Shown: positions 1-64,000 of the stretch, piece by piece | How the letters are laid out: each line of letters starts with the position of its first letter | Position numbering within the stretch: the first letter of the stretch is position 1 | Assembly (NCBI RefSeq): GCF_000703085.1 | Contig: NZ_JNLL01000001.1 | Location: 1,488,001-1,552,000, forward strand | Length of the DNA: 64,000 nt | Reading direction: 5' to 3' | Origin: Persephonella sp. KM09-Lau-8 | GTDB taxonomy: Bacteria; Aquificota; Aquificia; Aquificales; Hydrogenothermaceae | Program-made: the position numbers and the translations under genes | Notes under the pieces: generated by a model | What the model was told of the DNA's origin: nothing | Databases searched by the model: none | Seen by the model: the letters and a program-made list of their open reading frames with translations, nothing else

Positions 1-1
1 A

Positions 2-1645
2 GGAGAAGTAGCAAAGCAATACGGAAATGACTATATAGACCTTACAACCAGAATGCAGGTTGAACTGCGTTATATAAGGATTGAGGATATTCCTACTGTT
101 TTAAAGGAACTTGAAAGTGTTGGAATAACAACTTTTCAGACAGGAGTGGATAACTTTAGAAATATAGTTCAAGACCCGTTAGATGGGGTAGCCTTTGATA
201 ATGTAATAGAAACATGGGATATTCTTCTTAACATTCAAAAGATTTTCCTGAAAAATCCAGAATGGATATGCCAGCTACCAAGGAAGTTTAACATTGGAAT
301 ATCTGGCTCATACTCCAATAGATGCAATATTTACGGACATGATGCCTGCTTTGTTTTAGCAGAAAAAGATGGGATATTCGGTTTTAACGTATATCTGGGA
401 GGGAAAGTAGGAGCTATTGCCAGGCCTGCAGGGGTGTTTTTGACTGGGGGGGAAGTCCCCCTCTTTTTTAAAGCATTAGCCAGAGTTTTCAAAAAATATG
501 GTTTCAAAGATAGCCGAAACAAAAACAGGCTTAAATATATGATTGATGCTGTTGGAATGGAAGAGATTATAGATGCAGTTAAACATGAAGCTGGTAGAGA
601 ATTTGAAAAAGCAGGAAAAACCTTAACAGAAATGGAGGGAGGGGAAAAAACAGGAAAAGTTCAGCTGAAAGACGGGACATTTGCCATGCATATGGTTGTC
701 CCGTCTGGAATTTTTTCGGGAACAGCTATGATAGAGGCTGCAGAAGCTTCAAAGGAATTTGGAAATGGAGAAATAAGACTTACAGTTGCACAAAATCTTT
801 ACATACTTGGCGTTCCAGAGGAAAATATCTCTAAACTTTTATCCCTTCCTATTTACCAAAAATATAAAAATATAAACTCCCCTTATTTCAACGATGTAAT
901 AGCCTGTGCAGGAACAGAGCACTGTCCATTTGGGGTTATTCCCAATAAACCGGATGCAATAGAAGTAGCAGAGTATCTAACTCAAAACTATCCTGCTGAC
1001 CCTTCAGATACAAAAATCAGAATGTACTGGTCTGCATGCCAAAAAGGCTGCGGTATTCATGGAAATGGAGATATAGGTTTTGTAGGGGTAAAGTTTAAAA
1101 AAGATGGAGAAACAACTGTTGGTGTTGATATGTATTATGGTGGGACAATGACCGGGGAGCAGGAGGAAGGGAAGCTTTTAATAAAAGCTATTCCTTTACC
1201 AGAAGTTAAATATTATGTTGAAGAGCTTGTCCAGGAATATCTACGCCTCCAAAAGCCCAAAGAAAGTTTCGAGAAATTTTACAGAAGAGTTTTATCAAAA
1301 ATATCAAAAGAAGCTCTTAGATTTTTGATAGTTTTCAACAATCTAATGAAAAACAAAAATATCAGACTGGAAATAAACGATATTCTCCTAAATAAATCCA
1401 GTGAAGAAGAAGAAATTTTTGCCTTTGGATACCAGCTTTACAGAAAACTCACAGAAAAAGCTCCTTATACAAGACCGGATTTACTTCAGATTTACGACGA
1501 GCCTGAACCAGAAAAACCATCAAAATTAAATCCAGAAATATCAAAGGAATTTAGCGAAATAATCCTCAAAATGATAACTAAAAAACCAGAAAAAAGATAC
1601 AAGGTTTTTACTGAAATAGAGGAAGACCTTAAAAAGATAGTATAA
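2..1645 (+). CDS. nirA: Ferredoxin-type nitrite (or sulfite) reductase, 5' partial, with kinase-like C-terminal tail
   Basis: Reduces nitrite to ammonium (or sulfite to sulfide) in the cytoplasm using siroheme coupled to a [4Fe-4S] cluster. The reading frame is open to the window's left edge and already homologous there (GNDYIDLTTR), so the start lies upstream; the first ATG at 53 is internal. The cluster ligands are visible as C-x5-C (codons at 905 and 923, CAGTEHC) and C-x3-C (codons at 1037 and 1049, CQKGC). NarK and NarB follow immediately, so nitrite reductase is favoured over sulfite reductase. From about 1312 to the stop the protein has an extra tail of about 110 residues that does not look like NirA. 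It reads like subdomains IX-XI of a Ser/Thr protein kinase (EIFAFGYQLYRKL, then LNPEIS, then KKPEKRY). No kinase N-lobe, HRD or DFG is present. The family call is secure; the tail identity is by eye. Confidence 0.93.
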   Translation, partial: GEVAKQYGNDYIDLTTRMQVELRYIRIEDIPTVLKELESVGITTFQTGVDNFRNIVQDPLDGVAFDNVIETWDILLNIQKIFLKNPEWICQLPRKFNIGISGSYSNRCNIYGHDACFVLAEKDGIFGFNVYLGGKVGAIARPAGVFLTGGEVPLFFKALARVFKKYGFKDSRNKNRLKYMIDAVGMEEIIDAVKHEAGREFEKAGKTLTEMEGGEKTGKVQLKDGTFAMHMVVPSGIFSGTAMIEAAEASKEFGNGEIRLTVAQNLYILGVPEENISKLLSLPIYQKYKNINSPYFNDVIACAGTEHCPFGVIPNKPDAIEVAEYLTQNYPADPSDTKIRMYWSACQKGCGIHGNGDIGFVGVKFKKDGETTVGVDMYYGGTMTGEQEEGKLLIKAIPLPEVKYYVEELVQEYLRLQKPKESFEKFYRRVLSKISKEALRFLIVFNNLMKNKNIRLEINDILLNKSSEEEEIFAFGYQLYRKLTEKAPYTRPDLLQIYDEPEPEKPSKLNPEISKEFSEIILKMITKKPEKRYKVFTEIEEDLKKIV

Positions 1646-1658
1646 GGAGGCCATTTTA

Positions 1659-2993
1659 ATGCATAAAAAGATTGAATACCAAGGGAAAGTTATTGAGATT
1701 ACAGGTAATCCTCAGATAGGGCTTATAATGGCAACCTGGGGATTTTTTATAGGATTTGCAGCAGTTTCCCTTTATGGTCCTGTTGCAAAAAATCTTAAAG
1801 AAATTCTAGGATTGTCCGGTTTCTTAATGGGGTTACTGGTTGCTGCACCAAACCTTACAGGTTCACTCCTTAGAATACCATTTGCAGCATGGGTTGATAA
1901 GGTGGGTGGTAAAATTCCACTTGCTACACTGTTAATCCTCGCTGTAATCGGAATGGGAGGGCTATCAACACTTTTATATCTGTATTATCCAAATCTTGAG
2001 CCGTGGATGTATTGGTTAATCCTGTTTTTTGGTTTTCTAAGCGGCTGTGGAATTGCCACTTTTTCTGTTGGTATTGCCCAGACTGCTTACTGGTTTCCTG
2101 AAAGCAAACAGGGTTCAGCCCTTGGAATATATGCAGGGGTTGGGAATCTTGCCCCTGGATTATTTGGGATGATACTTCCATTTGCCCTTAAAGCAATAGG
2201 TTTAACATGGTCATATATAGCATGGTTTGGATTTTTACTTGCCGGAACAGTAATTTACATCTTACTGGCTAAGGATGCCCCATACTTCCAGCTGGTAAAA
2301 GCAGGAGTTCCCCATGACAAAGCTGTAGAGCTGGCTAAACAGCTTGGTCAGGAATTAATCCCAACAGGGGGACTTATAAGCTCTCTCAAAAACTCTGCAA
2401 GACATATACAGACATGGGCTCTGGTTGCTTTATATTTTGTTTCTTTTGGTGGATTTCTGGCATTAACAGGCTGGTTTATAGTTTTCTGGGTTCAAAGCTA
2501 TGATGTGGAGCTCAGGAAAGCAGGGCTTCTAATGGCATTTGGATTTTCACTACTTGCCTCAGTTATCAGAATATTTGGCGGATGGCTTTCTGACAAAATA
2601 GGTGGTGAACTTGTAGCAATAATGGCTTACATACTTATTTTGATTGGAGCCATAGTTGTTGTAGTGGCAGTTAACCACAATTTTATCCTTTCACTGACAG
2701 GTGAAATCCTGATGGGAGCCGGAATGGGAATTGCAAACGGTGCAGTATTTAAACTGGTTCCTAAATATGTCCCCCATGCCACAGGTGGAGCTGCCGGATG
2801 GGTAGGTGGACTGGGTGCTTTCGGTGGGTTTGTTGTGCCTCCTATACTTGGCTTGTTCGTCCAGAATCACGGAGTTGCTGGATATTCTAAAGGTTTCATT
2901 GTTTATATTGTTTTAGCCATAATCGCAATTATAATCTCAGCTGTTTTATGGAAGTTCTACGGAAAAGAGATTAACAAACCAATTGAGGATTAA
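1659..2993 (+). CDS. narK: Nitrate/nitrite transporter, major facilitator superfamily (NarK/NasA type)
   Basis: A 444-residue, very hydrophobic protein with about 12 predicted membrane segments and Gly-rich helices of the nitrate/nitrite porter family (for example GVGNLAPGLFG near residue 165 and GGLGAFGGFVVPP near 385). It should bring nitrate into the cell for NarB and NirA or exchange nitrate and nitrite. The ATG at 1659 has a strong ribosome site (AAGGAGG, 1644-1650). It starts 13 nt after the nirA stop and ends just before narB, so all three are one operon. The direction of transport cannot be told from sequence alone; the assimilatory context argues for uptake. Confidence 0.9.
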   Translation: MHKKIEYQGKVIEITGNPQIGLIMATWGFFIGFAAVSLYGPVAKNLKEILGLSGFLMGLLVAAPNLTGSLLRIPFAAWVDKVGGKIPLATLLILAVIGMGGLSTLLYLYYPNLEPWMYWLILFFGFLSGCGIATFSVGIAQTAYWFPESKQGSALGIYAGVGNLAPGLFGMILPFALKAIGLTWSYIAWFGFLLAGTVIYILLAKDAPYFQLVKAGVPHDKAVELAKQLGQELIPTGGLISSLKNSARHIQTWALVALYFVSFGGFLALTGWFIVFWVQSYDVELRKAGLLMAFGFSLLASVIRIFGGWLSDKIGGELVAIMAYILILIGAIVVVVAVNHNFILSLTGEILMGAGMGIANGAVFKLVPKYVPHATGGAAGWVGGLGAFGGFVVPPILGLFVQNHGVAGYSKGFIVYIVLAIIAIIISAVLWKFYGKEINKPIED

Positions 2994-3005
2994 AAGGTGA
3001 AAGCC

Positions 3006-5489
3006 ATGGAAAAGATAACAGCTCAGTGTCCATACTGCGGTGTAGGTTGTGGACTTGAGATATTTGAGGATAAAAAAGGCAGGATAAAAATAAAAGGAGA
3101 CAAAGACCATCCTGCCACAAAAGGAGATTTATGTCTTAAGCCAATTCCCCTTCCAAAAGTTATGGATATTGGGCGTGTTCCTGCACCTTTATACAGGGAA
3201 AATAAAAGGGATAAATTCAGGGAAATAACATGGGAAGAAGCCATAAAGATAATTGCACAGAAGTTAAAGAGAAATAAACCTGATGAAAACTATTTTTATA
3301 TCTCTGGACAGCTAACCACAGAAGACAGTTATGTAATAAACAAATTTGTAAAAGGGTTCATAGGCACAAATAATATAGATGCAAACTCAAGACTCTGTAT
3401 GGCATCTGCAGTTATGGGATACAAAATGACATTTGGCTCAGATGGACCTCCAGGAAGCTATGAGGATATAGATGATGCGGATGCTTTTGTGTTTGCCGGT
3501 TCAAATGCAGCATGGGCTCATCCTGTTTTATTTAAAAGGGTTTTAAACAGAAAAAAGGAGTATCCGGAAGCAAAAATTATAGTTATTGACCCTGTTTATA
3601 CTGCAACAGCAGAAAAGGCAGATATATGGGTGGACATAAAACCGGGAACAGACACAGTTTTGTTTAACAGTATTCTTTATCTTTTGAATAAAAAAGGCTG
3701 GCTTGATTATGAGTTTATTGGCAAGCATACAGAAGGATTTTCACAGGCTATAAAAGAAGCAGAAAAATATCCACCTGAAATAGCTGCCAAGATATGTGAA
3801 ATAAAACCAAGTCTGATTTATAAACTGGCAGAAATATATGCCTTTAGTAAAAAGGTTATCTCTTTCTGGACAATGGGGTTTAACCAGTCCTCAAATGGAA
3901 CAATGAAAAATCTGTCATTAATAAATGTTCATCTTGCAACAGGGAGAATAAATGAAAAAGGTTGCCCTTTTTCCCTTACCGGTCAGCCTAACGCAATGGG
4001 CGGCAGAGAAGTCGGTTATCTGGTAAATGGTCTTCCTGGATACAGAGATGTTAGAAATCCAGAAGACAGAGCATTTATGGAACAATTCTGGAGCTTACCG
4101 GAAGGCAGCATAAAAGACAAACCGGGAATAACCATAGTAGAAGCAATAGACAGCATGATAAATGGGGATATAAAACTCCTGTGGATTGTTTGCACCAATC
4201 CTGCCGTTACAATGCCTAATCTGAATAAATTCTGGAGAGCTCTAAGAAATACATTTGTAATTGTTCAGGATGCATATTTAACTGACTCTGTTGATTATGC
4301 AAATCTGGTTTTACCGGCGTCCCAGTGGGGTGAAAAAGAAGGGATCATGACCAGCTCAGATAGGACAATTACACATAACAAACCTTTTAGACAACCACCA
4401 CCGCAGTGCAAACACGACTGGCAGATATTCTGTGAAGTAGCAAAAGAACTGGGCTGGGAAAAGCAGTTTTCCTACAGAAATTCCAGAGAGATATTTGATG
4501 AATATAAACAAACAACAAAAGGAAGATTATGCGATATTTCTGACTGGAGCTATGAAGACCTACCTAAACAATGGGGTGGAAAATGGCTTTACAAGGACAA
4601 GAGATTTCCTACACCAACAGGAAGAGCAAAGTTTAATCCTGCAGTCTATTCAGAAGCTTCTGACAGCACAGAGTATCCTTACTCCTTTATTCTGACTACA
4701 GGAAGAACAAAAAAACAATGGCACACAATGACCAGAACAGGTAAAGCAATGGAGCTGGTCAGAGGAGAAGAAGAACCATTTGTTATGCTTAATGAGAAAG
4801 ATGCTCTGGAACTGGGAATATTTGATAACGACTACATAAATATCAAATCAACAAGGGGACAGATTTATATAAAAGCAAAAATAGGAAAAATAAAAAGAGG
4901 TGTAGTATTTGCACCATTTGGCTATGGAAAGATTTATCATTTCCCAACCAATATAACAGTAAGCGATGCTATAGACCCTATATCAAAAGAACCAGAGCTA
5001 AAATTCTCAGCAGTGTTTATAAAACCAAGAAAGAAAAGAATATACAAGCTATCAGATGAGATCTACCAGAAGGTTAAGGAAACATATCCAGAAGTTGAAA
5101 AATTTTTAGAAGATGTTCTGGAAAATAGTTTTTCCTCCTTGACAGAAGCTGAGATAAAAAATATAAAACCGGACCTTCTAAAGCAGCTTTCACAAGAAAT
5201 TAAAGAACTAATGGATATTTTTATAAACAGACCTGCTGACTGGGACAGGGCAAATCTACTTAATGAAAAAGTGGCAAATGATTATATAAAGCTTAAAATA
5301 CAGCCTAAACACCAGAGCCTGCTAACAAGCTCATTCAGGAAAGAATTTGTAAAAATATTTGATTTACCAGAAGATACAGCTCAAGCTTGGGAGTTTGCAT
5401 TTGATTTTATCTCCCACAGAATTTTTGAACTGGTAAAAAAATATTATGAAAATAAAGCATTTAAAGGAACTCAGGAGGAAACAGTTTAG
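3006..5489 (+). CDS. narB: Assimilatory nitrate reductase catalytic subunit (bis-MGD) with C-terminal globin-like domain
   Basis: Reduces nitrate to nitrite. The N-terminus carries the [4Fe-4S] site C8-x2-C11-x3-C15-x27-C43, and C131 in NSRLCMAS is the expected Mo ligand of the NapA/NasA/NarB group. Dinucleotide-binding regions continue to about residue 673. I start at ATG 3006 because AGGTGA (2996-3001) is a well-placed ribosome site; a GTG at 2997 lies inside it. There is no NADH/FAD domain or partner gene, so electrons probably come from ferredoxin. Residues of about 680-827 are an extra helical domain of about 148 aa. Its end reads like the F-G-H part of a flavohaemoglobin-type globin (KIQPKHQ, then a helix, then QAWEFAFDFISHRI). 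The residue aligned with the haem-binding proximal His is Y760. The reductase call is secure; the globin call rests on eye alignment. Confidence 0.93.
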   Translation: MEKITAQCPYCGVGCGLEIFEDKKGRIKIKGDKDHPATKGDLCLKPIPLPKVMDIGRVPAPLYRENKRDKFREITWEEAIKIIAQKLKRNKPDENYFYISGQLTTEDSYVINKFVKGFIGTNNIDANSRLCMASAVMGYKMTFGSDGPPGSYEDIDDADAFVFAGSNAAWAHPVLFKRVLNRKKEYPEAKIIVIDPVYTATAEKADIWVDIKPGTDTVLFNSILYLLNKKGWLDYEFIGKHTEGFSQAIKEAEKYPPEIAAKICEIKPSLIYKLAEIYAFSKKVISFWTMGFNQSSNGTMKNLSLINVHLATGRINEKGCPFSLTGQPNAMGGREVGYLVNGLPGYRDVRNPEDRAFMEQFWSLPEGSIKDKPGITIVEAIDSMINGDIKLLWIVCTNPAVTMPNLNKFWRALRNTFVIVQDAYLTDSVDYANLVLPASQWGEKEGIMTSSDRTITHNKPFRQPPPQCKHDWQIFCEVAKELGWEKQFSYRNSREIFDEYKQTTKGRLCDISDWSYEDLPKQWGGKWLYKDKRFPTPTGRAKFNPAVYSEASDSTEYPYSFILTTGRTKKQWHTMTRTGKAMELVRGEEEPFVMLNEKDALELGIFDNDYINIKSTRGQIYIKAKIGKIKRGVVFAPFGYGKIYHFPTNITVSDAIDPISKEPELKFSAVFIKPRKKRIYKLSDEIYQKVKETYPEVEKFLEDVLENSFSSLTEAEIKNIKPDLLKQLSQEIKELMDIFINRPADWDRANLLNEKVANDYIKLKIQPKHQSLLTSSFRKEFVKIFDLPEDTAQAWEFAFDFISHRIFELVKKYYENKAFKGTQEETV

Positions 5490-5525
5490 TAGATTTAAAG
5501 CTGTTTAAGGCTTAAAATTAAGTTT

Positions 5526-6464
5526 ATGGATAAAATAGACAGATATATTATTGAACAAATAAGTAAAAATAGGATTTCTGGTGAGGAACTTTCTAAACTT
5601 TTAGGAATTTCCAGAACTGCTATCTGGAAAAGAATAAAAAAACTTGAAAGCCTCGGATACAAAATATCCCACGATAAAAAAGGCTATTTCCTTGAAGAAA
5701 GGACAGAATTTTTATTGCCTTATGAATTAGACCTAAAAACACAATGGCTGGGACGAAACTATATATTTTTTCATACTATAAATTCAACCAATATATATGC
5801 AAAGGAAAATGAACTACCTGATGGCACAGTTATTCTGGCAGAAAATCAAACAGCAGGCAAAGGTAGAAAGGGAAGAAAATGGATTTCCACTGAAGGTAAA
5901 GGATTATATTTTTCAATTGTTTTAGAAAGAGATATTTCTCCGGCAGAGTTGCTGATTTACTCTCTGTTATTCCCTGTTGCTGTCAGGAAAGCTATAATCC
6001 AGAAAACAGACCTTCCTGTCCAGATAAAATGGCCTAATGACCTGTATCTAAACGGTAAAAAGCTTGCAGGATTTTTAATTGAAACCGAGATAGAGGGAAA
6101 CTCTGCCACAAAACTGATAGCAGGAATAGGCATAAACATCAATCAGACAGAAGAAGATTTAGGAGAAATAAAGGATATAGCCACTTCTTTAAGACTGGAA
6201 TATGGCAAAGATATAGACAGGAAAAGACTTTTTGCAGATATAATCCAGAGCATTGAAGAAGAGATTGATAATTTCGATAAAAGCAGGATTGTTAAAGAGG
6301 TAGAAGAAAACCTGTTATGGAAAGGAGAGAAAATAAAACTAACTGATGAGAATATAGAAGGCACACTGATTGGCCTCAATGAATTTGGAGGAATTCGTAT
6401 TCTTACCGATAAAGGATTAAAGGATTTTTATTCAGGGGATATCACAGTAAGGAGGATAGAATGA
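5526..6464 (+). CDS. birA: Biotin operon repressor / biotin-[acetyl-CoA-carboxylase] ligase
   Basis: Activates biotin with ATP and attaches it to the biotin carrier protein of acetyl-CoA carboxylase; it may also repress biotin genes. The 312-aa protein has an N-terminal winged helix (residues about 5-56, SGEELSKLLGISRTAIWKR). The ligase domain shows the biotinyl-AMP loop GKGRKGRKW (111-119) and KWPNDLYLNGKKLAG (168-182), then a short C-terminal SH3-like domain. Length and domain order match bifunctional BirA. It follows narB by 36 nt without an obvious terminator and overlaps the next gene by 4 nt. AccD lies elsewhere in this window. Confidence 0.94.
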   Translation: MDKIDRYIIEQISKNRISGEELSKLLGISRTAIWKRIKKLESLGYKISHDKKGYFLEERTEFLLPYELDLKTQWLGRNYIFFHTINSTNIYAKENELPDGTVILAENQTAGKGRKGRKWISTEGKGLYFSIVLERDISPAELLIYSLLFPVAVRKAIIQKTDLPVQIKWPNDLYLNGKKLAGFLIETEIEGNSATKLIAGIGININQTEEDLGEIKDIATSLRLEYGKDIDRKRLFADIIQSIEEEIDNFDKSRIVKEVEENLLWKGEKIKLTDENIEGTLIGLNEFGGIRILTDKGLKDFYSGDITVRRIE

Positions 6465-6802
6465 AGGTATCAGAGTATCATAAACAGGGCTTAAAAAATT
6501 TTGTGGATAATAAACCTGAAGGTTATGAGATTTTAGGGGCTGCAAAGGAAGGAGCTCATAGAGTTGAGTTTTATATAAAAACAAACGGGGACAAGATAAC
6601 TGATGTGAAATTTAATTCCTCAAAAAGATGTAAAAAACTAATGGCTATAGCAGATTTAGTTGCAGAAAAGTTAAAAGGACAGAATATAAAGAACATAAAA
6701 ATCGACCCTCAGGAAATCTTAGATTTCTTTAAGGAAGAAAAGGAAAAAGACAAAATGGAAAACAGGCTATCAATAGTCCTTAAAGCAATAGGTCAGACAT
6801 AA
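6461..6802 (+). CDS. NifU/IscU-N-like small protein with a single Cys
   Basis: A 113-aa protein whose centre (FYIKTNGDKITDVKF, then SSKRCKKLMAIADLVAEKLKG) follows the pattern of the NifU/IscU N-terminal scaffold fold, where a strand pair leads into a Cys-containing helix and a 'xxLxExIKG'-like end. Only one of the three cluster-binding Cys is present (in SKRCKK), so it cannot bind a cluster in the standard way. The C-terminus is highly charged. Its ATG overlaps the birA stop (ATGA), implying translational coupling. The fold call is an inference and the function is unknown. Confidence 0.6.
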   Translation: MKVSEYHKQGLKNFVDNKPEGYEILGAAKEGAHRVEFYIKTNGDKITDVKFNSSKRCKKLMAIADLVAEKLKGQNIKNIKIDPQEILDFFKEEKEKDKMENRLSIVLKAIGQT

Positions 6803-6984
6803 ATAGAAACTTTTGTTCCTTCTATAATATTTTCACGGGCAGATTTGGCACTTTCTTCAGCCTGAGGTTGTTGAGATGCCAGATTTTGCCCCAGATTTTG
6901 TTGTATAAGCATTTCCATCAGTTTCTTTTGTAGTTCCAGAGCATCTTTATAAACTGAAACTGCGACCTCATTTCTTACTTCCAT
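6793..6984 (-). CDS. Small YjfB-like putative motility protein
   Basis: A 63-aa acidic/Gln-rich protein on the opposite strand, with a strong ribosome site (GGAGGTT) just before its ATG. The pattern is an N-terminal helix with Val/Ala, then KDALELQKKLMEMLIQQN and a Gln/Ala-rich tail. It resembles the YjfB family of short putative motility proteins often found in flagellated bacteria. The 3' end overlaps the convergent NifU-like gene by 10 nt. The role is not established even in better-known members; the call is by length and pattern only. Confidence 0.6.
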   Translation of the reverse strand: MEVRNEVAVSVYKDALELQKKLMEMLIQQNLGQNLASQQPQAEESAKSARENIIEGTKVSIYV

Positions 6985-7041
6985 TTTAATAACCTCCGAT
7001 TATAATTTAAGTGTAAAAAGATAAAATATCAAGGGAGAATT

Positions 7042-7872
7042 ATGAAAAAACTACTTATTCTAATGGGATTTGCTTTGGTAATAACTTCCTGCCTGCAGAT
7101 AACTGTAGGTGATGATTCTGACGATGAAAGCTCAACGCCAAGGGTATTGACTGTCCAAACCACGTGGTATTGGCAGTTAAACGGCAGTCTCAGAACAGAC
7201 ATACCGGCCGATTTATACGATGTTGACCTGTTTGATACACCTTCCGAGACAATATCACAGCTAAAAAAAGAAGGGAAAATTGTTATTTGTTATTTCAGTG
7301 CAGGCAGTTATGAAGACTGGCGGCCAGATGCATATAAATTTCCAGCAGGAGCTATAGGAAATCCTCTGGATGACTGGCCTGGTGAATACTGGATAGATAT
7401 AAGAAATCCAGAAATCTGGAATATAATGAGAGACAGGCTTGACCTTGCAGTTGCAAAAGGGTGCGATGGTGTTGAGCCTGACAATATTGATGGATATACA
7501 AATGATACAGGCTTTGATTTAAGCTACAATGACCAGCTGAGATACAACAGATTCCTTGCAAATGAAGCTAAAATCAGAGGCCTACTAATTGGTCTAAAAA
7601 ATGACCTTGAACAGATACCTGACCTTGTAGATTATTTCGATTTTGCTTTAAATGAGGAATGCCACAAATATAATGAATGTGATTTGTTAGAGCCGTTTAT
7701 AAAACAGGGTAAGCCAGTGTTTAATGCCGAGTATGATGATATATATATTTATGATGAGAATGCTTTCAGAAACTTATGTAATGACGCTAAAAATAGAAAT
7801 TTCAGGACAAATGTTTACCCTATTGAGCTCGATGGTAGTTTTGTAAAAAGCTGTGATTATGGAGAGTATTAA
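7042..7872 (+). CDS. GH114-type (endo-alpha-1,4-polygalactosaminidase-like) lipoprotein
   Basis: A 276-aa secreted lipoprotein: signal peptide of 16 residues ending in the lipobox ITSC (C17), a short Asp/Ser-rich linker, then a TIM-barrel domain of the GH114/TM1410-like group. Family marks are TTWYWQLNG at the start, CYFSAGSYEDWRPD, WIDIRNPEIW, and the acidic strand end GVEPDNID with a later NEEC. These acidic residues would be the catalytic pair. Known relatives cut galactosamine-rich exopolysaccharide, so a role in the cell's own surface polysaccharide is likely. ATG 7042 has a GGGAG ribosome site and a TATAAT lies at about 6999. It is coupled to the next gene by a TAATG overlap. Confidence 0.82.
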   Translation: MKKLLILMGFALVITSCLQITVGDDSDDESSTPRVLTVQTTWYWQLNGSLRTDIPADLYDVDLFDTPSETISQLKKEGKIVICYFSAGSYEDWRPDAYKFPAGAIGNPLDDWPGEYWIDIRNPEIWNIMRDRLDLAVAKGCDGVEPDNIDGYTNDTGFDLSYNDQLRYNRFLANEAKIRGLLIGLKNDLEQIPDLVDYFDFALNEECHKYNECDLLEPFIKQGKPVFNAEYDDIYIYDENAFRNLCNDAKNRNFRTNVYPIELDGSFVKSCDYGEY

Positions 7873-8621
7873 TGATAAAAGTGGCTTTCTGCATGAATCA
7901 GGGATTAAGGAGTTATCAACAGGATTGTATTTATATAGATGGGGAGATTTATCAGGTAGATTTTATGAAATGTCCTCAGGAAAAATCTTTAGATAAAGAC
8001 ACAGGAATTTTTGCTGTATGCGATGGTATGGGAGGGCTCGCTGAAGGGGATAAGGCAAGCAAATTTGTATGTGAAAAGTTAAAGGAGATAAACATAAATT
8101 TTTCCATTAATGCAGTTGAAGAAGCCCTTTACCAGATACAAAAAGAGTTTGAAAAAACAGATATAAAATGGAGCGGGACAACAATAGCTGGTGTTTATCT
8201 CAATGGTAAAAAGGCAATTATTTTTAATGCAGGGGATAGCAGGGTTTATAAGTATACTTCTGAAGGGCTTGTTTATCTGTCCCATGACCATAGCTATGTT
8301 CAGGAGCTTGTGGATGAAGGAATTATCTCCTATAAAGAGGCTTTTTATCATCCGGAAAGATATATTGTTACTTTTGGAATCGGTGATATATTTTCTGAAG
8401 AGTGGGAAAGTGGTAAAAGGCCATATCTTGTGGAAGATAAGTTAAAAGAAGATGAGCTTTATATAATATGTTCAGATGGTCTGTCAGATTATTTAACAGA
8501 TGAGGAGATATATTACCATCTGTATCCTGAGCCTTTTGAAAATTTCCCTATACTGATTGAGATGCTTGAAAAGGTCAAAAGTGATAACTATTCAATAATT
8601 CTTGTGAAGCCAGAAAATTAA
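7872..8621 (+). CDS. PP2C-family Ser/Thr protein phosphatase
   Basis: A 249-aa PPM/PP2C phosphatase that removes phosphate from Ser/Thr using two metal ions. Visible motifs are the N-terminal YQQD (D18), FAVCDGMGG (D51), FNAGDSRVY, and CSDGLSDYLTDEE, in the usual order. It is a bare cytoplasmic catalytic domain without membrane segments, like bacterial Stp/PrpC. Its ATG overlaps the stop of the GH114 lipoprotein gene (TAATG). No complete protein kinase is visible in the window, so its substrate is unknown. The 3' end overlaps the convergent dehydrogenase by 4 nt. Confidence 0.92.
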   Translation: MIKVAFCMNQGLRSYQQDCIYIDGEIYQVDFMKCPQEKSLDKDTGIFAVCDGMGGLAEGDKASKFVCEKLKEININFSINAVEEALYQIQKEFEKTDIKWSGTTIAGVYLNGKKAIIFNAGDSRVYKYTSEGLVYLSHDHSYVQELVDEGIISYKEAFYHPERYIVTFGIGDIFSEEWESGKRPYLVEDKLKEDELYIICSDGLSDYLTDEEIYYHLYPEPFENFPILIEMLEKVKSDNYSIILVKPEN

Positions 8622-9583
8622 ACTTTCAGATCCACCCTATTTCTAATTTCTCCGTTTAAGAATGCCCTTATATTTTCAACTATCTCATTAACAAGTCTTT
8701 TTCTGGCTTCTATACTGGTCCATGCAATATGGGGAGTTATAAGAAGTTTTTCTTTATTTTTTATTTTGAGAAGGGGATTTTCAGGGTCAATAGGTTCTTT
8801 TTCAAGAACATCAAGACCTGCACCACCTATCATATCGCTGTCTAAAGCTATTGCTAAATCTTTTTCATTTACAATGCCCCCTCTACCAAGATTAAGAAGT
8901 ATCGCATTTTCTTTCATAAGTTGAAGTTCATTAATTGTTATAAGATTCTTTGTTTTTTCATTAAGGGGCGCATGTATAGAAACTATATCAGAGGTTTTTA
9001 AAAGCTCATCAAGGGGATATCTGGGATATTTTTCCGGTCTTTCAACTCCAGAGGTTGAGTAGTATATGACATCGCATCCAAAACTCTCAGCAACTTCAGC
9101 AACCCTTCTTCCGATTGTGCCAAGACCTATAATACCCCATCTTTTTCCATGGATTTCCCAGAAAGGTCTGCCTAAATGGGTAAAGATATCGCTTTTTGCA
9201 TACTCTCCTGATTTTACATAATCATCATAGTATCTTAGGTGCATTAGTAGATAAAAAAGCATTCCAAAGGTAGTTTGAACTACGCTCTCTGTGGAGTATC
9301 CAGCAACATTTGTAACGGCAATACCTTTTTCCTTAGCATATAAAACATCAATATTGTTATATCCTGTTGCAGCTTCACATATTAGCTTTAGATTTCTGGC
9401 GGCGTTTATTGCATCCTTATCAATAACTACTTTGTTTGTTATTATGATATCTGCATCTTCTATCCTTTCGTATAATTCAGCTGGAGAGGTTGTAGGATAT
9501 ATTTCTACATCCCCAAACTGGGAAAATATTTCAAGATCTATATCATCCCCAAGTGTTTTGGCGTCCAGTACCACAATCTTCAT
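8618..9583 (-). CDS. D-isomer 2-hydroxyacid dehydrogenase (NAD-dependent)
   Basis: A 321-aa oxidoreductase interconverting a 2-oxoacid and a D-2-hydroxyacid with NAD(H). The Rossmann loop GLGTIG (153-158) sits in the middle, followed by the catalytic Arg in NLGRGGIVNE, a Glu in the DVLEKEP region, and the catalytic His in ITPHIAW. Length and order match glycerate/lactate/hydroxypyruvate dehydrogenases; there is no ACT domain, so it is not a full SerA. The exact substrate cannot be told. It is the last gene of the minus-strand block and its start is 17 nt downstream of the GGDEF-EAL stop. Confidence 0.9.
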   Translation of the reverse strand: MKIVVLDAKTLGDDIDLEIFSQFGDVEIYPTTSPAELYERIEDADIIITNKVVIDKDAINAARNLKLICEAATGYNNIDVLYAKEKGIAVTNVAGYSTESVVQTTFGMLFYLLMHLRYYDDYVKSGEYAKSDIFTHLGRPFWEIHGKRWGIIGLGTIGRRVAEVAESFGCDVIYYSTSGVERPEKYPRYPLDELLKTSDIVSIHAPLNEKTKNLITINELQLMKENAILLNLGRGGIVNEKDLAIALDSDMIGGAGLDVLEKEPIDPENPLLKIKNKEKLLITPHIAWTSIEARKRLVNEIVENIRAFLNGEIRNRVDLKV

Positions 9584-9600
9584 ATCTTCTCACCTCATTT

Positions 9601-11493
9601 TCAGGCTATTTTCCTTTTTTCCACAGGTTGTGGTTTTCTTAAATAATATCCTTGCCCATAAATTATACCTAACTGAAGGACTTTTCTTAAAACAGATTCA
9701 GAATGTATATACTCTGCTATTACCTTTATGCCTGTATCATCTGCAAAAGATTTTATTGCCTTTACTATAGCAAGAGAACGATAATTGGTATCTATATCCT
9801 TTATAATACTACCATCTATTTTCAAATAATCAGGTGCAAGTTCTACAAGATGAGAAAAATTGGAATAACCACTACCAAAATCATCTATTGATATCTTACA
9901 TCCTATACCTTTTATATATTCAATTTTCTCTTTAAATGATGGATAATCATCAATATCTTCAGATTCTAATAACTCTATTGTTAACCTGCTGGCAAGTTCT
10001 TTATCCAAAACATTTTCCATATGCTCTATTATATTGTCATCATATACATCCAGTGCAGATAGGTTCATAGATATTCCCATCCAGGGATTTTCCTTTAGAA
10101 CCTTTGCATTGTATTCTATTACTTTTTTGGTGAGATCTATATGAACATACGTTCTCCTTATAGTGTTCAAAAACTGATACGGATATATGATTTTTCCATC
10201 CTTTGATATTAAGCGCACAAGTGCCTCGTATTTAAGAACTTCTCCAGTTTTAAGATTGACTATAGGCTGATACCAGCAAACGATATTATTGTTATCTATT
10301 GCTTCTTTTATTATGTAGATTTCTTCATGGTTAACTTCCAGAGGACCTGAATAAATTTCTATCTTATTTCTTCCATTTTTCTTGGCTTTATAAAGAGCCA
10401 TATCTGCCATTTTTATGGCTTCTTCTATAGATTTCTCAGCATAAGGGGCAATTCCTATTGAAACGGTTACTTTCATACTGATATTTTCGTATGTTATAAC
10501 TCTTTTACATATCTCTGTTTTTATTCTGGTTGCCAGATTAAGAACATTGTATTTATAGTTTTCTGAATAGGGATTGATTTTGGCAAATAATAGAAATTCC
10601 TCTCCTCCGTATCTTATAAGGATATCATCCTCCCGAATACAACTTTTTATTCTTTCTGTGACCTCTTTTAGAACATGATCCCCAGCCTCATGACCAAAGC
10701 TATCATTTATTTTCTTAAAATGATCTATATCTATTACAAATGTTGTATAAAATCCTTTTTTGAGTTTTTCAATATTTTCATAAAGATATAATCTGTTATA
10801 GGCTCCTGTTAATGGATCTATATACATTTTTTTGACATTTTCTCTATATTTTATGAACTGAATTAGAGATATCACTATTGATACCACAATAAAAAGTGAT
10901 ATTATCAGAACGAATTCCTGAATTTTGCTGATTATTGCCTGTATCTCTTTAAGCTTTTTAACAGAAAATTCTATAACAGCAATCCCTGCGACTTTATGAT
11001 TTATTTTTATAGGCTTTAAAAGGGTTATCCATAAACCTGTGTAGTCTGATTGTTTAATAACCACACTTTTACCATCTTTTAGAACACTATCCCAGTAGTC
11101 TCCATATATATTAAAACCTTCTCTAAATCTGGCTCTATCTTCTTTTGAAAGGTCTATAAGATATCTGAGCTTTCCATCTTTGTCTTTATAAAGGATATAC
11201 GCATATTTAACGTCATCTGTGACTATAACAGAGAGTTGATCTCTTATTTTTTTCCTGAATTTTGGATCTGAAAAGAGTGACTCAAGGTCTTTATTCTTTG
11301 CATTTATCTGTATTGTCCTGATTATCTTATCAAGGCTCTGAACTACTCCCGGGACAACAGCTTCTTTTATTATACTGTCTTCTATAGTCTTTTTAATTTT
11401 TGGTGCCATTATATAGACAGATATAAGCAAACCAAGTAACACTATAAAGAAAGGCATATAATCAAAAAGTAATCTTTTATCTTTCCTTACCAC
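9601..11493 (-). CDS. Membrane GGDEF-EAL protein with periplasmic sensor domain
   Basis: A 630-aa c-di-GMP enzyme: membrane segment 12-30, periplasmic sensor of about 160 residues (CACHE-like in length), membrane segment about 194-215, GGDEF domain and EAL domain. The GGDEF signature is GGEEF (296-300) with an inhibitory I-site R287-EDD290 five residues upstream. The EAL domain keeps E423-A-L, NLSALDVYD, ELLESED, DDFG (537-540), KIDG and GQGYYL. Both activities look intact, so it could make or break c-di-GMP depending on the sensor. Its start overlaps the YfiR-like gene by 7 nt, and the TonB receptor is just upstream, pointing to a signal relayed from outer membrane or periplasm. Confidence 0.93.
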   Translation of the reverse strand: MVRKDKRLLFDYMPFFIVLLGLLISVYIMAPKIKKTIEDSIIKEAVVPGVVQSLDKIIRTIQINAKNKDLESLFSDPKFRKKIRDQLSVIVTDDVKYAYILYKDKDGKLRYLIDLSKEDRARFREGFNIYGDYWDSVLKDGKSVVIKQSDYTGLWITLLKPIKINHKVAGIAVIEFSVKKLKEIQAIISKIQEFVLIISLFIVVSIVISLIQFIKYRENVKKMYIDPLTGAYNRLYLYENIEKLKKGFYTTFVIDIDHFKKINDSFGHEAGDHVLKEVTERIKSCIREDDILIRYGGEEFLLFAKINPYSENYKYNVLNLATRIKTEICKRVITYENISMKVTVSIGIAPYAEKSIEEAIKMADMALYKAKKNGRNKIEIYSGPLEVNHEEIYIIKEAIDNNNIVCWYQPIVNLKTGEVLKYEALVRLISKDGKIIYPYQFLNTIRRTYVHIDLTKKVIEYNAKVLKENPWMGISMNLSALDVYDDNIIEHMENVLDKELASRLTIELLESEDIDDYPSFKEKIEYIKGIGCKISIDDFGSGYSNFSHLVELAPDYLKIDGSIIKDIDTNYRSLAIVKAIKSFADDTGIKVIAEYIHSESVLRKVLQLGIIYGQGYYLRKPQPVEKRKIA

Positions 11494-11927
11494 AGATTAT
11501 TTTCCCTCTCCAGATATTTTCTGTACCTGTCTGGTAATTTGATATTAAACTGTTCGAGCCTATCTTTAACAAAAACCACATTTGGTCTGCCTTTCTTCCA
11601 GTAAATAGCTCCAATTGCATTTTTATACTTCTTAAGAAGATAGTATTTAGTTACTATTGCAGGTTTATTACACTTTTTTAACAACCTTTCATCACCAGTA
11701 ATAAGAATATGTGCCTTTTTACAGCTTAATGTATGAGACAGTATTTTAGAATATTTAAGAATATATTTTAAATCTGAAGAGGTAACCACTTTGATTTTTT
11801 TATTATTTTTCGCGATAATATGGGCCATTTCAGAAATAATTTCAGCCTCAACTTTTTTTATCTCTTCTTCGTATCCAAAAGCCAGAGAAAATGTAAAGAA
11901 AAGAAAGACCAGTATACTTCTAAGCAT
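11487..11927 (-). CDS. Periplasmic YfiR-like (DUF4154-type) regulator
   Basis: A 146-aa exported protein: cleavable signal peptide (about residues 1-18), then a small alpha/beta domain. The pattern HILITGDE, a Cys pair (C69, C86), then AIGAIYWKKGRPNVVF and IKLPDRYRKYL resembles the YfiR fold, where a 'GxIxF-x-KGR-x-F' strand pair precedes a final helix. In Pseudomonas, YfiR binds the periplasmic part of the cyclase YfiN and keeps it off. Here the partner would be the GGDEF-EAL protein, whose gene it overlaps by 7 nt. The similarity is distant and read by eye. Confidence 0.62.
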   Translation of the reverse strand: MLRSILVFLFFTFSLAFGYEEEIKKVEAEIISEMAHIIAKNNKKIKVVTSSDLKYILKYSKILSHTLSCKKAHILITGDERLLKKCNKPAIVTKYYLLKKYKNAIGAIYWKKGRPNVVFVKDRLEQFNIKLPDRYRKYLERENNLW

Positions 11928-11930
11928 CTA

Positions 11931-13784
11931 TTAAAAATCCCTTTCCAGCGTGATTAAAACTCTCCTATCTTCTTGATAAATCTGTACATTTTTATCATTC
12001 AACAGGGGTATCTTAATAGCTTTATCTAAAAGATTATAACCTTTAATAGCAACTTTCGTATTATCAAATAAACTAATCTTAACTCCGGCATTTAATTCAA
12101 ATCCAGATTTAATCCATGTGCCATAAAAGCCATAGCCTTTTCTGTATACATTTTCCACAAATGCTGAATAATTATTCTGCTGAATACCTATTCTAAATAA
12201 TCCTCCTTCTGAAGATGCTGTTTTATACCTCCTTTTTTCAGGATATACTTTGAAATAGCCAGCATTTATATAAACGCCATTATCAAAGTCTTTCTGACAA
12301 TCTACAGACCAGAAATAGTATCTAAGCTTTTGATCTACATTTATGTAAGAATATGTATATGGAGATATCATAATATTGTCTTTTATGAGAAATGTTCCTC
12401 CTGTTACTGTAAGTCTACCTACTGGATAAACACCTGAATACTCAAATGTTAGACCTCTATTCTCCTGTTTTTTCAGTTGAGGATTTGATCGGACTTCAAC
12501 AAAAAATGGCGGAGTATAATATTTAGACAAAAATAATTTTAAATAATCTGATTTATTCAGAAAATAAACTGTTCCAATGCGCCATATTAGGCCTTCAATA
12601 TCACGACCGTATCCCCTTTCGGTATTTTCATATTTAAATCCTGCAATAAATCCTAACTGAGGTTTCAGGTTATACACATTCTCTATATAAAATGAACGAT
12701 AGTTTTCCCAATTTTTATCTTTCAAATTTCCTGGGAACAATTGTTGATCTAATTTGTATTTAGAGTGCTGAATTTTAATGCCATAAAAAAGTTTGTTATT
12801 TTTATTTCTGCTTTCTCCAACAACTTCCGTCCCTGTTTTCATCGAATTTATATGCTGCAAGTATGAAAAAACAGGCATACGGGGATATCTAATAACAACT
12901 GGGTTTGTAAGACTACCTTTTTCATATCTATCAATGTTTATTTTATCTGCATATAATCTTAGTTTTAGATTTAAATCCTGAGAGATTATTTTGGATATAG
13001 AAATATAGCCATGTGATGCCTGATTATCGGAGTAATCTGGTTTACTTCTTAATGTATTTCCCCTAAACTCATCTGAGTTTTTTATGGCAAGCCCAGTTTC
13101 TAAAGACCATTCGTCAAAATAAAATCCACCAATAATGTAGTAATACTTATCATCAATTTTTAAATTTTTTGGATATTTCTGGGATTTATAAGTTTCTCTG
13201 TTTATAAGTAAAAATGCAGAACTTTTAGAACCTGTTTCTCCTGCAAGATACACAGAAAAAGAGTAATCATTTCTTGTTGAATATGATAATCTTACTGTTT
13301 TTACATTTTCCATTTCAGGTTTTTTTGTGTAAACCTTTATAATCATTCCAGCTGCTTCATTATTGAACTTGAGAGCACTTTCTCCCTGATAAATTTCAAT
13401 ATGGTCTATATGGTCAAGGGGCATATCTGCCCATAATGAAAGCGGGGTTTTTCTGTAAACTCCGCTAATTTCATGATCATTTATAAATAATCGAATTGTT
13501 GAGTTTTCGAGGGGATATATTGATGCGTAGGAAAGTGTATTTTCGCCATACTGATTTCTTAATAAGGTGAAATATCTAACATATCTAAGTAAATCTGAAA
13601 GTTTATACCCTTGAAGTTTTTGGATATCTTCTCTGGTAAATAAAATCAGATGCCCTTCTGTTTCCTGAACTGTTCTTTTGTATAACTGATTAAGCTCTCT
13701 ATATCTTTCTAATAATCTTTCAAGATTTTCTCCGTATGCTATATAGCTAAAGATAAAAAAAATCAGTAGTAATCTTTTTGCCAT
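11931..13784 (-). CDS. TonB-dependent outer membrane receptor
   Basis: A 617-aa outer membrane protein with a signal peptide (about 1-18), a plug domain (residues about 35-150: LILFTREDIQKLQGYKLSDLL, IRLFINDHEISG, DHIEIYQGESALKF) and a beta-barrel rich in Tyr/Asn-alternating strands ending in aromatic F, as usual for barrel insertion. It would take up a chelated metal or other solute with energy from TonB. The substrate is unknown. It is followed after 3 nt by the YfiR-like gene and overlaps mobA by 22 nt upstream, so it may serve as the sensing surface of the c-di-GMP operon as well as, or instead of, a transporter. Confidence 0.88.
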   Translation of the reverse strand: MAKRLLLIFFIFSYIAYGENLERLLERYRELNQLYKRTVQETEGHLILFTREDIQKLQGYKLSDLLRYVRYFTLLRNQYGENTLSYASIYPLENSTIRLFINDHEISGVYRKTPLSLWADMPLDHIDHIEIYQGESALKFNNEAAGMIIKVYTKKPEMENVKTVRLSYSTRNDYSFSVYLAGETGSKSSAFLLINRETYKSQKYPKNLKIDDKYYYIIGGFYFDEWSLETGLAIKNSDEFRGNTLRSKPDYSDNQASHGYISISKIISQDLNLKLRLYADKINIDRYEKGSLTNPVVIRYPRMPVFSYLQHINSMKTGTEVVGESRNKNNKLFYGIKIQHSKYKLDQQLFPGNLKDKNWENYRSFYIENVYNLKPQLGFIAGFKYENTERGYGRDIEGLIWRIGTVYFLNKSDYLKLFLSKYYTPPFFVEVRSNPQLKKQENRGLTFEYSGVYPVGRLTVTGGTFLIKDNIMISPYTYSYINVDQKLRYYFWSVDCQKDFDNGVYINAGYFKVYPEKRRYKTASSEGGLFRIGIQQNNYSAFVENVYRKGYGFYGTWIKSGFELNAGVKISLFDNTKVAIKGYNLLDKAIKIPLLNDKNVQIYQEDRRVLITLERDF

Positions 13785-14398
13785 ATATTTAGTAACCTCT
13801 CATAATCTTCCGGTCTGTTAATACTCCAGTATGACAGCAGAGAGTCATCCACCTGCTTTAATTCTTCCTGTGCAACTTCCTGAACATTTAGTCTGTTTAC
13901 CCATGCATAAAGGGAATTTTTCCCTTCTTCATATACCTTATCGGCAATTTTTAAGGCAGCTCTTTTGTATATAGTGTTTAAAAACTGTTTTTTCCCATTT
14001 ACCACCGGAATAATTGCATCATATCCATCTATTTTTTTCACAAAAAAAGGAATCAGTTCCGGCTCCAGCAGTGGAGTATCGCAGGTTGCTATAAAAACAA
14101 GCTGGTTTTTTATATACGGCATACAGCTAACAATTGCATTTAAAGGACCTGCATAAGGGTCTTTGTCCTTTACAAATACAGAATTTATGTCTGTATTTTC
14201 TAATTGGGATAGGTAAATCTCTTTATCTTTATTGGCAGAAACAATTATCTGGTCTGTATATACATTAAGTTTTTCTATTATTATCCTGAAAAAAGTTTTT
14301 TCTCCCAGCTTTAAAAATGCCTTATCCCTTCCCATACGTTTACTCTGGCCACCTGCTAACAGGATAGCCGTTATTTTTAACTTTTCTTTTTCTGACAT
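13763..14398 (-). CDS. mobA: Molybdenum cofactor guanylyltransferase
   Basis: A 211-aa nucleotidyltransferase that joins GMP to molybdopterin to give the MGD cofactor needed by NarB. The N-terminal signature LAGGQSKRMGRDKAF (residues about 14-28) binds GTP, and TCDTPLL is the metal-binding Asp region. Length fits MobA. The gene overlaps the TonB receptor (22 nt) and the Fur-family gene (22 nt), forming a tight run. A separate mobB is at 57239. Confidence 0.92.
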   Translation of the reverse strand: MSEKEKLKITAILLAGGQSKRMGRDKAFLKLGEKTFFRIIIEKLNVYTDQIIVSANKDKEIYLSQLENTDINSVFVKDKDPYAGPLNAIVSCMPYIKNQLVFIATCDTPLLEPELIPFFVKKIDGYDAIIPVVNGKKQFLNTIYKRAALKIADKVYEEGKNSLYAWVNRLNVQEVAQEELKQVDDSLLSYWSINRPEDYERLLNIWQKDYY

Positions 14399-14817
14399 TT
14401 TTCACACAGACCAAATATTTCTAATCTATGAAATTCTGGCTTAAATTTATATTCCTGACATATTTTGTCCTGCAATTCCTCTATTTTGTCTGAATGGAAT
14501 TCTATAATCTTTCCGCAACTTCTACATATTAGATGGTCATGATGTTCTTTTAGATTAACTTCATAAATTGTTTTGTTTTTGAATTTTATTACTTCCCTTA
14601 CATATCCAAGCTCTTTTAGTATTTCAAGAGTTCTATAAACAGTAGCCCTTGATACATTTATATTCTTTGACTGAATTTTGTGCACCAGTTGTTCAATCTC
14701 AAAATGCCCTCTGGTATTAAGAATAGCCTTAAAAACTTTTTCTCTCTGAGGAGTATACTTAAGTCCTAAATTTTTTATTGTCTGTTTAAACTCTTTTAAT
14801 GCCTGTCTTTTATTCAT
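14377..14817 (-). CDS. Fur-family metal/peroxide-responsive repressor
   Basis: A 146-aa regulator: winged helix (about 15-85: YTPQREKVFKAIL, NVSRATVYRTLEILKELGYV) and a dimerisation domain with HHDHLICRSCG and a final CEKCQ, the two CxxC pairs that bind structural zinc. It could be Fur, PerR or Zur; the sequence does not decide. Its place just upstream of mobA and the TonB receptor suggests it controls metal uptake and perhaps the downstream signalling genes. It is 3 nt downstream of the flavin reductase gene. Confidence 0.92.
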   Translation of the reverse strand: MNKRQALKEFKQTIKNLGLKYTPQREKVFKAILNTRGHFEIEQLVHKIQSKNINVSRATVYRTLEILKELGYVREVIKFKNKTIYEVNLKEHHDHLICRSCGKIIEFHSDKIEELQDKICQEYKFKPEFHRLEIFGLCEKCQKKKS

Positions 14818-14820
14818 TGC

Positions 14821-15429
14821 TTACCTCTTATCTGGTCTTTTAAGCTCAAAAGTGTTCTCTTTATTTATAAGACAGTAATTTGCGCCTCCAAGCCTGCCTA
14901 TTATCTCCAGTTTAGTTGTATCCACATAACCTTTCTCATTTAGTATATCCTCTTTTACATGAACTTTTAATACCTCCCCAAGAATTATTCCCATTTTTCC
15001 TATCTTTATAATCTCAAATCTTTTACACTCAATATTTACAGGGGATTCTTTCACCCTTGGGGCTTTTACAATTGATGATGGAACAGGGGTCAGACCTGCT
15101 TTTTCAAACTCGTCAATTTCTCTATCAAATGGTAGAGCTGTTATGTTCATTTTTTCTAAAGTCTCTTTTGTAACCATATTAACTACAAATTCCCCAGTAT
15201 CTTCTATATTCTGCCAGGTATCCTTTTTTTCTTTTGTTTCTTTGCTGCCTACTGATATAAGCAAAAGTGGTGGGTCAGATGATATACCGGCAAAATAACT
15301 GAAAGGCGCCAGATTATAAATACCATCCTTACTCACAGTTGAAACCCATGCTATTGGACGGGGCACAATTATACTGGTCATAAGTTTATATATCTGTTTT
15401 GGTTCCAGACTTTTTATATCTATTTCCAT
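14821..15429 (-). CDS. Flavin reductase-like FMN-binding split-barrel protein
   Basis: A 202-aa protein of the flavin reductase / flavoredoxin family: MTSIIVPRPIAWVSTVSKDG and LAPFSYFAGISSDPPLL are the FMN-binding loops, and the C-terminal part has the GRLGGANYCL end common in this family. It would bind FMN and pass electrons; in strict terms it may be a flavoredoxin in a redox chain. It is preceded by a PAS-GGDEF gene (14 nt apart) and followed by Fur. Confidence 0.85.
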   Translation of the reverse strand: MEIDIKSLEPKQIYKLMTSIIVPRPIAWVSTVSKDGIYNLAPFSYFAGISSDPPLLLISVGSKETKEKKDTWQNIEDTGEFVVNMVTKETLEKMNITALPFDREIDEFEKAGLTPVPSSIVKAPRVKESPVNIECKRFEIIKIGKMGIILGEVLKVHVKEDILNEKGYVDTTKLEIIGRLGGANYCLINKENTFELKRPDKR

Positions 15430-15443
15430 TTTTATCCTCCTTT

Positions 15444-16292
15444 TCAGACTGCAACAACTTTATTTTTACCTGATTTTTTGGCCATATAAAGAGCAGTATC
15501 AACTCTTCTTATTATAGACTTTAGAATATCTCCATTTTTATACATTGTTACACCTGCACTTATTGTTACTCTGTTAACTTTGGGAAATTTATATTCTTCT
15601 ATTTTCTTTCTTATTTTTTCTGCAACCTTGGAAGCTTCATTTATATTTTTAACAGGTAAAATTATCATAAATTCTTCTCCTCCCCATCTACCAAAAATAT
15701 CTGATTTTCTTATGTTTTCTTTAACTATCTGAGATATTTTTTTCAAAATTATATCTCCTGTTTGATGACCATAGGTATCATTTATTTTTTTAAAGTTGTC
15801 AATATCAAACATGATTAGGGCAAAGTTAGTTCCATATCTTTCTGCTCTACTTATTTCTTCCTCAAGGAATTTCTCAAAAGCATATCTGTTATAAATACCT
15901 GTTAATCTATCTATTGTGGCAAGTTTCCTGAGCTGTCTTTCTAAATTTTTCTTATCGGTTATATCTATAAGACCACTGATACTGCATCTTTTTCCATCAA
16001 GTTTTATTTCTTCAGTAATAACCTCAACCCATAAAATTTTGCCTGAAACGGTTTTTATTTTAAGCTCCCTTTTATCTTTATGACTTTTTGAAATAGCCCT
16101 GTAAATCTGAAGTAAAGCTCGGCGGCTTTCTGGAAGAATAATGTCTTTAAGCCATAAATCCTGTATATCTGTAATCCCTAACATCTTTTTTAATGTTTTA
16201 TTTACAAAAATAATCCTCCCATCACACTGAACCAGAATTCCAATGGGAGCTTTTTCAATTAATTGCTGGAAAAGATCCTTTTCAATATTCAT
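15444..16292 (-). CDS. PAS-GGDEF diguanylate cyclase (cytoplasmic)
   Basis: A 282-aa protein with one PAS domain (residues about 8-115, with IGILVQCDGRIIFVNKTLKKMLG) joined by a helix to a GGDEF domain. The active site is GGEEF (204-208) and the I-site is R195-KSD198, so it should make c-di-GMP and be product-inhibited. No membrane segment is seen. The PAS ligand is unknown. It is the second c-di-GMP enzyme in the same minus-strand run. Confidence 0.93.
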   Translation of the reverse strand: MNIEKDLFQQLIEKAPIGILVQCDGRIIFVNKTLKKMLGITDIQDLWLKDIILPESRRALLQIYRAISKSHKDKRELKIKTVSGKILWVEVITEEIKLDGKRCSISGLIDITDKKNLERQLRKLATIDRLTGIYNRYAFEKFLEEEISRAERYGTNFALIMFDIDNFKKINDTYGHQTGDIILKKISQIVKENIRKSDIFGRWGGEEFMIILPVKNINEASKVAEKIRKKIEEYKFPKVNRVTISAGVTMYKNGDILKSIIRRVDTALYMAKKSGKNKVVAV

Positions 16293-16353
16293 AACTATTT
16301 TTAATTAGTTTTTTTGAAATAAATATACACCTGCTTTATAAATAAAAACAGTT

Positions 16354-17121
16354 TTAAGCCTGATTTTCTTTACTTCTTTCACTACGGGGATAAAGTATTT
16401 TTGCCATCACAATAGAGATTTCATAAAAAACTATAAGAGGCATTGCAAGAAATACCTGACTGACCACATCTGGTGGGGTTAAGAGTGCAGCCATCACAAA
16501 AGCAGCAACCACAAAATATGGACGGAATCTTGAAAGAGTCTCAGGTGTAACAAGTCCAAGCCTTGCAAGTAAGGATAAAATTACAGGAAGTTCAAATGTA
16601 ATACCAAAAGCCAGGATAAGACGGACAACAAAGGATATATATGAGCTTACAGAAATCATGGCTTCAACATCAAGCTGGGTATATCCAAAAGTCAATAAAA
16701 ATCTTATCGCCAGTGGTAAAACACCAAAATATGCAAACAAAGCACCTGATATAAAAAATACTGTTGTAAAAAATACAAACGGAACAACTAATTTTTTTTC
16801 TTCTTCATAAAGAGCAGGCTCTATAAATTTCCATACCTGATAAAAAACAAAAGGGGATGCTATAACAAAACCAACTAAAAAAGCTATTTTAAATGCTGTA
16901 AAAAAGGATTCTGTAGGGGTAAGGGCAACAAGCTTTAAATCTGGAAATACTTTATGCAAAGGCTCTTTAAATATCTCAAAAAATATATCAACTTTGGTAA
17001 AGACAGCAAGCATTGCAATAACAATGGCTATTAAACTTCTTAAAAGTCTGGTTCGAAGTTCAGCAAGATGTTCAGTTATAGGTGCTTCAAACTCTTCAGG
17101 ATTCTTTATTTCCTGACTCAT
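16354..17121 (-). CDS. tatC: Twin-arginine translocase subunit TatC
   Basis: A 255-aa integral membrane protein with six predicted segments; it is the core receptor of the Tat pathway for folded proteins. The family start 'ITEHLAELRTRLL' (about 16-28) and the loop FYQVWKFIEPALYEEEK are clear. It overlaps the TatA/B gene by 26 nt, as is common for tat operons. Confidence 0.96.
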   Translation of the reverse strand: MSQEIKNPEEFEAPITEHLAELRTRLLRSLIAIVIAMLAVFTKVDIFFEIFKEPLHKVFPDLKLVALTPTESFFTAFKIAFLVGFVIASPFVFYQVWKFIEPALYEEEKKLVVPFVFFTTVFFISGALFAYFGVLPLAIRFLLTFGYTQLDVEAMISVSSYISFVVRLILAFGITFELPVILSLLARLGLVTPETLSRFRPYFVVAAFVMAALLTPPDVVSQVFLAMPLIVFYEISIVMAKILYPRSERSKENQA

Positions 17122-17425
17122 TTATTTCATTCTCCTGGTTTTTCTTGAATGTTATTTTTTCTCCTTTAAGTTTTTCCTTCATTTCTTCTTTTTTTTCTTC
17201 TTCTAACTCAATTTCTTCATTTATCTGGGGTGGAATATACTGGTGATGTTGATGTTTAGGTTTAGGTTCTTCAACAACAACTTCTTTTACTTCGTCAACA
17301 GTAGATCTGATTTCTCTATAAAATCTCCCAAGGGTTTTCGCTACTTCAGGAAGTCTTTTAGGGCCTAAAACAAGCAATGCAACTACAAAAATCAATATAA
17401 GCTCAGAAAATCCTATACCAAACAT
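17096..17425 (-). CDS. tatB: Twin-arginine translocase subunit TatB (TatA/B family)
   Basis: A 109-aa protein with one N-terminal membrane helix (FGIGFSELILIFVVALLVLG), the Gly-Pro hinge GPKRLPE, an amphipathic helix and an acidic/charged tail. The N-terminal Glu in the membrane helix and the 'GPKRLPEVAKTLGR' hinge favour TatB over TatA, but single TatA/B proteins can do both jobs. It precedes and overlaps tatC. Confidence 0.9.
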   Translation of the reverse strand: MFGIGFSELILIFVVALLVLGPKRLPEVAKTLGRFYREIRSTVDEVKEVVVEEPKPKHQHHQYIPPQINEEIELEEEKKEEMKEKLKGEKITFKKNQENEINESGNKES

Positions 17426-17463
17426 GATTAATCTCCACTTAGTTAAATAAAAACAATTATATC

Positions 17464-20001
17464 TTAAAATAAGGTATTAATACTAAATTCCAACCTGTAA
17501 AAACTTTCTCCTGGTTGCTTATCTAATTTAAATGCCACATCCAGCAGAAATGAACCAACAGGAGTAGGTATATAGACCCCTGTTCCTGCTGTTTTTCTAA
17601 ATTTACCACCTATCTGGTCAAAATCCTCATAAATATTCCCAACATCAACAAATGTGAAGCCAAACAGATTAAATGATGGGAATAAAGGATACCTGATTTC
17701 ATTATTTATCAGTAATAATGTATTTCCTCCCTGTCCATTTTTACCTGCAATATCCTCATAGCCAAATCCTCTAAAACTGGAAACCCCACCTAAGAAAAAT
17801 CTTTCTGAAGGGGGTAGTTTTTCATTTTTCTTAAAAACATGTCCAAAACTTATTTTTTGTGTCCATGTAAAAAATGAATAAGACAGATAATACCTTCCTG
17901 TGGCATAAATCTTAAAGTAATCAATATCCCAGAACTCTCTGGTTAAGGCACCTGTCAGGAAATATCCCTGACGGGGATTTGTATCAGGTTTTTTATGGTC
18001 ATCAGTAAAAGCAAACTGCAGTTTTAAGGTTTTAAAGGAATCATCAGAATATATATTCTGGTTTTTCAGTTTATTTTTCATATATTGCACAGATATAGTC
18101 TGCTGAACCCATCTGTTTGGCTTTCTCTGGGCTTTAAGTTCAAATCCCTGTGTTTCAAGGTCAAATATGCTGTGATACTCATAGTTTTTCAGATAAGAAA
18201 GAAATAAACCTGTCCTTTTTGGGAGAAGTTTATTCCCAAATGTAAATCTGTAATACCAGCCAAGATCGTTTCTTTCCACATAAGCTGACGTCTCAAATCC
18301 ATATTTAAACAGATTTTTCAGATTTAAAGCAGCTGTAAGCTTGAGTTTTTGTTCTGAGTTATAACCGAAACTACCCTGAAAAGAGCCTCTTTTATCCTCA
18401 TGAAGTATATATGCCTTGTCTACTTCTTTTCTTTTTTTATCAACTTTCATATAGGGATTTATGGCATCAAATAAGGTTGTGTAATACATAAAGTCCAGTT
18501 CATTATCAAACTCTTTTCTGGAGTAATATTCATCATGGGAGAGATTATTTATAAGCATTTTTGGATAGAGATGACGGGTTCCGTAGATAAAAGTAATTCC
18601 CTGCCTGTATCTGACTCCTTTTTTTACGTCAATTATTACTGTTGATTCTACAATTTCATTTGAAGGTTTCATCTTTATATCAAGAAAAGCATCTCCATCA
18701 AAATAACCTTCATCCTTAAGTTTACTTTTTACTCTATCAAGCAAGGATAAAATTTTATGGGGATCATAGGGCATAGGAAGTTTTATCTGTGGTCTGTAAG
18801 AAAAATTTTTAACTACTACATTTTTTATAATGAATTTTCTACCCCTGTTAAAAGATATATTTATAGACACTGTTTTGCTTTTTCTATCTATATTTTCTTT
18901 AATGGAGTAATTAACATTAAGATAACCTTCTTTATAGTATTTATCTTTTAGCTTCTTGAGGAATTCTTTAATTTTTTCTTTTTCATAAAACTGGCCTTTG
19001 ATATCTTCAAAAAAACTATTTATTCCTTTTGTATCTGTTTTTATATTTATATCAGCAATTTTGTATCTGTCCCCCTCATGAATTAAGAAAAATATATCTG
19101 TTCTATTTTCCTCAAAATGCTCCTTATAAGAAGGGATTACCATAACATCTAAAAAGCCATTTTCCCTGTATAAATTTTCAATATTTTTTGTTGACTGGAC
19201 TATCTGATAATAATTAAAGCCGTTTTGGGCAAATGTAAGCTGTTTTCTTAACTGTTTTTCATCAAAAAATTTATTTCCTGAAAAATGAAGATTATATTTC
19301 ATTCCAAGGTCTGCAAATAGAATAATATCAACCTTATTTCTTCCTGAAGGTCTAAAATTTATAAGATTAACAAATGAATCATAATAATCTCTCTCATAAA
19401 GAAATTTCTGGAGTTTATCAAGTCCTGCTGTTATAGCAGATAAATTAAACATATCTCCTTTTTCAAGACCTATAGCTTTTATCATCTCTTTTTTGAATTC
19501 TTCAGAGACAGGAATAGATGTGTATACACGAAAAGTATTTATATCCTTTTCTCCGCCTTCATCTATATCAAGGGTTATATAAATATTTCCTTCATCATCT
19601 ATATCAGCTTTTACAGATACCTGTGCAAAAGGAAATCCATTATCCATATAGAATTTTTTCAATCTTATATAGATGTTATGAAGGATTTTAGGGTCGATAG
19701 AATGACTCTCAACTATACCTGTTATGGCAAGAATTTCTCTTCTCCAGAAAGACCTGTTCCCATGGATTTTGACATCTTTTACATAAAGTTTTCTTTTTAG
19801 ATATACGGTGTTGCCTTTTACATATATTTTCAGAAAATCATCTGTTTTTTTGAGAAGCTCAACTATCAGGTTTATATTTTTAGTTTTATTATATATCTCC
19901 TGTAAATTGTTATAGGGAAGTGGATAATCTGATACTATTTTTAATCCCTCCCCATAAGCGTATAAGAAAGTCAAAAGGAAAAATATAAAAAATTTCCTCA
20001 T
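17464..20001 (-). CDS. Omp85/BamA-TamA family outer membrane assembly protein
   Basis: An 845-aa outer membrane protein: signal peptide (1-17), several POTRA-type repeats (about 60-460, for example VKDVKIHGNRSFWRREIL and GMKYNLHFSGNKFFDEKQL), then a 16-strand barrel. The barrel holds the family loop FFLGGVSSFRGFGYEDI and a final strand ending in F. It inserts barrel proteins into the outer membrane or works in TamA-like secretion. The last strands (PTPVGSFLLDVAFKLDKQPG) look TamA-like, but BamA itself is not excluded. No bamD, skp or lpx genes are next to it. Confidence 0.87.
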   Translation of the reverse strand: MRKFFIFFLLTFLYAYGEGLKIVSDYPLPYNNLQEIYNKTKNINLIVELLKKTDDFLKIYVKGNTVYLKRKLYVKDVKIHGNRSFWRREILAITGIVESHSIDPKILHNIYIRLKKFYMDNGFPFAQVSVKADIDDEGNIYITLDIDEGGEKDINTFRVYTSIPVSEEFKKEMIKAIGLEKGDMFNLSAITAGLDKLQKFLYERDYYDSFVNLINFRPSGRNKVDIILFADLGMKYNLHFSGNKFFDEKQLRKQLTFAQNGFNYYQIVQSTKNIENLYRENGFLDVMVIPSYKEHFEENRTDIFFLIHEGDRYKIADINIKTDTKGINSFFEDIKGQFYEKEKIKEFLKKLKDKYYKEGYLNVNYSIKENIDRKSKTVSINISFNRGRKFIIKNVVVKNFSYRPQIKLPMPYDPHKILSLLDRVKSKLKDEGYFDGDAFLDIKMKPSNEIVESTVIIDVKKGVRYRQGITFIYGTRHLYPKMLINNLSHDEYYSRKEFDNELDFMYYTTLFDAINPYMKVDKKRKEVDKAYILHEDKRGSFQGSFGYNSEQKLKLTAALNLKNLFKYGFETSAYVERNDLGWYYRFTFGNKLLPKRTGLFLSYLKNYEYHSIFDLETQGFELKAQRKPNRWVQQTISVQYMKNKLKNQNIYSDDSFKTLKLQFAFTDDHKKPDTNPRQGYFLTGALTREFWDIDYFKIYATGRYYLSYSFFTWTQKISFGHVFKKNEKLPPSERFFLGGVSSFRGFGYEDIAGKNGQGGNTLLLINNEIRYPLFPSFNLFGFTFVDVGNIYEDFDQIGGKFRKTAGTGVYIPTPVGSFLLDVAFKLDKQPGESFYRLEFSINTLF

Positions 20002-20059
20002 AAAATCCCCATTTGTAGTAATATCATAAATTATATACTCAGAGGAAACAGGTTGGACA

Positions 20060-20845
20060 ATGAAAAAAGCCCTGACAATAGCAGGTTCAGATAATAGCGG
20101 AGGCGCAGGAATTCAGGCTGATTTGAAAGTTTTTTCTGCCTTTGGTATCTATGGAATGTCAGCCATCACTGCTATTACAGTTCAAAACAGTCTTGGTGTA
20201 ATTAACACCTATCCTGTTGAGCCTGAAATTCTATATTCCCAGATATCATCTGTGGCTGAAGATATCGGAATAGATGCTGCAAAAACAGGAATGTTAATGA
20301 ACAAAGAAAATGTTGAGGTTGTTTACAAAACCCAGCAAAAATATAAATTTCCTCTAATCGTTGACACTGTAATAAAATCCAAAAATGGCCGATTTCTTCT
20401 TGAAGAAGATGCTATAGAAATATTTATCCAGAAAATAATACCCATAAGCCTGATAATCACACCTAACAAAGATGAAGCAGAAGTGATAACAGGTATAAAA
20501 ATATCCTCAATAGAGGATATGAAAAAGGCAGCAACAGAGATTAAAAAAATGGGAGCAGAGACGGTCATAATAAAAGGGGGTCATCTCCCACAGGATAGAA
20601 CAGTTACTGATGTTGTTTTATACAATGATGAATTTATCTTTCTTACATACCCATTTGTTGATACCCAAAACACCCATGGAACAGGTTGCACATTTTCAGC
20701 AGCAATCACAGCTTTAATAGCAAAAGGTATGGAATCTTTAAAAGCCATACGTATAGCCAGAGCCTATGTGCAGGGGGCTATTGAAAACTCCCTGAAAACA
20801 GGTAAAGGCACAGGTAGCTTAAATCATTTCTGGACAGTGATGTGA
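20060..20845 (+). CDS. thiD: Hydroxymethylpyrimidine/phosphomethylpyrimidine kinase
   Basis: A 261-aa ribokinase-fold enzyme phosphorylating HMP and HMP-P in thiamine synthesis. The substrate loop GSDNSGGAGIQADLKVF (9-25) and the C-terminal anion-hole motif GTGCTFSAAITA are present. The 58-nt divergent gap to the Omp85 gene shows no TPP riboswitch. It overlaps the comF start by 4 nt. Confidence 0.95.
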   Translation: MKKALTIAGSDNSGGAGIQADLKVFSAFGIYGMSAITAITVQNSLGVINTYPVEPEILYSQISSVAEDIGIDAAKTGMLMNKENVEVVYKTQQKYKFPLIVDTVIKSKNGRFLLEEDAIEIFIQKIIPISLIITPNKDEAEVITGIKISSIEDMKKAATEIKKMGAETVIIKGGHLPQDRTVTDVVLYNDEFIFLTYPFVDTQNTHGTGCTFSAAITALIAKGMESLKAIRIARAYVQGAIENSLKTGKGTGSLNHFWTVM

Positions 20846-21507
20846 ATATATTAAATGCTATATTCCCTGCAAAATGTATTTTGTGTGATGAATTATTTGT
20901 TTATAAAACCCAAAATCTTTTTTGTGAAAAATGCCTGAATCAAATTAAAAAAGAAGATCTGAAATACTGCCACAGTTGCGGTAAAAAAACAGAAAACTGT
21001 CAGGAATGTTTCAAACAAAGGAAATTTGATGATATTCAGGTTTTCAGGTCAAAAGACAAAGCAATAACCGAAATCATTTACCAGCTGAAAATAAATGGCT
21101 ATAGGAATTTGGCCCCACAGCTGGCAGAAATAATAAAAGAAGACATTACCACTTATACCAAAACAAACAAAATAGATATCATTACCTACGTGCCAGTTGA
21201 CAAAGAAACATTAAAAGAAAGGGAATTTAATCATCTTGAGGAAATATTGAAATGTACATTCCCCAAATATCTAATTGTTCCTCTTGTTGAAAAAGTCAGA
21301 AAAACACCACTACAGATGGAACTTACTGCAGAAGAAAGATGGAAAAATTTAAAAGGTGTATTCAGATTAAAAAACCATGATATAAAAGACAAAAATATCC
21401 TCATTTTTGATGATATTTTAACCACAGGAGCAACAATGCTGAACATGTATAAAACTATTAAAAAGGGCCGCCCTAAAAAAATTTATGGCTATGTAATTGC
21501 AAGATGA
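20842..21507 (+). CDS. comF: ComF-family phosphoribosyltransferase-like protein
   Basis: A 221-aa protein, GTG start overlapping the thiD stop. The N-terminus holds a zinc-ribbon-like set of Cys (CILC, FCEKC, YCHSCG, NCQEC), and the C-terminus has the PRPP loop IFDDILTTGATM. ComF proteins are linked to DNA uptake (competence) and gluconate-periplasmic GntX relatives; ComM (27167) is also in this window. Confidence 0.88.
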   Translation: MNILNAIFPAKCILCDELFVYKTQNLFCEKCLNQIKKEDLKYCHSCGKKTENCQECFKQRKFDDIQVFRSKDKAITEIIYQLKINGYRNLAPQLAEIIKEDITTYTKTNKIDIITYVPVDKETLKEREFNHLEEILKCTFPKYLIVPLVEKVRKTPLQMELTAEERWKNLKGVFRLKNHDIKDKNILIFDDILTTGATMLNMYKTIKKGRPKKIYGYVIAR

Positions 21508-21533
21508 TTATTCTTCTATTATAACGCTGTTTC

Positions 21534-21869
21534 TCAATCTATTAGCATTTCTTTTAAAACCAATTTTACTTTTAAAATTGTGGAGTTGTCTAAATAACCT
21601 AATTCCTTTATTAATCTTCTTTTATCAATGGTTCTTATTTGGTCTAAAGCAATTTCTCCTTTCCTTCCTTGAAAATTAATCAAAACTCTTGTAGGCCAAT
21701 CTCTTATTTTTGTAGTCATAGGAGCTATTATGACCGTATTTAAAACATCATTCATTTCATTAGGGGAAATTACAACAGCAGGTCTAACTTTCTTTATTTC
21801 TGAACCAATGGTAGGGTCTAAATTAACCAGCCAAATAGAATACTGTTTGATATTTACCATTCCCACCAC
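21534..21869 (-). CDS. mazF: MazF/PemK-type mRNA interferase toxin
   Basis: A 111-aa toxin of the MazF/PemK fold, which cuts mRNA. It starts with the strand WLVNLDPTIGSEIKKVRPAVVIS (in pieces: LDPTIGSE, KVRPAVVIS), followed by IIAPMTTK, a strand-rich centre (KGEIALDQIRTID) and a C-terminal helix. The ATG used is upstream of an in-frame second Met (MVGMVN); either could be used. It overlaps its antitoxin gene by 16 nt. Confidence 0.85.
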   Translation of the reverse strand: MVGMVNIKQYSIWLVNLDPTIGSEIKKVRPAVVISPNEMNDVLNTVIIAPMTTKIRDWPTRVLINFQGRKGEIALDQIRTIDKRRLIKELGYLDNSTILKVKLVLKEMLID

Positions 21870-22057
21870 TCAAAATTTTCATCCTCTAAAACATCATTTA
21901 TTAATAGCTCTTCTTTTTTATTGTTTTTAAATAAATTACCCCAGTTTTTTCTTGGATTTTCTTTCTTTAAGTCTAAGATTTTTTGAATTAAAGATAAATC
22001 AGTCAGTTCAATAGTTTCTTCTATATCAACAGGAACCTTGATAATTATTTCACCCAT
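21854..22057 (-). CDS. Putative antitoxin of the MazF toxin
   Basis: A 67-aa acidic protein immediately upstream of, and overlapping, mazF, so its job as antitoxin is inferred from position. The sequence (EIIIKVPVDIEETIEL, then a helix and a Trp-rich acidic tail WWEW) does not show the AbrB DNA-binding fold usual in MazE. The short tail could bind the toxin. Confidence 0.6.
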   Translation of the reverse strand: MGEIIIKVPVDIEETIELTDLSLIQKILDLKKENPRKNWGNLFKNNKKEELLINDVLEDENFEWWEW

Positions 22058-22103
22058 TTCTATTCACCTTCAAAAAATTAATATATGATAGTTATTTAAT
22101 AAA

Positions 22104-23126
22104 TTAGGTCTTTTCTCTGACTTTGCTATCCATCAGAACAGCAATCCATCTGGTTTCTTCTTTCAGTTCAAATGCCATCTTGGCTATTATAGTAAGGGGA
22201 ATAGATAAAAACATTCCTACCGTTCCCAGAACCCACCCCCAGAATACAAGGGAAAGAAGAACTATAAGAGGTGATAATCCAACACCTTTTCCCATCAGTT
22301 TAGGTTCAATAATATTTCCTATAACCATATTTATTGTTATATACCATATAGCAACTACTACAGCCTGCCACACACCACAGTCTATAAGGGCAATAATCAC
22401 AGGTGGAATTGCAGCAATAATTGAGCCTATTGTTGGTATATAGTTTAATAAAAATGTAAGAATCCCCCATAAAAGGGCAAAATCAACACCTAAAACAGCA
22501 AGGACAATCCATGCCAGAAATCCTGTTAAAAAAGACATTATTGTTTTTATTTTCATATACTCAATAACACTATCAAAAAACTGGTCAACAAGCTTATGGG
22601 CATCTTTACCTTTTGCTATTACCTTTAGTTTCCTTGAAAAAATATCACTTTCGAGCAAAATAAATGCTGCCAGAATAAGAATAAATGCTGCGTTTGCCAG
22701 AATATTTCCAAAACTCAACAGGGAGTTAGAAATAAACTGAAATATAAAAGATGGATTTATAAATTTAAGTTGTATAGAGGGAGGAGTTGGAATTCCCGCT
22801 TTTTCAAGTATAATACTTCCATATTCCATATAATGACTTAATTTTTGCTGGTATACCCCAAGATTTTCTTTAAACTCATTTACCGAACTAACAACAGTCA
22901 AGGCAAGTATATAAACAAAAAACAGATTTATCAAAAGGACAAGAGTAAGGGACAACCATTCAGGGAACTTTTTGTTAAAAAATTTGAAAAGAGGGAGGAA
23001 CATTATTGCAAAGAAAAGAGCCAGAAGAAGCTGAACCACCATATCCTGAGCAGCTTTTAGTCCGGCTATGATGATGACTATAGAAGCAAGGGATACTAAA
23101 GCAACAGGAATTTTATACTTTCCCAT
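22104..23126 (-). CDS. AI-2E family (PerM/YdiK-type) membrane transporter
   Basis: A 340-aa membrane protein of the AI-2E family: about 7-8 membrane segments, with the family loop IEPKLMGKGVGLSPLIVLLS and PPSIQLKF in the periplasmic part. Members export small molecules or act as sodium/proton antiporters; the substrate here is unknown. It is a single gene between the MazF module and tRNA-Ser. Confidence 0.88.
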   Translation of the reverse strand: MGKYKIPVALVSLASIVIIIAGLKAAQDMVVQLLLALFFAIMFLPLFKFFNKKFPEWLSLTLVLLINLFFVYILALTVVSSVNEFKENLGVYQQKLSHYMEYGSIILEKAGIPTPPSIQLKFINPSFIFQFISNSLLSFGNILANAAFILILAAFILLESDIFSRKLKVIAKGKDAHKLVDQFFDSVIEYMKIKTIMSFLTGFLAWIVLAVLGVDFALLWGILTFLLNYIPTIGSIIAAIPPVIIALIDCGVWQAVVVAIWYITINMVIGNIIEPKLMGKGVGLSPLIVLLSLVFWGWVLGTVGMFLSIPLTIIAKMAFELKEETRWIAVLMDSKVREKT

Positions 23127-23192
23127 TAAATCCTTTTTTTTCTTTAATAATAACAGGTATTTAATCTTGAGGGCAAATTTTGATAAAAATTA

Positions 23193-23285
23193 TGGCGGAG
23201 AGGGAGGGATTTGAACCCTCGGAGCGGGGAAAACCCGCTCAACTCCTTAGCAGGGAGCCGCCTTCGACCGCTCGGCCACCTCTCC
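23193..23285 (-). tRNA. tRNA-Ser (GCU anticodon)
   Basis: A 93-nt class II tRNA on the minus strand. The acceptor arms GGAGAGG and CCTCTCC pair, the D arm has GGCCGAGCGGTCGAAGGC, the anticodon stem-loop reads CTCCCTGCTAAGGAG (anticodon GCT), there is a long variable arm (GAGCGGG/CCCGCTC) as expected for Ser, and the T loop is GGTTCAAATCC. The discriminator G and CCA are encoded. It reads AGC/AGU codons. Confidence 0.97.
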
Positions 23286-23329
23286 TTTTGAAGAGATTAT
23301 ATTATATCTCAATACTATTTTTTTTCAAA

Positions 23330-23352
23330 TTAAAAGCCGCCCATACGGGCGG
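23330..23352 (-). terminator. Rho-independent terminator of the heme-copper operon
   Basis: On the minus strand the stem CCGCCC / GGGCGG (plus positions 23337-23342 and 23347-23352) has a 4-nt loop and is followed by CTTTTAATTTG. It lies 51 nt after the stop of the operon's last gene at 23403. Confidence 0.75.
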
Positions 23353-23402
23353 TTAATCAGGTATCAGCGAGGTGAAGCATAAGAAGAGAGGAGATGAATA
23401 AC

Positions 23403-23993
23403 CTAATCTATATATATCTTTTTCAAACAACCGGATTTTTTACCTTTTTCTATTAAAATTCCAGTTTCTTTTTCTATTTCTTTAAATTTTAAATGATTTA
23501 CAAGATGAGTTTTAATCCTTTTTTTGTAATACAGATATCCTAAAATTGAAACAGCTACATAGGAAAGATACACAGCTAATGGATATTTTTCATACCAGAA
23601 TGTGTATAAAACAACAAGGTTATGAATAACAAAGATAAGAAAGATAACAGCTGAACCTATCCATACAGCGTAAAGCATATTATCAGGTTTGTTTTCAAAA
23701 GGTTCAAGCCTTATCAACTCTTCTCTATTTTTATTTATCAACTGTTTTATCTCTCTGCACTCAGGAGGGTCATCATCATAAATCTCCTGATAGGCAATCT
23801 GAATATTACTTATCTCACTCTGGGTATTTAAAGTCTTGTAGTCTTGAAGAAATTTAGGTTCTTTATTAAGAAGATGGAGAACTTCCTCCTCGGATAGTTC
23901 TCCTTTCCCTGTTATTTCTTTCATTTCATTGTAAATAAATGTATACAGTCCATCTTCTTTTATCTGTTTCGCAACCTTTTTCAAATCTAACAT
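23403..23993 (-). CDS. Unrecognised two-TM protein, third gene of the heme-copper operon
   Basis: A 196-aa protein I do not recognise. The first 105 residues are soluble and charged, then two membrane segments (about 107-130 and 138-156) and a basic tail. The start is 2 nt after the stop of the subunit I gene and the operon ends with a terminator after this gene, so it is very likely made together with the oxidase-like complex and may be a subunit or assembly factor. No metal-binding motif stands out. Confidence 0.7.
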   Translation of the reverse strand: MLDLKKVAKQIKEDGLYTFIYNEMKEITGKGELSEEEVLHLLNKEPKFLQDYKTLNTQSEISNIQIAYQEIYDDDPPECREIKQLINKNREELIRLEPFENKPDNMLYAVWIGSAVIFLIFVIHNLVVLYTFWYEKYPLAVYLSYVAVSILGYLYYKKRIKTHLVNHLKFKEIEKETGILIEKGKKSGCLKKIYID

Positions 23994-23995
23994 TG

Positions 23996-25657
23996 TTACC
24001 CCTTTTGAACTGCTGCTGCTGTTTCTGGAACAATTACATCTTTTTGAAGTTTAGATGGTTTGAAAATACCTATCAGACCTTTTAACCCGATCGTGGCAAT
24101 TATATTAAACATAAATATTAACCATGCTGCCAGAAGCATAGCACCACATATACCAGCAAGTATCATATATCCTAAGAATTCTCCATCAGTATAAACATGT
24201 CTTCTAAGCATTCCATCAATTCCTGCCATTCCCATAAATGCTCCCATTCCTATTCCACCCAATAGATGAAGCCAGAAATGCCAGTTGGCAAGCTTTTGAC
24301 TGAACAGCTTTACAGAATTATTTGTCAATATTGGAAGCATTATATATATAGCACTGTAAAGGGTCATTGTCAGACCTACAAGTATAGCAACATGGAAGTG
24401 TGCACCTGCTACCCACTGGGTATTGTGCAGAACTCTGTTCATTCCAAGGTCAGCCTGTATTATTCCTGCAGGAACAGCAAGAGCAAATCCAAGAAGCCCA
24501 CCAAGTAAGAATTTCAGTTCATTAGTCATTCTAAGTGGTCGTGCCAACCACAGTGTTGTTAGAGTAATAAAAAATGCAAGACCCTGTGTTATAAGCTCAA
24601 AGGCTGTTATCATCTCACCTGATGCCAGTTTCATTATCTCAGGCTGAGGTTGGTCTGAAAGAAGATGGTGGCTCCATACAGCCCATGAGACAATTAATTC
24701 CAGTAGCAATGCTGCCCGTGCAATATTCTGCATAAAAAGATTTCTTCCAGTTATGAGCATTGCAAGCAGATACCATGTCCCTGCAACATATATTAGAACA
24801 AGCCCATCTGCTATAAGATCCAATCCCCACCAGAAAACATTTTTATAAAGCAGAGAATCAACAGACTGGTAATGAAGTCCCCACTGGAAAACCTGATTCC
24901 CTATAAAAAACAGTATCAAAATACCTGCCCCCAGTATCACAAGAGCATCTAAAAATGTATCAACAGTTCCCCTGAATATAGCAACTATAGGCAGTGAAAG
25001 GGGCGGTTCTTTTACGTAAGGTTCTTTTCCTCTAATTTTGTTTACTATATTAAGAAAACCATCTATTCCGAACGCACTCATAAGCAGAGGTTTTATAGGC
25101 TGTTTTTTCTGTCCTTTTGGCGTGTAAAACACTGTTCCATATATGTTAACTATAAATGCCAGAGTTCCTATCATAATAAAAGCGATACCAACAACAAACA
25201 TAACTGCACCGACAACATTAAACTGTGTAAAGTCAACAGGTAGAGGCCAGTATATTGTGTATAAAGGTGCATAATGGTATATAAAACCAGATAGCCAGAC
25301 CAATACTGTTCCAACAGCCATTATTATCCATGTAAAATTGGCAAGTTTAATACTAAAAATGGGCTTTTTCATTAGGTAAGGAACAAGGAACAAAAATGCC
25401 CCAAACACAAGAAGATAAGTAGAACCAAAAATTCCCACTATTGGATGAACTGTCATAATAGCAAAAAAGTGACTGTCATCTATAAAAGGAAGGGGTGTTA
25501 TCTCCTGTCCTCTCATCAGCATTCCTTCAATGGCAGCAACTCCGTAAAAAATAAGACCTACCACAACAAATCTTAGGGTTATTTTTTGTAATGGGCTTAA
25601 ACCTTCATGATCAAGCCCACCATTATTCCCATTGATTAAAATATCTTTTATCTTCAT
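23996..25657 (-). CDS. Heme-copper oxidase superfamily subunit I with altered CuB site (NO reductase-like?)
   Basis: A 553-aa membrane protein of about 12 helices related to ba3-type (B-family) subunit I. Conserved parts are haem ligand H71 (MTVHPIVG), the H330-H331 pair (SHHLLSDQ), H420 and H422 (WVAGAHFHVAIL). Where oxygen reductases have WW-x-G-H-P-x-V-Y, this protein has WWGLD280LIAD284, so the third CuB His and the following Tyr (or NO reductase Glu) are both Asp. I start at ATG 25657 because GGGGAG precedes it and it overlaps the subunit II stop (ATGA); an ATG at 25690 would overlap 37 nt. An O2 reductase would be expected to need the His and Tyr, so a nitric oxide reductase or another function is more likely. 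Some recently described NO reductase families also have changed CuB ligands; which of them, if any, this matches is not clear from sequence. Confidence 0.85.
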   Translation of the reverse strand: MKIKDILINGNNGGLDHEGLSPLQKITLRFVVVGLIFYGVAAIEGMLMRGQEITPLPFIDDSHFFAIMTVHPIVGIFGSTYLLVFGAFLFLVPYLMKKPIFSIKLANFTWIIMAVGTVLVWLSGFIYHYAPLYTIYWPLPVDFTQFNVVGAVMFVVGIAFIMIGTLAFIVNIYGTVFYTPKGQKKQPIKPLLMSAFGIDGFLNIVNKIRGKEPYVKEPPLSLPIVAIFRGTVDTFLDALVILGAGILILFFIGNQVFQWGLHYQSVDSLLYKNVFWWGLDLIADGLVLIYVAGTWYLLAMLITGRNLFMQNIARAALLLELIVSWAVWSHHLLSDQPQPEIMKLASGEMITAFELITQGLAFFITLTTLWLARPLRMTNELKFLLGGLLGFALAVPAGIIQADLGMNRVLHNTQWVAGAHFHVAILVGLTMTLYSAIYIMLPILTNNSVKLFSQKLANWHFWLHLLGGIGMGAFMGMAGIDGMLRRHVYTDGEFLGYMILAGICGAMLLAAWLIFMFNIIATIGLKGLIGIFKPSKLQKDVIVPETAAAVQKG

Positions 25658-26244
25658 TTTCTCCCCTCCATAGAAAGCTTTTTGTTGCATCCCTCCACTT
25701 TAAAAGCATCTGAGACTTTCATTCTGGCTCCTTTTGGTCCCGAATATTCTGTGCTCAGCACATAGAAAGTCCCATCCTCATGAAACTGCCAGAGCAGCTC
25801 ATTATTATGTCCGGGAACTACCTGCATTTGAAAAACCATAGAATTATCAGGCCTAAAAAGACCAAATCCGTAGGTTAAATCTTCGCTGACAACATTGAAT
25901 TTAACCACCTCACCACATTTAATAGTGATAGGAGTTTTTTCAGGAAAAATAAACTTCTGATTTTTCATAACGATATGAATTTCTCTGTCAGCAGGAATTT
26001 TATGCTTTTTTAACTCCCATGCCACCCAGGGTATCTTGTTATAAGTCATGATATGAATACCAACTCCTATTAAAACAAGAGTGGCAAGATAGGTATAAAA
26101 AACCTTTGGAGTTAGCCAGGTTTTGTATGAATCTGGCTTCTTGGTTACTCTGTAGGCAAACCACCCTACCAGAGACATAATGGAAACAGCATAGATAGTA
26201 TAGACCACCTTAAGAGCAAACAATACATCGGCTGAAGTTGTCAT
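25654..26244 (-). CDS. Heme-copper oxidase subunit II-like cupredoxin, CuA site lost
   Basis: A 196-aa protein with two N-terminal membrane segments (about 8-30 and 48-66) and a cupredoxin domain. It aligns without gaps to the ba3 subunit II: DVIHGF becomes DLTY125GF, and CNQYCGLGHQNM becomes S164TEYS168GPKG172ARM175. Thus both Cys and both His of CuA are replaced and only the Met remains. It cannot take electrons from cytochrome c via CuA. It is the first gene of a three-gene operon behind an FNR-type box. Quinol or a haem in subunit I are possible electron entries. Confidence 0.83.
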   Translation of the reverse strand: MTTSADVLFALKVVYTIYAVSIMSLVGWFAYRVTKKPDSYKTWLTPKVFYTYLATLVLIGVGIHIMTYNKIPWVAWELKKHKIPADREIHIVMKNQKFIFPEKTPITIKCGEVVKFNVVSEDLTYGFGLFRPDNSMVFQMQVVPGHNNELLWQFHEDGTFYVLSTEYSGPKGARMKVSDAFKVEGCNKKLSMEGRK

Positions 26245-26347
26245 AACAGACCTCCCCCTAAGAGAAAATATTAGAACCTGCAGATGGGGTGTGGAGTGTT
26301 ATATTATGATATTAAAAAATTTTAAAATTATTACCTGACAGAAAATC

Positions 26348-26363
26348 ATTGATTTAAATCAAT
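26348..26363. promoter_or_regulatory. FNR/DNR-type box upstream of the heme-copper operon
   Basis: A perfect 16-bp palindrome containing TTGAT-TTAA-ATCAA (26349-26362), the consensus of FNR/CRP-family regulators that answer low oxygen or nitric oxide. It is about 105 nt before the subunit II start, with a possible -10 (TAAAAT on the minus strand, 26319-26324) placed such that the box would be centred near -43. It points to anaerobic or NO-dependent expression; no such regulator gene is in the window. Confidence 0.65.
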
Positions 26364-26371
26364 TTTTAAAA

Positions 26372-27139
26372 TCAATCCAGAACCACCAGTAAAAATATAA
26401 CTCCCAGTATGATCCTATAAATACCAAATGGAATAAATGTATGATTTTTGATAAATCCAAGTAGTAGTTTTATGGAAATCACTGCAAATATAAATGCTGT
26501 TATAAAACCTGTTATAAGCGTTATCCAGTTGTCCAGCTGAAAAACCTGATAATTTTTGTACACATCATATCCTGTTGCCACAAACATTGTAGGAACTGCC
26601 AGTAAAAATGAAAATTCTGCAGCAACTTTACGGTCTAAGCCTAAAAGCAAACCACCTATAATAGAAGCTCCTGAACGGGATGTTCCTGGAACCATTGCAA
26701 AGGATTGAAAAACTCCAATTAAAAATGCCTTTGGATATGATACATCCTCAAGAGATTTTATAGGATATTCCTTATTTCTATGTAAATACTCAATGATAAG
26801 GAATATAATCCCTCCAATAACAAGCATCACAGAAACAATATAAGGGCTGAAAAGGGATTTGATTAGTTTATAAAGTAAAAATCCCAGAACACCTGTCGGA
26901 ATAAATGCAACAATCAGTTTCTTCCATAGCTCAATATCTTTAAAAAGTCTGTCTTTATATAGAAAAACTACTGCAAGAATTGAACCAAGCTGAATTGCTA
27001 CCTCAAATGTTTTATGGGCATCTGTCTGTTTTATCCCAAGTAGATGGGATACCAGTATCAAATGTCCTGTTGAGGATATAGGTAAAAATTCAGTAAGACC
27101 TTCAACAATACCCAGAATTATACTTTCTACAATAGTCAA
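26372..27139 (-). CDS. uppP: Undecaprenyl-diphosphatase
   Basis: A 255-aa membrane protein that recycles undecaprenyl diphosphate for cell wall synthesis. The BacA/UppP marks GLTEFLPISSTGHL (14-27) and PGTSRSGASI (about 150-160) are present, with about eight membrane segments. Its 3' end is next to the FNR-type box. It is downstream of comM by 27 nt. Confidence 0.96.
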   Translation of the reverse strand: MTIVESIILGIVEGLTEFLPISSTGHLILVSHLLGIKQTDAHKTFEVAIQLGSILAVVFLYKDRLFKDIELWKKLIVAFIPTGVLGFLLYKLIKSLFSPYIVSVMLVIGGIIFLIIEYLHRNKEYPIKSLEDVSYPKAFLIGVFQSFAMVPGTSRSGASIIGGLLLGLDRKVAAEFSFLLAVPTMFVATGYDVYKNYQVFQLDNWITLITGFITAFIFAVISIKLLLGFIKNHTFIPFGIYRIILGVIFLLVVLD

Positions 27140-27166
27140 TCTATTCCCCTTTTTTCTAATATTTTA

Positions 27167-28687
27167 TCAGGATAGCATTTCCTCTGTTAATCTGTAGTTT
27201 AAGGCTTCTACTATATGTTTGGTCTTGACTTTTTCTGAATTCTCAAGGTCTGCAATTGTTCGGCTCACCTTTAGTATCCTGTGAAATCCCCGTGCAGTTA
27301 TTCCATACTTTTTGGCAGCAAGTCTGAGGGTATTTTCAGCCTCATTTTCTAAAATAACAAATTTTTCAATCATAGATGGGCTCATCTCACTGTTAAAGTT
27401 TACAGGCAGGTCTTTAAATCTTTTTTTCTGTATATCAACAGCTTTTAAAACCCTTTCTCTGATTTGCTCCGAACTTTCTCCTGATGACATTTTAGATAGC
27501 TCTTCCGGTGGAACAGAATTAACCCATGTTATCATATCAATCCTATCAACAATGGGACCCGATAGCTTGTTCCTGTATCTTCTTATCTCTGCAGGTGTGC
27601 ATCTACATTCTCTAATAGGGTCATTTTTATACCCACATGGGCATGGATTTGCAGCTGCAAGGAGCTGAAATTTTGCAGGGAATTTGTATCTGCCGCTGGC
27701 ACGGGATATAACAACTTCCCTGTCTTCCATAGGTTGACGGAGAACTTCAAGGGAGGAACGTTTAAACTCAGGAAATTCATCTAAAAATAAAACACCATTA
27801 TGGGCAAGGGACACTTCTCCAGGCTTTGGAATACTTCCTCCACCTATTAATGCCACATCAGAAATTGTGTGGTGAGGATTTCTATAGGGTCTGTTTTTGA
27901 CTATATATCCATCAAGTATTCCGGCTACGCTGTGTATCTTTGTTGTTTCTATTGCCTCCTCAAAGCTCATAGGTGGCAGTATAGAAGGAAAAGCCTTTGC
28001 CATCATGGATTTCCCGGAACCGGGAGAACCAATCATAAGAAGATTATGAAATCCTGCTGCTGCAATTTCCAGAGCTCTTTTTACAGCATACTGACCCTTG
28101 ATTTCAGAAAAATCCGGATATCCTGAATAATCTGTGAATGTCCCTTCAATATCAGGTTTTACAGGTTTTTTGCTTATATCCCCTGTTAAAAATCCAATGA
28201 TTTCCTTTAGATGTTTAAACCCGTAAACCTCAAGCTCCGATACAAGTGATGCTTCAGGGGCATTTTCTTCAGGAAGTATCAGTTTTTTAATTCCTATCTG
28301 TTTAAGCCCATAGGCTATAGGCAGAACTCCTTTTATTTTTCTAATTGAACCATCAAGGGCAAGTTCCCCGATAAATGCTGTATTTTTAATTGAATCTGGA
28401 GGAAAAATCCCTGCAAGATTTAATATTCCAATCGCAACAGGTAGGTCATAAAGTGTTCCCTGCTTTTGAATATCAGCAGGAGCCAGATTAACCGTTATTT
28501 TCCTTAAAGGAAAAGAAAATCCGCTATTTACTATTGCTGATTTTACCCTTTCTTTACTTTCCTTAACAGCTGTATCAGGAAGTCCTACGATTATAAATTG
28601 GGGAAGTCCCTGGGATATATTTACCTCAACTTCCACCTTAAATCCATCAATACCAATAACTCCCCCACTTATGATGTTTGTGAGCAT
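27167..28687 (-). CDS. comM: ComM/YifB-family Mg-chelatase-like AAA+ ATPase
   Basis: A 506-aa protein: an N-terminal Lon-protease-like fold (ITVNLAPADIQKQG), then the AAA+ domain with Walker A GSPGSGKSMMAKAF and an acidic Walker B (LFLDEFPEF), and a Mg-chelatase C-terminal segment containing ADLENSEKVK. ComM is a helicase promoting branch migration in natural transformation. It is divergent from YyaL with 112 nt between. Confidence 0.93.
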   Translation of the reverse strand: MLTNIISGGVIGIDGFKVEVEVNISQGLPQFIIVGLPDTAVKESKERVKSAIVNSGFSFPLRKITVNLAPADIQKQGTLYDLPVAIGILNLAGIFPPDSIKNTAFIGELALDGSIRKIKGVLPIAYGLKQIGIKKLILPEENAPEASLVSELEVYGFKHLKEIIGFLTGDISKKPVKPDIEGTFTDYSGYPDFSEIKGQYAVKRALEIAAAGFHNLLMIGSPGSGKSMMAKAFPSILPPMSFEEAIETTKIHSVAGILDGYIVKNRPYRNPHHTISDVALIGGGSIPKPGEVSLAHNGVLFLDEFPEFKRSSLEVLRQPMEDREVVISRASGRYKFPAKFQLLAAANPCPCGYKNDPIRECRCTPAEIRRYRNKLSGPIVDRIDMITWVNSVPPEELSKMSSGESSEQIRERVLKAVDIQKKRFKDLPVNFNSEMSPSMIEKFVILENEAENTLRLAAKKYGITARGFHRILKVSRTIADLENSEKVKTKHIVEALNYRLTEEMLS

Positions 28688-28799
28688 AATCTCCCCCTAA
28701 ATTTATATTCCTATAAATTTTAGCAGATATGATTTTAGTTCTAATTGGCAAAGCTGAAATGAAATAAACTTTCAAAAAAGCTAAAAAGGAGAAATAACA

Positions 28800-30839
28800 A
28801 TGCCAAATAGATTAATAAATGAAAAAAGCCCATATCTCAGACAGCATGCATATAATTCTGTTGACTGGTATCCATGGGGAGAGGAGGCCTTTGAAAAGGC
28901 TAAAGAAGAGGATAAACCAATATTCCTGTCAATAGGATACTCAACATGCCACTGGTGTCATGTTATGGAAAAGGAAAGTTTTGAGGATGAAGAAATAGCA
29001 GAAATCCTCAATAAACATTTTGTTTCAATAAAGGTTGACAGAGAAGAACGCCCAGATGTTGATAGTATCTATATGAATGTCTGTATGATGATGACAGGTA
29101 GAGGCGGCTGGCCTTTAACAATTTTTATGACTCCTGATAAAAAACCTTTTTATGCAGGGACATATTTCCCAAAAGAGGGCTCTTACACAAGAATAGGACT
29201 AAAAGAATTACTTCTTAATATTGCAAAACTGTGGAAGGAAGACAGAACAAAATTACTGGAAAGGGCTGATAAAGTCTTAAATCATCTTAAAGAGTATTCT
29301 GAAACAACTTCTAAAGACTCAGTTCCGCCAAATATAACAGAAAATCTGTATGAGACATTAAAAGATATGTTTGACCCATACTATGGTGGATTTGGTAGAA
29401 GACCTAAATTTCCTGTTTCCCACAATCTTATGTTTTTAATGAGATATTACTACAAAACAAAGCGGCAGAATGCCATTGATATGGTAAAACATACCCTTAC
29501 ACAGATGAGGCTTGGAGGAATTTATGACCATATTGGTTATGGCTTCCATAGATACTCAACAGATGAAAGATGGTTTCTGCCCCATTTTGAAAAGATGCTA
29601 TACGACCAGGCAATGCTTATGATAGCATATACAGAAGCTTTCCAGATAACAGGAGAAAATCTATACAAAGAAACCGTTCAGCAAATAGCAGAATACCTCC
29701 AGAGGGATATGCTCTCACAAGAAGGAGGCTTTTATTCGGCAGAAGATGCAGACAGTGAAGGGGAAGAAGGAAAATTTTATGTCTGGAGTTATGAAGAGAT
29801 AGAAAAAATAATCGGGAAAGAGGATTTAAAACTGTTTGAAAAAGTGTTTAATATCACACCTGAAGGAAACTACCGTGAAGAACACACAGGAAAATTAACA
29901 GGAAAAAATATCCTTTATCTGAAAAAAACGGTTCCAGAATTGGCAGAGGAGTTGGGAATATCTGAAAATCAGCTTAAAGAGAAAATTAACATATGGAGAG
30001 AAAAATTATTCACAAAAAGAGAAAACAGAGTTCATCCGTTAAAGGATACAAAAATACTGACAGACTGGAATGGTCTTGTTATTGCAGCACTCTCAAAAGC
30101 ATCTGTTATAAACCCTGAATATGCACAGCTGGCCAAAAAAGCAGCAGATTTTGTTTTAAAAACAATGAAAAAATCTGACGGGACACTTCTCCACAGATAC
30201 AAGGATGGTGAAGCTGAGATTGATGGCTTTTTATCTGATTATGCGTTTCTGGTATGGGGATTAACAGAGCTTTATCAGGCTATGGCAGAAGAGAAATATT
30301 TAATAGAAGCTATAAATCTGACAGAAACAATGATTAAACATTTCTGGGACGAAAAGGGAGGATTTTTTGATACTCCAGACTTTGGAGAAAATCTGATAGT
30401 CAGACCAAAAGAAAGCTATGATGGGGCAATTCCGTCCGGAAACTCAGTTGCAGTTTATAACCTGTATAGGCTGTTCAGAATGACAGGGGATTTTAGATAC
30501 AGAGATTATGCAGCCAAAACTATAGAAGCCTTTTCCTCAAAAATAAAATCAATTCCGGCAGGATACAGTATGATGATACTGGGATATGACTTTGGAAATA
30601 ATAAAGGTAAGGATATCGTTATTGCAGGGAAGGATTACAAAAAAGCCTTAGAAAAAATAAATCAAAGATTTATGCCTTACAGCACAATCCTTGTGAAAAA
30701 AGGAAATATCTTAGATGAAAAAATACCATTTTTAAAACAGTTGACAGTAAAGGAAAATCCTGCTGTTTATATATGTGAGGATTTCACCTGTGGACTGCCT
30801 ATAACAGAAATATCCCAGTTAGATGAAAAATTAGGGTAG
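28800..30839 (+). CDS. Thioredoxin-domain protein of the YyaL/SSP411 (DUF255) family
   Basis: A 679-aa soluble protein: N-terminal thioredoxin-like domain with [14 protein letters not shown] (CxxC) followed by an (alpha/alpha)6 barrel similar to N-acylglucosamine 2-epimerases ([42 protein letters not shown]). Members are widespread but their biochemistry is poorly known. ATG 28800 is preceded by AAGGAGAA. CcsA/HemX follows after 59 nt. Confidence 0.92.
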
Positions 30840-30898
30840 TTAAATAGGTTAATAAAGACTTATAATAAAGAAATAAAAACCTATTTGCAGGTGGAAAT

Positions 30899-31699
30899 TT
30901 GCTGAAGATACTGCTGATTGTTATTTTGATGTCTTATTTTGTGTCATCTATAGGTTTCTGGGTGTATCTATTTACTAAAAAAGACGCAGGAAAGAAGTTT
31001 GGATTTAGTTTTTACGGAATAGCATTTTTACTACAACTTCTATATATAGGAATAAAAGATTTTCAGGCTAAAAGCTTTGCACTGGCAACCCAGCAGGAAC
31101 TTCCATTTTTTCTTGCATTTTTAATTGGTGCTGTTTTTCTGGGACTGTCTTTTAAATATAAAACCCAGCTGAGGGATTTTGGTTCATTATTTGCACCTAT
31201 AAATGTTTTTTTAGTAGCTCTTACGCTACCCCATTATGAAAAAATTGAGGTTGGTTACAAAAATATATGGTTTTATGCCCATGTGATTTTTTCAATGATA
31301 GCTTATGCTTTAATTATAGCCGGTGCAGTGGTGGCAGCAGTTTATATTCTTACCCAGAGGGATTTAAAAAGGAAAAAGTTGGATTCATTTCTGGTGTCTA
31401 AATTTTCATCATCTCTGGTTTTACTTCAGGATATTGAATACAAAACAAATGTTGCTGCATTTATAATGCTATCCCTTGCCTTAATCGCCTCTTCTGTCTG
31501 GTCAAGTGTGTATCTGGGAAAACACTGGATATGGGACATTAAGCAGATAGCCTTATCTTTTCTGTGGATTTATTACGGATTTTTAATTCATATTATGGTT
31601 ATAAAACATGAAAAAGGTAAAAAAGCCTCCTACCTGACTGTTGCAGGAGGCATTATGGCGTTTATTATTTACTGGTTTATAAAACACCCTAACTACTGA
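30899..31699 (+). CDS. CcsA/HemX-family membrane protein (cytochrome c or haem biogenesis)
   Basis: A 266-aa membrane protein with about eight segments of the cytochrome c assembly protein family. The Trp-rich motif is reduced to HWIWDIKQ, with following helices matching HemX/CcsA (SFLWIYYGFLIHIMVIKHEKG). It may pass haem to apocytochromes or influence glutamyl-tRNA reductase like HemX. Start TTG 30899 has an AGGTGG ribosome site; an in-frame ATG lies about 10 codons later. The ends overlap pyrE (convergent) by 11 nt. Confidence 0.8.
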   Translation: MLKILLIVILMSYFVSSIGFWVYLFTKKDAGKKFGFSFYGIAFLLQLLYIGIKDFQAKSFALATQQELPFFLAFLIGAVFLGLSFKYKTQLRDFGSLFAPINVFLVALTLPHYEKIEVGYKNIWFYAHVIFSMIAYALIIAGAVVAAVYILTQRDLKRKKLDSFLVSKFSSSLVLLQDIEYKTNVAAFIMLSLALIASSVWSSVYLGKHWIWDIKQIALSFLWIYYGFLIHIMVIKHEKGKKASYLTVAGGIMAFIIYWFIKHPNY

Positions 31700-32246
31700 T
31701 TTTTAAGAATTCTGATATTTTGAAAATCGGGAAGAAATCAAAACCTTCTTTTTTGATGTTTTCCTCTCCACCTTCTTCTCTATCAACAATAGCTATAATA
31801 CCAAGTATTTCAAGGCCAAAATCTCTTGCAACTTTTGCCGCCTTAAGTGAAGAGCCTGCCGTTGTAACAACATCCTCAACTATAAAAACCTTTTCCCCAG
31901 GCTGAACATTTCCTTCAATCTGTTTTCCTGTTCCATGTCCTTTAGGCTCTTTTCTAACAACAAATGGCTTTATAGGCTGTTTATTCAGATAAGAAACAAG
32001 CGCCGTTGCATAGGAAATAGGGTCAGCCCCAAGTGTCAATCCTCCTATTGCATCAGGGGATTTATCCTTTATCATTTCAAAAATCAGATTTCCTATTATG
32101 TATCCGCCTTCAGGGTCAAGGGTTATTGTCCTTAAATCCATATAATATGTGCTCATTTTACCTGAAGAGAGTTTGAATATTGGCTTGTCTGCAACTTTTA
32201 AAGCCCTTTCTGATATCATCTGTTTAAGCTTTTCCCTGTAATCCAA
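31689..32246 (-). CDS. pyrE: Orotate phosphoribosyltransferase
   Basis: A 185-aa type I phosphoribosyltransferase making OMP from orotate and PRPP. The PRPP loop VFIVEDVVTTAGSSL (about 111-125) and VRKEPKGHGTGKQIEG are standard for PyrE. It is 10 nt downstream of the nitrilase-type gene. Confidence 0.95.
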   Translation of the reverse strand: MDYREKLKQMISERALKVADKPIFKLSSGKMSTYYMDLRTITLDPEGGYIIGNLIFEMIKDKSPDAIGGLTLGADPISYATALVSYLNKQPIKPFVVRKEPKGHGTGKQIEGNVQPGEKVFIVEDVVTTAGSSLKAAKVARDFGLEILGIIAIVDREEGGEENIKKEGFDFFPIFKISEFLKISS

Positions 32247-32256
32247 GGCTGTCCTC

Positions 32257-32997
32257 CTATATGTCCATTTTTATTTTTTTCCTGACTCTGTAAACATCAT
32301 TCAGATTTATGTCTGCCTGTATTAAACCTTCTTCCTCGTCTATAAATGCCAGTGTTTCTCCCCATGGGTCATATATTCCTGAACTTCCAGCATACTCAAT
32401 ATTTCCAATTTTACCTGTAGTATTACTGACTATAACAAAAGACTGGTCTTCAATTGCCCGTGCCTTTGAAAGCACTTCAAGATGGTATTTTCTGGGCTTT
32501 CCCCACTGGGCAGGGACAAGGATTATCTCTGCTCCTTTTTTCCTCAGTGTATATGAGATATTTGGAAATCTAAGCTCAAAGCAAATCATTATTCCAAGAT
32601 TTCCATTTGAGCTTTCTGCCACATCAAAGTTTCTGCCGGCTTTGAAATATTTGTGTTCTCCTGTTGGTCTAAATAGTTTTACCTTTGCCTGCTTGTAAAC
32701 AATTTCCCCATTATCTATAACAAATGCTTTGTTATAAATGGCATTTCGGGATTTTTCTGGAAGGGTGCCTGCAATAACAAGATGTTTTTTATGGGAAAAA
32801 TCCTTCAAATATTTGTGTATAGCAGGGGTTTCCTTTGCATGCTGCTCAAGATTTTCATTATCAAAACCACAGCTGAACATTTCAGGAAGTAGCACAAGGG
32901 AGTTTTTTTCTACTTTATCTATATAGGAAAATATTTTCTCCAGATTTTTTTCTATATTTCCCAGCTCCAGATTAACCTGCAAGGAATAAACAAGCAT
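32257..32997 (-). CDS. Carbon-nitrogen hydrolase (nitrilase/omega-amidase-like)
   Basis: A 246-aa nitrilase-superfamily amidase with the catalytic triad Glu39 (LLPEMF), Lys107 (KVKLF) and Cys139 (IMICFELRFP). The lysine and cysteine motifs (GEHKYFKAG, MICFELRFP) resemble omega-amidase/YafV proteins that act on small amides such as alpha-ketoglutaramate. The substrate is not determined. Pairs with pyrE in a short operon. Confidence 0.9.
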   Translation of the reverse strand: MLVYSLQVNLELGNIEKNLEKIFSYIDKVEKNSLVLLPEMFSCGFDNENLEQHAKETPAIHKYLKDFSHKKHLVIAGTLPEKSRNAIYNKAFVIDNGEIVYKQAKVKLFRPTGEHKYFKAGRNFDVAESSNGNLGIMICFELRFPNISYTLRKKGAEIILVPAQWGKPRKYHLEVLSKARAIEDQSFVIVSNTTGKIGNIEYAGSSGIYDPWGETLAFIDEEEGLIQADINLNDVYRVRKKIKMDI

Positions 32998-33113
32998 TAT
33001 TTACCTCTTAGTTTGGTTTGCAGATAAAGAATTTTATCATAAGATATTCTGTATGAGATTTTTACTAAAAAACCGGCTGTTACTTCATATTTTGTAGGTA
33101 AGAGAGATTAAAG

Positions 33114-33332
33114 TTGATAATTGATTATTTATCTCAAATAAAAATTATTGAAGGTATAGAAAATATAGAAATAACAAATATTCCTGAGGATGTAGACGCA
33201 GATATAGGCATAAAAATAAGATTAAAAAAAGGATATTCATGGCAAGAAGTTTTAAATCAACTAAATGATATAGAATGGGAGCTGTATGAAAGAGAAGGAG
33301 AACTTTTATCAGTATATAAAGAATTTACTTAA
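33114..33332 (+). CDS. Small acidic protein, paralogue of the HEPN-partner at 53808
   Basis: A 72-aa protein with TTG start. Its core (EITNIPEDVDADIGIKI and LNDIEWELYEREG) is clearly related to the 84-aa protein at 53808 (EIPEDVEADIGLKI, LNDLEWEIYDKYG), which is paired with a HEPN protein. Here no HEPN partner is adjacent, so it looks like an orphan. The family is not one I recognise by name. It overlaps the lipoprotein gene by 47 nt. Confidence 0.65.
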   Translation: MIIDYLSQIKIIEGIENIEITNIPEDVDADIGIKIRLKKGYSWQEVLNQLNDIEWELYEREGELLSVYKEFT

Positions 33333-33756
33333 TAAAGACTTGTTTTATATTAAGTTTTTACTAATTATTGGATTTTTTATTTTTATTACCGGTTGTGAGA
33401 ACTTTTATACAAAGGTTTATGACAAAAGCATAAAAGAAAAAGATATTCATTGTGTAAAGATTTCTTATGAAAATCCCTTTATTAAATCTAAAATTATAAA
33501 AGCGTTTAAAGAAGAAGGAATAAAAGTTCAGGATGATTGTCCTTACACAATAAATGTCAAAGCCAAATTTCTCTCACAATGCACATCTCCACAGGCAAAA
33601 TCCATCGGTGCTGATTTTGATGGCTTTATGAGATTTGACCTTATGGAAAAAGGAAAACTGGTTTATAGATGCCAGATGGACTGGAAAGGAGAGTTTTCAG
33701 AGGATAGAGTAAAGGATTTAATTGAAAAGATGAAAGAAGATATTAGGTTTAAATAA
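33286..33756 (+). CDS. Small lipoprotein of unknown function
   Basis: A protein of up to 156 aa with a hydrophobic signal region and lipobox FITGC (C37), so it should be anchored in a membrane. Starting at ATG 33286 gives a long N-terminal extension and overlaps the previous gene; TTG 33340 would give a more normal 18-residue signal peptide (MFYIKFLLIIGFFIFITGC) but has no clear ribosome site. The mature part has several Cys (for example QCTSPQAKSIGADFDGFMRF and YRCQMDWKG) of the type seen in small outer membrane lipoproteins. Confidence 0.7.
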   Translation: MKEKENFYQYIKNLLNKDLFYIKFLLIIGFFIFITGCENFYTKVYDKSIKEKDIHCVKISYENPFIKSKIIKAFKEEGIKVQDDCPYTINVKAKFLSQCTSPQAKSIGADFDGFMRFDLMEKGKLVYRCQMDWKGEFSEDRVKDLIEKMKEDIRFK

Positions 33757-33790
33757 ACTGTAGCCTTGCAAATTTTCCCTTTAAGAGATA

Positions 33791-33804
33791 ATGTATATAT
33801 ACAT
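33791..33804. promoter_or_regulatory. Palindromic operator (ATGTATATATACAT) before the RHH antitoxin
   Basis: A perfect 14-bp palindrome in the promoter region 18 nt before the start of the ribbon-helix-helix protein. It overlaps a possible -10 (TAATGT). RHH antitoxins generally bind such palindromes to repress their own operon; this is by analogy. Confidence 0.55.
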
Positions 33805-33821
33805 CATAATTGAGGTAAACC

Positions 33822-34064
33822 ATGAAAAGAACTCAAATTTATTTGGATGAAGAAATTTATAAATATTTAAAGGCAGAAAGTAAAAGAACAGGTAAGAGTT
33901 TATCTGAAATAATAAGAGAAAAATTAAGAACAGATATAAAGAAATCAAAAGAAAATTTATTAGAGGCTATTAAAGAAACGGCAGGTATTTGGCAGTATAA
34001 AACTGAAGATATTGAGAAAACTATTAGGACTTTGAGAAAGGGTAAAAGAATTGATAATATTTGA
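33822..34064 (+). CDS. Ribbon-helix-helix antitoxin (VapB-type)
   Basis: An 80-aa protein with an N-terminal RHH DNA-binding fold (MKRTQIYLDEEIYKYLKA, then KRTGKSLSEIIREKLR) and a charged C-terminal tail suited to toxin binding. It precedes and overlaps a PIN gene by 14 nt, the usual VapBC order. The partner toxin is truncated, so the antitoxin may be free. Confidence 0.85.
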   Translation: MKRTQIYLDEEIYKYLKAESKRTGKSLSEIIREKLRTDIKKSKENLLEAIKETAGIWQYKTEDIEKTIRTLRKGKRIDNI

Positions 34065-34266
34065 TACCGATGTTCTTGTCTGGATTTTGAGAGGAAATCT
34101 CGAAGTTATTGAAAAAGCTAAACAAATCATAGAAGATACCAATGGATATGTATATATAACACCTGTTCAGATTGCAGAAATATATGCCGGTGCAAGAAAA
34201 AAAGAAATTCCACAGATAGAAAGGCTTTTAAACAGTTTTAAACTTATAGAAGTGAACTACCCTTAA
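34051..34266 (+). pseudogene. Truncated PIN-domain toxin (VapC-type), cut at the TnpB element
   Basis: Only 71 aa remain of a PIN nuclease (normally about 125-140). The first acidic residue (FDTDVLVWIL) and the second (QIAEIYAG) are there, but the C-terminal Asp residues are missing because the frame ends in the hairpin at the right end of the TnpB element (34260-34279). I found no continuation of the PIN domain on the far side of the element. Likely inactive as a nuclease. Confidence 0.65.
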
Positions 34267-34279
34267 ATAAATTTAAGGG
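34260..34279. repeat. Perfect hairpin at tnpB 3' end / element right end
   Basis: CCCTTAAAT and ATTTAAGGG form a perfect 9-bp inverted repeat with a 2-nt centre, spanning the tnpB stop codon and supplying the stop of the truncated PIN frame. IS605-type ends carry such hairpins; it may also form part of an omega-RNA or act as a terminator. Confidence 0.75.
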
Positions 34280-35666
34280 CTTCACAGGGAGTTTGCTTAC
34301 TTAATGTAAGCCTTATCCCTGACAGGTGGTCACCACACCTTGCTACCCCTATCTGCCCATATACTCGGACAGACTTGGGGCTACTTTTAAGTTTTCCAAA
34401 AACTCTTATTCTTACCGTTTGCTTTAATCCTGTAATGCAATCGTAAAAACTCTTTTTAAACTTTTTAAGTATGTTTCTCGCTCCGTTTACATCTGCATTT
34501 ACTAATCCTAATATGCTTTTAAATATTCCTCTATGTTTCCTTGCTTCAGGTGTGTAATTTTCTTTGCTGACAGCTACATCTTTTAAGCTGTCCACACCTG
34601 AAGTGAAACTTTCATCTACAAGGATTGTTTTTATTCCGTATTCCTCTGCTTTGTATTCTATCTGCTTTGATACTCTACCGTGTGGCAGTAAACTTAACAT
34701 TTGGTCTATTATGCTGGATAGTTTGCTTTCTTTGTTTTTGCTCTCTTGTAGCTTTCCTATTACGATTGTTGAAACATTGTATCTTTTAGCAAGCTCTACT
34801 ATTAAATTTGAAACTTTATGGCTAAAGTCTCTTATTAGGTTGTTTAATCTTTTTTGGATTCTGTGGAGTATATTATCCACTCTACTTGTTGGTAGTCCTT
34901 TGTTTAGTAGATTATCTCTTTTCTTTTGCCATTTGGCTAATTTCTTTAGGTATTTTCTTAATAGGGATTGTATTCCTTTTCCATCTACTATATAGCTTAT
35001 TGGCTGGTTCTCTATCACAATCGTCGCAAAGTTTGATACTCCATAGTCTGTTGCTAATACTTTATCTGTTTGTGGTTTGGTTTCCTTTATTTCTTTCTCA
35101 TATACTATATTTAGCCTGTATGTTATGTTGCCGTATGCTTTATATGGTGTGATTTGTATATTTAACACATTTAACTGGCTTAAATCTAATCCTGTTTCTA
35201 TTGTAAGGTAGTTTATGTCTATGTTGTGTTTTTCTTTTAGGTGTTGTTTAAGCTCTTTTGATAGAGACAGTCTTATTGTGTTTCCTTCTATCTTAAATCC
35301 TGTTTTGTCGTAAATTACTGGTCTATGTGATAGGGATTTTTTATTATATTTTGGTGGTTTTACTCGTGATGGATATTTTTCTGGTGTCTGTAGATAGTCA
35401 AAAAAGTTTTGCCAGCTTCTTGAAAGTTCATCTAAAACAATTTGTGCTGTTCTGCTTTGTAATGATTTTTTATGTATGGAAGTGTCTTTTAGTTTATTGT
35501 ATAGGTCATACTTGTTTGGTTTTGCAAGTTTATTTTTCACGAGGTAGTTTGCTTCATTCCATAGTTTTCCTGCGTGGTAAGTTAGATAGCCTAATACTAT
35601 GTTTGTGGTTGGGTCTGCATTGTTAAGCTCTATTCTTAAGCTTCTTTTTACTTTTAAATTTTTCAA
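34263..35666 (-). CDS. tnpB: TnpB-family RNA-guided endonuclease, zinc-finger-less subtype
   Basis: A 467-aa IS605 OrfB/TnpB protein. RuvC catalytic Asp D207 is in LATDYGVSNFA, and the last Asp D392 is in NADVNGARN. The usual middle Glu position (VIGKLQES) is not a canonical 'E-x-L', but E352 in VDESFTSG sits at the shifted Glu position used by one TnpB clade. The zinc-finger Cys pairs normally between these are absent. TnpB proteins cut DNA with an omega-RNA made from the element end. It is the only protein of this element; there is no TnpA. Confidence 0.88.
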   Translation of the reverse strand: MKNLKVKRSLRIELNNADPTTNIVLGYLTYHAGKLWNEANYLVKNKLAKPNKYDLYNKLKDTSIHKKSLQSRTAQIVLDELSRSWQNFFDYLQTPEKYPSRVKPPKYNKKSLSHRPVIYDKTGFKIEGNTIRLSLSKELKQHLKEKHNIDINYLTIETGLDLSQLNVLNIQITPYKAYGNITYRLNIVYEKEIKETKPQTDKVLATDYGVSNFATIVIENQPISYIVDGKGIQSLLRKYLKKLAKWQKKRDNLLNKGLPTSRVDNILHRIQKRLNNLIRDFSHKVSNLIVELAKRYNVSTIVIGKLQESKNKESKLSSIIDQMLSLLPHGRVSKQIEYKAEEYGIKTILVDESFTSGVDSLKDVAVSKENYTPEARKHRGIFKSILGLVNADVNGARNILKKFKKSFYDCITGLKQTVRIRVFGKLKSSPKSVRVYGQIGVARCGDHLSGIRLTLSKQTPCEALKFI

Positions 35667-35939
35667 TTTTTGTTATCCTATTGTAAACTAACGAGAAAAG
35701 CAAGCCTTTTAAGAAAAAAATGAAAATTTAAACGCTTAAAGGGTTTTTACGGCTTACGCCGTTTCGCCTGTATCCCATTGCTACTAATTCTTTGAATTAG
35801 GCGAACCTAAGGTGAGCTAATGTTATGGCGAACCGAAGGTGAGCAAGAATGGGTTTTAGGCGAAAAAAATTTTCTATAAAAACTTAATTTAATTTTATCC
35901 TTAATAAAGTGTTTCTTTTATCTGACCAGAACCAAATTT
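35667..35939. repeat. Non-coding, repeat-rich stretch at the tnpB 5' side
   Basis: No gene is seen. It holds a hairpin ACGGC-TTAC-GCCGT (35749-35762), the pair TTCGCCT (35763-35769)/AGGCGAA (35799-35805) enclosing CTAATTC-TTT-GAATTAG (35784-35800), and two 18-nt direct repeats GGCGAACC(T/G)AAGGTGAGC at 35800-35817 and 35827-35844. An outer pair CCCATT (35774-35779) and AATGGG (35848-35853) could close these into one cruciform. This may be the left end of the TnpB element or a small non-autonomous repeat. Confidence 0.6.
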
Positions 35940-35963
35940 GAAAAAAGGGGCAAAAGCCCCTTC
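35940..35963 (-). terminator. Rho-independent terminator of the DUF505 gene
   Basis: On the minus strand GGGGC-TTTT-GCCCC is followed by a run of six T. It lies 8 nt after the DUF505 stop. Confidence 0.8.
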
Positions 35964-35971
35964 AGAATTAT

Positions 35972-37924
35972 TTATTCATTCATCAGTTCAACAGCTTCCA
36001 GAACCTCAAGTCCAGATTCATGAATGGAAGTTTTACCGATAAATCCTGCAAGTCTTGCAACAGCTATCTCTTTTTCAAATGTTTCTTTATCAAGTCCGGA
36101 TAGCTTAATTGCTTCTTCCCAATTTTTAGGAAGTATTCTTACTCTTTTCTCTTTAACATAAAGATTTCCAACCTGTTTTATAGCCTGAAGAATTCTAACT
36201 ATAACAGGGTTTATTGGGTTTGCTATTCCTTCTGGAACACCGGAAAGTGCTTTCTTAAGCAGTTTTCCTGCTTCTGTAAGCCTAATACCATTGTTTGGAA
36301 GAACATCCAGTATATACCTTGCCTCTAATTTGTTAACTGCATACTGAACTTCTTCTTTCAGGGTTTCATCAAATTCCTTGAATAGCTCATCAAGGAACAT
36401 TCCATATTCAGGAATTTTATGAAGAACCATAAGTTCAAATCTTGTAAGGTTTGGCAGTCTTCTTACTGAATAGGCAAGTTCTTCGTAAAGCTGACCGGAT
36501 TTTGTGGGATATCCACCACCTACCAGATGTTCATTGACAGCCTCTTCATACCAGTGGTAGTTTGGTGCTCCAAACTCTGTTTTTGTGATAGATATTGCTT
36601 TTACAGCTGTTGATGTTATTTCTCTAACGCCTTTTTCTTTTATGTCCTGAAGAACTCTTTTTCCATGATTTGTTAGTTTATAAACAGTTTTTCCTGTTTT
36701 TTCGTCTATTTCGGATTTTACAAGCTCAAATGCCTCAAGGGAGTAAAGACTTTCCTTTACTGTGTCATAAAGTTTTTCATACCATTGGTTTCCTTTTTCC
36801 CAAAAATGTTTAAACAGGTCTTCTATTGTAAACAGCTCAGCCCATTTTTTCTTAAGCTCTTCTTTTTTCTGGTATCCCATAGCCTGATTAATCATTCTGC
36901 CGTAGAACTCAATCAGGTGTTTGTATTCCTTAAGAGGTTTTTCCATAAGGTAGTGGACTATTTCTTCTGCTGTTGGAACAATCTCTGGATTAGTTTTATT
37001 TTTCTCCCAAACCTTTTCTATGCCTATTAAAAGCTCTTCATCTAAGGTTTCAAGGTTAAATGTTTTTACAGGTCTGTATTCCCTTTCACTCCAGAGTTTG
37101 TATACTTCCAGTAATGCTTCCCCTGCTGGAAGGATATTTCCTTCTGCGTCAATGAATGCCAGCTCTTCCAGAACCTCAGCTTCCTGGGGTGTTAGAGCGT
37201 CCATTCCGCTATCCAGGACTTTAAGCAGAGCATACATATAGTCCTCATTTATTATTGTTTCAAGAGATGGTGCCATTGTTTGAACTACCTTCTGGACAGC
37301 CTGTCCAAGTCCTGAAAGAGTGTAAACATCAGAGTTTGGAACTGAGAATGAGATTAATCTCATACTTTCAAGAACAAGTGGAAATCTGCCATGTTCAGGT
37401 AGCATTTTTGTCTCTGCTGGACCTGTTGGCATTGAAGCAATATAACTTCCAAGCTCTTTTGAAATCACAAGTCTTGGTTTTGCCTTTGTGTAAATATCAT
37501 AGATAGCTTTTGCATATTCATTGATTTCTTTAAACCAGCCTTTCTTCTCCTCATGAACTTCCTGAGCAAATCCTCTTTGTTTAAGTGGTTCAAATGTTTC
37601 TTCCCCTGTTAATCCACCGCTTAAAATAGCTGCTTCTATCATTGCAATAACTTCAGAGCCTATCCATCTGAATCTGTCGTCCCATTCAGAAGGATGTTTT
37701 ATAAGACCTTTTTTAATCATTTCCTCAAGGATATAAACAAGGTTTCTTCCCCAGTATGTCAGTGTATATTCAATTGGGGAATTCCCCTGCTCCAGCAGGT
37801 TTTGAAGCTCCAGTTCGACATAAGGGTCTTCTTCTGCTTTAATTGTAATCTGGCAGGCAAGACCTTTTTCTTCCTGTGATTTAGCGTTTAAAAGTGCAAG
37901 TGCATGTTCTTTTCTGATGACCAT
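35972..37924 (-). CDS. DUF505-family protein
   Basis: A 650-aa soluble, acidic protein of the DUF505 family found in Aquificales and some methanogens. It appears built of repeated winged-helix-like units (EYTLTYWGRNLVYILEEMIKKGLI; FELVKSEIDEKTGKTVYKLTNHGKRVL; LTRFELMVLHKIPEYGM; VNKLEARYILDVLPNNGIRLTEAGKLL), each about 70-80 residues in spacing. Such units may bind nucleic acid or other proteins. Function unknown; no enzyme motif seen. Stands alone with its own terminator. Confidence 0.78.
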   Translation of the reverse strand: MVIRKEHALALLNAKSQEEKGLACQITIKAEEDPYVELELQNLLEQGNSPIEYTLTYWGRNLVYILEEMIKKGLIKHPSEWDDRFRWIGSEVIAMIEAAILSGGLTGEETFEPLKQRGFAQEVHEEKKGWFKEINEYAKAIYDIYTKAKPRLVISKELGSYIASMPTGPAETKMLPEHGRFPLVLESMRLISFSVPNSDVYTLSGLGQAVQKVVQTMAPSLETIINEDYMYALLKVLDSGMDALTPQEAEVLEELAFIDAEGNILPAGEALLEVYKLWSEREYRPVKTFNLETLDEELLIGIEKVWEKNKTNPEIVPTAEEIVHYLMEKPLKEYKHLIEFYGRMINQAMGYQKKEELKKKWAELFTIEDLFKHFWEKGNQWYEKLYDTVKESLYSLEAFELVKSEIDEKTGKTVYKLTNHGKRVLQDIKEKGVREITSTAVKAISITKTEFGAPNYHWYEEAVNEHLVGGGYPTKSGQLYEELAYSVRRLPNLTRFELMVLHKIPEYGMFLDELFKEFDETLKEEVQYAVNKLEARYILDVLPNNGIRLTEAGKLLKKALSGVPEGIANPINPVIVRILQAIKQVGNLYVKEKRVRILPKNWEEAIKLSGLDKETFEKEIAVARLAGFIGKTSIHESGLEVLEAVELMNE

Positions 37925-38021
37925 ATTAGCCCTCCTTTTATTTTTTTCTTCAATATTTAAGATAATCCTTTATTGAATTTTTGTCAAATAATTTTAGTGA
38001 AACTTTTATAAATTTTTACCG

Positions 38022-38048
38022 AAAGGACAAATCTGGGATAAGTCCTTT
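38022..38048. promoter_or_regulatory. Inverted repeat AAAGGAC-N13-GTCCTTT before purL
   Basis: Arms at 38022-38028 and 38042-38048, about 50 nt before the purL start. It could be an operator or leader hairpin; no purine riboswitch core was recognised. Nothing else is seen in this 173-nt divergent gap apart from AT-rich sequence. Confidence 0.4.
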
Positions 38049-38097
38049 AATAATAAGATAAAATATTTGTTAAAGATTTTTATTACGGGAGATATAA

Positions 38098-40350
38098 ATG
38101 GACGAAAAAATCCTTTCTGCCCATGGATTAACTGTTGAGGAATACAAAAGAATTGTTGAGCTTATAGGTAGAGAGCCTAACGAGGTTGAGCTTGGAATAT
38201 TCGGAGCTTTATGGAGTGAACACTGCTCTTATAAATCATCAAAACCATTTTTAAAAGTCTTCCCAACAGAAGCACCATGGGTTCTGCAGGGTCCCGGTGA
38301 AAACGCCGGAGTTGTAGAAATAGATGATAAATATGCAGTTGCATTCAAGATAGAAAGTCATAACCATCCATCTTATATAGAGCCTTTCCATGGAGCTGCA
38401 ACAGGAGTTGGTGGAATTATAAGGGATATTCTCTCAATGGGTGCAAGACCTGTCTGTGCTTTTGATAGTCTCAGATTTGGCGACCCAAGAAAAGATGGAA
38501 CAAGAAAAAATATAAAAGATGCAAAACCTATTGTCCATGGAGTTGTTGAAGGAATTGGGTTTTATGGAAACTGTATAGGTGTTCCAACCATTGGCGGTGA
38601 GGTTGTTTTTGATGAGGTTTATGCAGGAAATCCTCTGGTAAATGCATTTTGTCTCGGAATACTTGAAAAAGACAAAATTTTTAGGGCAAGAGCCACAAAA
38701 GTTGGTCAAAAGATGGTTATGGTAGGCTCCGCCACAGGTAGAGATGGAATACATGGAGCCACAATGGCGTCTGCAGAGTTTTCTGAAGAATCAGAAAGCA
38801 AAAGACCAAATGTCCAGATAGGAGACCCATTTTTTGGAAAAAGACTTGTAGAATGCACCCTTGAAGTAATGCAAAAAGGTCTGATTGTTGGTTGTCAGGA
38901 CTTTGGAGCCGCAGGATTTGCAGGTTCAACTTCAGAGTTTGGCTCAAAATCAGGAATGGGTGTAAGGGTATATCTTGAAAATGTTCCCCTCAGGGAAGAA
39001 GGAATGACCCCTTACGAGATACTCCTTTCTGAATCACAGGAAAGAATGCTTTATGCTGTAGATGAGGAAAATGTTGAAGAGGTGTTGAAAATTGCCAAAT
39101 CTTACGGACTTGAAGCGGCAGTAATAGGAGAAACAACAGACACAAAAAGAATGGAAGTTTTCTATAAAGGTGAAAAAGTTGCAGACCTGCCTATATCTGC
39201 AATAGTTGATGATGCACCTGTTTATAACAGACCAAGAAAAGAGCCTGAATATCTAAAAGAAACAAGAGCGTTTGACCCGAATACCCTTCCAGAAGTTGAT
39301 ATAAAGGAAGCCATAGAAAAAGTTTTATCCTCTCCAACTATTGCCAAAAAGGAATGGGTTTACAGGCAGTATGACCATGAAGTTGGTATAAACACAGTGG
39401 TTAAGCCAGGAAGTGATGCAGCTGTTTTAAGAATAAAATGGGCTGTAAAACCTGAAATCAATAGCGAAAAAGCAGTGGCAATATCCTCCGACGGTAACGG
39501 TAGATGGGTTTATCTTGACCCTTATGAAGGTGGCAAAAGGGTTGTTGTTGAAGCAGTTAGGAATGTTTATATATCCGGAGCAAAACCACTTGCCATAACA
39601 GACTGTTTAAACTGGGGAAATCCTGAAAATCCAGAAATAATGTGGCAGTTTGAACAGGCAACGAAAGGAATGGCAGATGCCTGCAGACAGCTAAATACAC
39701 CTGTTATCAGCGGTAATGTATCCCTGTATAACGAAACAGTCCTACCAGACAAAAGAATAAATGTTTATCCTACTCCAACAGTGGTTGCCGTCGGTGTTTT
39801 AGACAGGCCTGAAGATGCAATTCCATCTTTTTATCAGGAAGAAGGAGATGTTATTGTTCTAATTGGAGAGGTTGATAAACAGCCTACAGTAAATGGCAGT
39901 GAATATCTCAAAGAGGTCCACGGAATAGTATCTGGGGCAATTCCACCTGTGGATATAGAAACAGAAAAGAGACTTATGGAATTTATCCATTCAAACAGGG
40001 AAAAGATAAAATCTGCCCATGATGTATCAGACGGCGGGCTTATCACAGCAATTTTAGAGCCTGCATTTGCAGAAGAAAAAACATTTGGACTTGATATTGA
40101 GATAGATACAGAGTATAGACCGGATTTTGAGCTGTTTGATGAGATGAGAAGTATCGTTGTGATATCTGCCGCTGAAGAGGATATTCCTCATCTAAAGGCA
40201 AAAGCAAAAGAAATAGGCATTGGATTTAAAGTTATTGGAAAAGTCAAAAAAGAGCCTGAACTCAACCTCAAAGTCGGAAATGTTTCCATAACAGAAGATA
40301 TAAACAACCTCAGAAGCCTATGGGAAACCAGCCTATCTAAAATTTTATAA
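38098..40350 (+). CDS. purL: Phosphoribosylformylglycinamidine synthase II
   Basis: A 750-aa small-type PurL that makes FGAM in purine synthesis with separate PurQ and PurS. Typical blocks are [13 protein letters not shown] near residue 41, [38 protein letters not shown], and the second ATP/PurM-like half starting near [21 protein letters not shown]. Length and order match the family. ATG 38098 has a GGGAG ribosome site. Confidence 0.97.
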
Positions 40351-40370
40351 AAAGGGGGATATCCCCCCAT
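40351..40370. terminator. Bidirectional terminator between purL and a lipoprotein gene
   Basis: GGGGG-ATAT-CCCCC (40354-40367) flanked by A-rich sequence on one side and T-rich on the other, between two genes that converge. Confidence 0.7.
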
Positions 40371-40375
40371 ATTTC

Positions 40376-41437
40376 TTAACAGGGATTAATTTCTACATAA
40401 AGAGCCGGAACTGTCACAGTGGATGAAGGAGCATTAGGAGGGGCAGCTACAGAATTACTTCCATTGTCAAAATAGAGATAAAATGGAATTTCTGTCATAA
40501 ATACCTTTGTTTTAGCACCTGAAACACATTCACCTTCCCAAAATGCAGTCCCCATTAAGCTTGTTCCGTTGTTGTGATAGACATCTTCAAAGCCACCATC
40601 AGCAAAAAATATAGCAGATGTTGAGAAATCTCCATAAGCAGCAACTTTATCTGGATCAGCACTAAAGTTATTCAGACCTGTAATATTTACCAGACGACTG
40701 TTATAAGATGTATTAAGGCCTATATAATAAGTAGTATCTATTAAATTATCATCATTTATATACCAGTAAATACCTTTATCTCCAGAAGAGATATCAATTA
40801 TACTTGCCACGGTATATTCGCTATTGTGGACATTATCCCTAACTTCCCAGATACATATCCACCAGTCGTTATATATAGTTCCGTTAATCTTTACGTCTAC
40901 TAAAGGAACCATTGTAATAAATGAAGCCAGAATTTTTCCTGAAGAATCATCAGGATTATTTGTTATAGCTCTACTCAAATTACGGGCAAAAGCATCAACC
41001 AGATTTTTATCAGCCCAGTTACAACTACTTTTTGATGTTTTCCTCACATCCAGATTAAAATTTGCGCTATTTTTAGTAAGTGTTCCGGTCATTCTATTGG
41101 CTACAACATTTGCATTTATATTAACATCTACGGGATTATTGAATGTATCATTTCCGCTAAGAAACATACTCACAGAACTTCCAGCAATACTACCCGAAAT
41201 ATCTTCTTTCCACAAACTACCTCCTATCCAGCCTTTACCGGATAGAGAACCACCGGACTGATTTATCTCCAGACATACAGGATACTTAACCACACCAGAA
41301 TAAGTAGAAACCCGATAGCTACCTTCCCATACACCACTTACACCTGAAGAACTACTACCACCTCCGCCTCCACCGCAGGAAACGAAAAAGGCAACAGTAA
41401 AGGAAAAAAATGTCCTAAAAATAGGTTTGATAAACAT
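40376..41437 (-). CDS. Secreted lipoprotein of unknown function
   Basis: A 353-aa lipoprotein: signal peptide of 20 residues, lipobox FVSC (C21) followed by a Gly6-Ser4 spacer, then a beta-rich domain. ATG 41437 is chosen because AGGAGGTGG stands at the right distance before it; a GTG three codons earlier lies inside that site. The first third (VWEGSYRV, GGSLSGKGWIGGSLW, DISGSIAGSSVSM, NRMTGTLTK) resembles a lipocalin-like strand repeat seen in extracellular lipoproteins; the rest is not recognised. No neighbours on its strand. Confidence 0.82.
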   Translation of the reverse strand: MFIKPIFRTFFSFTVAFFVSCGGGGGGSSSSGVSGVWEGSYRVSTYSGVVKYPVCLEINQSGGSLSGKGWIGGSLWKEDISGSIAGSSVSMFLSGNDTFNNPVDVNINANVVANRMTGTLTKNSANFNLDVRKTSKSSCNWADKNLVDAFARNLSRAITNNPDDSSGKILASFITMVPLVDVKINGTIYNDWWICIWEVRDNVHNSEYTVASIIDISSGDKGIYWYINDDNLIDTTYYIGLNTSYNSRLVNITGLNNFSADPDKVAAYGDFSTSAIFFADGGFEDVYHNNGTSLMGTAFWEGECVSGAKTKVFMTEIPFYLYFDNGSNSVAAPPNAPSSTVTVPALYVEINPC

Positions 41438-41696
41438 TTTGACCACCTCCTGATATACAGTGGAAGGGAAATTTTGGATTTCTAATTATTAAATTGAAGG
41501 CACTTACAACTTAAGGCAATATCTTTATAAATAAGTATATTCCTGAAAATTTTCCACAGATGTATAAAATGATAGTTTTAGTGGGGTCTTTTCGTAAAAT
41601 TCAACATATATTTTCGATTAAAATCGATGAACAAAGGAATAACTGAAAATATAGAAAAGCTAAAGAATTTATAGGACAATCTTTTTTTAGACAAAA

Positions 41697-41713
41697 GAGA
41701 GGTAGATCCTCTC
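41697..41713 (-). terminator. Rho-independent terminator after the DUF302 gene
   Basis: GAGAGG/CCTCTC with a 5-nt loop, followed by TTTTGTC on the minus strand, 5 nt after the stop. The rest of the 271-nt gap (41447-41717) is AT-rich and holds a small perfect hairpin TCGATT-AA-AATCGA at 41614-41627 and no gene I can support. Confidence 0.65.
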
Positions 41714-41717
41714 CTAA

Positions 41718-42227
41718 TTAATCAAATATTGTAAATCTGAAATGGACAAATCCTAAAATCTGCTCAATATCCCTTACAACTTTTTCCATAATTTCGCCTT
41801 CTTTTGTTCCTGCAAACATTCTGGAGTTTAGATATCCATTCATCAGAGCTATAACAACCTTTCCATTACTTTTTTCTACAACAGCAATACTTAAAGGCAT
41901 TTTTACTGCCATATATTTCCTGTCGTCATCTTTCAGCATTTCTGCTGCATACTTTGCATTACAGAACTTTATTATTTTTACATTTCCTACATCTTCCCCG
42001 CCGTATTTGATTATTTCTTTTCTCTGGTCAATTATGTCAACCACATGCCATCCAGGCTGTTTATTAATCCTGTCTGCAATTAATTGAACTGTCTTTTCAA
42101 AGGGATATGGACTGACAACCTGTTTGAACATCATCTCTTTAAAAGAAAACTTAACCATTAAAGGAAATGCAAAAACACCTATCACAAAGCCAATTATAAC
42201 TCCTGCTATCAGACTTCTTTTGCTCAT
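41718..42227 (-). CDS. DUF302-family protein, membrane-anchored
   Basis: A 169-aa protein with one N-terminal membrane anchor (about 8-26) and a DUF302-like domain (PYPFEKTVQLIADRI and HVVDIIDQRKEI at the start, CNAKYAAEML near residue 88, and MPLSIAVVEKSNGKV). Function not known; DUF302 proteins occur near sulfur and electron-transport genes. Begins 1 nt after the TDT gene stop, so the two are one operon. Confidence 0.78.
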   Translation of the reverse strand: MSKRSLIAGVIIGFVIGVFAFPLMVKFSFKEMMFKQVVSPYPFEKTVQLIADRINKQPGWHVVDIIDQRKEIIKYGGEDVGNVKIIKFCNAKYAAEMLKDDDRKYMAVKMPLSIAVVEKSNGKVVIALMNGYLNSRMFAGTKEGEIMEKVVRDIEQILGFVHFRFTIFD

Positions 42228-42228
42228 C

Positions 42229-43194
42229 TTACTCCTCTTCTACACATATTTTTCCCTGTAAAGCTGCTTCAATTGTTTTATATGCGACTATACCTACAAT
42301 TATAGTTGTGATAATCAGGAAAATTATTGAACTTATATAAGCAATATCATTTCTATAAGCCATATACAGCAGCATAGTGGCTATTGTTATGGCAGCCATA
42401 GGGAATGTATAAGCCCACCATGAAATAAAGAACTCAAGTTTCAAAAATACATTCATCATAATAAGCATAAGAATAAAGGTAAAAAGAGCGATAAAATATA
42501 AAGACAGTCCAAAAATATCTATACTTCCAAAGGTTATTCTAAAGTAGCTGATAAATCCAACAGCAGGAGGAGCAATCAGTATAAAGAATGTAGGTAAAAG
42601 TCTTTTAGGCATTGGATGGTGAAAAATCATTCTATACACAATAATAGTAAACAACACAATCCAGAAAAATATACCCAGAGCAAAGTAGAATATAGATAAC
42701 TCTTCTGGCATAACATCAACACCAACAACTGGAACAAGAACATTACCAACAATAGGAATAAACCATGCAGGTGATATATGGTTTATCTGAAATTCATTAA
42801 AAATCCAGAATTTTAATGTTTTGTATGTAAAGTATAGATGTAAAGGAGCACCGATATACCAGTAAGAAACTGCTACTGTCGGGGCAAAATCATAAAAACT
42901 TATAGAAATCAGCAGAAAGCTGATAGATATTGCAGCAGCAAAAGAACTTTTAATTGGGTGGTTAAATTCCTTTTTTATGGCATCAGGATATTTAACCCAT
43001 TTAATCATATAGGTGGTAAATATCAGGAAAAACAAAGCAGTATCTATAACAAGTAGAGCTTCATAAATAAATCTTGGGATACCAAAGTAATGGAAGGCTT
43101 TTGCATAGGCTATGGTCAGACCAGAGATACCCATTATTACAGCAAAAAGTTGAACAGGGAAACCTCTTAAGCTCCGTTCCCTTTTATTTTCCAT
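42229..43194 (-). CDS. TDT-family (TehA/SLAC1-like) anion transporter
   Basis: A 321-aa membrane protein with about ten segments of the TehA/SLAC1 family. The start (GFPVQLFAVIMGISGLTIAYAKA) and the middle (PAWFIPIVGNVLVPVVG) are typical of this family. Members pass anions such as sulfite, nitrate-like anions or dicarboxylates. Coupled to the DUF302 gene. A perfect palindrome (43209-43224) at its promoter suggests tight repression. Substrate uncertain; sulfite or an oxyanion is plausible. Confidence 0.85.
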   Translation of the reverse strand: MENKRERSLRGFPVQLFAVIMGISGLTIAYAKAFHYFGIPRFIYEALLVIDTALFFLIFTTYMIKWVKYPDAIKKEFNHPIKSSFAAAISISFLLISISFYDFAPTVAVSYWYIGAPLHLYFTYKTLKFWIFNEFQINHISPAWFIPIVGNVLVPVVGVDVMPEELSIFYFALGIFFWIVLFTIIVYRMIFHHPMPKRLLPTFFILIAPPAVGFISYFRITFGSIDIFGLSLYFIALFTFILMLIMMNVFLKLEFFISWWAYTFPMAAITIATMLLYMAYRNDIAYISSIIFLIITTIIVGIVAYKTIEAALQGKICVEEE

Positions 43195-43208
43195 TTTTAT
43201 CCTCTCTG

Positions 43209-43224
43209 GTTAGTATATACTAAC
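43209..43224. promoter_or_regulatory. Palindromic operator GTTAGTATATACTAAC at the TDT promoter
   Basis: A perfect 16-bp palindrome 15 nt before the TDT start on the minus strand, directly after a consensus -10 (TATAAT on the minus strand, 43229-43234). A repressor bound there would block transcription. The matching regulator is not in the window. Confidence 0.6.
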
Positions 43225-43272
43225 ACAAATTATAACATATTGATAATCTAATAATACTTGAAAATGAAGGAC

Positions 43273-43286
43273 ATGATATATATCAT
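43273..43286. promoter_or_regulatory. Palindrome ATGATATATATCAT between TDT and the methyltransferase
   Basis: A perfect 14-bp palindrome in the 124-nt divergent gap, with TGAT-N4-ATCA in common with the FNR core at 26348. It could serve either gene (centre 39 nt before the methyltransferase ATG). Weak; may be chance in AT-rich DNA. Confidence 0.4.
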
Positions 43287-43318
43287 TTTAGAAATTTTTT
43301 TATCCACAGGAGTTTATC

Positions 43319-43954
43319 ATGTATAAATCCTGCAGCTGTAAAAGCAAATTCAATGCAGTTTTTATGAAAAATCTGGAATGGTATCTGGACTATGTTTATG
43401 ACGGGTATAAAAAAGGTTTATTTTCAAAAATAGGGAAAAATGTTCTGGAAATTGGAGCAGGAACAGGTATAAATCTGAAGTATTATAGACCTGGAATAAA
43501 TCTGACAGTAATAGAACCTTCCCGTGAAATGCTTGATTACTTTTTAGAAAAAGCAAAGAAGTATCCTTTGAATATCCATGTAAAGCAAGGTTTTGCAGAA
43601 GAATTGCCGTTTGAGAATGAAAGTTTTGATGCAGTGGTTTCTACACTTGTTTTATGTAGCATTAAATCTCCCCAAAAAGCCATGGAAGAAATAAAAAGAG
43701 TCCTCAAAAAAGATGGATATTTTATTTTTATTGAGCATGTGAAAGCTCCTGAAAACACAATTACCAATAAAGTTCAGAGATTTGTCCAGCCTGTCTGGAA
43801 ATGGACTTTTGAAGGTTGCGACGTCCAGAGAGACACAGGGAAACTTATAGAAGCTTATTTTCCAGAAGTTCAATACAAAACCATCCGATTTAATAGTCCT
43901 TTTATCCCAGTAAACTACCATATAATAGGGTATGCCAAAAAAAGCCAGTCCTGA
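43319..43954 (+). CDS. Class I SAM-dependent methyltransferase
   Basis: A 211-aa methyltransferase with motif I VLEIGAGTGINLKYY (about 41-55), an acidic motif II (LTVIEPSREM), and the following DAVVSTLVLCS strand. The FIEHVKAPE and FEGCDVQRDTG blocks resemble the METTL7/phospholipid-type group. Substrate unknown. Starts with an HGMYKSC-like N-terminus rich in Cys (YKSCSCKSK). Overlaps the M28 gene by 23 nt. Confidence 0.87.
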   Translation: MYKSCSCKSKFNAVFMKNLEWYLDYVYDGYKKGLFSKIGKNVLEIGAGTGINLKYYRPGINLTVIEPSREMLDYFLEKAKKYPLNIHVKQGFAEELPFENESFDAVVSTLVLCSIKSPQKAMEEIKRVLKKDGYFIFIEHVKAPENTITNKVQRFVQPVWKWTFEGCDVQRDTGKLIEAYFPEVQYKTIRFNSPFIPVNYHIIGYAKKSQS

Positions 43955-44792
43955 AAATCTTTATAAACATGTTGAGTTCCTTACATCTATAAAACCTTTC
44001 AGGAATTATTTACATCCTGAATCTTTAGATAAAGCAGCAGAATACACAAAAAATCAGTTTTCCATTTATACCTCTCATATAACAGAGCAAAAATTTTGTG
44101 TGGAATATAATGAATACAAAAATGTAATAGCCTCAATAAACACAGATAAAAAAGAAAGAATAATAATTGGAGCCCATTATGATGTAGCCGGAGATACCCC
44201 AGGAGCAGATGATAATGCAAGCGGTATAGCAGGTTTAATTGAATTACTGGGATTACTGCATCATGAGGAACTCCCTTATAGAATAGATTTTGCAGCATAT
44301 ACACTGGAAGAACCGCCATTTTTTGCAACAGAATACATGGGCAGTTATATTCATGCCTACTCCCTTTATAAAGAAAAAGCAAAAATCAAAGTTATGATAT
44401 GCCTTGAGATGATAGGATATTTTTCAGACAAGAAAGGTTCACAACAATTTCCATTACCGTTTTTTAAACTACTTTATCCGGATACAGGTAATTTTATAGG
44501 AGTTGTCGGCAAATTAGGTCAAAAAGAAATAACAACAAAAATCAGAGAGCTTATGAAAAAAGGCGGTAAAATCCCTGTTTACTCAATAAATGCTCCTTCA
44601 ATAATCCCCGGAGTAGACCTTTCAGACCATAGGAATTTCTGGCAATTTGGATATCAGGCTGTTATGATTACAGACACAGCATTTTATAGAAATCCTAATT
44701 ATCATAGAAGAACAGATACAGTTAACACACTGGATTATAAAAGAATGGCAGAAGTGATAAACGGTCTTTACTACGCAATAAAAAATATATAA
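43932..44792 (+). CDS. M28-family metallopeptidase-like protein
   Basis: A 286-aa protein with the zinc ligands of M28 aminopeptidases: GAHYD (His, Asp), GADDNASG (Asp), the EE pair in TLEEPPFF, and the final SDHRNFW with H. No signal peptide is seen. It likely cleaves N-terminal residues or dipeptides. It lies between the methyltransferase (overlap) and an RNase Z-like gene (10 nt), making a three-gene operon. Confidence 0.88.
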   Translation: MPKKASPENLYKHVEFLTSIKPFRNYLHPESLDKAAEYTKNQFSIYTSHITEQKFCVEYNEYKNVIASINTDKKERIIIGAHYDVAGDTPGADDNASGIAGLIELLGLLHHEELPYRIDFAAYTLEEPPFFATEYMGSYIHAYSLYKEKAKIKVMICLEMIGYFSDKKGSQQFPLPFFKLLYPDTGNFIGVVGKLGQKEITTKIRELMKKGGKIPVYSINAPSIIPGVDLSDHRNFWQFGYQAVMITDTAFYRNPNYHRRTDTVNTLDYKRMAEVINGLYYAIKNI

Positions 44793-44802
44793 AGGCTTTA
44801 AG

Positions 44803-45786
44803 ATGGCTAAACCAAGGGTTAAACACTATTTAATAAATGAAAAGCACGAAGACCCAGGAATAGTAATAGAGATTGATTCTATTGGAGAGTATATTCTATT
44901 TGATGTTGGAAATATCAGAAGACTGGACAGACATCTGATTAAAAAAATAAATAAAGTTTTTATAACCCATACCCATATGGATCATTTTATTGGCTTTGAT
45001 AATCTTCTGAGGAATAAAATTGGGAAAGAACAAACAGTTGAAATATTCGGGATAGCACCACTTGCTGATAATGTCCATTGCAAACTACAGGGATATACAT
45101 GGAATCTGGTAGAAACAGAACCACAACTTGTTTTTAGACTAAAACAGTATAACGACGGTCTTTTCGAAACATTCCAATATGATATTAAAAGGAAATTTGC
45201 AAAAGATTTTATACATGAAGAAAAAGCAAAAACAGATATAATTTACGAAAATCAGTATTATCGTGTTAGATTTGCTGTTTTAGACCATAAAATTCCTGTT
45301 ATGGGATACAGCTTTGAGTATAAAGACAGATTTTTGTTAAAAAAAGAAAAAATAAATGAGCTTCCGCTAAAAGGCAGAGAAATAGGAGAATTTAAAGAGT
45401 TTTTACAAAATCCTGAGAACAAAGGCCAAAATTTTAAGGTTGGAGACAAAGAATTAGACTGGGAATATCTACGGCAAGAATATGGTTATATCCAGAAAGG
45501 AATAAAAATCTCATATATAACAGACGTTGTTTTTTCTGAGGAAAATGTTGAGAAAATAGTCCAACTTGTAAAAAATTCTGATGTTCTATACTGCGAATCA
45601 GTCTTTTTATCAGAAGATAAAGAACAGGCCAAAAAGGTTTATCACCTAACCACAGACCAAACGGCATACATAGCAAAAGAAGCAAATGTTAAGAAACTAA
45701 TTGTTTTCCACTTCTCCCGCCGCTATGGAAATAACAAAGAAAAAATCCTCAAAGAAGTCAAACAACTATTTCCAGAGGTAGAGTAA
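44803..45786 (+). CDS. Metallo-beta-lactamase-fold hydrolase, RNase Z-like
   Basis: A 327-aa MBL-fold protein with the metal site THTHMDHFIGF (HxHxDH), later His in FAVLDHKIPVMGYSF and YHLTTDQTA, and FHFSRRYGN near the end. Length and motif order resemble RNase Z, which removes tRNA 3' trailers. However the long middle insertion and the lack of a clear flexible arm leave open other phosphodiesterase roles. Confidence 0.8.
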   Translation: MAKPRVKHYLINEKHEDPGIVIEIDSIGEYILFDVGNIRRLDRHLIKKINKVFITHTHMDHFIGFDNLLRNKIGKEQTVEIFGIAPLADNVHCKLQGYTWNLVETEPQLVFRLKQYNDGLFETFQYDIKRKFAKDFIHEEKAKTDIIYENQYYRVRFAVLDHKIPVMGYSFEYKDRFLLKKEKINELPLKGREIGEFKEFLQNPENKGQNFKVGDKELDWEYLRQEYGYIQKGIKISYITDVVFSEENVEKIVQLVKNSDVLYCESVFLSEDKEQAKKVYHLTTDQTAYIAKEANVKKLIVFHFSRRYGNNKEKILKEVKQLFPEVE

Positions 45787-45915
45787 AAATCCTTTGCTAC
45801 TTACAGACCATATATTAAAATTTGATTATAATGTGTACCAGAAAAGGTTTTTGACTTATTGCACAAACATTCTTAGTTTTATTTCAGGATTATCCAAAAT
45901 AGTCCATTACTTGAA

Positions 45916-45934
45916 AGTCTACTATTTTTAGACT
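45916..45934. promoter_or_regulatory. Inverted repeat AGTCTA-N7-TAGACT before the PIN pair
   Basis: Arms at 45916-45921 and 45929-45934, about 40 nt before the antitoxin start, where an autoregulated toxin-antitoxin operator would be expected. Weak evidence. Confidence 0.4.
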
Positions 45935-45971
45935 ATCTTAATACTATAAGGAAAGAATTGCAGGTGCTTAC

Positions 45972-46322
45972 ATGAAAACCATAAAGTCTATGAATGCTTT
46001 TAAAACAAGCTACATAGCAGATATTAAGGAAAGGTTGGGTTTTAAAGTAAGGGTTTCTCCACGAAGAAAAAACTCTGAAAGAAAAATAAAATGCCCGGAT
46101 TTCCATGCAAAGTTTATCAGTGAAGCCATAAAAATTCTGCAAAAAGAAGGGAAACCATTAACATACCGGAACATACAGGAAAAAGCATTCAAACTGTATC
46201 AAAAAACCCAATCAGAGAATAAAGTAAAAAAATACTTTAACTCTATCAAAGTAAACAAATCCTTATCTAAAGAGGAGATAAAAGATATATTAGACTCAGA
46301 GGTTTTTGAACTTGAAAGTTAA
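45972..46322 (+). CDS. Putative antitoxin of the PIN toxin
   Basis: A 116-aa, strongly basic protein just before and overlapping a PIN gene by 17 nt, so its antitoxin role is inferred from position. The middle (DFHAKFISEAIKILQKEGKPLTYRNIQEKAF, in parts) could be a helix-turn-helix; the N-terminus (RRKNSERKIKC) is rich in Lys/Arg. It is not an RHH or AbrB protein that I recognise. Confidence 0.6.
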   Translation: MKTIKSMNAFKTSYIADIKERLGFKVRVSPRRKNSERKIKCPDFHAKFISEAIKILQKEGKPLTYRNIQEKAFKLYQKTQSENKVKKYFNSIKVNKSLSKEEIKDILDSEVFELES

Positions 46323-46767
46323 AGTAATGGTCGATACAAACGTTTTAATTTACTTTTTAACAGACATAGAGACTGAACACAAAGAAAAAATAAAAAAGCT
46401 TTTTGAACAAGAAAACAAATACCAGTTTGTAATAACTACACGGATATTAGATGAGCTTATTTTCAAACTAATTATCATTCAGAGCGGGAAAAATTTCAAA
46501 TATTTAAAAGATAACAAAGACATTTTAAAAAAATACAGTTCTACAATAGACATTGTAAAAAACTTTTTCAAAGAGTTTAGTTTTAAAATCTACGAGATAA
46601 AAGAAAAACACTACTGGAAATTAAAGAATGTTATAGATGAATATGGATTGATAGGCAATGATGCCCTGATCTTTATTATAATGAAGGAGAACAACCTGAA
46701 ATACATTGCGACTACAGATAAAGATTTTGAACACATTCCCGCAGTAAACGTCTTAAATCATCTTTAA
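46306..46767 (+). CDS. PIN-domain toxin (VapC-like ribonuclease)
   Basis: A 153-aa PIN nuclease: MVDTNVLIYFL carries the first Asp, DELIFKL the second Glu, GNDALIFIIM the third Asp and TTDKDFEH the last Asp. All acidic residues needed for metal binding seem present. The TTG start at 46306 has AGAGG before it; ATG 46327 (MVDTNV) is an alternative. It ends 24 nt before the CRISPR array. Confidence 0.85.
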   Translation: MNLKVKVMVDTNVLIYFLTDIETEHKEKIKKLFEQENKYQFVITTRILDELIFKLIIIQSGKNFKYLKDNKDILKKYSSTIDIVKNFFKEFSFKIYEIKEKHYWKLKNVIDEYGLIGNDALIFIIMKENNLKYIATTDKDFEHIPAVNVLNHL

Positions 46768-46791
46768 ACATTGCCACCAAAATTTACGCAA

Positions 46792-47688
46792 TTCTCATCT
46801 TATATAATTCAGATAAAACTTCAGATGACAGTTCTCCCCAACCTGACCCCAAGACACCTTTCTATCCCATATAGTTCAGATAAAACTGTGCAATGAGGTG
46901 GTGTATAGCTACCAGAAGCATATCGTTTCTATCCCACTTAGTTCAGATGAAACAAATAAAGAAGAATTATTTAAATTATTAAAATCAATATTGTTTCTAT
47001 CCCACTTAGTTCAGATAAAACACAATTCCCATAAAGAAGAGCTTGCTTTTCTTCCTCGTTTCTATCCCACTTAGTTCAGATAAAACAGCTCCATAAGCAA
47101 GCCATTTGTAAGCAGTGCAATGTTTCTTTCTATCCCACTTAGTTCAGATAAAACGTTATATTTGAGGATAACAATGATAATATACAAGGCTTTCTATCCC
47201 ACTTAGTTCAGATAAAACCCAGCGAGCCTGAAGCGAGCAAGTCATAGTGCCTGCAAGCTTTCTATCCCACTTAGTTCAGATAAAACACAATTATATCCCA
47301 GAAGATATTGAAAAAGCAAAATATGACTTTCTATCCCACTTAGTTCAGATAAAACATCTAAGGAGGATCTAATGTTAAAAACCAAAACCTTTCTTTCTAT
47401 CCCACTTAGTTCAGATAAAACTAGGAATAAGATTTAATGTTATATTAAGGGAGACAGTCTTTCTATCCCACTTAGTTCAGATAAAACACTTCAATAAACC
47501 TGCTTCTACAAGCTGATTTTTGACTTTCTATCCCACTTAGTTCAGATAAAACTGACATCGGTGCTGCTCCTAATGTTGTTTGTTTTGTTGACTTTCTATC
47601 CCACTTAGTTCAGATAAAACTGACATCGGTGCTGCTCCTAATGTTGTTTGTTTTGTTGACTTTCTATCCCACTTAGTTCAGATAAAAC
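46792..47688 (-). CRISPR. CRISPR array, 13 repeats of 28 nt plus one degenerate end repeat
   Basis: Repeat starts: 46859, 46926, 46994, 47059, 47127, 47191, 47259, 47328, 47394, 47460, 47525, 47593 and 47661. Plus-strand repeat begins TTTCTATCCCACTTAG and ends TTCAGATAAAAC. Spacers are 36-41 nt. The copy at 46859 has two changes and 46926 one; a further copy at 46792-46819 has about eight changes but keeps the last 12 nt, with a 39-nt spacer. This degenerate side is the old end, so the leader is on the right and transcription is on the minus strand (repeat reads GTTTTATCTGAAC..., ending GATAGAAA). The two spacers at 47553-47592 and 47621-47660 are identical. No cas genes are in the window. 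Confidence 0.98.
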
Positions 47689-48056
47689 CCGCCAATTAGG
47701 TTAAATAAAAAAAATTAATCTGGCAAGTGTGGTTCAAGGATTAGCGGAGGTTTAAAAATTTTTCCAAATCCTCGCTAGAGGTATTAAGTTGCATCAAACC
47801 TCCAGTAATGCAAATATATTTTCTATTATATTCTCGCTAACCCTTGCAAAAAACCAATTTACACAAAAATATATTTTTTATTCAAAATGCAAAGTTTATT
47901 GATAATCATTACTATTTTAAGTATATTTCTCAAAATAGATTGTTTATAAGATAGCCATATTCTCTTTCCATGTAACCTGAGATTAAAAATATAGCAAATT
48001 ATACACCTAATTTATCTGATGTAACAAACATTTATTTATAATAGCCAGACTTTCGT
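47689..48056 (-). other. Putative CRISPR leader and structured non-coding region
   Basis: A 368-nt gap without a gene between the array and ligA. It is AT-rich, as leaders usually are, and the clean repeats face it. It contains nested inverted repeats: CAAGGATTAGCGGAG (47735-47749) with CTCGCTAACCCTTG (47833-47846); GGAGGTTT (47746-47753) with AAACCTCC (47796-47803); and the hairpin CCTC-GCTA-GAGG (47770-47781). The role of these repeats is unknown. Confidence 0.6.
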
Positions 48057-50834
<2,778 letters not shown>

Positions 50835-50860
<26 letters not shown>

Positions 50861-51665
50861 ACCATAAATCTCCTTCCCTTCCTTGTTCATTCTGGGTTAT
50901 TTCTTTTATTTTCTTTAGATTATTTTTTTCGGCCATTTCAAGTAATTCCTGTTTTTCTTTTTCTTTGTAAATGCCTGATATAAGTAGATATTTATTAAAT
51001 AGTTTTGCTATATGGTCAAAATATTTTCTGAATATATCTATCTGGAGATTTGCAAGGACTATATCGTATTTGCCCTCTATTTCATCGGCTGAGGCTTTCT
51101 TACATTCTACCTGAACTTCATTTTCCCATGCATTATCTTTACATTCCCTTACTGCTTCATCCTGTATGTCAATAGCAACTACCTTCGCTCCTAATTTTGC
51201 TGCTGCTATTGCCAGAATTCCACTACCTGTGCCTATATCAAGGACTGTATCTCCTTTTTTTACAAATTCAGGAATAAGCTTTAGCATTATTTGAGTTGTA
51301 GGATGAAGCCCAGTCCCAAAAGCCATTCCTATTTTGAGTTTTATGGGTATTAAAGAACCTGTGTATATCTCCCACTCGGGAATTATAACAAACGGTGGAA
51401 TTTCAATAGGTTTAAAATTTTCTTTCCATTTTTCTTCCCAGTTTTCTTCAGGAATATCCTCTTCCAGTATCAAAGTTCCACTGCCTAAATCTTCAAATAT
51501 TTCCTGAACAGCATTTTTTAATCCTTCCAGTTCTTCTTCCTGTGCATAAAGGGCAAAAATTACTTCCCTCTCATCTCTATTAAGGATTTCTATTCCATAT
51601 CCATTTAGCTCAACAGCAAATATTTCAAATAAAGGAGCTGGCAGGGAGTAAATCAGTTTCTTCAT
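50835..51665 (-). CDS. prmA: Ribosomal protein L11 methyltransferase
   Basis: A 276-aa SAM methyltransferase with an N-terminal domain of about 110 aa and the catalytic motif VLDIGTGSGILAIAAAKLGA. The LKIGMAFGTGLHPTTQ block is a PrmA mark. It trimethylates ribosomal protein L11. Part of the dnaJ-ligA operon. Confidence 0.93.
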
Positions 51666-51667
51666 TT

Positions 51668-52087
51668 TTAGCTCTCTATTGTAAATATTAAATTTCCGTA
51701 TGTATCATACTCTATTTTTATTTTTACTTCCTTGCCGTTTATCTGTCTATAGGTTTTTATGTAGTTTGAGATTTCCACTTTGCCGTTGCTTTTGATTTTT
51801 ATTTTTCTAATCTGCTTTGCTTCATCAACGATAAGGGAATAAATAATTTTCAGATGAATACCATCATTGTGGGGAATTTCTTCTATTTTTTCTATTTCAG
51901 GAAGGGGGGCATTTTCTATCTTGTCTATCCAGTCTTCATATAAATCTTCCTGCTCAACAACTATTTTTGCCCCTTCCTCTATTTTTTCAACAGGAAGAGC
52001 GGAAAGCTCTTCATCAAGAATGGTTTTTATGTAGCTAAAAATCTCTTTAAAATTATTTTCTACCTCTTTCCGAAGACCTTCTTCCAA
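51668..52087 (-). CDS. Unrecognised acidic protein in the dnaJ operon
   Basis: A 139-aa acidic, soluble protein of helix then strands (ETLDEELSALP-like N-terminus; KIKIKSNGKVEISNY; VKIKIEYDTYGNLIFTI). No known domain is recognised. Tightly packed between prmA (2 nt) and hspR (3 nt), so likely made with heat-shock proteins. Confidence 0.75.
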   Translation of the reverse strand: MEEGLRKEVENNFKEIFSYIKTILDEELSALPVEKIEEGAKIVVEQEDLYEDWIDKIENAPLPEIEKIEEIPHNDGIHLKIIYSLIVDEAKQIRKIKIKSNGKVEISNYIKTYRQINGKEVKIKIEYDTYGNLIFTIES

Positions 52088-52090
52088 AAT

Positions 52091-52525
52091 TTACTCCTCT
52101 TCCTCTTCTTTTCTGTATCTATTATAAATATAATCGTCAATTCTGGTTATCTCTACTTTAGGTATTCTCATAAGGGCGTTTTGCTGCTCTTCCGAGCTTT
52201 CTGCATATCTTCTTTTTATCTCTTCATGGATAAACTCAAGCAGGTATTCTATCTGCTTTTGCATCTGCATCATCTGTTCTCTCATTCTAAGAATTGCGTC
52301 AACTCCTGCGAGGTTAACTCCCAGTTCTCTGGTTAAAAACAGGATAAACTCAAGTTTCTCAATATCTTCCTGTGAGTAAAGTCTTGTTTTACCTTCTGTT
52401 CTGGAAGGTGTCAAAAGACCTTCCCTTTCATATAGCCTAAGTGTTTGTGGATGGATGTTAAACATCCTTGAAACTGCACCTATCATATATAAAGGTTCTT
52501 TTTTACTTTTTTTGCTTTTTTTCAT
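52091..52525 (-). CDS. hspR: HspR-type MerR-family heat shock regulator
   Basis: A 144-aa MerR-type protein: PLYMIGAVSRMFNIHPQTLR and YEREGLLTPSRTEGKTR are the DNA-binding winged helix, followed by LEFILFLTRELGVNLAGVDAIL, a HspR hallmark, and a long coiled tail. HspR represses chaperone operons and often sits beside dnaJ, as here (17 nt downstream). I did not find a clear HAIR-type operator before dnaJ. Confidence 0.92.
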   Translation of the reverse strand: MKKSKKSKKEPLYMIGAVSRMFNIHPQTLRLYEREGLLTPSRTEGKTRLYSQEDIEKLEFILFLTRELGVNLAGVDAILRMREQMMQMQKQIEYLLEFIHEEIKRRYAESSEEQQNALMRIPKVEITRIDDYIYNRYRKEEEEE

Positions 52526-52542
52526 GGCTTACCACCCCTCTA

Positions 52543-53679
52543 TTATGGTTTTTCAAATCTTGTTGAAGGTGTCGGCAATTCTTTTGCTAAATCCTCAACA
52601 AGTTTTCTGGCTTTTCTGGAAAGCTCTTTTTTAGACGGGATAATCACATTAACAACAACTACCAAATCCCCGTATCCTGATGATTTCAGGCGTGGCATAC
52701 CCTTTCCATGAATTCTTATCTGCTGTCCGCTTTGTGTTCCTTCAGGTATTTTTATTTTTTCTGTTTTACCGTCTATTGTTGGTATCTCAAGTTCTGTTCC
52801 AGTAATTGCTTCGGCAACATTTATATTAACCTTTACATAAAGGTTGTCTCCTTTTCTTTCAAACAACCAGTGTGGTTGAACATTTACTATTATCCATAAA
52901 TCCCCTGGAGGTCCTCCAAATCTGCCTGAATGTCCTTTGCCTGGAACTCTCAGCTTTGTTCCATTATCAACTCCTGGAGGAATTCTAACTTTTACTGTTT
53001 CTGTTTTCATTACAAGACCGCGGCCATTACATACATCACAGGGCTCCTGTATGTAGCCTTCTCCCTGACATCTTGGACATGTCTGGGTTATATGCATAAA
53101 TCCAGAAGAATAAACTATTTGCCCTGTTCCTCCACACTCAGGACATGGAACTGGCTGGCTTCCAGGTTTTTTACCTGTTCCAGCACATTTTTCACATATT
53201 ACATATCTGGGAACTTCTATGGTCAGAGTTGTTCCTTTGTATGCATCCTCCAGAGAGATAGTTACTGTCTGGTATATATCTTCTCCCCTTTCGCTTCTAT
53301 ATGCCCTTCTTCTTTCTTCTTGAGTTCTCCTTTTTCTGCTGCCACCACCGAAAAAGTCCGTAAAGTTAAACAGGTCTTCCAGAATATCATCTATATTCAT
53401 ACCAAAACCGCCAAAACCGCTGAAGCTTTCTTCAGCTCCAGCTCCAGAAGCACCTGAAAATGCAGCATGGCCGAACTGATCGTATAGTTTTCTTTTTTCT
53501 GGGTCAGAGAGAACCTGATATGCCTCGCTTATCTCTTTAAATTTTTCTTCTGCTTCTTTGTTGTTTGGATTAAGGTCTGGGTGGTATTTCCTTGCCAGTC
53601 TTCTGTATGCCTTTTTTATTTCATCCTGGGTTGCGTTTCTGCTTACACCAAGTATCTCATAGTAGTCTTTTTTTGCCAT
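52543..53679 (-). CDS. dnaJ: Chaperone protein DnaJ
   Basis: A 378-aa type I DnaJ: J domain with HPD (YHPDLNP), Gly/Phe-rich region, zinc-finger domain with four CxxCxGxG-like repeats ([32 protein letters not shown]) and a C-terminal substrate domain. It is the first gene of a run with hspR, prmA, deoC and ligA. Confidence 0.97.
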
Positions 53680-53807
53680 TTATTTCTCCCCAGAATAATT
53701 TTTATTATCAGTTTAAATATATAACTTTAGTGAGGTATTGTCAAATTTTGAGATGGTTGTTAGTTAGATTTTTGGAAAGAGTTTCATGATTTTTGCCAAA
53801 GGGACAA

Positions 53808-54062
53808 TTATTTATTTTTGTAATTAAATTCCCAGTAAATCGTAGGCAGTACACCATATTTATCATAAATTTCCCATTCTAAGTCATTAAGTTTTTCAAG
53901 TATTTTATATCTATCTTTAGAATTTTTAGGTTTAATTTTTAATCCGATATCAGCCTCTACGTCTTCGGGAATTTCAATAATTTCAGCCTTTTCAATCTCT
54001 CTTATACTATCTATCTTCTTTAAAATTTCTCTAATATATTTTATTTCCCTAACGGTAGCCAT
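53808..54062 (-). CDS. Small partner protein of the HEPN gene
   Basis: An 84-aa charged protein; EIPEDVEADIGLKI and LNDLEWEIYDKYGVLPTIYWEF are shared in outline with the protein at 33114. It overlaps the HEPN gene by 14 nt, and position suggests a toxin-antitoxin-like or HEPN-nuclease pair. It has no nucleotidyltransferase (MNT) motif. Confidence 0.75.
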   Translation of the reverse strand: MATVREIKYIREILKKIDSIREIEKAEIIEIPEDVEADIGLKIKPKNSKDRYKILEKLNDLEWEIYDKYGVLPTIYWEFNYKNK

Positions 54063-54423
54063 TTTTAATCACCTCTTCAAAATATGAAAAGAGTTCGTAT
54101 ATTTTTAACCTGTCCTCTTTATCAAATTCAATATCCAAATAATCAGCCTTTCTTCTTAATTCGTATAACTCTCTATAATTCTTTGAAAAAACTTTCAATT
54201 CTTCTTTTGAATATATGTCATTTTCCATACAATAGCGAGAAAAATATGAAACTATTCCTAAATGTTTCCATCTACCGTGGGGAGGTTCCTTTAAAATAGA
54301 CTGCATATAATTGAAAACAGAAAAATATAAATTGGAAGCCACAGAATACAATAAGCCTTCTTTATTAGATAATTCTGCTATATATAATCTTTCTAAAGAT
54401 TTTTGCTGATAAATGTTTTCCAT
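54049..54423 (-). CDS. HEPN-domain protein
   Basis: A 124-aa all-helical HEPN protein; NLYFSVFNYMQSIL and the end LYELRRKADYLDIEF match the UPF0332-like group, where the Arg-x(4-6)-aromatic/His motif binds RNA or a nucleotide. It is 7 nt after hisD and overlaps the next small gene, suggesting that the pair may be a toxin module. Catalytic His of the RxxxxH type is not obvious. Confidence 0.78.
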   Translation of the reverse strand: MENIYQQKSLERLYIAELSNKEGLLYSVASNLYFSVFNYMQSILKEPPHGRWKHLGIVSYFSRYCMENDIYSKEELKVFSKNYRELYELRRKADYLDIEFDKEDRLKIYELFSYFEEVIKNGYR

Positions 54424-54430
54424 AATTTGT

Positions 54431-55732
54431 TTATCTATTTTCCTGTTTAGACGAAGATAACCTTACCTCCACCCCAAGTCTATGGGCTTCCAGTCCTTCT
54501 GCAGTTGCAAGCTGTCTTGCATATTTTTCAACTCTGTTAAAGCCTTCCTCTGTAACATAGATAACAGAGGATTTCTTCACAAAATCATAAACCCCCAGAG
54601 GTGAAGAAAATCTTGCAGCTCTGCCTGTTGGTAGAACATGATTAGGTCCCAATATATAATCGCCGAGGGGCTCTGTTGCATACTCACCAAGGAAGATGGC
54701 ACCGGCATGTTTAATTTTATCAAGGAGCCTAAATGGTTCCTGTGTAATAATCTCAAGATGTTCCGGTGCTATATAGTTTGATACCTCGGTTGCTGTTTCA
54801 AGGTCATCAACAATAAAGGCATGGCCATAAGTTTCAAGAGATTTTCTGGCTATAGACTCTCTTGAGAAATTCACCAGATATTTGTTGTAGATAATATCTT
54901 TTACTTCATTTGCCAGTTTTTCTGATGTTGTAACAAGTATCGCTGCAGCAAGTTCATCATGCTCTGCCTGGGATAGCAGGTCTGCTGCAACCCACTCAGG
55001 TTTTGCTGTTTCATCAGCTATAACAAGAATTTCTGAGGGGCCAGCTATAGAATCTATATCCACATATCCATAAACATTTTTTTTAGCAAGGGCAACAAAT
55101 ATATTTCCGGGACCTACAATCTTATCAACCTTTTTTATAGTTTCTGTTCCGTAAGCCATAGCACCTATAGCCTGTGCACCACCTATTCTGTAAACTGTTT
55201 CTATTCCACATATATATGCAGCTGCAAGGGTGTAAACATTAGGATTAGGAGAGCACATCACAATTTCCTTAACACCTGCAACAATAGCTGGAGCTGCATT
55301 CATAATTACAGTTGAAGGATATGCCGCCTTACCACCGGGAACATATAAACCTGCTCTTTCCATAGGGATAACCTTTTGACCAAGGAGCATTCCCTCTTCT
55401 TCTACAAAGAACGAGTTTTCCTTCTGTGCTTCATGAAACTTTCTTACCCTCTCGTAAGCTACTTCAAGAGCCCATCTTGTATCCTCATCTATACTTTCAT
55501 AGGCCTTTTCCAGCTCTGAGAAAGGAACAATTAACTCCTCAGGGGTAAGTTTTACACCATCAAATTTTTCTGTATATTCAATTACTGCCTCATCTCCTCT
55601 TTCTTTTACATTCTTCAGTATTTCCTTTACAGAACCTTCAAACTGTTCAACTTCCATCTCACTTCTTTTTATAAGATTATCCAGCTCTTTGCTATGTAGA
55701 TAGCTTTTGCCTCTTAAATCTACTATCTTCAT
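54431..55732 (-). CDS. hisD: Histidinol dehydrogenase
   Basis: A 433-aa enzyme that catalyses the last two steps of histidine synthesis (histidinol to histidine). Visible marks are [40 protein letters not shown] (Zn ligands) and [19 protein letters not shown]. Divergent from pgeF with 50 nt between. Confidence 0.96.
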
Positions 55733-55782
55733 GGCTACCCTCTATTTATAGAAAATATTTCAAATATGATAACATTTTTAAC

Positions 55783-56409
55783 ATGAAGCATTTAAAGATT
55801 AAAAATCTTAATATCGTCTTTACAGAAAAGGAAGACGGGAATATGAGGGAACCTTCCAATAGGGAAAAATTAGTTAATAAATTCCCTATTAAAAATCTAT
55901 TAGTCCCTAATCAGAAACATACAGCAAACATAATATTCCCTGAAGATATAAACCAGGAAGCTGACGGAATTGTAATAGACAAAAAGAATATAGCCGGTGG
56001 TGTTCTTACAGCAGATTGCATGCCTGTGGTGTTGACAGATTTTAATAGACTTGTTGTGATCCATGCTGGCTGGAAAGGTCTTTTAGCAGGAATAATCCAA
56101 AAAGGTATTGAATTTTTTGAAAAAAAGGAAAATATTTATGCCTTCATAGGAGCCCACGCAAGAAAATGCTGTTATGAAGTTCAGCAGGATTTTATTGAAA
56201 AAAATAGTATTGAAAAAAAATATATTTACAAAGAAAATAATAAACTTACATTTGCAATGTCTGAACTTGCAGCCGATATATTAAAAAAACATGGAGTAAG
56301 ACAGGTGGAAGACATATCTATATGCACAATATGCAATGACAACTTATTTTCATATAGAAAAGGAAACTTTAATGAAAGAATTTTAACATTTGCATGGCTG
56401 GAGGAGTAA
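55783..56409 (+). CDS. pgeF: Peptidoglycan editing factor / laccase-domain protein
   Basis: A 208-aa YfiH/PgeF protein with the three zinc ligand blocks: NQKHTANI (His), TADCMPV (Cys) and HAGWKGLLAG (His), plus GAHARKCCYEV near the end. It is thought to hydrolyse wrong amino acids from UDP-MurNAc. Begins a run with accD. Confidence 0.88.
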   Translation: MKHLKIKNLNIVFTEKEDGNMREPSNREKLVNKFPIKNLLVPNQKHTANIIFPEDINQEADGIVIDKKNIAGGVLTADCMPVVLTDFNRLVVIHAGWKGLLAGIIQKGIEFFEKKENIYAFIGAHARKCCYEVQQDFIEKNSIEKKYIYKENNKLTFAMSELAADILKKHGVRQVEDISICTICNDNLFSYRKGNFNERILTFAWLEE

Positions 56410-57246
56410 ATGGGATTAAAGGAGCTTATAAACAAATTTACAGGAAAAAGAAAGTTGCAGATAGAAAAAGGCGAATGGATAAAATGTGATAAATGTAAAA
56501 CCCTCTTATATAGCGAAGACCTGAAAAAAAATATGAAAATCTGCCCCCACTGTGGATATAACTTCCGTATGAACTCACGGGAAAGGGTTGAAATGTTTCT
56601 TGACGAGATTTATTCCTATGACCTTTTTCCAAGGATAAAACCTGTTGATATTCTGGGTTTTAAGGATACAAAAAAATACAAAGATAGATTGAAGGAAGCC
56701 CAGAGTAAGACTGGTCTGAATGATGCAATAATAATTGCAAACGGCAAGATATATGATAGGGAAGTTGTCCTTGCTCCTATGGATTTTAGATTTATGGGCG
56801 GAAGTATGGGTAGTGTTGTGGGAGCAAAATTTGTAAGGGGAGCTGAATATGCAATTGAGAAAAAAATTCCATTTATTGCCATAACAGCTTCCGGCGGTGC
56901 CAGAATGCAGGAAAGTATTATTTCCCTTATGCAAATGGCAAAAACATCTATAGCTGTTGACAAAATGAATAAAGCAGGGATTTTATATATATCTATCCTT
57001 ACAGACCCAACAATGGGAGGTGTTTCTGCAAGCTTTGCATTCTTAGGAGATGTTATTATTGCTGAGCCAGAATCTTTGATTGGATTTGCAGGTCCCAGAG
57101 TTATAGAACAAACTATTAAGCAACAACTTCCTGAAGGCTTCCAGAGATCAGAATTTCTGCTGGAAAAAGGACAGATAGATATGGTTGTTGACAGAAAAAA
57201 TCTGAAAAAAACTGTTTATACACTAATCAAGCAGCTTCATGGATAA
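56410..57246 (+). CDS. accD: Acetyl-CoA carboxylase carboxyltransferase beta subunit
   Basis: A 278-aa carboxyltransferase subunit with N-terminal zinc ribbon (CDKCKTLLY, ICPHCGYNF) and carboxylase blocks (GGSMGSVVGAKFVRGAE, SGGARMQES, AEPESLIGFAGPRVIEQT). Makes malonyl-CoA with AccA. BirA, needed for its carrier, is at 5526. Starts directly at the pgeF stop. Confidence 0.97.
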   Translation: MGLKELINKFTGKRKLQIEKGEWIKCDKCKTLLYSEDLKKNMKICPHCGYNFRMNSRERVEMFLDEIYSYDLFPRIKPVDILGFKDTKKYKDRLKEAQSKTGLNDAIIIANGKIYDREVVLAPMDFRFMGGSMGSVVGAKFVRGAEYAIEKKIPFIAITASGGARMQESIISLMQMAKTSIAVDKMNKAGILYISILTDPTMGGVSASFAFLGDVIIAEPESLIGFAGPRVIEQTIKQQLPEGFQRSEFLLEKGQIDMVVDRKNLKKTVYTLIKQLHG

Positions 57247-57754
57247 GAAAATCCCTGTTATCAGCATTGTTGGAGCCCATAATAGCGGCAAAACCACATT
57301 CATATCCGCTGTTATTAACATTCTGTCTTCAAAGGGCTATAAAATTGGAGCAATAAAACATGACCCTAAAGGCAAAGCCCAGCATGATACCCCTGGGAAA
57401 GACAGTTATAAAATGTTTGAAGCTGGAGCAAAACAGGTAATTCTGGCTTCTCCCAATAGAATCACTTCTTTTGTAAGGGATTCAGATTACACCGTTGATG
57501 ACCTGATAAATATTTATATGCTTCAAAACCTTGATTTAATCATTATAGAAGGTTTTAAATCCTACAAAAATACAGATAAATATGAAGTAATAAGAAAAGA
57601 TGAAAACAGGGAGCTTATCATCTCAGAAAAAGAGGAACTTAAAGGGGTAATAACAGATTACTATTCTTTCAGGCAAACCTTTGATATTAATAATCCTGCC
57701 GAATTTGCCGAATACATAGAAAAATATTATCTAAAAAAACAAAAGGATTTATAA
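57239..57754 (+). CDS. mobB: Molybdopterin-guanine dinucleotide biosynthesis adapter protein
   Basis: A 171-aa P-loop protein; GAHNSGKTTF (12-21) is the Walker A and AIKHDPKGKAQHDTPGKDS is the family motif. It assists MobA (13763) in making the MGD cofactor of nitrate reductase. Overlaps accD by 8 nt. Confidence 0.93.
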   Translation: MDKKIPVISIVGAHNSGKTTFISAVINILSSKGYKIGAIKHDPKGKAQHDTPGKDSYKMFEAGAKQVILASPNRITSFVRDSDYTVDDLINIYMLQNLDLIIIEGFKSYKNTDKYEVIRKDENRELIISEKEELKGVITDYYSFRQTFDINNPAEFAEYIEKYYLKKQKDL

Positions 57755-57786
57755 TATTTATTCCTGATATCAATGAGAGGTAAACT

Positions 57787-58056
57787 ATGAGGCTCTATGC
57801 TGTATTTGCAGGCACAGTTCAGGGTGTAGGATTCAGATATTTTGTTAGAAATATTGCAAAAGAGATGGGTGTTAAAGGATATGTCCGAAATCTGCCAGAC
57901 GGCACAGTTGAGGTAGTCGCAGAAGGAGACGAACAAACATTAAGAGAATTCCTTAAAGCAATTGAGCAGGGCCCACCTCTTGCAGAAGTAACTGATATCA
58001 GATACCAGTTTGAAGACAAAGAAGGGGGTTTCACAGACTTTGAGATTCTTTATTAA
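57787..58056 (+). CDS. acyP: Acylphosphatase
   Basis: An 89-aa protein with the fold marks AGTVQGVGFRYFVRNIA (catalytic Arg) and KGYVRNLPDGTVEVVAEG (Asn). Hydrolyses acyl phosphates. Overlaps the LysM gene by 17 nt. Confidence 0.94.
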   Translation: MRLYAVFAGTVQGVGFRYFVRNIAKEMGVKGYVRNLPDGTVEVVAEGDEQTLREFLKAIEQGPPLAEVTDIRYQFEDKEGGFTDFEILY

Positions 58057-59290
58057 GGCTTTAGTATTACTACTTATAATAAATCTAACTGCAAGTGCAT
58101 TAACCTATACTGTAAAACCTGGAGACTCCCTTAGTAAAATAGCAAACAAATACGGTGTTTCTGTTAAAGAGATAATCAAAGCAAATAATCTGAAAAAACC
58201 ATACATAATCTATCCCGGGCAAAAATTAAAAATTCCAGTTAAAGAAAATACAAAAACCAAGAAAAATATCAGAATAATAATCCACAAGGTAAAACCTGGA
58301 GAAAGTCTAATCAAAATAGCCAGAAAATACAATGTTTCTACAAAAGATATAATTCAGCTTAACAACCTGAAAAAACCCTATCGCCTGTATGTTGGACAAA
58401 AGCTAAAAATACCTGTAAAAGCAAAACCAAAAAAAGTATCCTCTAAAAAAATTAGAAAATACCAGACCTACTGCAAGGTAAAACATAAAGTAAAAAGAGG
58501 AGAAAGCCTGTCACTAATAGCAAGCAGATATGGTTTATCACTTAAAAGCCTTAAATTAATGAACAATCTAAAAAGCAATCGTATATATCCAGGTCAGATT
58601 TTATGTGTAAGGAAAGGGGTAAAATCTTCTTCTAATAATGTGGCCACCTCAGTAAAAAAATCCTCCTCAGGCTCAAAAGATATATATATCAAAAAAGAGA
58701 GAATTGTTAGAAAAAAAATTGTTATACACAGGGTAAAAAGAGGGGAAAGCCTTGCAAAGATAGCTAAAAAATATGGGACAACGGTATCCAAAATAGCAAA
58801 ACTTAACAGATTGAAAAAACCTTATGTTATACACCCTGGACAAAAGCTTAAAGTGGAAAAAACCGAGGTTAGCTACATAGAAAAGGTTGTAAAAAAGAGA
58901 GGAACTCCATTTAAATTCATACAACCTGTAAAAGGAGAAATCATAAACAAATTTGCAAATACTCCGTATAAACGTCATCTGGGACTGGATTATGCTACAG
59001 ATTGTGGAACCCCTGTAAAAGCCTCAGAAAGTGGAAAAGTAATATATGCAGGAACAAGTATTAAACCTTATGGAAATCTGGTGATAATCAGACATGGAGG
59101 AAAATTCAACACAGTTTACGGGCATTTAGGAAAGATAATTGTAAAAGAAGGTCAGATAGTCAAAAAAGGAGAAATTATAGGATACACAGGTGAAATGGAA
59201 AATATAAACGGATGTGGTCTTTATTTTGAGATTAGAAAAAATGCCATACCTGTTGACCCCCTTGCATTTCTAAACAAATCCCAGAAATAA
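58040..59290 (+). CDS. LysM repeat protein with degenerate M23 domain (NlpD/EnvC-like)
   Basis: A 416-aa exported protein: signal peptide MRFFIKALVLLLIINL to about residue 20, four LysM repeats (each starting with a form of HKVKPGESL or YTVKPGDSL) that bind peptidoglycan, and a C-terminal LytM/M23 domain. M23 ligands HLGLD (His, Asp) and YGHLG (His) are kept, but the final LHFE is LYFEIR, so one zinc ligand is lost. It may therefore activate amidases like NlpD/EnvC rather than cut glycan itself. I use TTG 58040 because it starts a normal signal peptide; TTG 58010 would add 10 residues. Confidence 0.86.
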   Translation: MRFFIKALVLLLIINLTASALTYTVKPGDSLSKIANKYGVSVKEIIKANNLKKPYIIYPGQKLKIPVKENTKTKKNIRIIIHKVKPGESLIKIARKYNVSTKDIIQLNNLKKPYRLYVGQKLKIPVKAKPKKVSSKKIRKYQTYCKVKHKVKRGESLSLIASRYGLSLKSLKLMNNLKSNRIYPGQILCVRKGVKSSSNNVATSVKKSSSGSKDIYIKKERIVRKKIVIHRVKRGESLAKIAKKYGTTVSKIAKLNRLKKPYVIHPGQKLKVEKTEVSYIEKVVKKRGTPFKFIQPVKGEIINKFANTPYKRHLGLDYATDCGTPVKASESGKVIYAGTSIKPYGNLVIIRHGGKFNTVYGHLGKIIVKEGQIVKKGEIIGYTGEMENINGCGLYFEIRKNAIPVDPLAFLNKSQK

Positions 59291-59338
59291 ACTGTTAGAA
59301 TATATTATCTATACAAAACTCCATAATTTGAGGTAAAA

Positions 59339-60571
59339 ATGGAAGGTAAAAAATATCAAGAATTTCCAAGAATAAAAAGACTTCCTGAATATGTATTTGC
59401 AATAGTAAATGACCTGAAGGCACGACTCAGAAAAGAAGGAGAAGATATTATAGATTTTGGAATGGGAAACCCTGACCTTAGACCAGCACAGCATATAATT
59501 GACAAGCTATGTGAGTCTGCCAGAAAAAAGACAACCCATAGATATTCTATGTCCCAGGGTATTCCAAGATTAAGAAAAGCTATAACAGATTTTTACAGAA
59601 ATAGATTCGGAGTAGAGCTTGACCCTGAAGAAGAAGCAATAGTCACAATAGGTTCAAAAGAAGGCTTGTCCCATCTAATGCTGGCAATGTTATCCCCAGG
59701 GGATATGGTTCTGGTTCCTTCCCCAAGATATCCTATCCACTACTATGCACCTGTTATAGCAGGAGCCTCTGTCCTTACAGTTCCCCTTCCACTGGAAGGT
59801 TCTGATAGTGAAAAACAGGAACAATTTTTAAAAAATATTTATGAATCCTACAAAGATAGCTATCCTGAGCCAAAAGTGCTTATATTGAACTTTCCTAATA
59901 ATCCAACAACGATGACCGTTGATATAGAATTTTTCAAAGAGATAGTCAGATTTGCCCGTGAAAAAAATTTATGGATTATTCATGATTTTGCCTATGCAGA
60001 CCTTTGTTTTGATGGATATCAGGCACCAAGTATTCTGCAGGTAGAAGGAGCAAAGGATATTGCTGTTGAAACTTACTCTTTGACTAAAGGCTTTTCTATG
60101 GCAGGATGGAGAGTTGGCTTTGTCCTTGGAAATCCAACCCTAATCTACAATCTGAAAAGACTTAAAAGCTATCTTGATTATGGAACATTTACACCTATTC
60201 AGGTGGCAAGCATAATAGCACTGGAAAGTGATTACTCTATTGTTGAGGAAGCAAGGGATACATACAACGAAAGACTTAATATACTTGTTGATGGGTTGAA
60301 TAAAGCAGGCTGGCCTGTAGAGAAACCAAAAGCCACAATGTTCCTGTGGGCTAAAATTCCAGAGGATTTTCAGCACATGGGCTCAATAGAATTCAGTAAA
60401 AAACTCCTTACAGAAGCAAATGTGGCAGTTGCACCTGGGGTTGGTTTCGGTGAGCATGGGGAAGGTTATGTGAGATTTGCAGTGGTAGAAAATGATAAAA
60501 GAATAAGACAGGCAGTTAGAAACATTAAAAAATTCTTCAAAAAATACAGACAGCAGGCTCAGGTTAGATGA
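59339..60571 (+). CDS. Class I/II aminotransferase (alanine/aspartate-type)
   Basis: A 410-aa PLP enzyme. FGMGNPDLRP, NFPNNPTTM, SLTKGFSMAGWRVGF (Lys in the Schiff base) and YVRFAVVEND are the usual blocks. It is likely an alanine, aspartate or LL-diaminopimelate aminotransferase; context does not decide. Starts near a good ATG and ends 4 nt inside the lptB gene. Confidence 0.92.
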   Translation: MEGKKYQEFPRIKRLPEYVFAIVNDLKARLRKEGEDIIDFGMGNPDLRPAQHIIDKLCESARKKTTHRYSMSQGIPRLRKAITDFYRNRFGVELDPEEEAIVTIGSKEGLSHLMLAMLSPGDMVLVPSPRYPIHYYAPVIAGASVLTVPLPLEGSDSEKQEQFLKNIYESYKDSYPEPKVLILNFPNNPTTMTVDIEFFKEIVRFAREKNLWIIHDFAYADLCFDGYQAPSILQVEGAKDIAVETYSLTKGFSMAGWRVGFVLGNPTLIYNLKRLKSYLDYGTFTPIQVASIIALESDYSIVEEARDTYNERLNILVDGLNKAGWPVEKPKATMFLWAKIPEDFQHMGSIEFSKKLLTEANVAVAPGVGFGEHGEGYVRFAVVENDKRIRQAVRNIKKFFKKYRQQAQVR

Positions 60572-61302
60572 AACAACTTTCCACCCTTGAAGTAAAACAC
60601 CTAAAAAAGATATATAAAGAAAGAACCGTTGTTAATGATGTCTCTCTCTATGTTCAGGAAGGAGAGATAGTAGGCTTACTGGGTCCCAACGGGGCAGGGA
60701 AAACAACAACATTTCGTATGCTTCTTGGTTTTATAAAACCAGATAGCGGAAATATCTTTCTAAACGGAGAAGATATCACAGACCTACCTGTCTATGAAAG
60801 GGCAAGAAAAGGTATATCTTTTCTTCCTCAGGAAAGCTCAATATTCAGAGAGCTTACAGTCTGGGAAAATATAGTTATGTTCCTTGAGTTTCAAACAAAT
60901 GACAGAATAGAAATTGAGGAAAAGGCAAAATCCCTGTTAGATGAGTTTGGCATATACCACCTGAAAGATCAGAAAGCATCAACTCTATCAGGAGGAGAAA
61001 GGAGAAGACTGGAAATAGCCCGTTCCTTGATAATAAACCCTTCTTTTTTACTTCTTGATGAACCATTTGCAGGGGTAGACCCGGTATCTGTTCAGGATAT
61101 AAATGGACTGATAAAAGACCTTATAAAGAGGGATATAGGGGTAATTCTTACAGACCATAATGTCCGAGAAACATTAAAAATCACAGACAGGGCATATATT
61201 CTGGCTCACGGAAGAGTGATAGCAGAAGGAACACCTCAAGAAATAGTTGAAGACCAGACAGTCAGAAAAATATTCCTTGGTGATGAGTTTACTCTAACCT
61301 GA
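60568..61302 (+). CDS. lptB: Lipopolysaccharide export ATP-binding protein
   Basis: A 244-aa ABC ATPase with Walker A GPNGAGKTTTF, the ABC signature LSGGERRRLEIARSL, Walker B FLLLDEPFAGVD and ILTDHNVRETL (the switch His of LptB). It drives LPS transport in the Lpt complex. Partners are not in the window. Confidence 0.94.
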   Translation: MKQLSTLEVKHLKKIYKERTVVNDVSLYVQEGEIVGLLGPNGAGKTTTFRMLLGFIKPDSGNIFLNGEDITDLPVYERARKGISFLPQESSIFRELTVWENIVMFLEFQTNDRIEIEEKAKSLLDEFGIYHLKDQKASTLSGGERRRLEIARSLIINPSFLLLDEPFAGVDPVSVQDINGLIKDLIKRDIGVILTDHNVRETLKITDRAYILAHGRVIAEGTPQEIVEDQTVRKIFLGDEFTLT

Positions 61303-61524
61303 TTAATCCTGTATTTCAAACACCTTTTCCCGTGATGTTTCCCCACGAATTAATTTTATTCTGGATTTAGGCACATTAAGATAATCAGAAAGCAGTTCTA
61401 CCACCTTTTTATTTGCCTTCCCTTTTTCAGGAACCACAGTGACCCTTATTTCATAAAAATTTTCTTCTATCTGTTTTATCTCATTTTTCTTAGCATTTGG
61501 TTTAACCTTTACCTTGATAATCAT
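61303..61524 (-). CDS. DUF167 (YggU/TA1414-like) protein
   Basis: A 73-aa protein with the family pattern KVKPNAKKNEI and KGKANKKVVELLSDYLNVPKSRIKLIRGETSREK. Function unknown; the family is widely conserved. Converges with lptB without a gap. Confidence 0.9.
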   Translation of the reverse strand: MIIKVKVKPNAKKNEIKQIEENFYEIRVTVVPEKGKANKKVVELLSDYLNVPKSRIKLIRGETSREKVFEIQD

Positions 61525-61542
61525 TTCAACCCCTATAAATCA

Positions 61543-61824
61543 ATGTTAAAATTAAATTCTAACATGGAAATTTTTAGAAATATTGTTGTCTTACTATCTG
61601 GAGCTTTTATATATCTGTCTGTTTTTATCTTTTCAGGACAAATAATTCCTGAAGAAACATTAAAAAATATGTACTGGTTTGCATTTTCAACTGTTGCAAT
61701 AACAGGATTTATAATTACCTTTGCCGTAAATAGATTTTTGTTTAGACTATGTGTCATCAGGGCTGGCATATTTGCATTTCTGAGTTTTATTCTCCTTGTT
61801 TCTGCATTATTTGTGCTTAGATAG
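61543..61824 (+). CDS. Small membrane protein, unrecognised
   Basis: A 93-aa protein with three predicted membrane segments (about 12-30, 43-62, 70-92) and no recognised domain. ATG 61543 or 61564. It lies 9 nt upstream of aroK. Confidence 0.6.
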   Translation: MLKLNSNMEIFRNIVVLLSGAFIYLSVFIFSGQIIPEETLKNMYWFAFSTVAITGFIITFAVNRFLFRLCVIRAGIFAFLSFILLVSALFVLR

Positions 61825-61833
61825 GAGGTTTTA

Positions 61834-62343
61834 ATGGGAAATCTTTATCTTGTTGGTTTTATGGGAAGTGGTAAATCTACAGTAGGAAAAATAGTTGCCC
61901 ATAAAATAGGGTATAAATTTGTTGATATAGATAAGCTTATTGAAGAAAGGGAAAACAAAACAATACCCCAGATTTTTAAAGAATATGGAGAGAGCTACTT
62001 CAGACAGCTTGAGAAACATATTATTCAGGAATTTACAGAAAAATCAGGATATATAGTCTCAACTGGAGGAGGTCTTGGGGCTGATATTGAGAATATGGAA
62101 AAAATGAAAAAAAGCGGCACAGTTGTCTGGCTTGATGTTTCCCTTGATGAAATCCTAAAGCGAACAGAAAAAGACAGCACAGAAAGACCATTACTGAAAA
62201 ATCCAAGGGAAAAGATTGAAAAACTGTATGAAGATAGAAAGAAAGTATATTCTATGGCCGATATCCATATAAAAGCAGAAAACAAATCCCCAGAAGAAAT
62301 AGCACAGGAGATTTTAGATAAATGGAACTCTTTACAGGAATAG
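61834..62343 (+). CDS. aroK: Shikimate kinase
   Basis: A 169-aa kinase in aromatic amino acid synthesis. P-loop GFMGSGKSTVGK, substrate-binding DIDKLIEE, FRQLEKHII, and lid ERPLLKN are standard. Overlaps acpS by 22 nt. Confidence 0.95.
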   Translation: MGNLYLVGFMGSGKSTVGKIVAHKIGYKFVDIDKLIEERENKTIPQIFKEYGESYFRQLEKHIIQEFTEKSGYIVSTGGGLGADIENMEKMKKSGTVVWLDVSLDEILKRTEKDSTERPLLKNPREKIEKLYEDRKKVYSMADIHIKAENKSPEEIAQEILDKWNSLQE

Positions 62344-62702
62344 ACATAGTAGAAAACAACAGAATAGAAAAGGTTTACAAAAAATATGGTAAAAGATTTT
62401 TAGACAGAATATACACCCAAAAAGAACAGGAATACTGCCTTCAAAAAACAGATCCTATACCCTGCCTGTCTGCAAGATTTGCAGCCAAAGAAGCATTTGT
62501 AAAGGCTTTTAATCAGGCATTTGGAAAAAATCTTTCATACAAAGATATAGAAATATTGGGTAGATACAACAAACCTGCACAAATTTTGCTGCACTATCAG
62601 GGATTTACAGACGGTATTCATCAAAACCGCTTAAAATATACTCTTTCCATATCCCACGAAAGAAACTATTCTGTGGCAATAGTTATAATCTACACAGTCT
62701 GA
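62322..62702 (+). CDS. acpS: Holo-[acyl-carrier-protein] synthase
   Basis: A 126-aa phosphopantetheinyl transferase with GIDIVENNRIEK (Asp), FLDRIYTQKEQEYC and ARFAAKEAFVKAF (Glu, Lys). Converts apo-ACP to holo-ACP. ATG is in the aroK tail. Confidence 0.94.
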   Translation: MELFTGIDIVENNRIEKVYKKYGKRFLDRIYTQKEQEYCLQKTDPIPCLSARFAAKEAFVKAFNQAFGKNLSYKDIEILGRYNKPAQILLHYQGFTDGIHQNRLKYTLSISHERNYSVAIVIIYTV

Positions 62703-62720
62703 TGCAGCAATTTTACTGCA
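62703..62720 (+). terminator. Weak hairpin after acpS
   Basis: TGCAG-CAATTTTA-CTGCA (62703-62707 and 62716-62720), followed by a short T-rich stretch. Could end the aroK-acpS transcript; weak. Confidence 0.35.
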
Positions 62721-62770
62721 CCTTTCCTGATAGCCATCATAAAATCTGTTAAATTTCAATAACTTATGCT

Positions 62771-62788
62771 TTGGCACACTTGTTGCTT
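62771..62788 (+). promoter_or_regulatory. Sigma-54 (RpoN) promoter of the flhF operon
   Basis: TTGGCACACTTGTTGCTT has GG at 62773-62774 and GC at 62785-62786, exactly 10 nt apart, the -24/-12 pattern of sigma-54. The start of transcription would be near 62798, just before the flhF ribosome site. This suggests the flagellar operon is under RpoN control with an enhancer-binding activator. Confidence 0.8.
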
Positions 62789-62815
62789 ATAAAATGTCGC
62801 CAGAGGGGATAAATC

Positions 62816-63772
62816 ATGAAAATGAAAAAATACTTTGTTAGAAATCTGCAAGAAGGGTGGATGCTAATAAGGGAAGAATTAGGAGAGAATGCTATTATTA
62901 TCTCCATAAAAGAGTCCAATGGAGAATTTGAAATAATAGCAGCCAGCCCTGAAAAGAGCATTCAAAAACCTAAAAATCTTCTTTATGAGACCTTTAAAAA
63001 ATCATTTAAGGATGAAAAAGATATATCAGGATACGAAAAACTAATAGATTTACTCACAAAACTAAAAAACACAGATTTACCTGATAAAGTTTTAACTGAA
63101 ATTCAGGATGAAATTTTCAAAATTTATACTCCTGTTATAGAAGGGATTAAAAAAGTAGATATTTCAAACAGAATAGAAAGGACTCCCCTACGAAAAAAAT
63201 ACATAAATATTCTCGGAAATATATCATCAGGAAAAAGCACAACCATTGCAAAACTGGCTTCAATTCTGAACTTTGAAAGGAACAAAAAAATAGCAGTAGC
63301 ATCCTTTGATTATTACAAAGTTGGTGGTTCAGAAAGTTTAAAGCGTTTCGCAGAAATGATGCAGATACCCTTCTTCTTTATAAAGAATGAAAAAGAGTTA
63401 ATCCTTTATAAAAATGCTTTTGATGAGTATGAACATATTATCTTTGATACTCCAGGGAATATTAAAAATTTAGTTGAAATTGAAAAGCTAATGACTTTTA
63501 TCACTTCCAGTCCAGAAGCAGAAAATATCTTAACAATACCTTTAACAAAAAAAGAATCGCTTATTGATAAAGATATCAGATATTTCAGCAAATTTAAGAT
63601 ACATCATCTAATATTAACCAAATATGATGAGATACAAACCTATACTCCACTTTACTTTATTCTTTCCCATTACGATTACAGGATTAGCTATATAACAAAT
63701 GGACTTGAAGTTCCACAGGATATTACAACTGCAGATGAAATTTTATCCAGAATTGCAGAGGTGATTAACTGA
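62816..63772 (+). CDS. flhF: Flagellar biosynthesis GTPase FlhF
   Basis: A 318-aa SRP-type GTPase with the FlhF N-terminus (KKYFVRNLQEGWMLIREELGENAIII), P-loop GNISSGKST (134-142), a DYYKVGGSE block and FDTPGN. FlhF positions the flagellum at the pole. Sigma-54 promoter upstream; the stop overlaps the ParA-like gene (TGATG). Confidence 0.9.
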   Translation: MKMKKYFVRNLQEGWMLIREELGENAIIISIKESNGEFEIIAASPEKSIQKPKNLLYETFKKSFKDEKDISGYEKLIDLLTKLKNTDLPDKVLTEIQDEIFKIYTPVIEGIKKVDISNRIERTPLRKKYINILGNISSGKSTTIAKLASILNFERNKKIAVASFDYYKVGGSESLKRFAEMMQIPFFFIKNEKELILYKNAFDEYEHIIFDTPGNIKNLVEIEKLMTFITSSPEAENILTIPLTKKESLIDKDIRYFSKFKIHHLILTKYDEIQTYTPLYFILSHYDYRISYITNGLEVPQDITTADEILSRIAEVIN

Positions 63773-64000
63773 TGAGAGACCAGGCTGAAAAACTTAGAGA
63801 TATGGTAAAAAATAGGAAATCACTTGATTTTCAGGTTATATCTATAACCTCTGGTAAAGGTGGAGTCGGAAAAACAAGTTTTACTGTAAATCTGGCCTAT
63901 CAGCTTCAAAAAGCTGGTAAAAGTGTTCTTATACTTGATGCTGACCTTGCCCTTGCAAATGTGGATATTATTCTGGGAGAACGTCCTAAATACAACCTCC
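63772..64000 (+). CDS. flhG: FlhG/MinD-family ATPase, 3' partial
   Basis: The first 76 residues are visible: a short start, then ITSGKGGVGKTSF, the deviant Walker A of the ParA/MinD family, and LILDADLALANVDIILGERP, which is the FlhG/MinD pattern. It controls flagellar number with FlhF. Cut by the window end. Confidence 0.88.
   Translation, partial: MRDQAEKLRDMVKNRKSLDFQVISITSGKGGVGKTSFTVNLAYQLQKAGKSVLILDADLALANVDIILGERPKYNL

Follow-up and report, generated by a model that had tools for sequence, protein, structure and literature searches.

Surveys of chimeric globins recognise flavohaemoglobins and globin-coupled sensors, in which an F- or S-family globin, mostly placed at the N-terminus, is joined to a flavin reductase or to signalling domains (PMC1457004). 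Globins built into nitrate reductases have already been described in algae (PMC3820574, PMC6128913), and in the NR2-2/2HbN proteins of the raphidophytes Heterosigma and Chattonella a truncated 2/2 globin occupies hinge 2 of a eukaryotic-type reductase (PMC6128913, PMC9837059). In Bradyrhizobium, the single-domain globin Bjgb is encoded as a separate protein in the nitrate-assimilation operon narK-bjgb-flp-nasC and protects against the NO made by the nitrate reductase by removing it (PMC4724949). Aquifex aeolicus thermoglobin (7dih) and the stand-alone globins of Aquificaceae are likewise products of separate genes and carry a full set of haem residues, while the N-terminal domain of the stressosome sensor RsbR (2bnl) has a globin fold without haem.

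The window, by which we mean the whole 64,000-nucleotide stretch of Persephonella DNA analysed here, encodes an assimilatory-type nitrate reductase, NarB, with a predicted globin domain at its C-terminus. As with Bjgb, a single-domain globin is tied to an assimilatory nitrate reductase, in this case in another phylum and by fusion. As in the raphidophytes, and as the preliminary description had proposed, the globin is built into the reductase; here, however, a 3/3 globin forms the C-terminal part of a NarB from the DMSO-reductase family, and some of these fusions lack the haem residues. Flavohaemoglobins and globin-coupled sensors share the chimeric architecture, with different partners and generally the opposite terminus. 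Thermoglobin and the Aquificaceae proteins share the globin family, the fold and a nitrate-assimilation gene set with narB, whereas in the window the domain is part of NarB and is without the proximal His, the CD1 Phe and the proximal triad. The likeness to RsbR, which has another partner domain, is one of predicted structure. We found no description of a bacterial NarB-globin protein in the open-licence papers searched, and earlier notice elsewhere is possible. The relevant features of the window are as follows:

1 to 1645, forward strand: NirA-like ferredoxin nitrite reductase of 635 aa, recognised by eye; its start lies 262 bases before the window
1659 to 2993, forward strand: MFS transporter (Pfam MFS_1), nitrate/nitrite type by context, directly upstream of narB
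2997 to 5489, forward strand: narB-globin fusion gene, an assimilatory-type molybdopterin nitrate reductase with a C-terminal globin domain; probable ATG start at 3006
3006 to 5021, forward strand: 4Fe-4S and molybdopterin part of NarB, to about residue 675 (Pfam Molybdop_Fe4S4, Molybdopterin, Molydop_binding); unfused homologues stop here
5022 to 5054, forward strand: linker KPRKKRIYKLS, mostly conserved across the clade with Tyr at F8 (the Tyr clade)
5055 to 5480, forward strand: globin domain, from profile match and predicted model
5241 to 5243, forward strand: codon of the Trp749 that opens the F helix; the residue is conserved within the Tyr clade, and genome G001 has TGA here
5283 to 5285, forward strand: Tyr763, replacing the proximal His at F8, from residue comparison (Y760 when counted from the ATG)
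5313 to 5315, forward strand: Gln773 at the position of Hmp Y95, in place of the proximal-triad Tyr, from residue comparison
5433 to 5435, forward strand: Val813 at the position of Hmp E135, in place of the proximal-triad Glu, from residue comparison

The three genes stand in an apparent operon in the order NirA-like nitrite reductase, MFS transporter, narB. The narB reading frame has 830 codons if it starts at the GTG at 2997, the numbering used here; the ATG at 3006, preceded by AGGTGA, is the better start and gives 827 aa. The 4Fe-4S and molybdopterin domains and the NirA-like and transporter neighbours place the enzyme in the assimilatory NarB/NasA type, and its substrate, nitrate, is assigned by context because NCBIfam scores fall below the equivalog cut-offs. 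The molybdopterin domains end at residue 669 according to Pfam and at about 675 according to NCBIfam, and unfused NarB homologues from other families of the same order measure about 654-690 aa. This bears out the earlier observation that a tail of about 150 residues (approximately 676-830) follows the molybdopterin part.

Both sequence and predicted fold identify this tail as a globin. By phmmer, the window's tail alone matched Aquifex thermoglobin 7dih (E 1.6e-6) and Campylobacter Cgb 2wy4 (E 7e-5), and a profile of 24 fused tails reached 1e-23 against thermoglobin, 4e-15 against Cgb and about 5e-11 to 1e-13 against flavohaemoglobins. Pfam Globin had no match on the window's own tail and matched 8 of the 24 fused tails; matches above its cut-off included tails with His at F8 (E ~1e-13 to 1e-15) and two with Phe. 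The weak CAAP1, Phi6_P8 and LPD39 Pfam matches of the window's tail lay below cut-off and were rejected. With a 22-row alignment, AlphaFold2 modelled the tail at pLDDT 87.8 and pTM 0.82; a model made without an alignment (pLDDT 48) was discarded. Five helices are predicted, at model residues 14-45, 52-71, 76-92, 97-114 and 119-156, where model residue 1 is residue 674. All of the top 50 Foldseek matches listed for this model were globins, the RsbR non-haem globin included, and Z-scores against bacterial globins were 13-15, the best being 14.9 for RmaNOD and 14.0 for thermoglobin; RsbR gave 12.3. Values of about 13-14 for helical models are insufficient alone as proof; here sequence and fold concur. 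The significant homology to single-domain and flavohaemoglobin globins, together with the predicted globin fold, thus characterises the tail as a true 3/3 globin domain of the F family (flavohaemoglobin/single-domain type), and the globin-like nature claimed in the preliminary description holds. The truncated 2/2 globin family (PF01152) had no match in the window's genome.

The fusion is confined to one family in our Aquificota dataset. Among 136 genomes, mainly metagenome-assembled, NarB with a C-terminal globin occurred in 29, every one from the window's own family, the hot-vent Hydrogenothermaceae (f1), which according to named records includes Persephonella, Hydrogenothermus, Sulfurihydrogenibium and other Hydrogenothermaceae MAGs; it was absent from all other Aquificota families searched. 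A stand-alone globin match was present in 10 genomes. Because the tail sits on NarB in 29 genomes, chance, low complexity and an assembly artefact are all dismissed as explanations, and the search for the same C-terminus in other Aquificales NarB proteins, suggested with the original observation, has been answered by a single family.

Beyond Aquificota two groups were sampled, 400 genomes of a Chloroflexi group and 369 genomes from the class of a Pseudomonas genome, and none of the inspected matches was a NarB-globin. Of seven match loci read in these groups, six (L129-L134) lie in chemotaxis clusters and appear to encode globin chimeras of MCP or CheA type, with Pfam confirmation limited to L129 and L130, and the seventh (L135) holds an ORF of 289 aa. 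L129:1632-4433 encodes a globin-PAS-HAMP-MCP chimera in a chemotaxis cluster, L130:2890-5382, from a gammaproteobacterial genome, encodes a CheA-type protein (Hpt, kinase, CheW) with a globin inserted at about residues 278-381, and L131-L134 are four further globin matches in long ORFs of chemotaxis clusters.

The proximal triad His-Tyr-Glu is known for its significance in Hmp, and comparison of these and the other haem-pocket positions divides the family. All 10 stand-alone globins and all five His-type fused domains have Tyr at B10, Phe at CD1, His at F8, Tyr at +10 and Glu at +50, the last two of which, from our own alignment, we take to correspond to Y95 and E135 of Hmp. In the Tyr clade, to which the window belongs, F8 is Tyr in 13/13, +10 is Gln in 12/13 and +50 is Val in 13/13; Phe at CD1 occurs in none of the 13, as against 15/15 of the stand-alone and His-type proteins together. 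The distal E7 residue is mainly Leu in this clade and the CD segment is shorter. A second set of lineages, with Phe or Tyr at F8, has kept Tyr at B10 and +10 and lost the CD1 Phe, the His and the Glu. The Tyr that had been reported at the proximal haem position (Y760, codon at 5283) lies at F8, and the window's domain departs from an Hmp-type NO dioxygenase at four places (Tyr763, Gln773, Val813 and Phe712 at B10), at all of which its His-type fused relatives retain the Hmp-type residue. The preliminary description overlooked these His-type homologues, as well as the globin of the Aquificaceae clusters described below. With them, the family forms a natural series of separate haem globin, fused haem-type globin and fused domain without haem residues. 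As a separate observation, the five His-type tails (L014, L016, L019, L023, L024) differ from the stand-alone globins in that all have Gln at E11, replacing Leu, with Leu, Val or Thr at E7, which recalls the pockets with Tyr B10 and Gln E11 seen in truncated globins.

In a NarB tree built with the tails removed, and leaving out L096 (wrong ORF), the fused proteins form a single clade (100/97). The Tyr-type proteins do so too (100/99) and sit next to two His-type proteins (92/96). The fused domains are also one clade in the globin tree (95/96). There, the Tyr clade and the Phe/Tyr clade, at which the His was lost, are reached by long branches (2.01 and 1.41 changes per column). The simplest reading of these trees is a single fusion followed by at least two later losses of the His; we state only "at least two" because the placement of G109 differs between the trees. 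Since all stand-alone relatives have His, the F8 His would have been lost, rather than gained, in the fused lineages.

The gene neighbourhoods of the stand-alone globins point to the role that may have preceded the fusion. Five Aquificaceae genomes have this globin type (L048, L049, L050, L117, L118), and in each of them the gene lies within a nitrate-assimilation cluster, where a haem-type globin is found by PII-like genes, a transporter and an unfused narB (with Pfam support for one PII and for two globins). This arrangement, with the precedent of Bjgb, makes NO scavenging the likely ancestral task. By eye, several of these clusters also contain a CynS-like gene, and ORFs of the repeated peptide FIFLIVQIL at about 12735-13504 of L048 are probably a CRISPR array read through. 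Within the window's family, a stand-alone globin (L054:1380-2245) adjoins a regulator of the Rrf2 family and an ORF that looks hemerythrin-like by eye, neighbours that suggest NO-responsive control. Compensation of the lost haem by stand-alone globins was considered and is not supported: such globins occur in some Phe-type genomes but also in a His-type one, and they are absent from the window's genome.

The fused domain has changed faster than the enzyme that carries it. Tail dN/dS was 0.06-0.22 for pairs with estimable dS, compared with 0.03-0.09 for the enzyme part, and tail dN was 1.1 to 11 times that of the enzyme part; between L003 and L006, identity was 61% in the tail and 93% in the enzyme. 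From these values the tail is under purifying selection, with weaker constraint than the enzyme part, and its retention could partly reflect that weak constraint. Within the Tyr clade, conservation covers the linker, Trp749, Pro746, Tyr763 and positions in the H helix. In G001, an in-frame TGA (L002 nt 3739) replaces the codon of the conserved Trp, TGG in the window, and is either a sequencing error or a truncation of the globin domain.

An F-family globin is fused to NarB in the Hydrogenothermaceae, and we consider it probable that the domain of the Tyr clade is now haemless, retained for a structural or regulatory role. The pre-fusion relative would have been a haem globin, encoded among the nitrate-assimilation genes, that, by analogy with Bradyrhizobium Bjgb, most likely removed NO arising when the nitrate reductase over-reduced nitrite. 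Fusion to NarB's C-terminus would go back to an ancestor of the Hydrogenothermaceae, and the haem site would then have been lost at least twice. In the Persephonella clade the normal means of holding haem seem to be gone, with the F8 His turned to Tyr and the CD1 Phe, the Y95 and E135 partners and, mostly, E7 changed, while selection has preserved the fold. The conserved linker and the F- and H-helix positions may now serve to pack the domain on NarB; stabilising NarB, or docking an electron donor or operon partner, are candidate tasks offered as a guess. The decay of the tail into a relic without present role, carried because it is harmless, seems unlikely to us: its fast change relative to the enzyme, the long branches at His loss and the TGA in G001 would fit such decay, but the tail is uninterrupted in nearly all 29 genomes, its dN/dS is low, and the linker, Trp749, Pro746, Tyr763 and H-helix positions show conservation.

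The preliminary description had left a choice between tyrosinate haem and a haemless domain, and the residue comparison favours the latter. Tyrosine can ligate haem in proteins generally, the F helix is well predicted, and F8 is Tyr in every fused domain of the clade, an invariance that neutral loss of the ligand would not demand and that is a counterpoint to the haemless reading. A ferric haem on Tyr763, similar to that of catalase or HbM and perhaps capable of peroxidase, peroxynitrite or NO chemistry, is nevertheless unlikely: the CD1 Phe and the Y95-like Tyr and E135-like Glu vanish together with the His, the CD segment is shortened, and other lineages have at F8 a Phe, which is incapable of ligation. 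For the same co-loss and the Phe of those lineages, a haemless repurposed globin is judged more likely than a tyrosinate-haem globin, the absence of haem being a deduction from sequence. If a tyrosinate haem were nevertheless present, a natural Tyr-ligated globin on a bacterial nitrate reductase would combine haem, Mo and FeS in one enzyme and bring new nitrogen-oxide chemistry. An RsbR-like sensor of another ligand or signal that controls NarB is held only tentatively, as one form of the haemless, repurposed domain; the RsbR N-domain among the fold matches, the fused position and the invariant Tyr and Trp near the former pocket would suit it, yet the pocket positions are now mainly apolar (Leu at E7, Val at +50) and a closed core fits equally.

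The fusion adds a kind of globin chimera that is missing from the surveys consulted, in which a molybdopterin nitrate reductase carries the globin at its C-terminus. It parallels the algal fusion, with both the globin and the reductase being of another type. The natural series, with at least two apparent losses of the haem site, makes two questions testable in related thermostable proteins: why globins are recruited by nitrate reductases, and what globins do after haem loss.

Follow-up and report, generated by a model that had tools for sequence, protein, structure and literature searches.

A conserved gene trio of a TonB-receptor-type barrel, a predicted YfiR-fold protein and a membrane GGDEF-EAL enzyme in Persephonella: a candidate relay across the cell envelope

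The window analyzed here, a 64,000-nucleotide stretch of a Persephonella-type genome, holds between positions 9601 and 13784 three open reading frames, all on the minus strand. The most upstream of these (11931..13784) encodes a 617-aa protein that we assign, from its Plug domain (PF07715) and its position, as a TonB-receptor-like outer-membrane barrel. It is followed by the gene for a 146-aa exported periplasmic protein, hereafter S (11487..11927), for which an AlphaFold2 model and fold comparison predict a YfiR fold, and by the gene for a 630-aa membrane GGDEF-EAL enzyme with a GTG start (9601..11493), recognized by its Pfam domains and catalytic residues. An earlier note on this DNA had described a barrel, a YfiR-like protein and a GGDEF-EAL enzyme in one gene group, and all three reading frames are borne out. 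That note had also reported overlaps of 3 and 7 nt. By the reading-frame coordinates, the stop of S and the start of the enzyme do overlap by 7 nt (11487..11493, minus strand), an overlap found identically at many Sulfurimonas loci, but 3 nt of intervening sequence lie between the barrel and S. Two further minus-strand genes, a mobA-like gene (13763..14398) that overlaps the barrel gene by 22 nt and a Fur-family regulator gene (14377..14817) that overlaps mobA by another 22 nt, belong to the context of the locus and lie outside the conserved module.

The barrel is divergent for a TonB-receptor-like protein. Its Plug match (E 4.2e-6) lies above the Pfam cut-off, and four of six other family members scanned also match Plug, one of them over the cut-off; the PF00593 beta-barrel domain was matched neither by the window protein nor by the six relatives. 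Among solved structures it matches the colicin I receptor alone, over that receptor's plug region (E 0.003). The top NCBIfam match, TonB-B12, has an E-value of 4.5e-7 yet reaches only 28.8 bits, far below its cut-off of 599.7, and was rejected as a ligand assignment. At the usual location of a TonB box, residues 24-64 (13593..13715, minus strand) form a conserved N-terminal segment with the consensus LL..Y.....Ls..Tk.Es.Gh.i..tR.dl..MQa.tL.D, drawn from an alignment of 15 barrels and one of 127, in which some genomes are represented by repeat records. By visual comparison with TonB boxes, this segment is non-canonical.

The AlphaFold2 model of S (pLDDT 92.2) finds its best match among single-domain solved chains in YfiR (4xjy_D; Z 10.5, rmsd 2.9-3.0 A, 121 residues aligned), with the highest TM-score and the longest low-rmsd alignment among them. 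The comparison with YfiR that the earlier note had proposed thus returns a predicted YfiR fold. Lobes of periplasmic binding proteins (3lkv, 3lft) rank beside YfiR, single-domain binding proteins of R. marinus follow closely (Z 9.2), and LuxP-LuxQ stands lower (Z 7.8). The R. marinus proteins are absent from a search of solved structures with the DUF4154 profile, and for this reason we do not call them relatives of YfiR. At the level of sequence, none of the 34 S proteins of set A1 matches DUF4154 (PF13689), the family of YfiR, and a profile search for that family gave matches in 0 of 41 genomes. Searches of Pfam, NCBIfam, PHROGs and PDB sequences returned nothing credible; a Pox_VLTF3 match in one of the 34 members (E 0.004) was judged to be chance, and BLASTP gave no alignment with Pseudomonas aeruginosa YfiR. 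Profile comparisons of S with DUF4154 scored 90.5% and 79% when signal peptides were included, but the probability falls to 9% with the mature parts, a value that still lies above all 60 of 60 shuffled decoys, and we hence claim no sequence homology between S and YfiR. YfiR has two conserved cysteine pairs, Cys71-110 and Cys145-152; in most S proteins the pair is another one, lying at positions 69/86 in 62 of 132 and at 101/104 in 13, and 22 have none. For the DUF4154-like protein of locus L122, a protein search of plasmids found nothing.

The enzyme carries a GGDEF domain (residues 224-377; 10363..10824; Pfam E 3e-37) with an intact GGEEF motif and RxxD upstream of it, and an EAL domain (residues 395-621; 9631..10311; E 6e-57) whose catalytic residues are likewise intact. 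Its first 215 residues (10849..11493, minus strand, like both domains) are modeled with high confidence (pLDDT 92.1) as a periplasmic domain between two transmembrane helices. The modeled domain fits the extracellular domain of WalK (Z 13.9, rmsd 2.8, 141 residues aligned) and other PAS/Cache domains, CitA included, and the WalK-YycH model 9a5d is also among the fold matches. From the model we predict a PAS/Cache domain, the type also present in YfiN.

The earlier note had also called for a search for co-occurrence of the three genes, and in relatives they do stay together. Of the 102 places with an S frame, 95 have the barrel as the gene immediately upstream of S: 36 of 41 in Aquificota and 59 of 61 in Campylobacterota, two phyla with differing surroundings. 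The sensor enzyme is the next gene downstream of S at 38 of the 41 and 56 of the 61 places, respectively. Since this order recurs across two phyla, the trio is unlikely to be an accident confined to a single genome. At three loci (L054, L056 and L273) the order is altered with the trio kept together. Of 61 genomes, 27 have the barrel family, and every one of these also has S; true DUF4154 genes of the Campylobacterota adjoin a TonB receptor in 22 of 30 places. Barrel and S diverge together (rho 0.67, as compared with a mean of 0.12 and a maximum of 0.65 in 500 within-genome partner swaps), and duplicated modules keep their own partners, the barrel included. In the third gene the sensor is usually kept while the output switches, so that GGDEF-EAL, GGDEF alone, or HisKA-HATPase followed by Response_reg-PAS-EAL all occur under the same sensor type. 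The conserved unit is the input part (barrel, S and sensor); the cytoplasmic output was exchanged in the course of evolution.

Several known systems resemble the trio in part. In WalK, the extracytoplasmic PAS/Cache domain has the same shape and is regulated by partner proteins, but the system is Gram-positive, and its partners YycH and YycI are membrane-anchored, of another fold, and operate without an outer membrane. FecA-FecR-FecI also conveys a signal through the envelope from a TonB-dependent barrel, whose N-terminal signaling domain acts on an anti-sigma factor; the neighborhood of the module showed no gene for such a factor, and the module's output is either c-di-GMP or a kinase. Another parallel is YfiBNR (AwsXRO/TpbB) of P. 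aeruginosa and E. coli. There, too, a small periplasmic YfiR-fold protein is encoded beside a c-di-GMP enzyme of the membrane that has a PAS-type domain in the periplasm and a GGDEF output, a gene for an outer-membrane partner is present, and the genes are tightly packed. The differences are that YfiB is an OmpA-like lipoprotein, whereas the partner here is a TonB-receptor-type barrel (OmpA had no Pfam match among the seven window proteins scanned); that YfiR belongs to DUF4154, and S does not; and that the YfiN type has a HAMP domain between PAS and GGDEF, whereas the window enzyme adds an EAL domain to GGDEF and lacks a Pfam match to HAMP. In the YfiN PAS domain, the motif AAVVF binds YfiR. 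The trio family is also similar to divergent modules without yfiB described by Malone 2012 (PMC3375315, section 12), in which a YfiR-type protein accompanies a PAS-containing membrane protein whose output varies among GGDEF-EAL, HPT and kinases, although S here falls outside DUF4154. The modular YfiR-YfiN core was therefore already known from that section, and what appears to be new here is the TonB-type partner: the word "TonB" does not occur in the main text of PMC3375315, and a combined TonB-YfiR system was not found in the literature searched.

We propose, with a probability of roughly 60%, that the trio is a trans-envelope signaling relay on the YfiR-YfiN plan in which a TonB-receptor-type barrel replaces the lipoprotein YfiB. 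The barrel would bind or transport a ligand at the cell surface, and its plug and conserved N-terminal segment would then change their grip on S. By analogy with YfiR-YfiN, and given the modeled fold and domain type, S may bind the enzyme's periplasmic PAS/Cache domain, and this binding could set the balance between the GGDEF and EAL activities, both predicted from intact residues, and with it the level of c-di-GMP. In this scheme the direct binding, the direction of control and the ligand are elements that we infer. Genomic evidence gives good support to the analogy with YfiBNR drawn in the earlier note, in which the barrel stands in for YfiB.

The same genes can be read in other ways. Cache domains usually bind small ligands, and S might be a small ligand carrier, corresponding to one half of a type I periplasmic binding protein, rather than a YfiR-like repressor; it would accept what the barrel imports and hand it to the Cache/PAS domain in the manner of LuxP-LuxQ. 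The ranks of the 3lkv and 3lft lobes and of the R. marinus protein beside YfiR, the LuxP-LuxQ match, and single-domain binding proteins reported near chemoreceptor genes (PMC10805632) are consistent with such a role. We nevertheless consider it unlikely: YfiR is the best single-domain match, a single lobe is without the usual inter-lobe site, and the likeness of S to 3LFT and 3LKV is no proof of ligand binding, because YfiR itself is reported to resemble both (PMC4655355). Quite unlikely, too, is a barrel that serves as an ordinary transporter, merely co-expressed with an S-enzyme pair whose c-di-GMP signaling is independent of it. Genes for TonB_C and ExbD were found, S and enzyme occur without a barrel in g9 (L287, L071), and barrels without S exist, including the third barrel copy of this genome; yet the barrel adjoins S at nearly all places in both phyla despite different surroundings, paralogous modules keep their own barrel, and in g4 the enzyme is present with barrel and S missing together from the locus.

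The earlier note had further taken the overlaps with mobA and fur as a hint that a metal, molybdate or iron, may be the signal. To this we give very little credence. The two 22-nt overlaps in the Persephonella lineage (g1), and mobA adjoining the module at one g3 locus and the enzyme in g4, speak for it; however, fur and mobA together flank only the type-1 module copy of that one lineage, while different neighbors surround both the second module in that genome and the modules of Campylobacterota. In g4, mobA stays by the enzyme though barrel and S are gone, which looks like synteny of the locus and not membership in the module. On this comparison of neighbors we rejected a metal signal as a module-linked trait.

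Returning to the proposed relay, the paper that described distant YfiR-YfiN systems without YfiB leaves open how they receive signals (PMC3375315). If our reading is true, a barrel partner at the surface would give a direct path from an extracellular ligand to c-di-GMP, and TonB-receptor signaling would reach beyond sigma-factor cascades. More broadly, and as a tentative generalization that we hold at somewhat less than even odds, TonB-receptor-type barrels may be standing input partners of YfiR-fold proteins over much of bacterial diversity, with barrel, YfiR-like adaptor and Cache/PAS sensor forming an interchangeable surface-sensing cassette for c-di-GMP enzymes or two-component kinases; the barrel family may then be a dedicated sensor in which the conserved N-terminal segment replaces the TonB box. 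The S family, which spans two phyla and has no Pfam match, would gain a functional context, and vent and sulfur chemolithotrophs such as Sulfurimonas and Persephonella would offer a system in which to test it.

The genes in question lie on the minus strand of the window, which covers contig positions 1488001-1552000 of a 2.07 Mb genome, and run, in transcription order, from a fur-like gene (14377-14817) and a mobA-like gene (13763-14398) to the barrel, a TonB-receptor-like outer-membrane protein of 617 aa with a Pfam TonB Plug (11931-13784), then S, a 146-aa exported protein in which Pfam finds nothing credible (11487-11927), and finally the enzyme, a 630-aa membrane protein with Pfam GGDEF and EAL domains (9601-11493). 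The fur/mobA and mobA/barrel overlaps measure 22 nt each; of the overlaps of 3 and 7 nt quoted in the earlier note, the 7 nt are indeed shared by S and the enzyme, and the 3 nt between barrel and S are a gap. Downstream, 17 nt after the enzyme and on the same strand, lies a gene for 321 aa (8618-9583) that also follows the enzyme by 12-20 nt in loci L033, L034 and L035, and the module transcript may therefore reach into it. A PAS-GGDEF gene (15444-16292, minus strand) stands upstream of flavin-reductase-like and fur genes, placing two c-di-GMP genes in one same-strand run.

S-like genes were found in 31 of 61 Aquificota genomes, and two modules per genome are common within the genus: the window's genome carries a second S, 25% identical, inside a second full module, and its same-genus relative G013 also has the module. 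The listing comprises 43 Aquificota places (the window and 42 others, 40 of them fetched), from which 41 were counted; a G035 fragment with three stops and a G033 place fetched later lie outside this count. The barrel is directly upstream of S in 36 of the 41, the remainder being three contig ends, a broken frame (L038) and L071. A gene with GGDEF or with the sensor, the enzyme's predicted N-terminal periplasmic PAS/Cache part, is directly downstream in 38; it lies upstream in L054 and L056 (the enzyme precedes the barrel in these and in L273), and L062 is a contig end. When a motif of nine S proteins was scanned over species genomes, it returned 49 loci, distributed over Aquificota and Campylobacterota (among others Sulfurimonas, Sulfuricurvum, Arcobacter and Nitratiruptor), and at most of these loci the trio recurs. 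A profile search placed S in 54 of 298 Campylobacterota genomes, at 64 places; at the 61 where gene calls recovered the S frame (L267, L272 and L275 were left out), the barrel is directly upstream in 59 and a sensor/GGDEF gene directly downstream in 56. The expectation that the three genes stay together in relatives is thus borne out in both phyla.

The partners also appear to have diverged together. In the 29 Aquificota modules that are complete, distances between barrels correlate with those between S proteins at a rho of 0.67, against a mean of 0.12 and a maximum of 0.65 in 500 draws with partners exchanged within genomes; rho is 0.51 for S and sensor and 0.50 for barrel and sensor, values that one of the 500 draws equalled. 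The barrel profile matches 27 of the 61 Aquificota genomes, every one S-positive, and within the 45 genomes whose completeness is 90% or more and whose contamination is 5% or less, barrel and S occur in the same 22. Four S-positive genomes (G007, G010, G028, G033) give no barrel match, and none of these is more than 78% complete. The sensor occurs in 34 of the 61, among them G021, G023, G029 and G030, where S is absent, and at least 12 of 54 barrel matches have no neighbouring S. A third barrel-family copy in the window's genome, outside the window (L282 5889-7814; contig positions 1680891-1682780), has neither S nor sensor enzyme beside it, and orthologous solitary copies seem to be present in G001, G006 and G013.

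There are two further exceptions, whose neighbours were named from the resemblance of their first residues to those of the window's genes. At the syntenic locus of the g4 genomes (L283, L284) the mobA-like gene and the enzyme are kept but neither barrel nor S is present, so that the module's input half has been lost naturally; the mobA-like gene there adjoins the sensor enzyme (L283 5129-7761, L284 5077-7709). In g9 (L287, L071), S and the enzyme occur without a barrel. Together these cases make S and the enzyme the tightest pair, and g4 indicates that a locus can lack barrel and S at once.

The output of the third gene is more variable than the input: it is GGDEF-EAL in most loci, GGDEF only in some, and in six the same sensor is joined to a different core, with EAL in the next gene. 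In these six (L232, L239, L240, L269, L270, L274) barrel and S accompany a sensor whose attached core is a histidine kinase; Pfam reports HisKA-HATPase in all three scanned (L232, L239, L269), and both next genes scanned (L232, L269) combine Response_reg with EAL. The kinases of L230 and L091 have N-termini that the sensor profile does not recognise. Nearly all of the 83 third-gene proteins with GGDEF have an intact signature (E at its third position in 78, D in 1), and 72-74 of the third-gene proteins that extend to the column in question conserve the EAL catalytic residues; from these residues, the enzyme is expected to be bifunctional.

A sequence link between S and YfiR is not established. 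DUF4154 (PF13689), the YfiR family, was not found in 41 Aquificota genomes, and a mature-profile comparison of S with DUF4154 gave a probability of 9% and a score of 22.8, above all 60 shuffled decoys (maximum 19.5). The strand holding Phe162 of P. aeruginosa YfiR, singled out within the proposed YfiN-binding surface in the text of PMC3375315, is collinear with residues 117-119 of S, where every one of the 132 S proteins is hydrophobic; the profile and by-eye alignments disagree in register by two residues. The S family has two alternative cysteine pairs: of the 132 proteins, 62 have 69/86 (numbering of the window's S), 13 have 101/104 and 22 have no pair.

Structure comparison supports the YfiR fold proposed for S, as far as a predicted model (pLDDT 92.2, pTM 0.82) can. 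In Foldseek, single-domain binding proteins of R. marinus lead by E-value (4e-4; TM about 0.42-0.46), and YfiR entries (E 0.006-0.07) have the list's highest TM-scores, up to 0.61. In VIA-align 2, where rows within 1 Z count as tied, YfiR (Z 10.5, rmsd 2.9-3.0, 121 aligned) ties with 3lkv (Z 10.6, rmsd 6.1), the R. marinus protein reaches Z 9.2 at rmsd 3.0, and further rows fall from 9.0 to below 6; hence no single-domain protein matches S better at low rmsd than YfiR, although YfiR is not a unique match. YfiR itself is described in PMC4655355 as similar to 3LFT and 3LKV. The sensor model (pLDDT 92.1) best fits the WalK extracellular domain (Z 13.9, rmsd 2.8, 141 aligned), followed by Cache receptors, and CitA is among its Foldseek matches.

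DUF4154 proper also occurs beside TonB receptors. It is present in 21 of the 298 Campylobacterota genomes, at 30 places, of which 22 have an adjacent same-strand TonB receptor (ten of these neighbours, each with Pfam Plug, went into one of the TonB profiles and so match by construction), 18 have GGDEF or a kinase encoded at most two genes away or in the same reading frame, and 14 have both. At three of the 30 (L198, L199, L200) DUF4154 is fused in-frame to a longer protein of 514-850 aa, with GGDEF in L198 and a HisKA-like motif in L200; TonB receptors adjoin L198 and L199. Outside the 30, L122 shows a barrel end, a DUF4154-like protein (E 1e-4) and a GGDEF gene in the same order.

A modular YfiR-YfiN core, whose distant versions mostly lack yfiB and whose outputs are GGDEF-EAL, HPT or kinases, is described by Malone et al. 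(2012; PMC3375315), whose main text, Table S4 aside, does not contain the word TonB; the literature searched yielded no paper pairing YfiR or DUF4154 with TonB. By DUF4154, HAMP and YfiB criteria the module is no member of YfiBNR, yet by analogy it would work like that system. We suggest that it is a variant of YfiBNR-like signalling, whose TonB-type partner is, as far as the literature searched goes, new.
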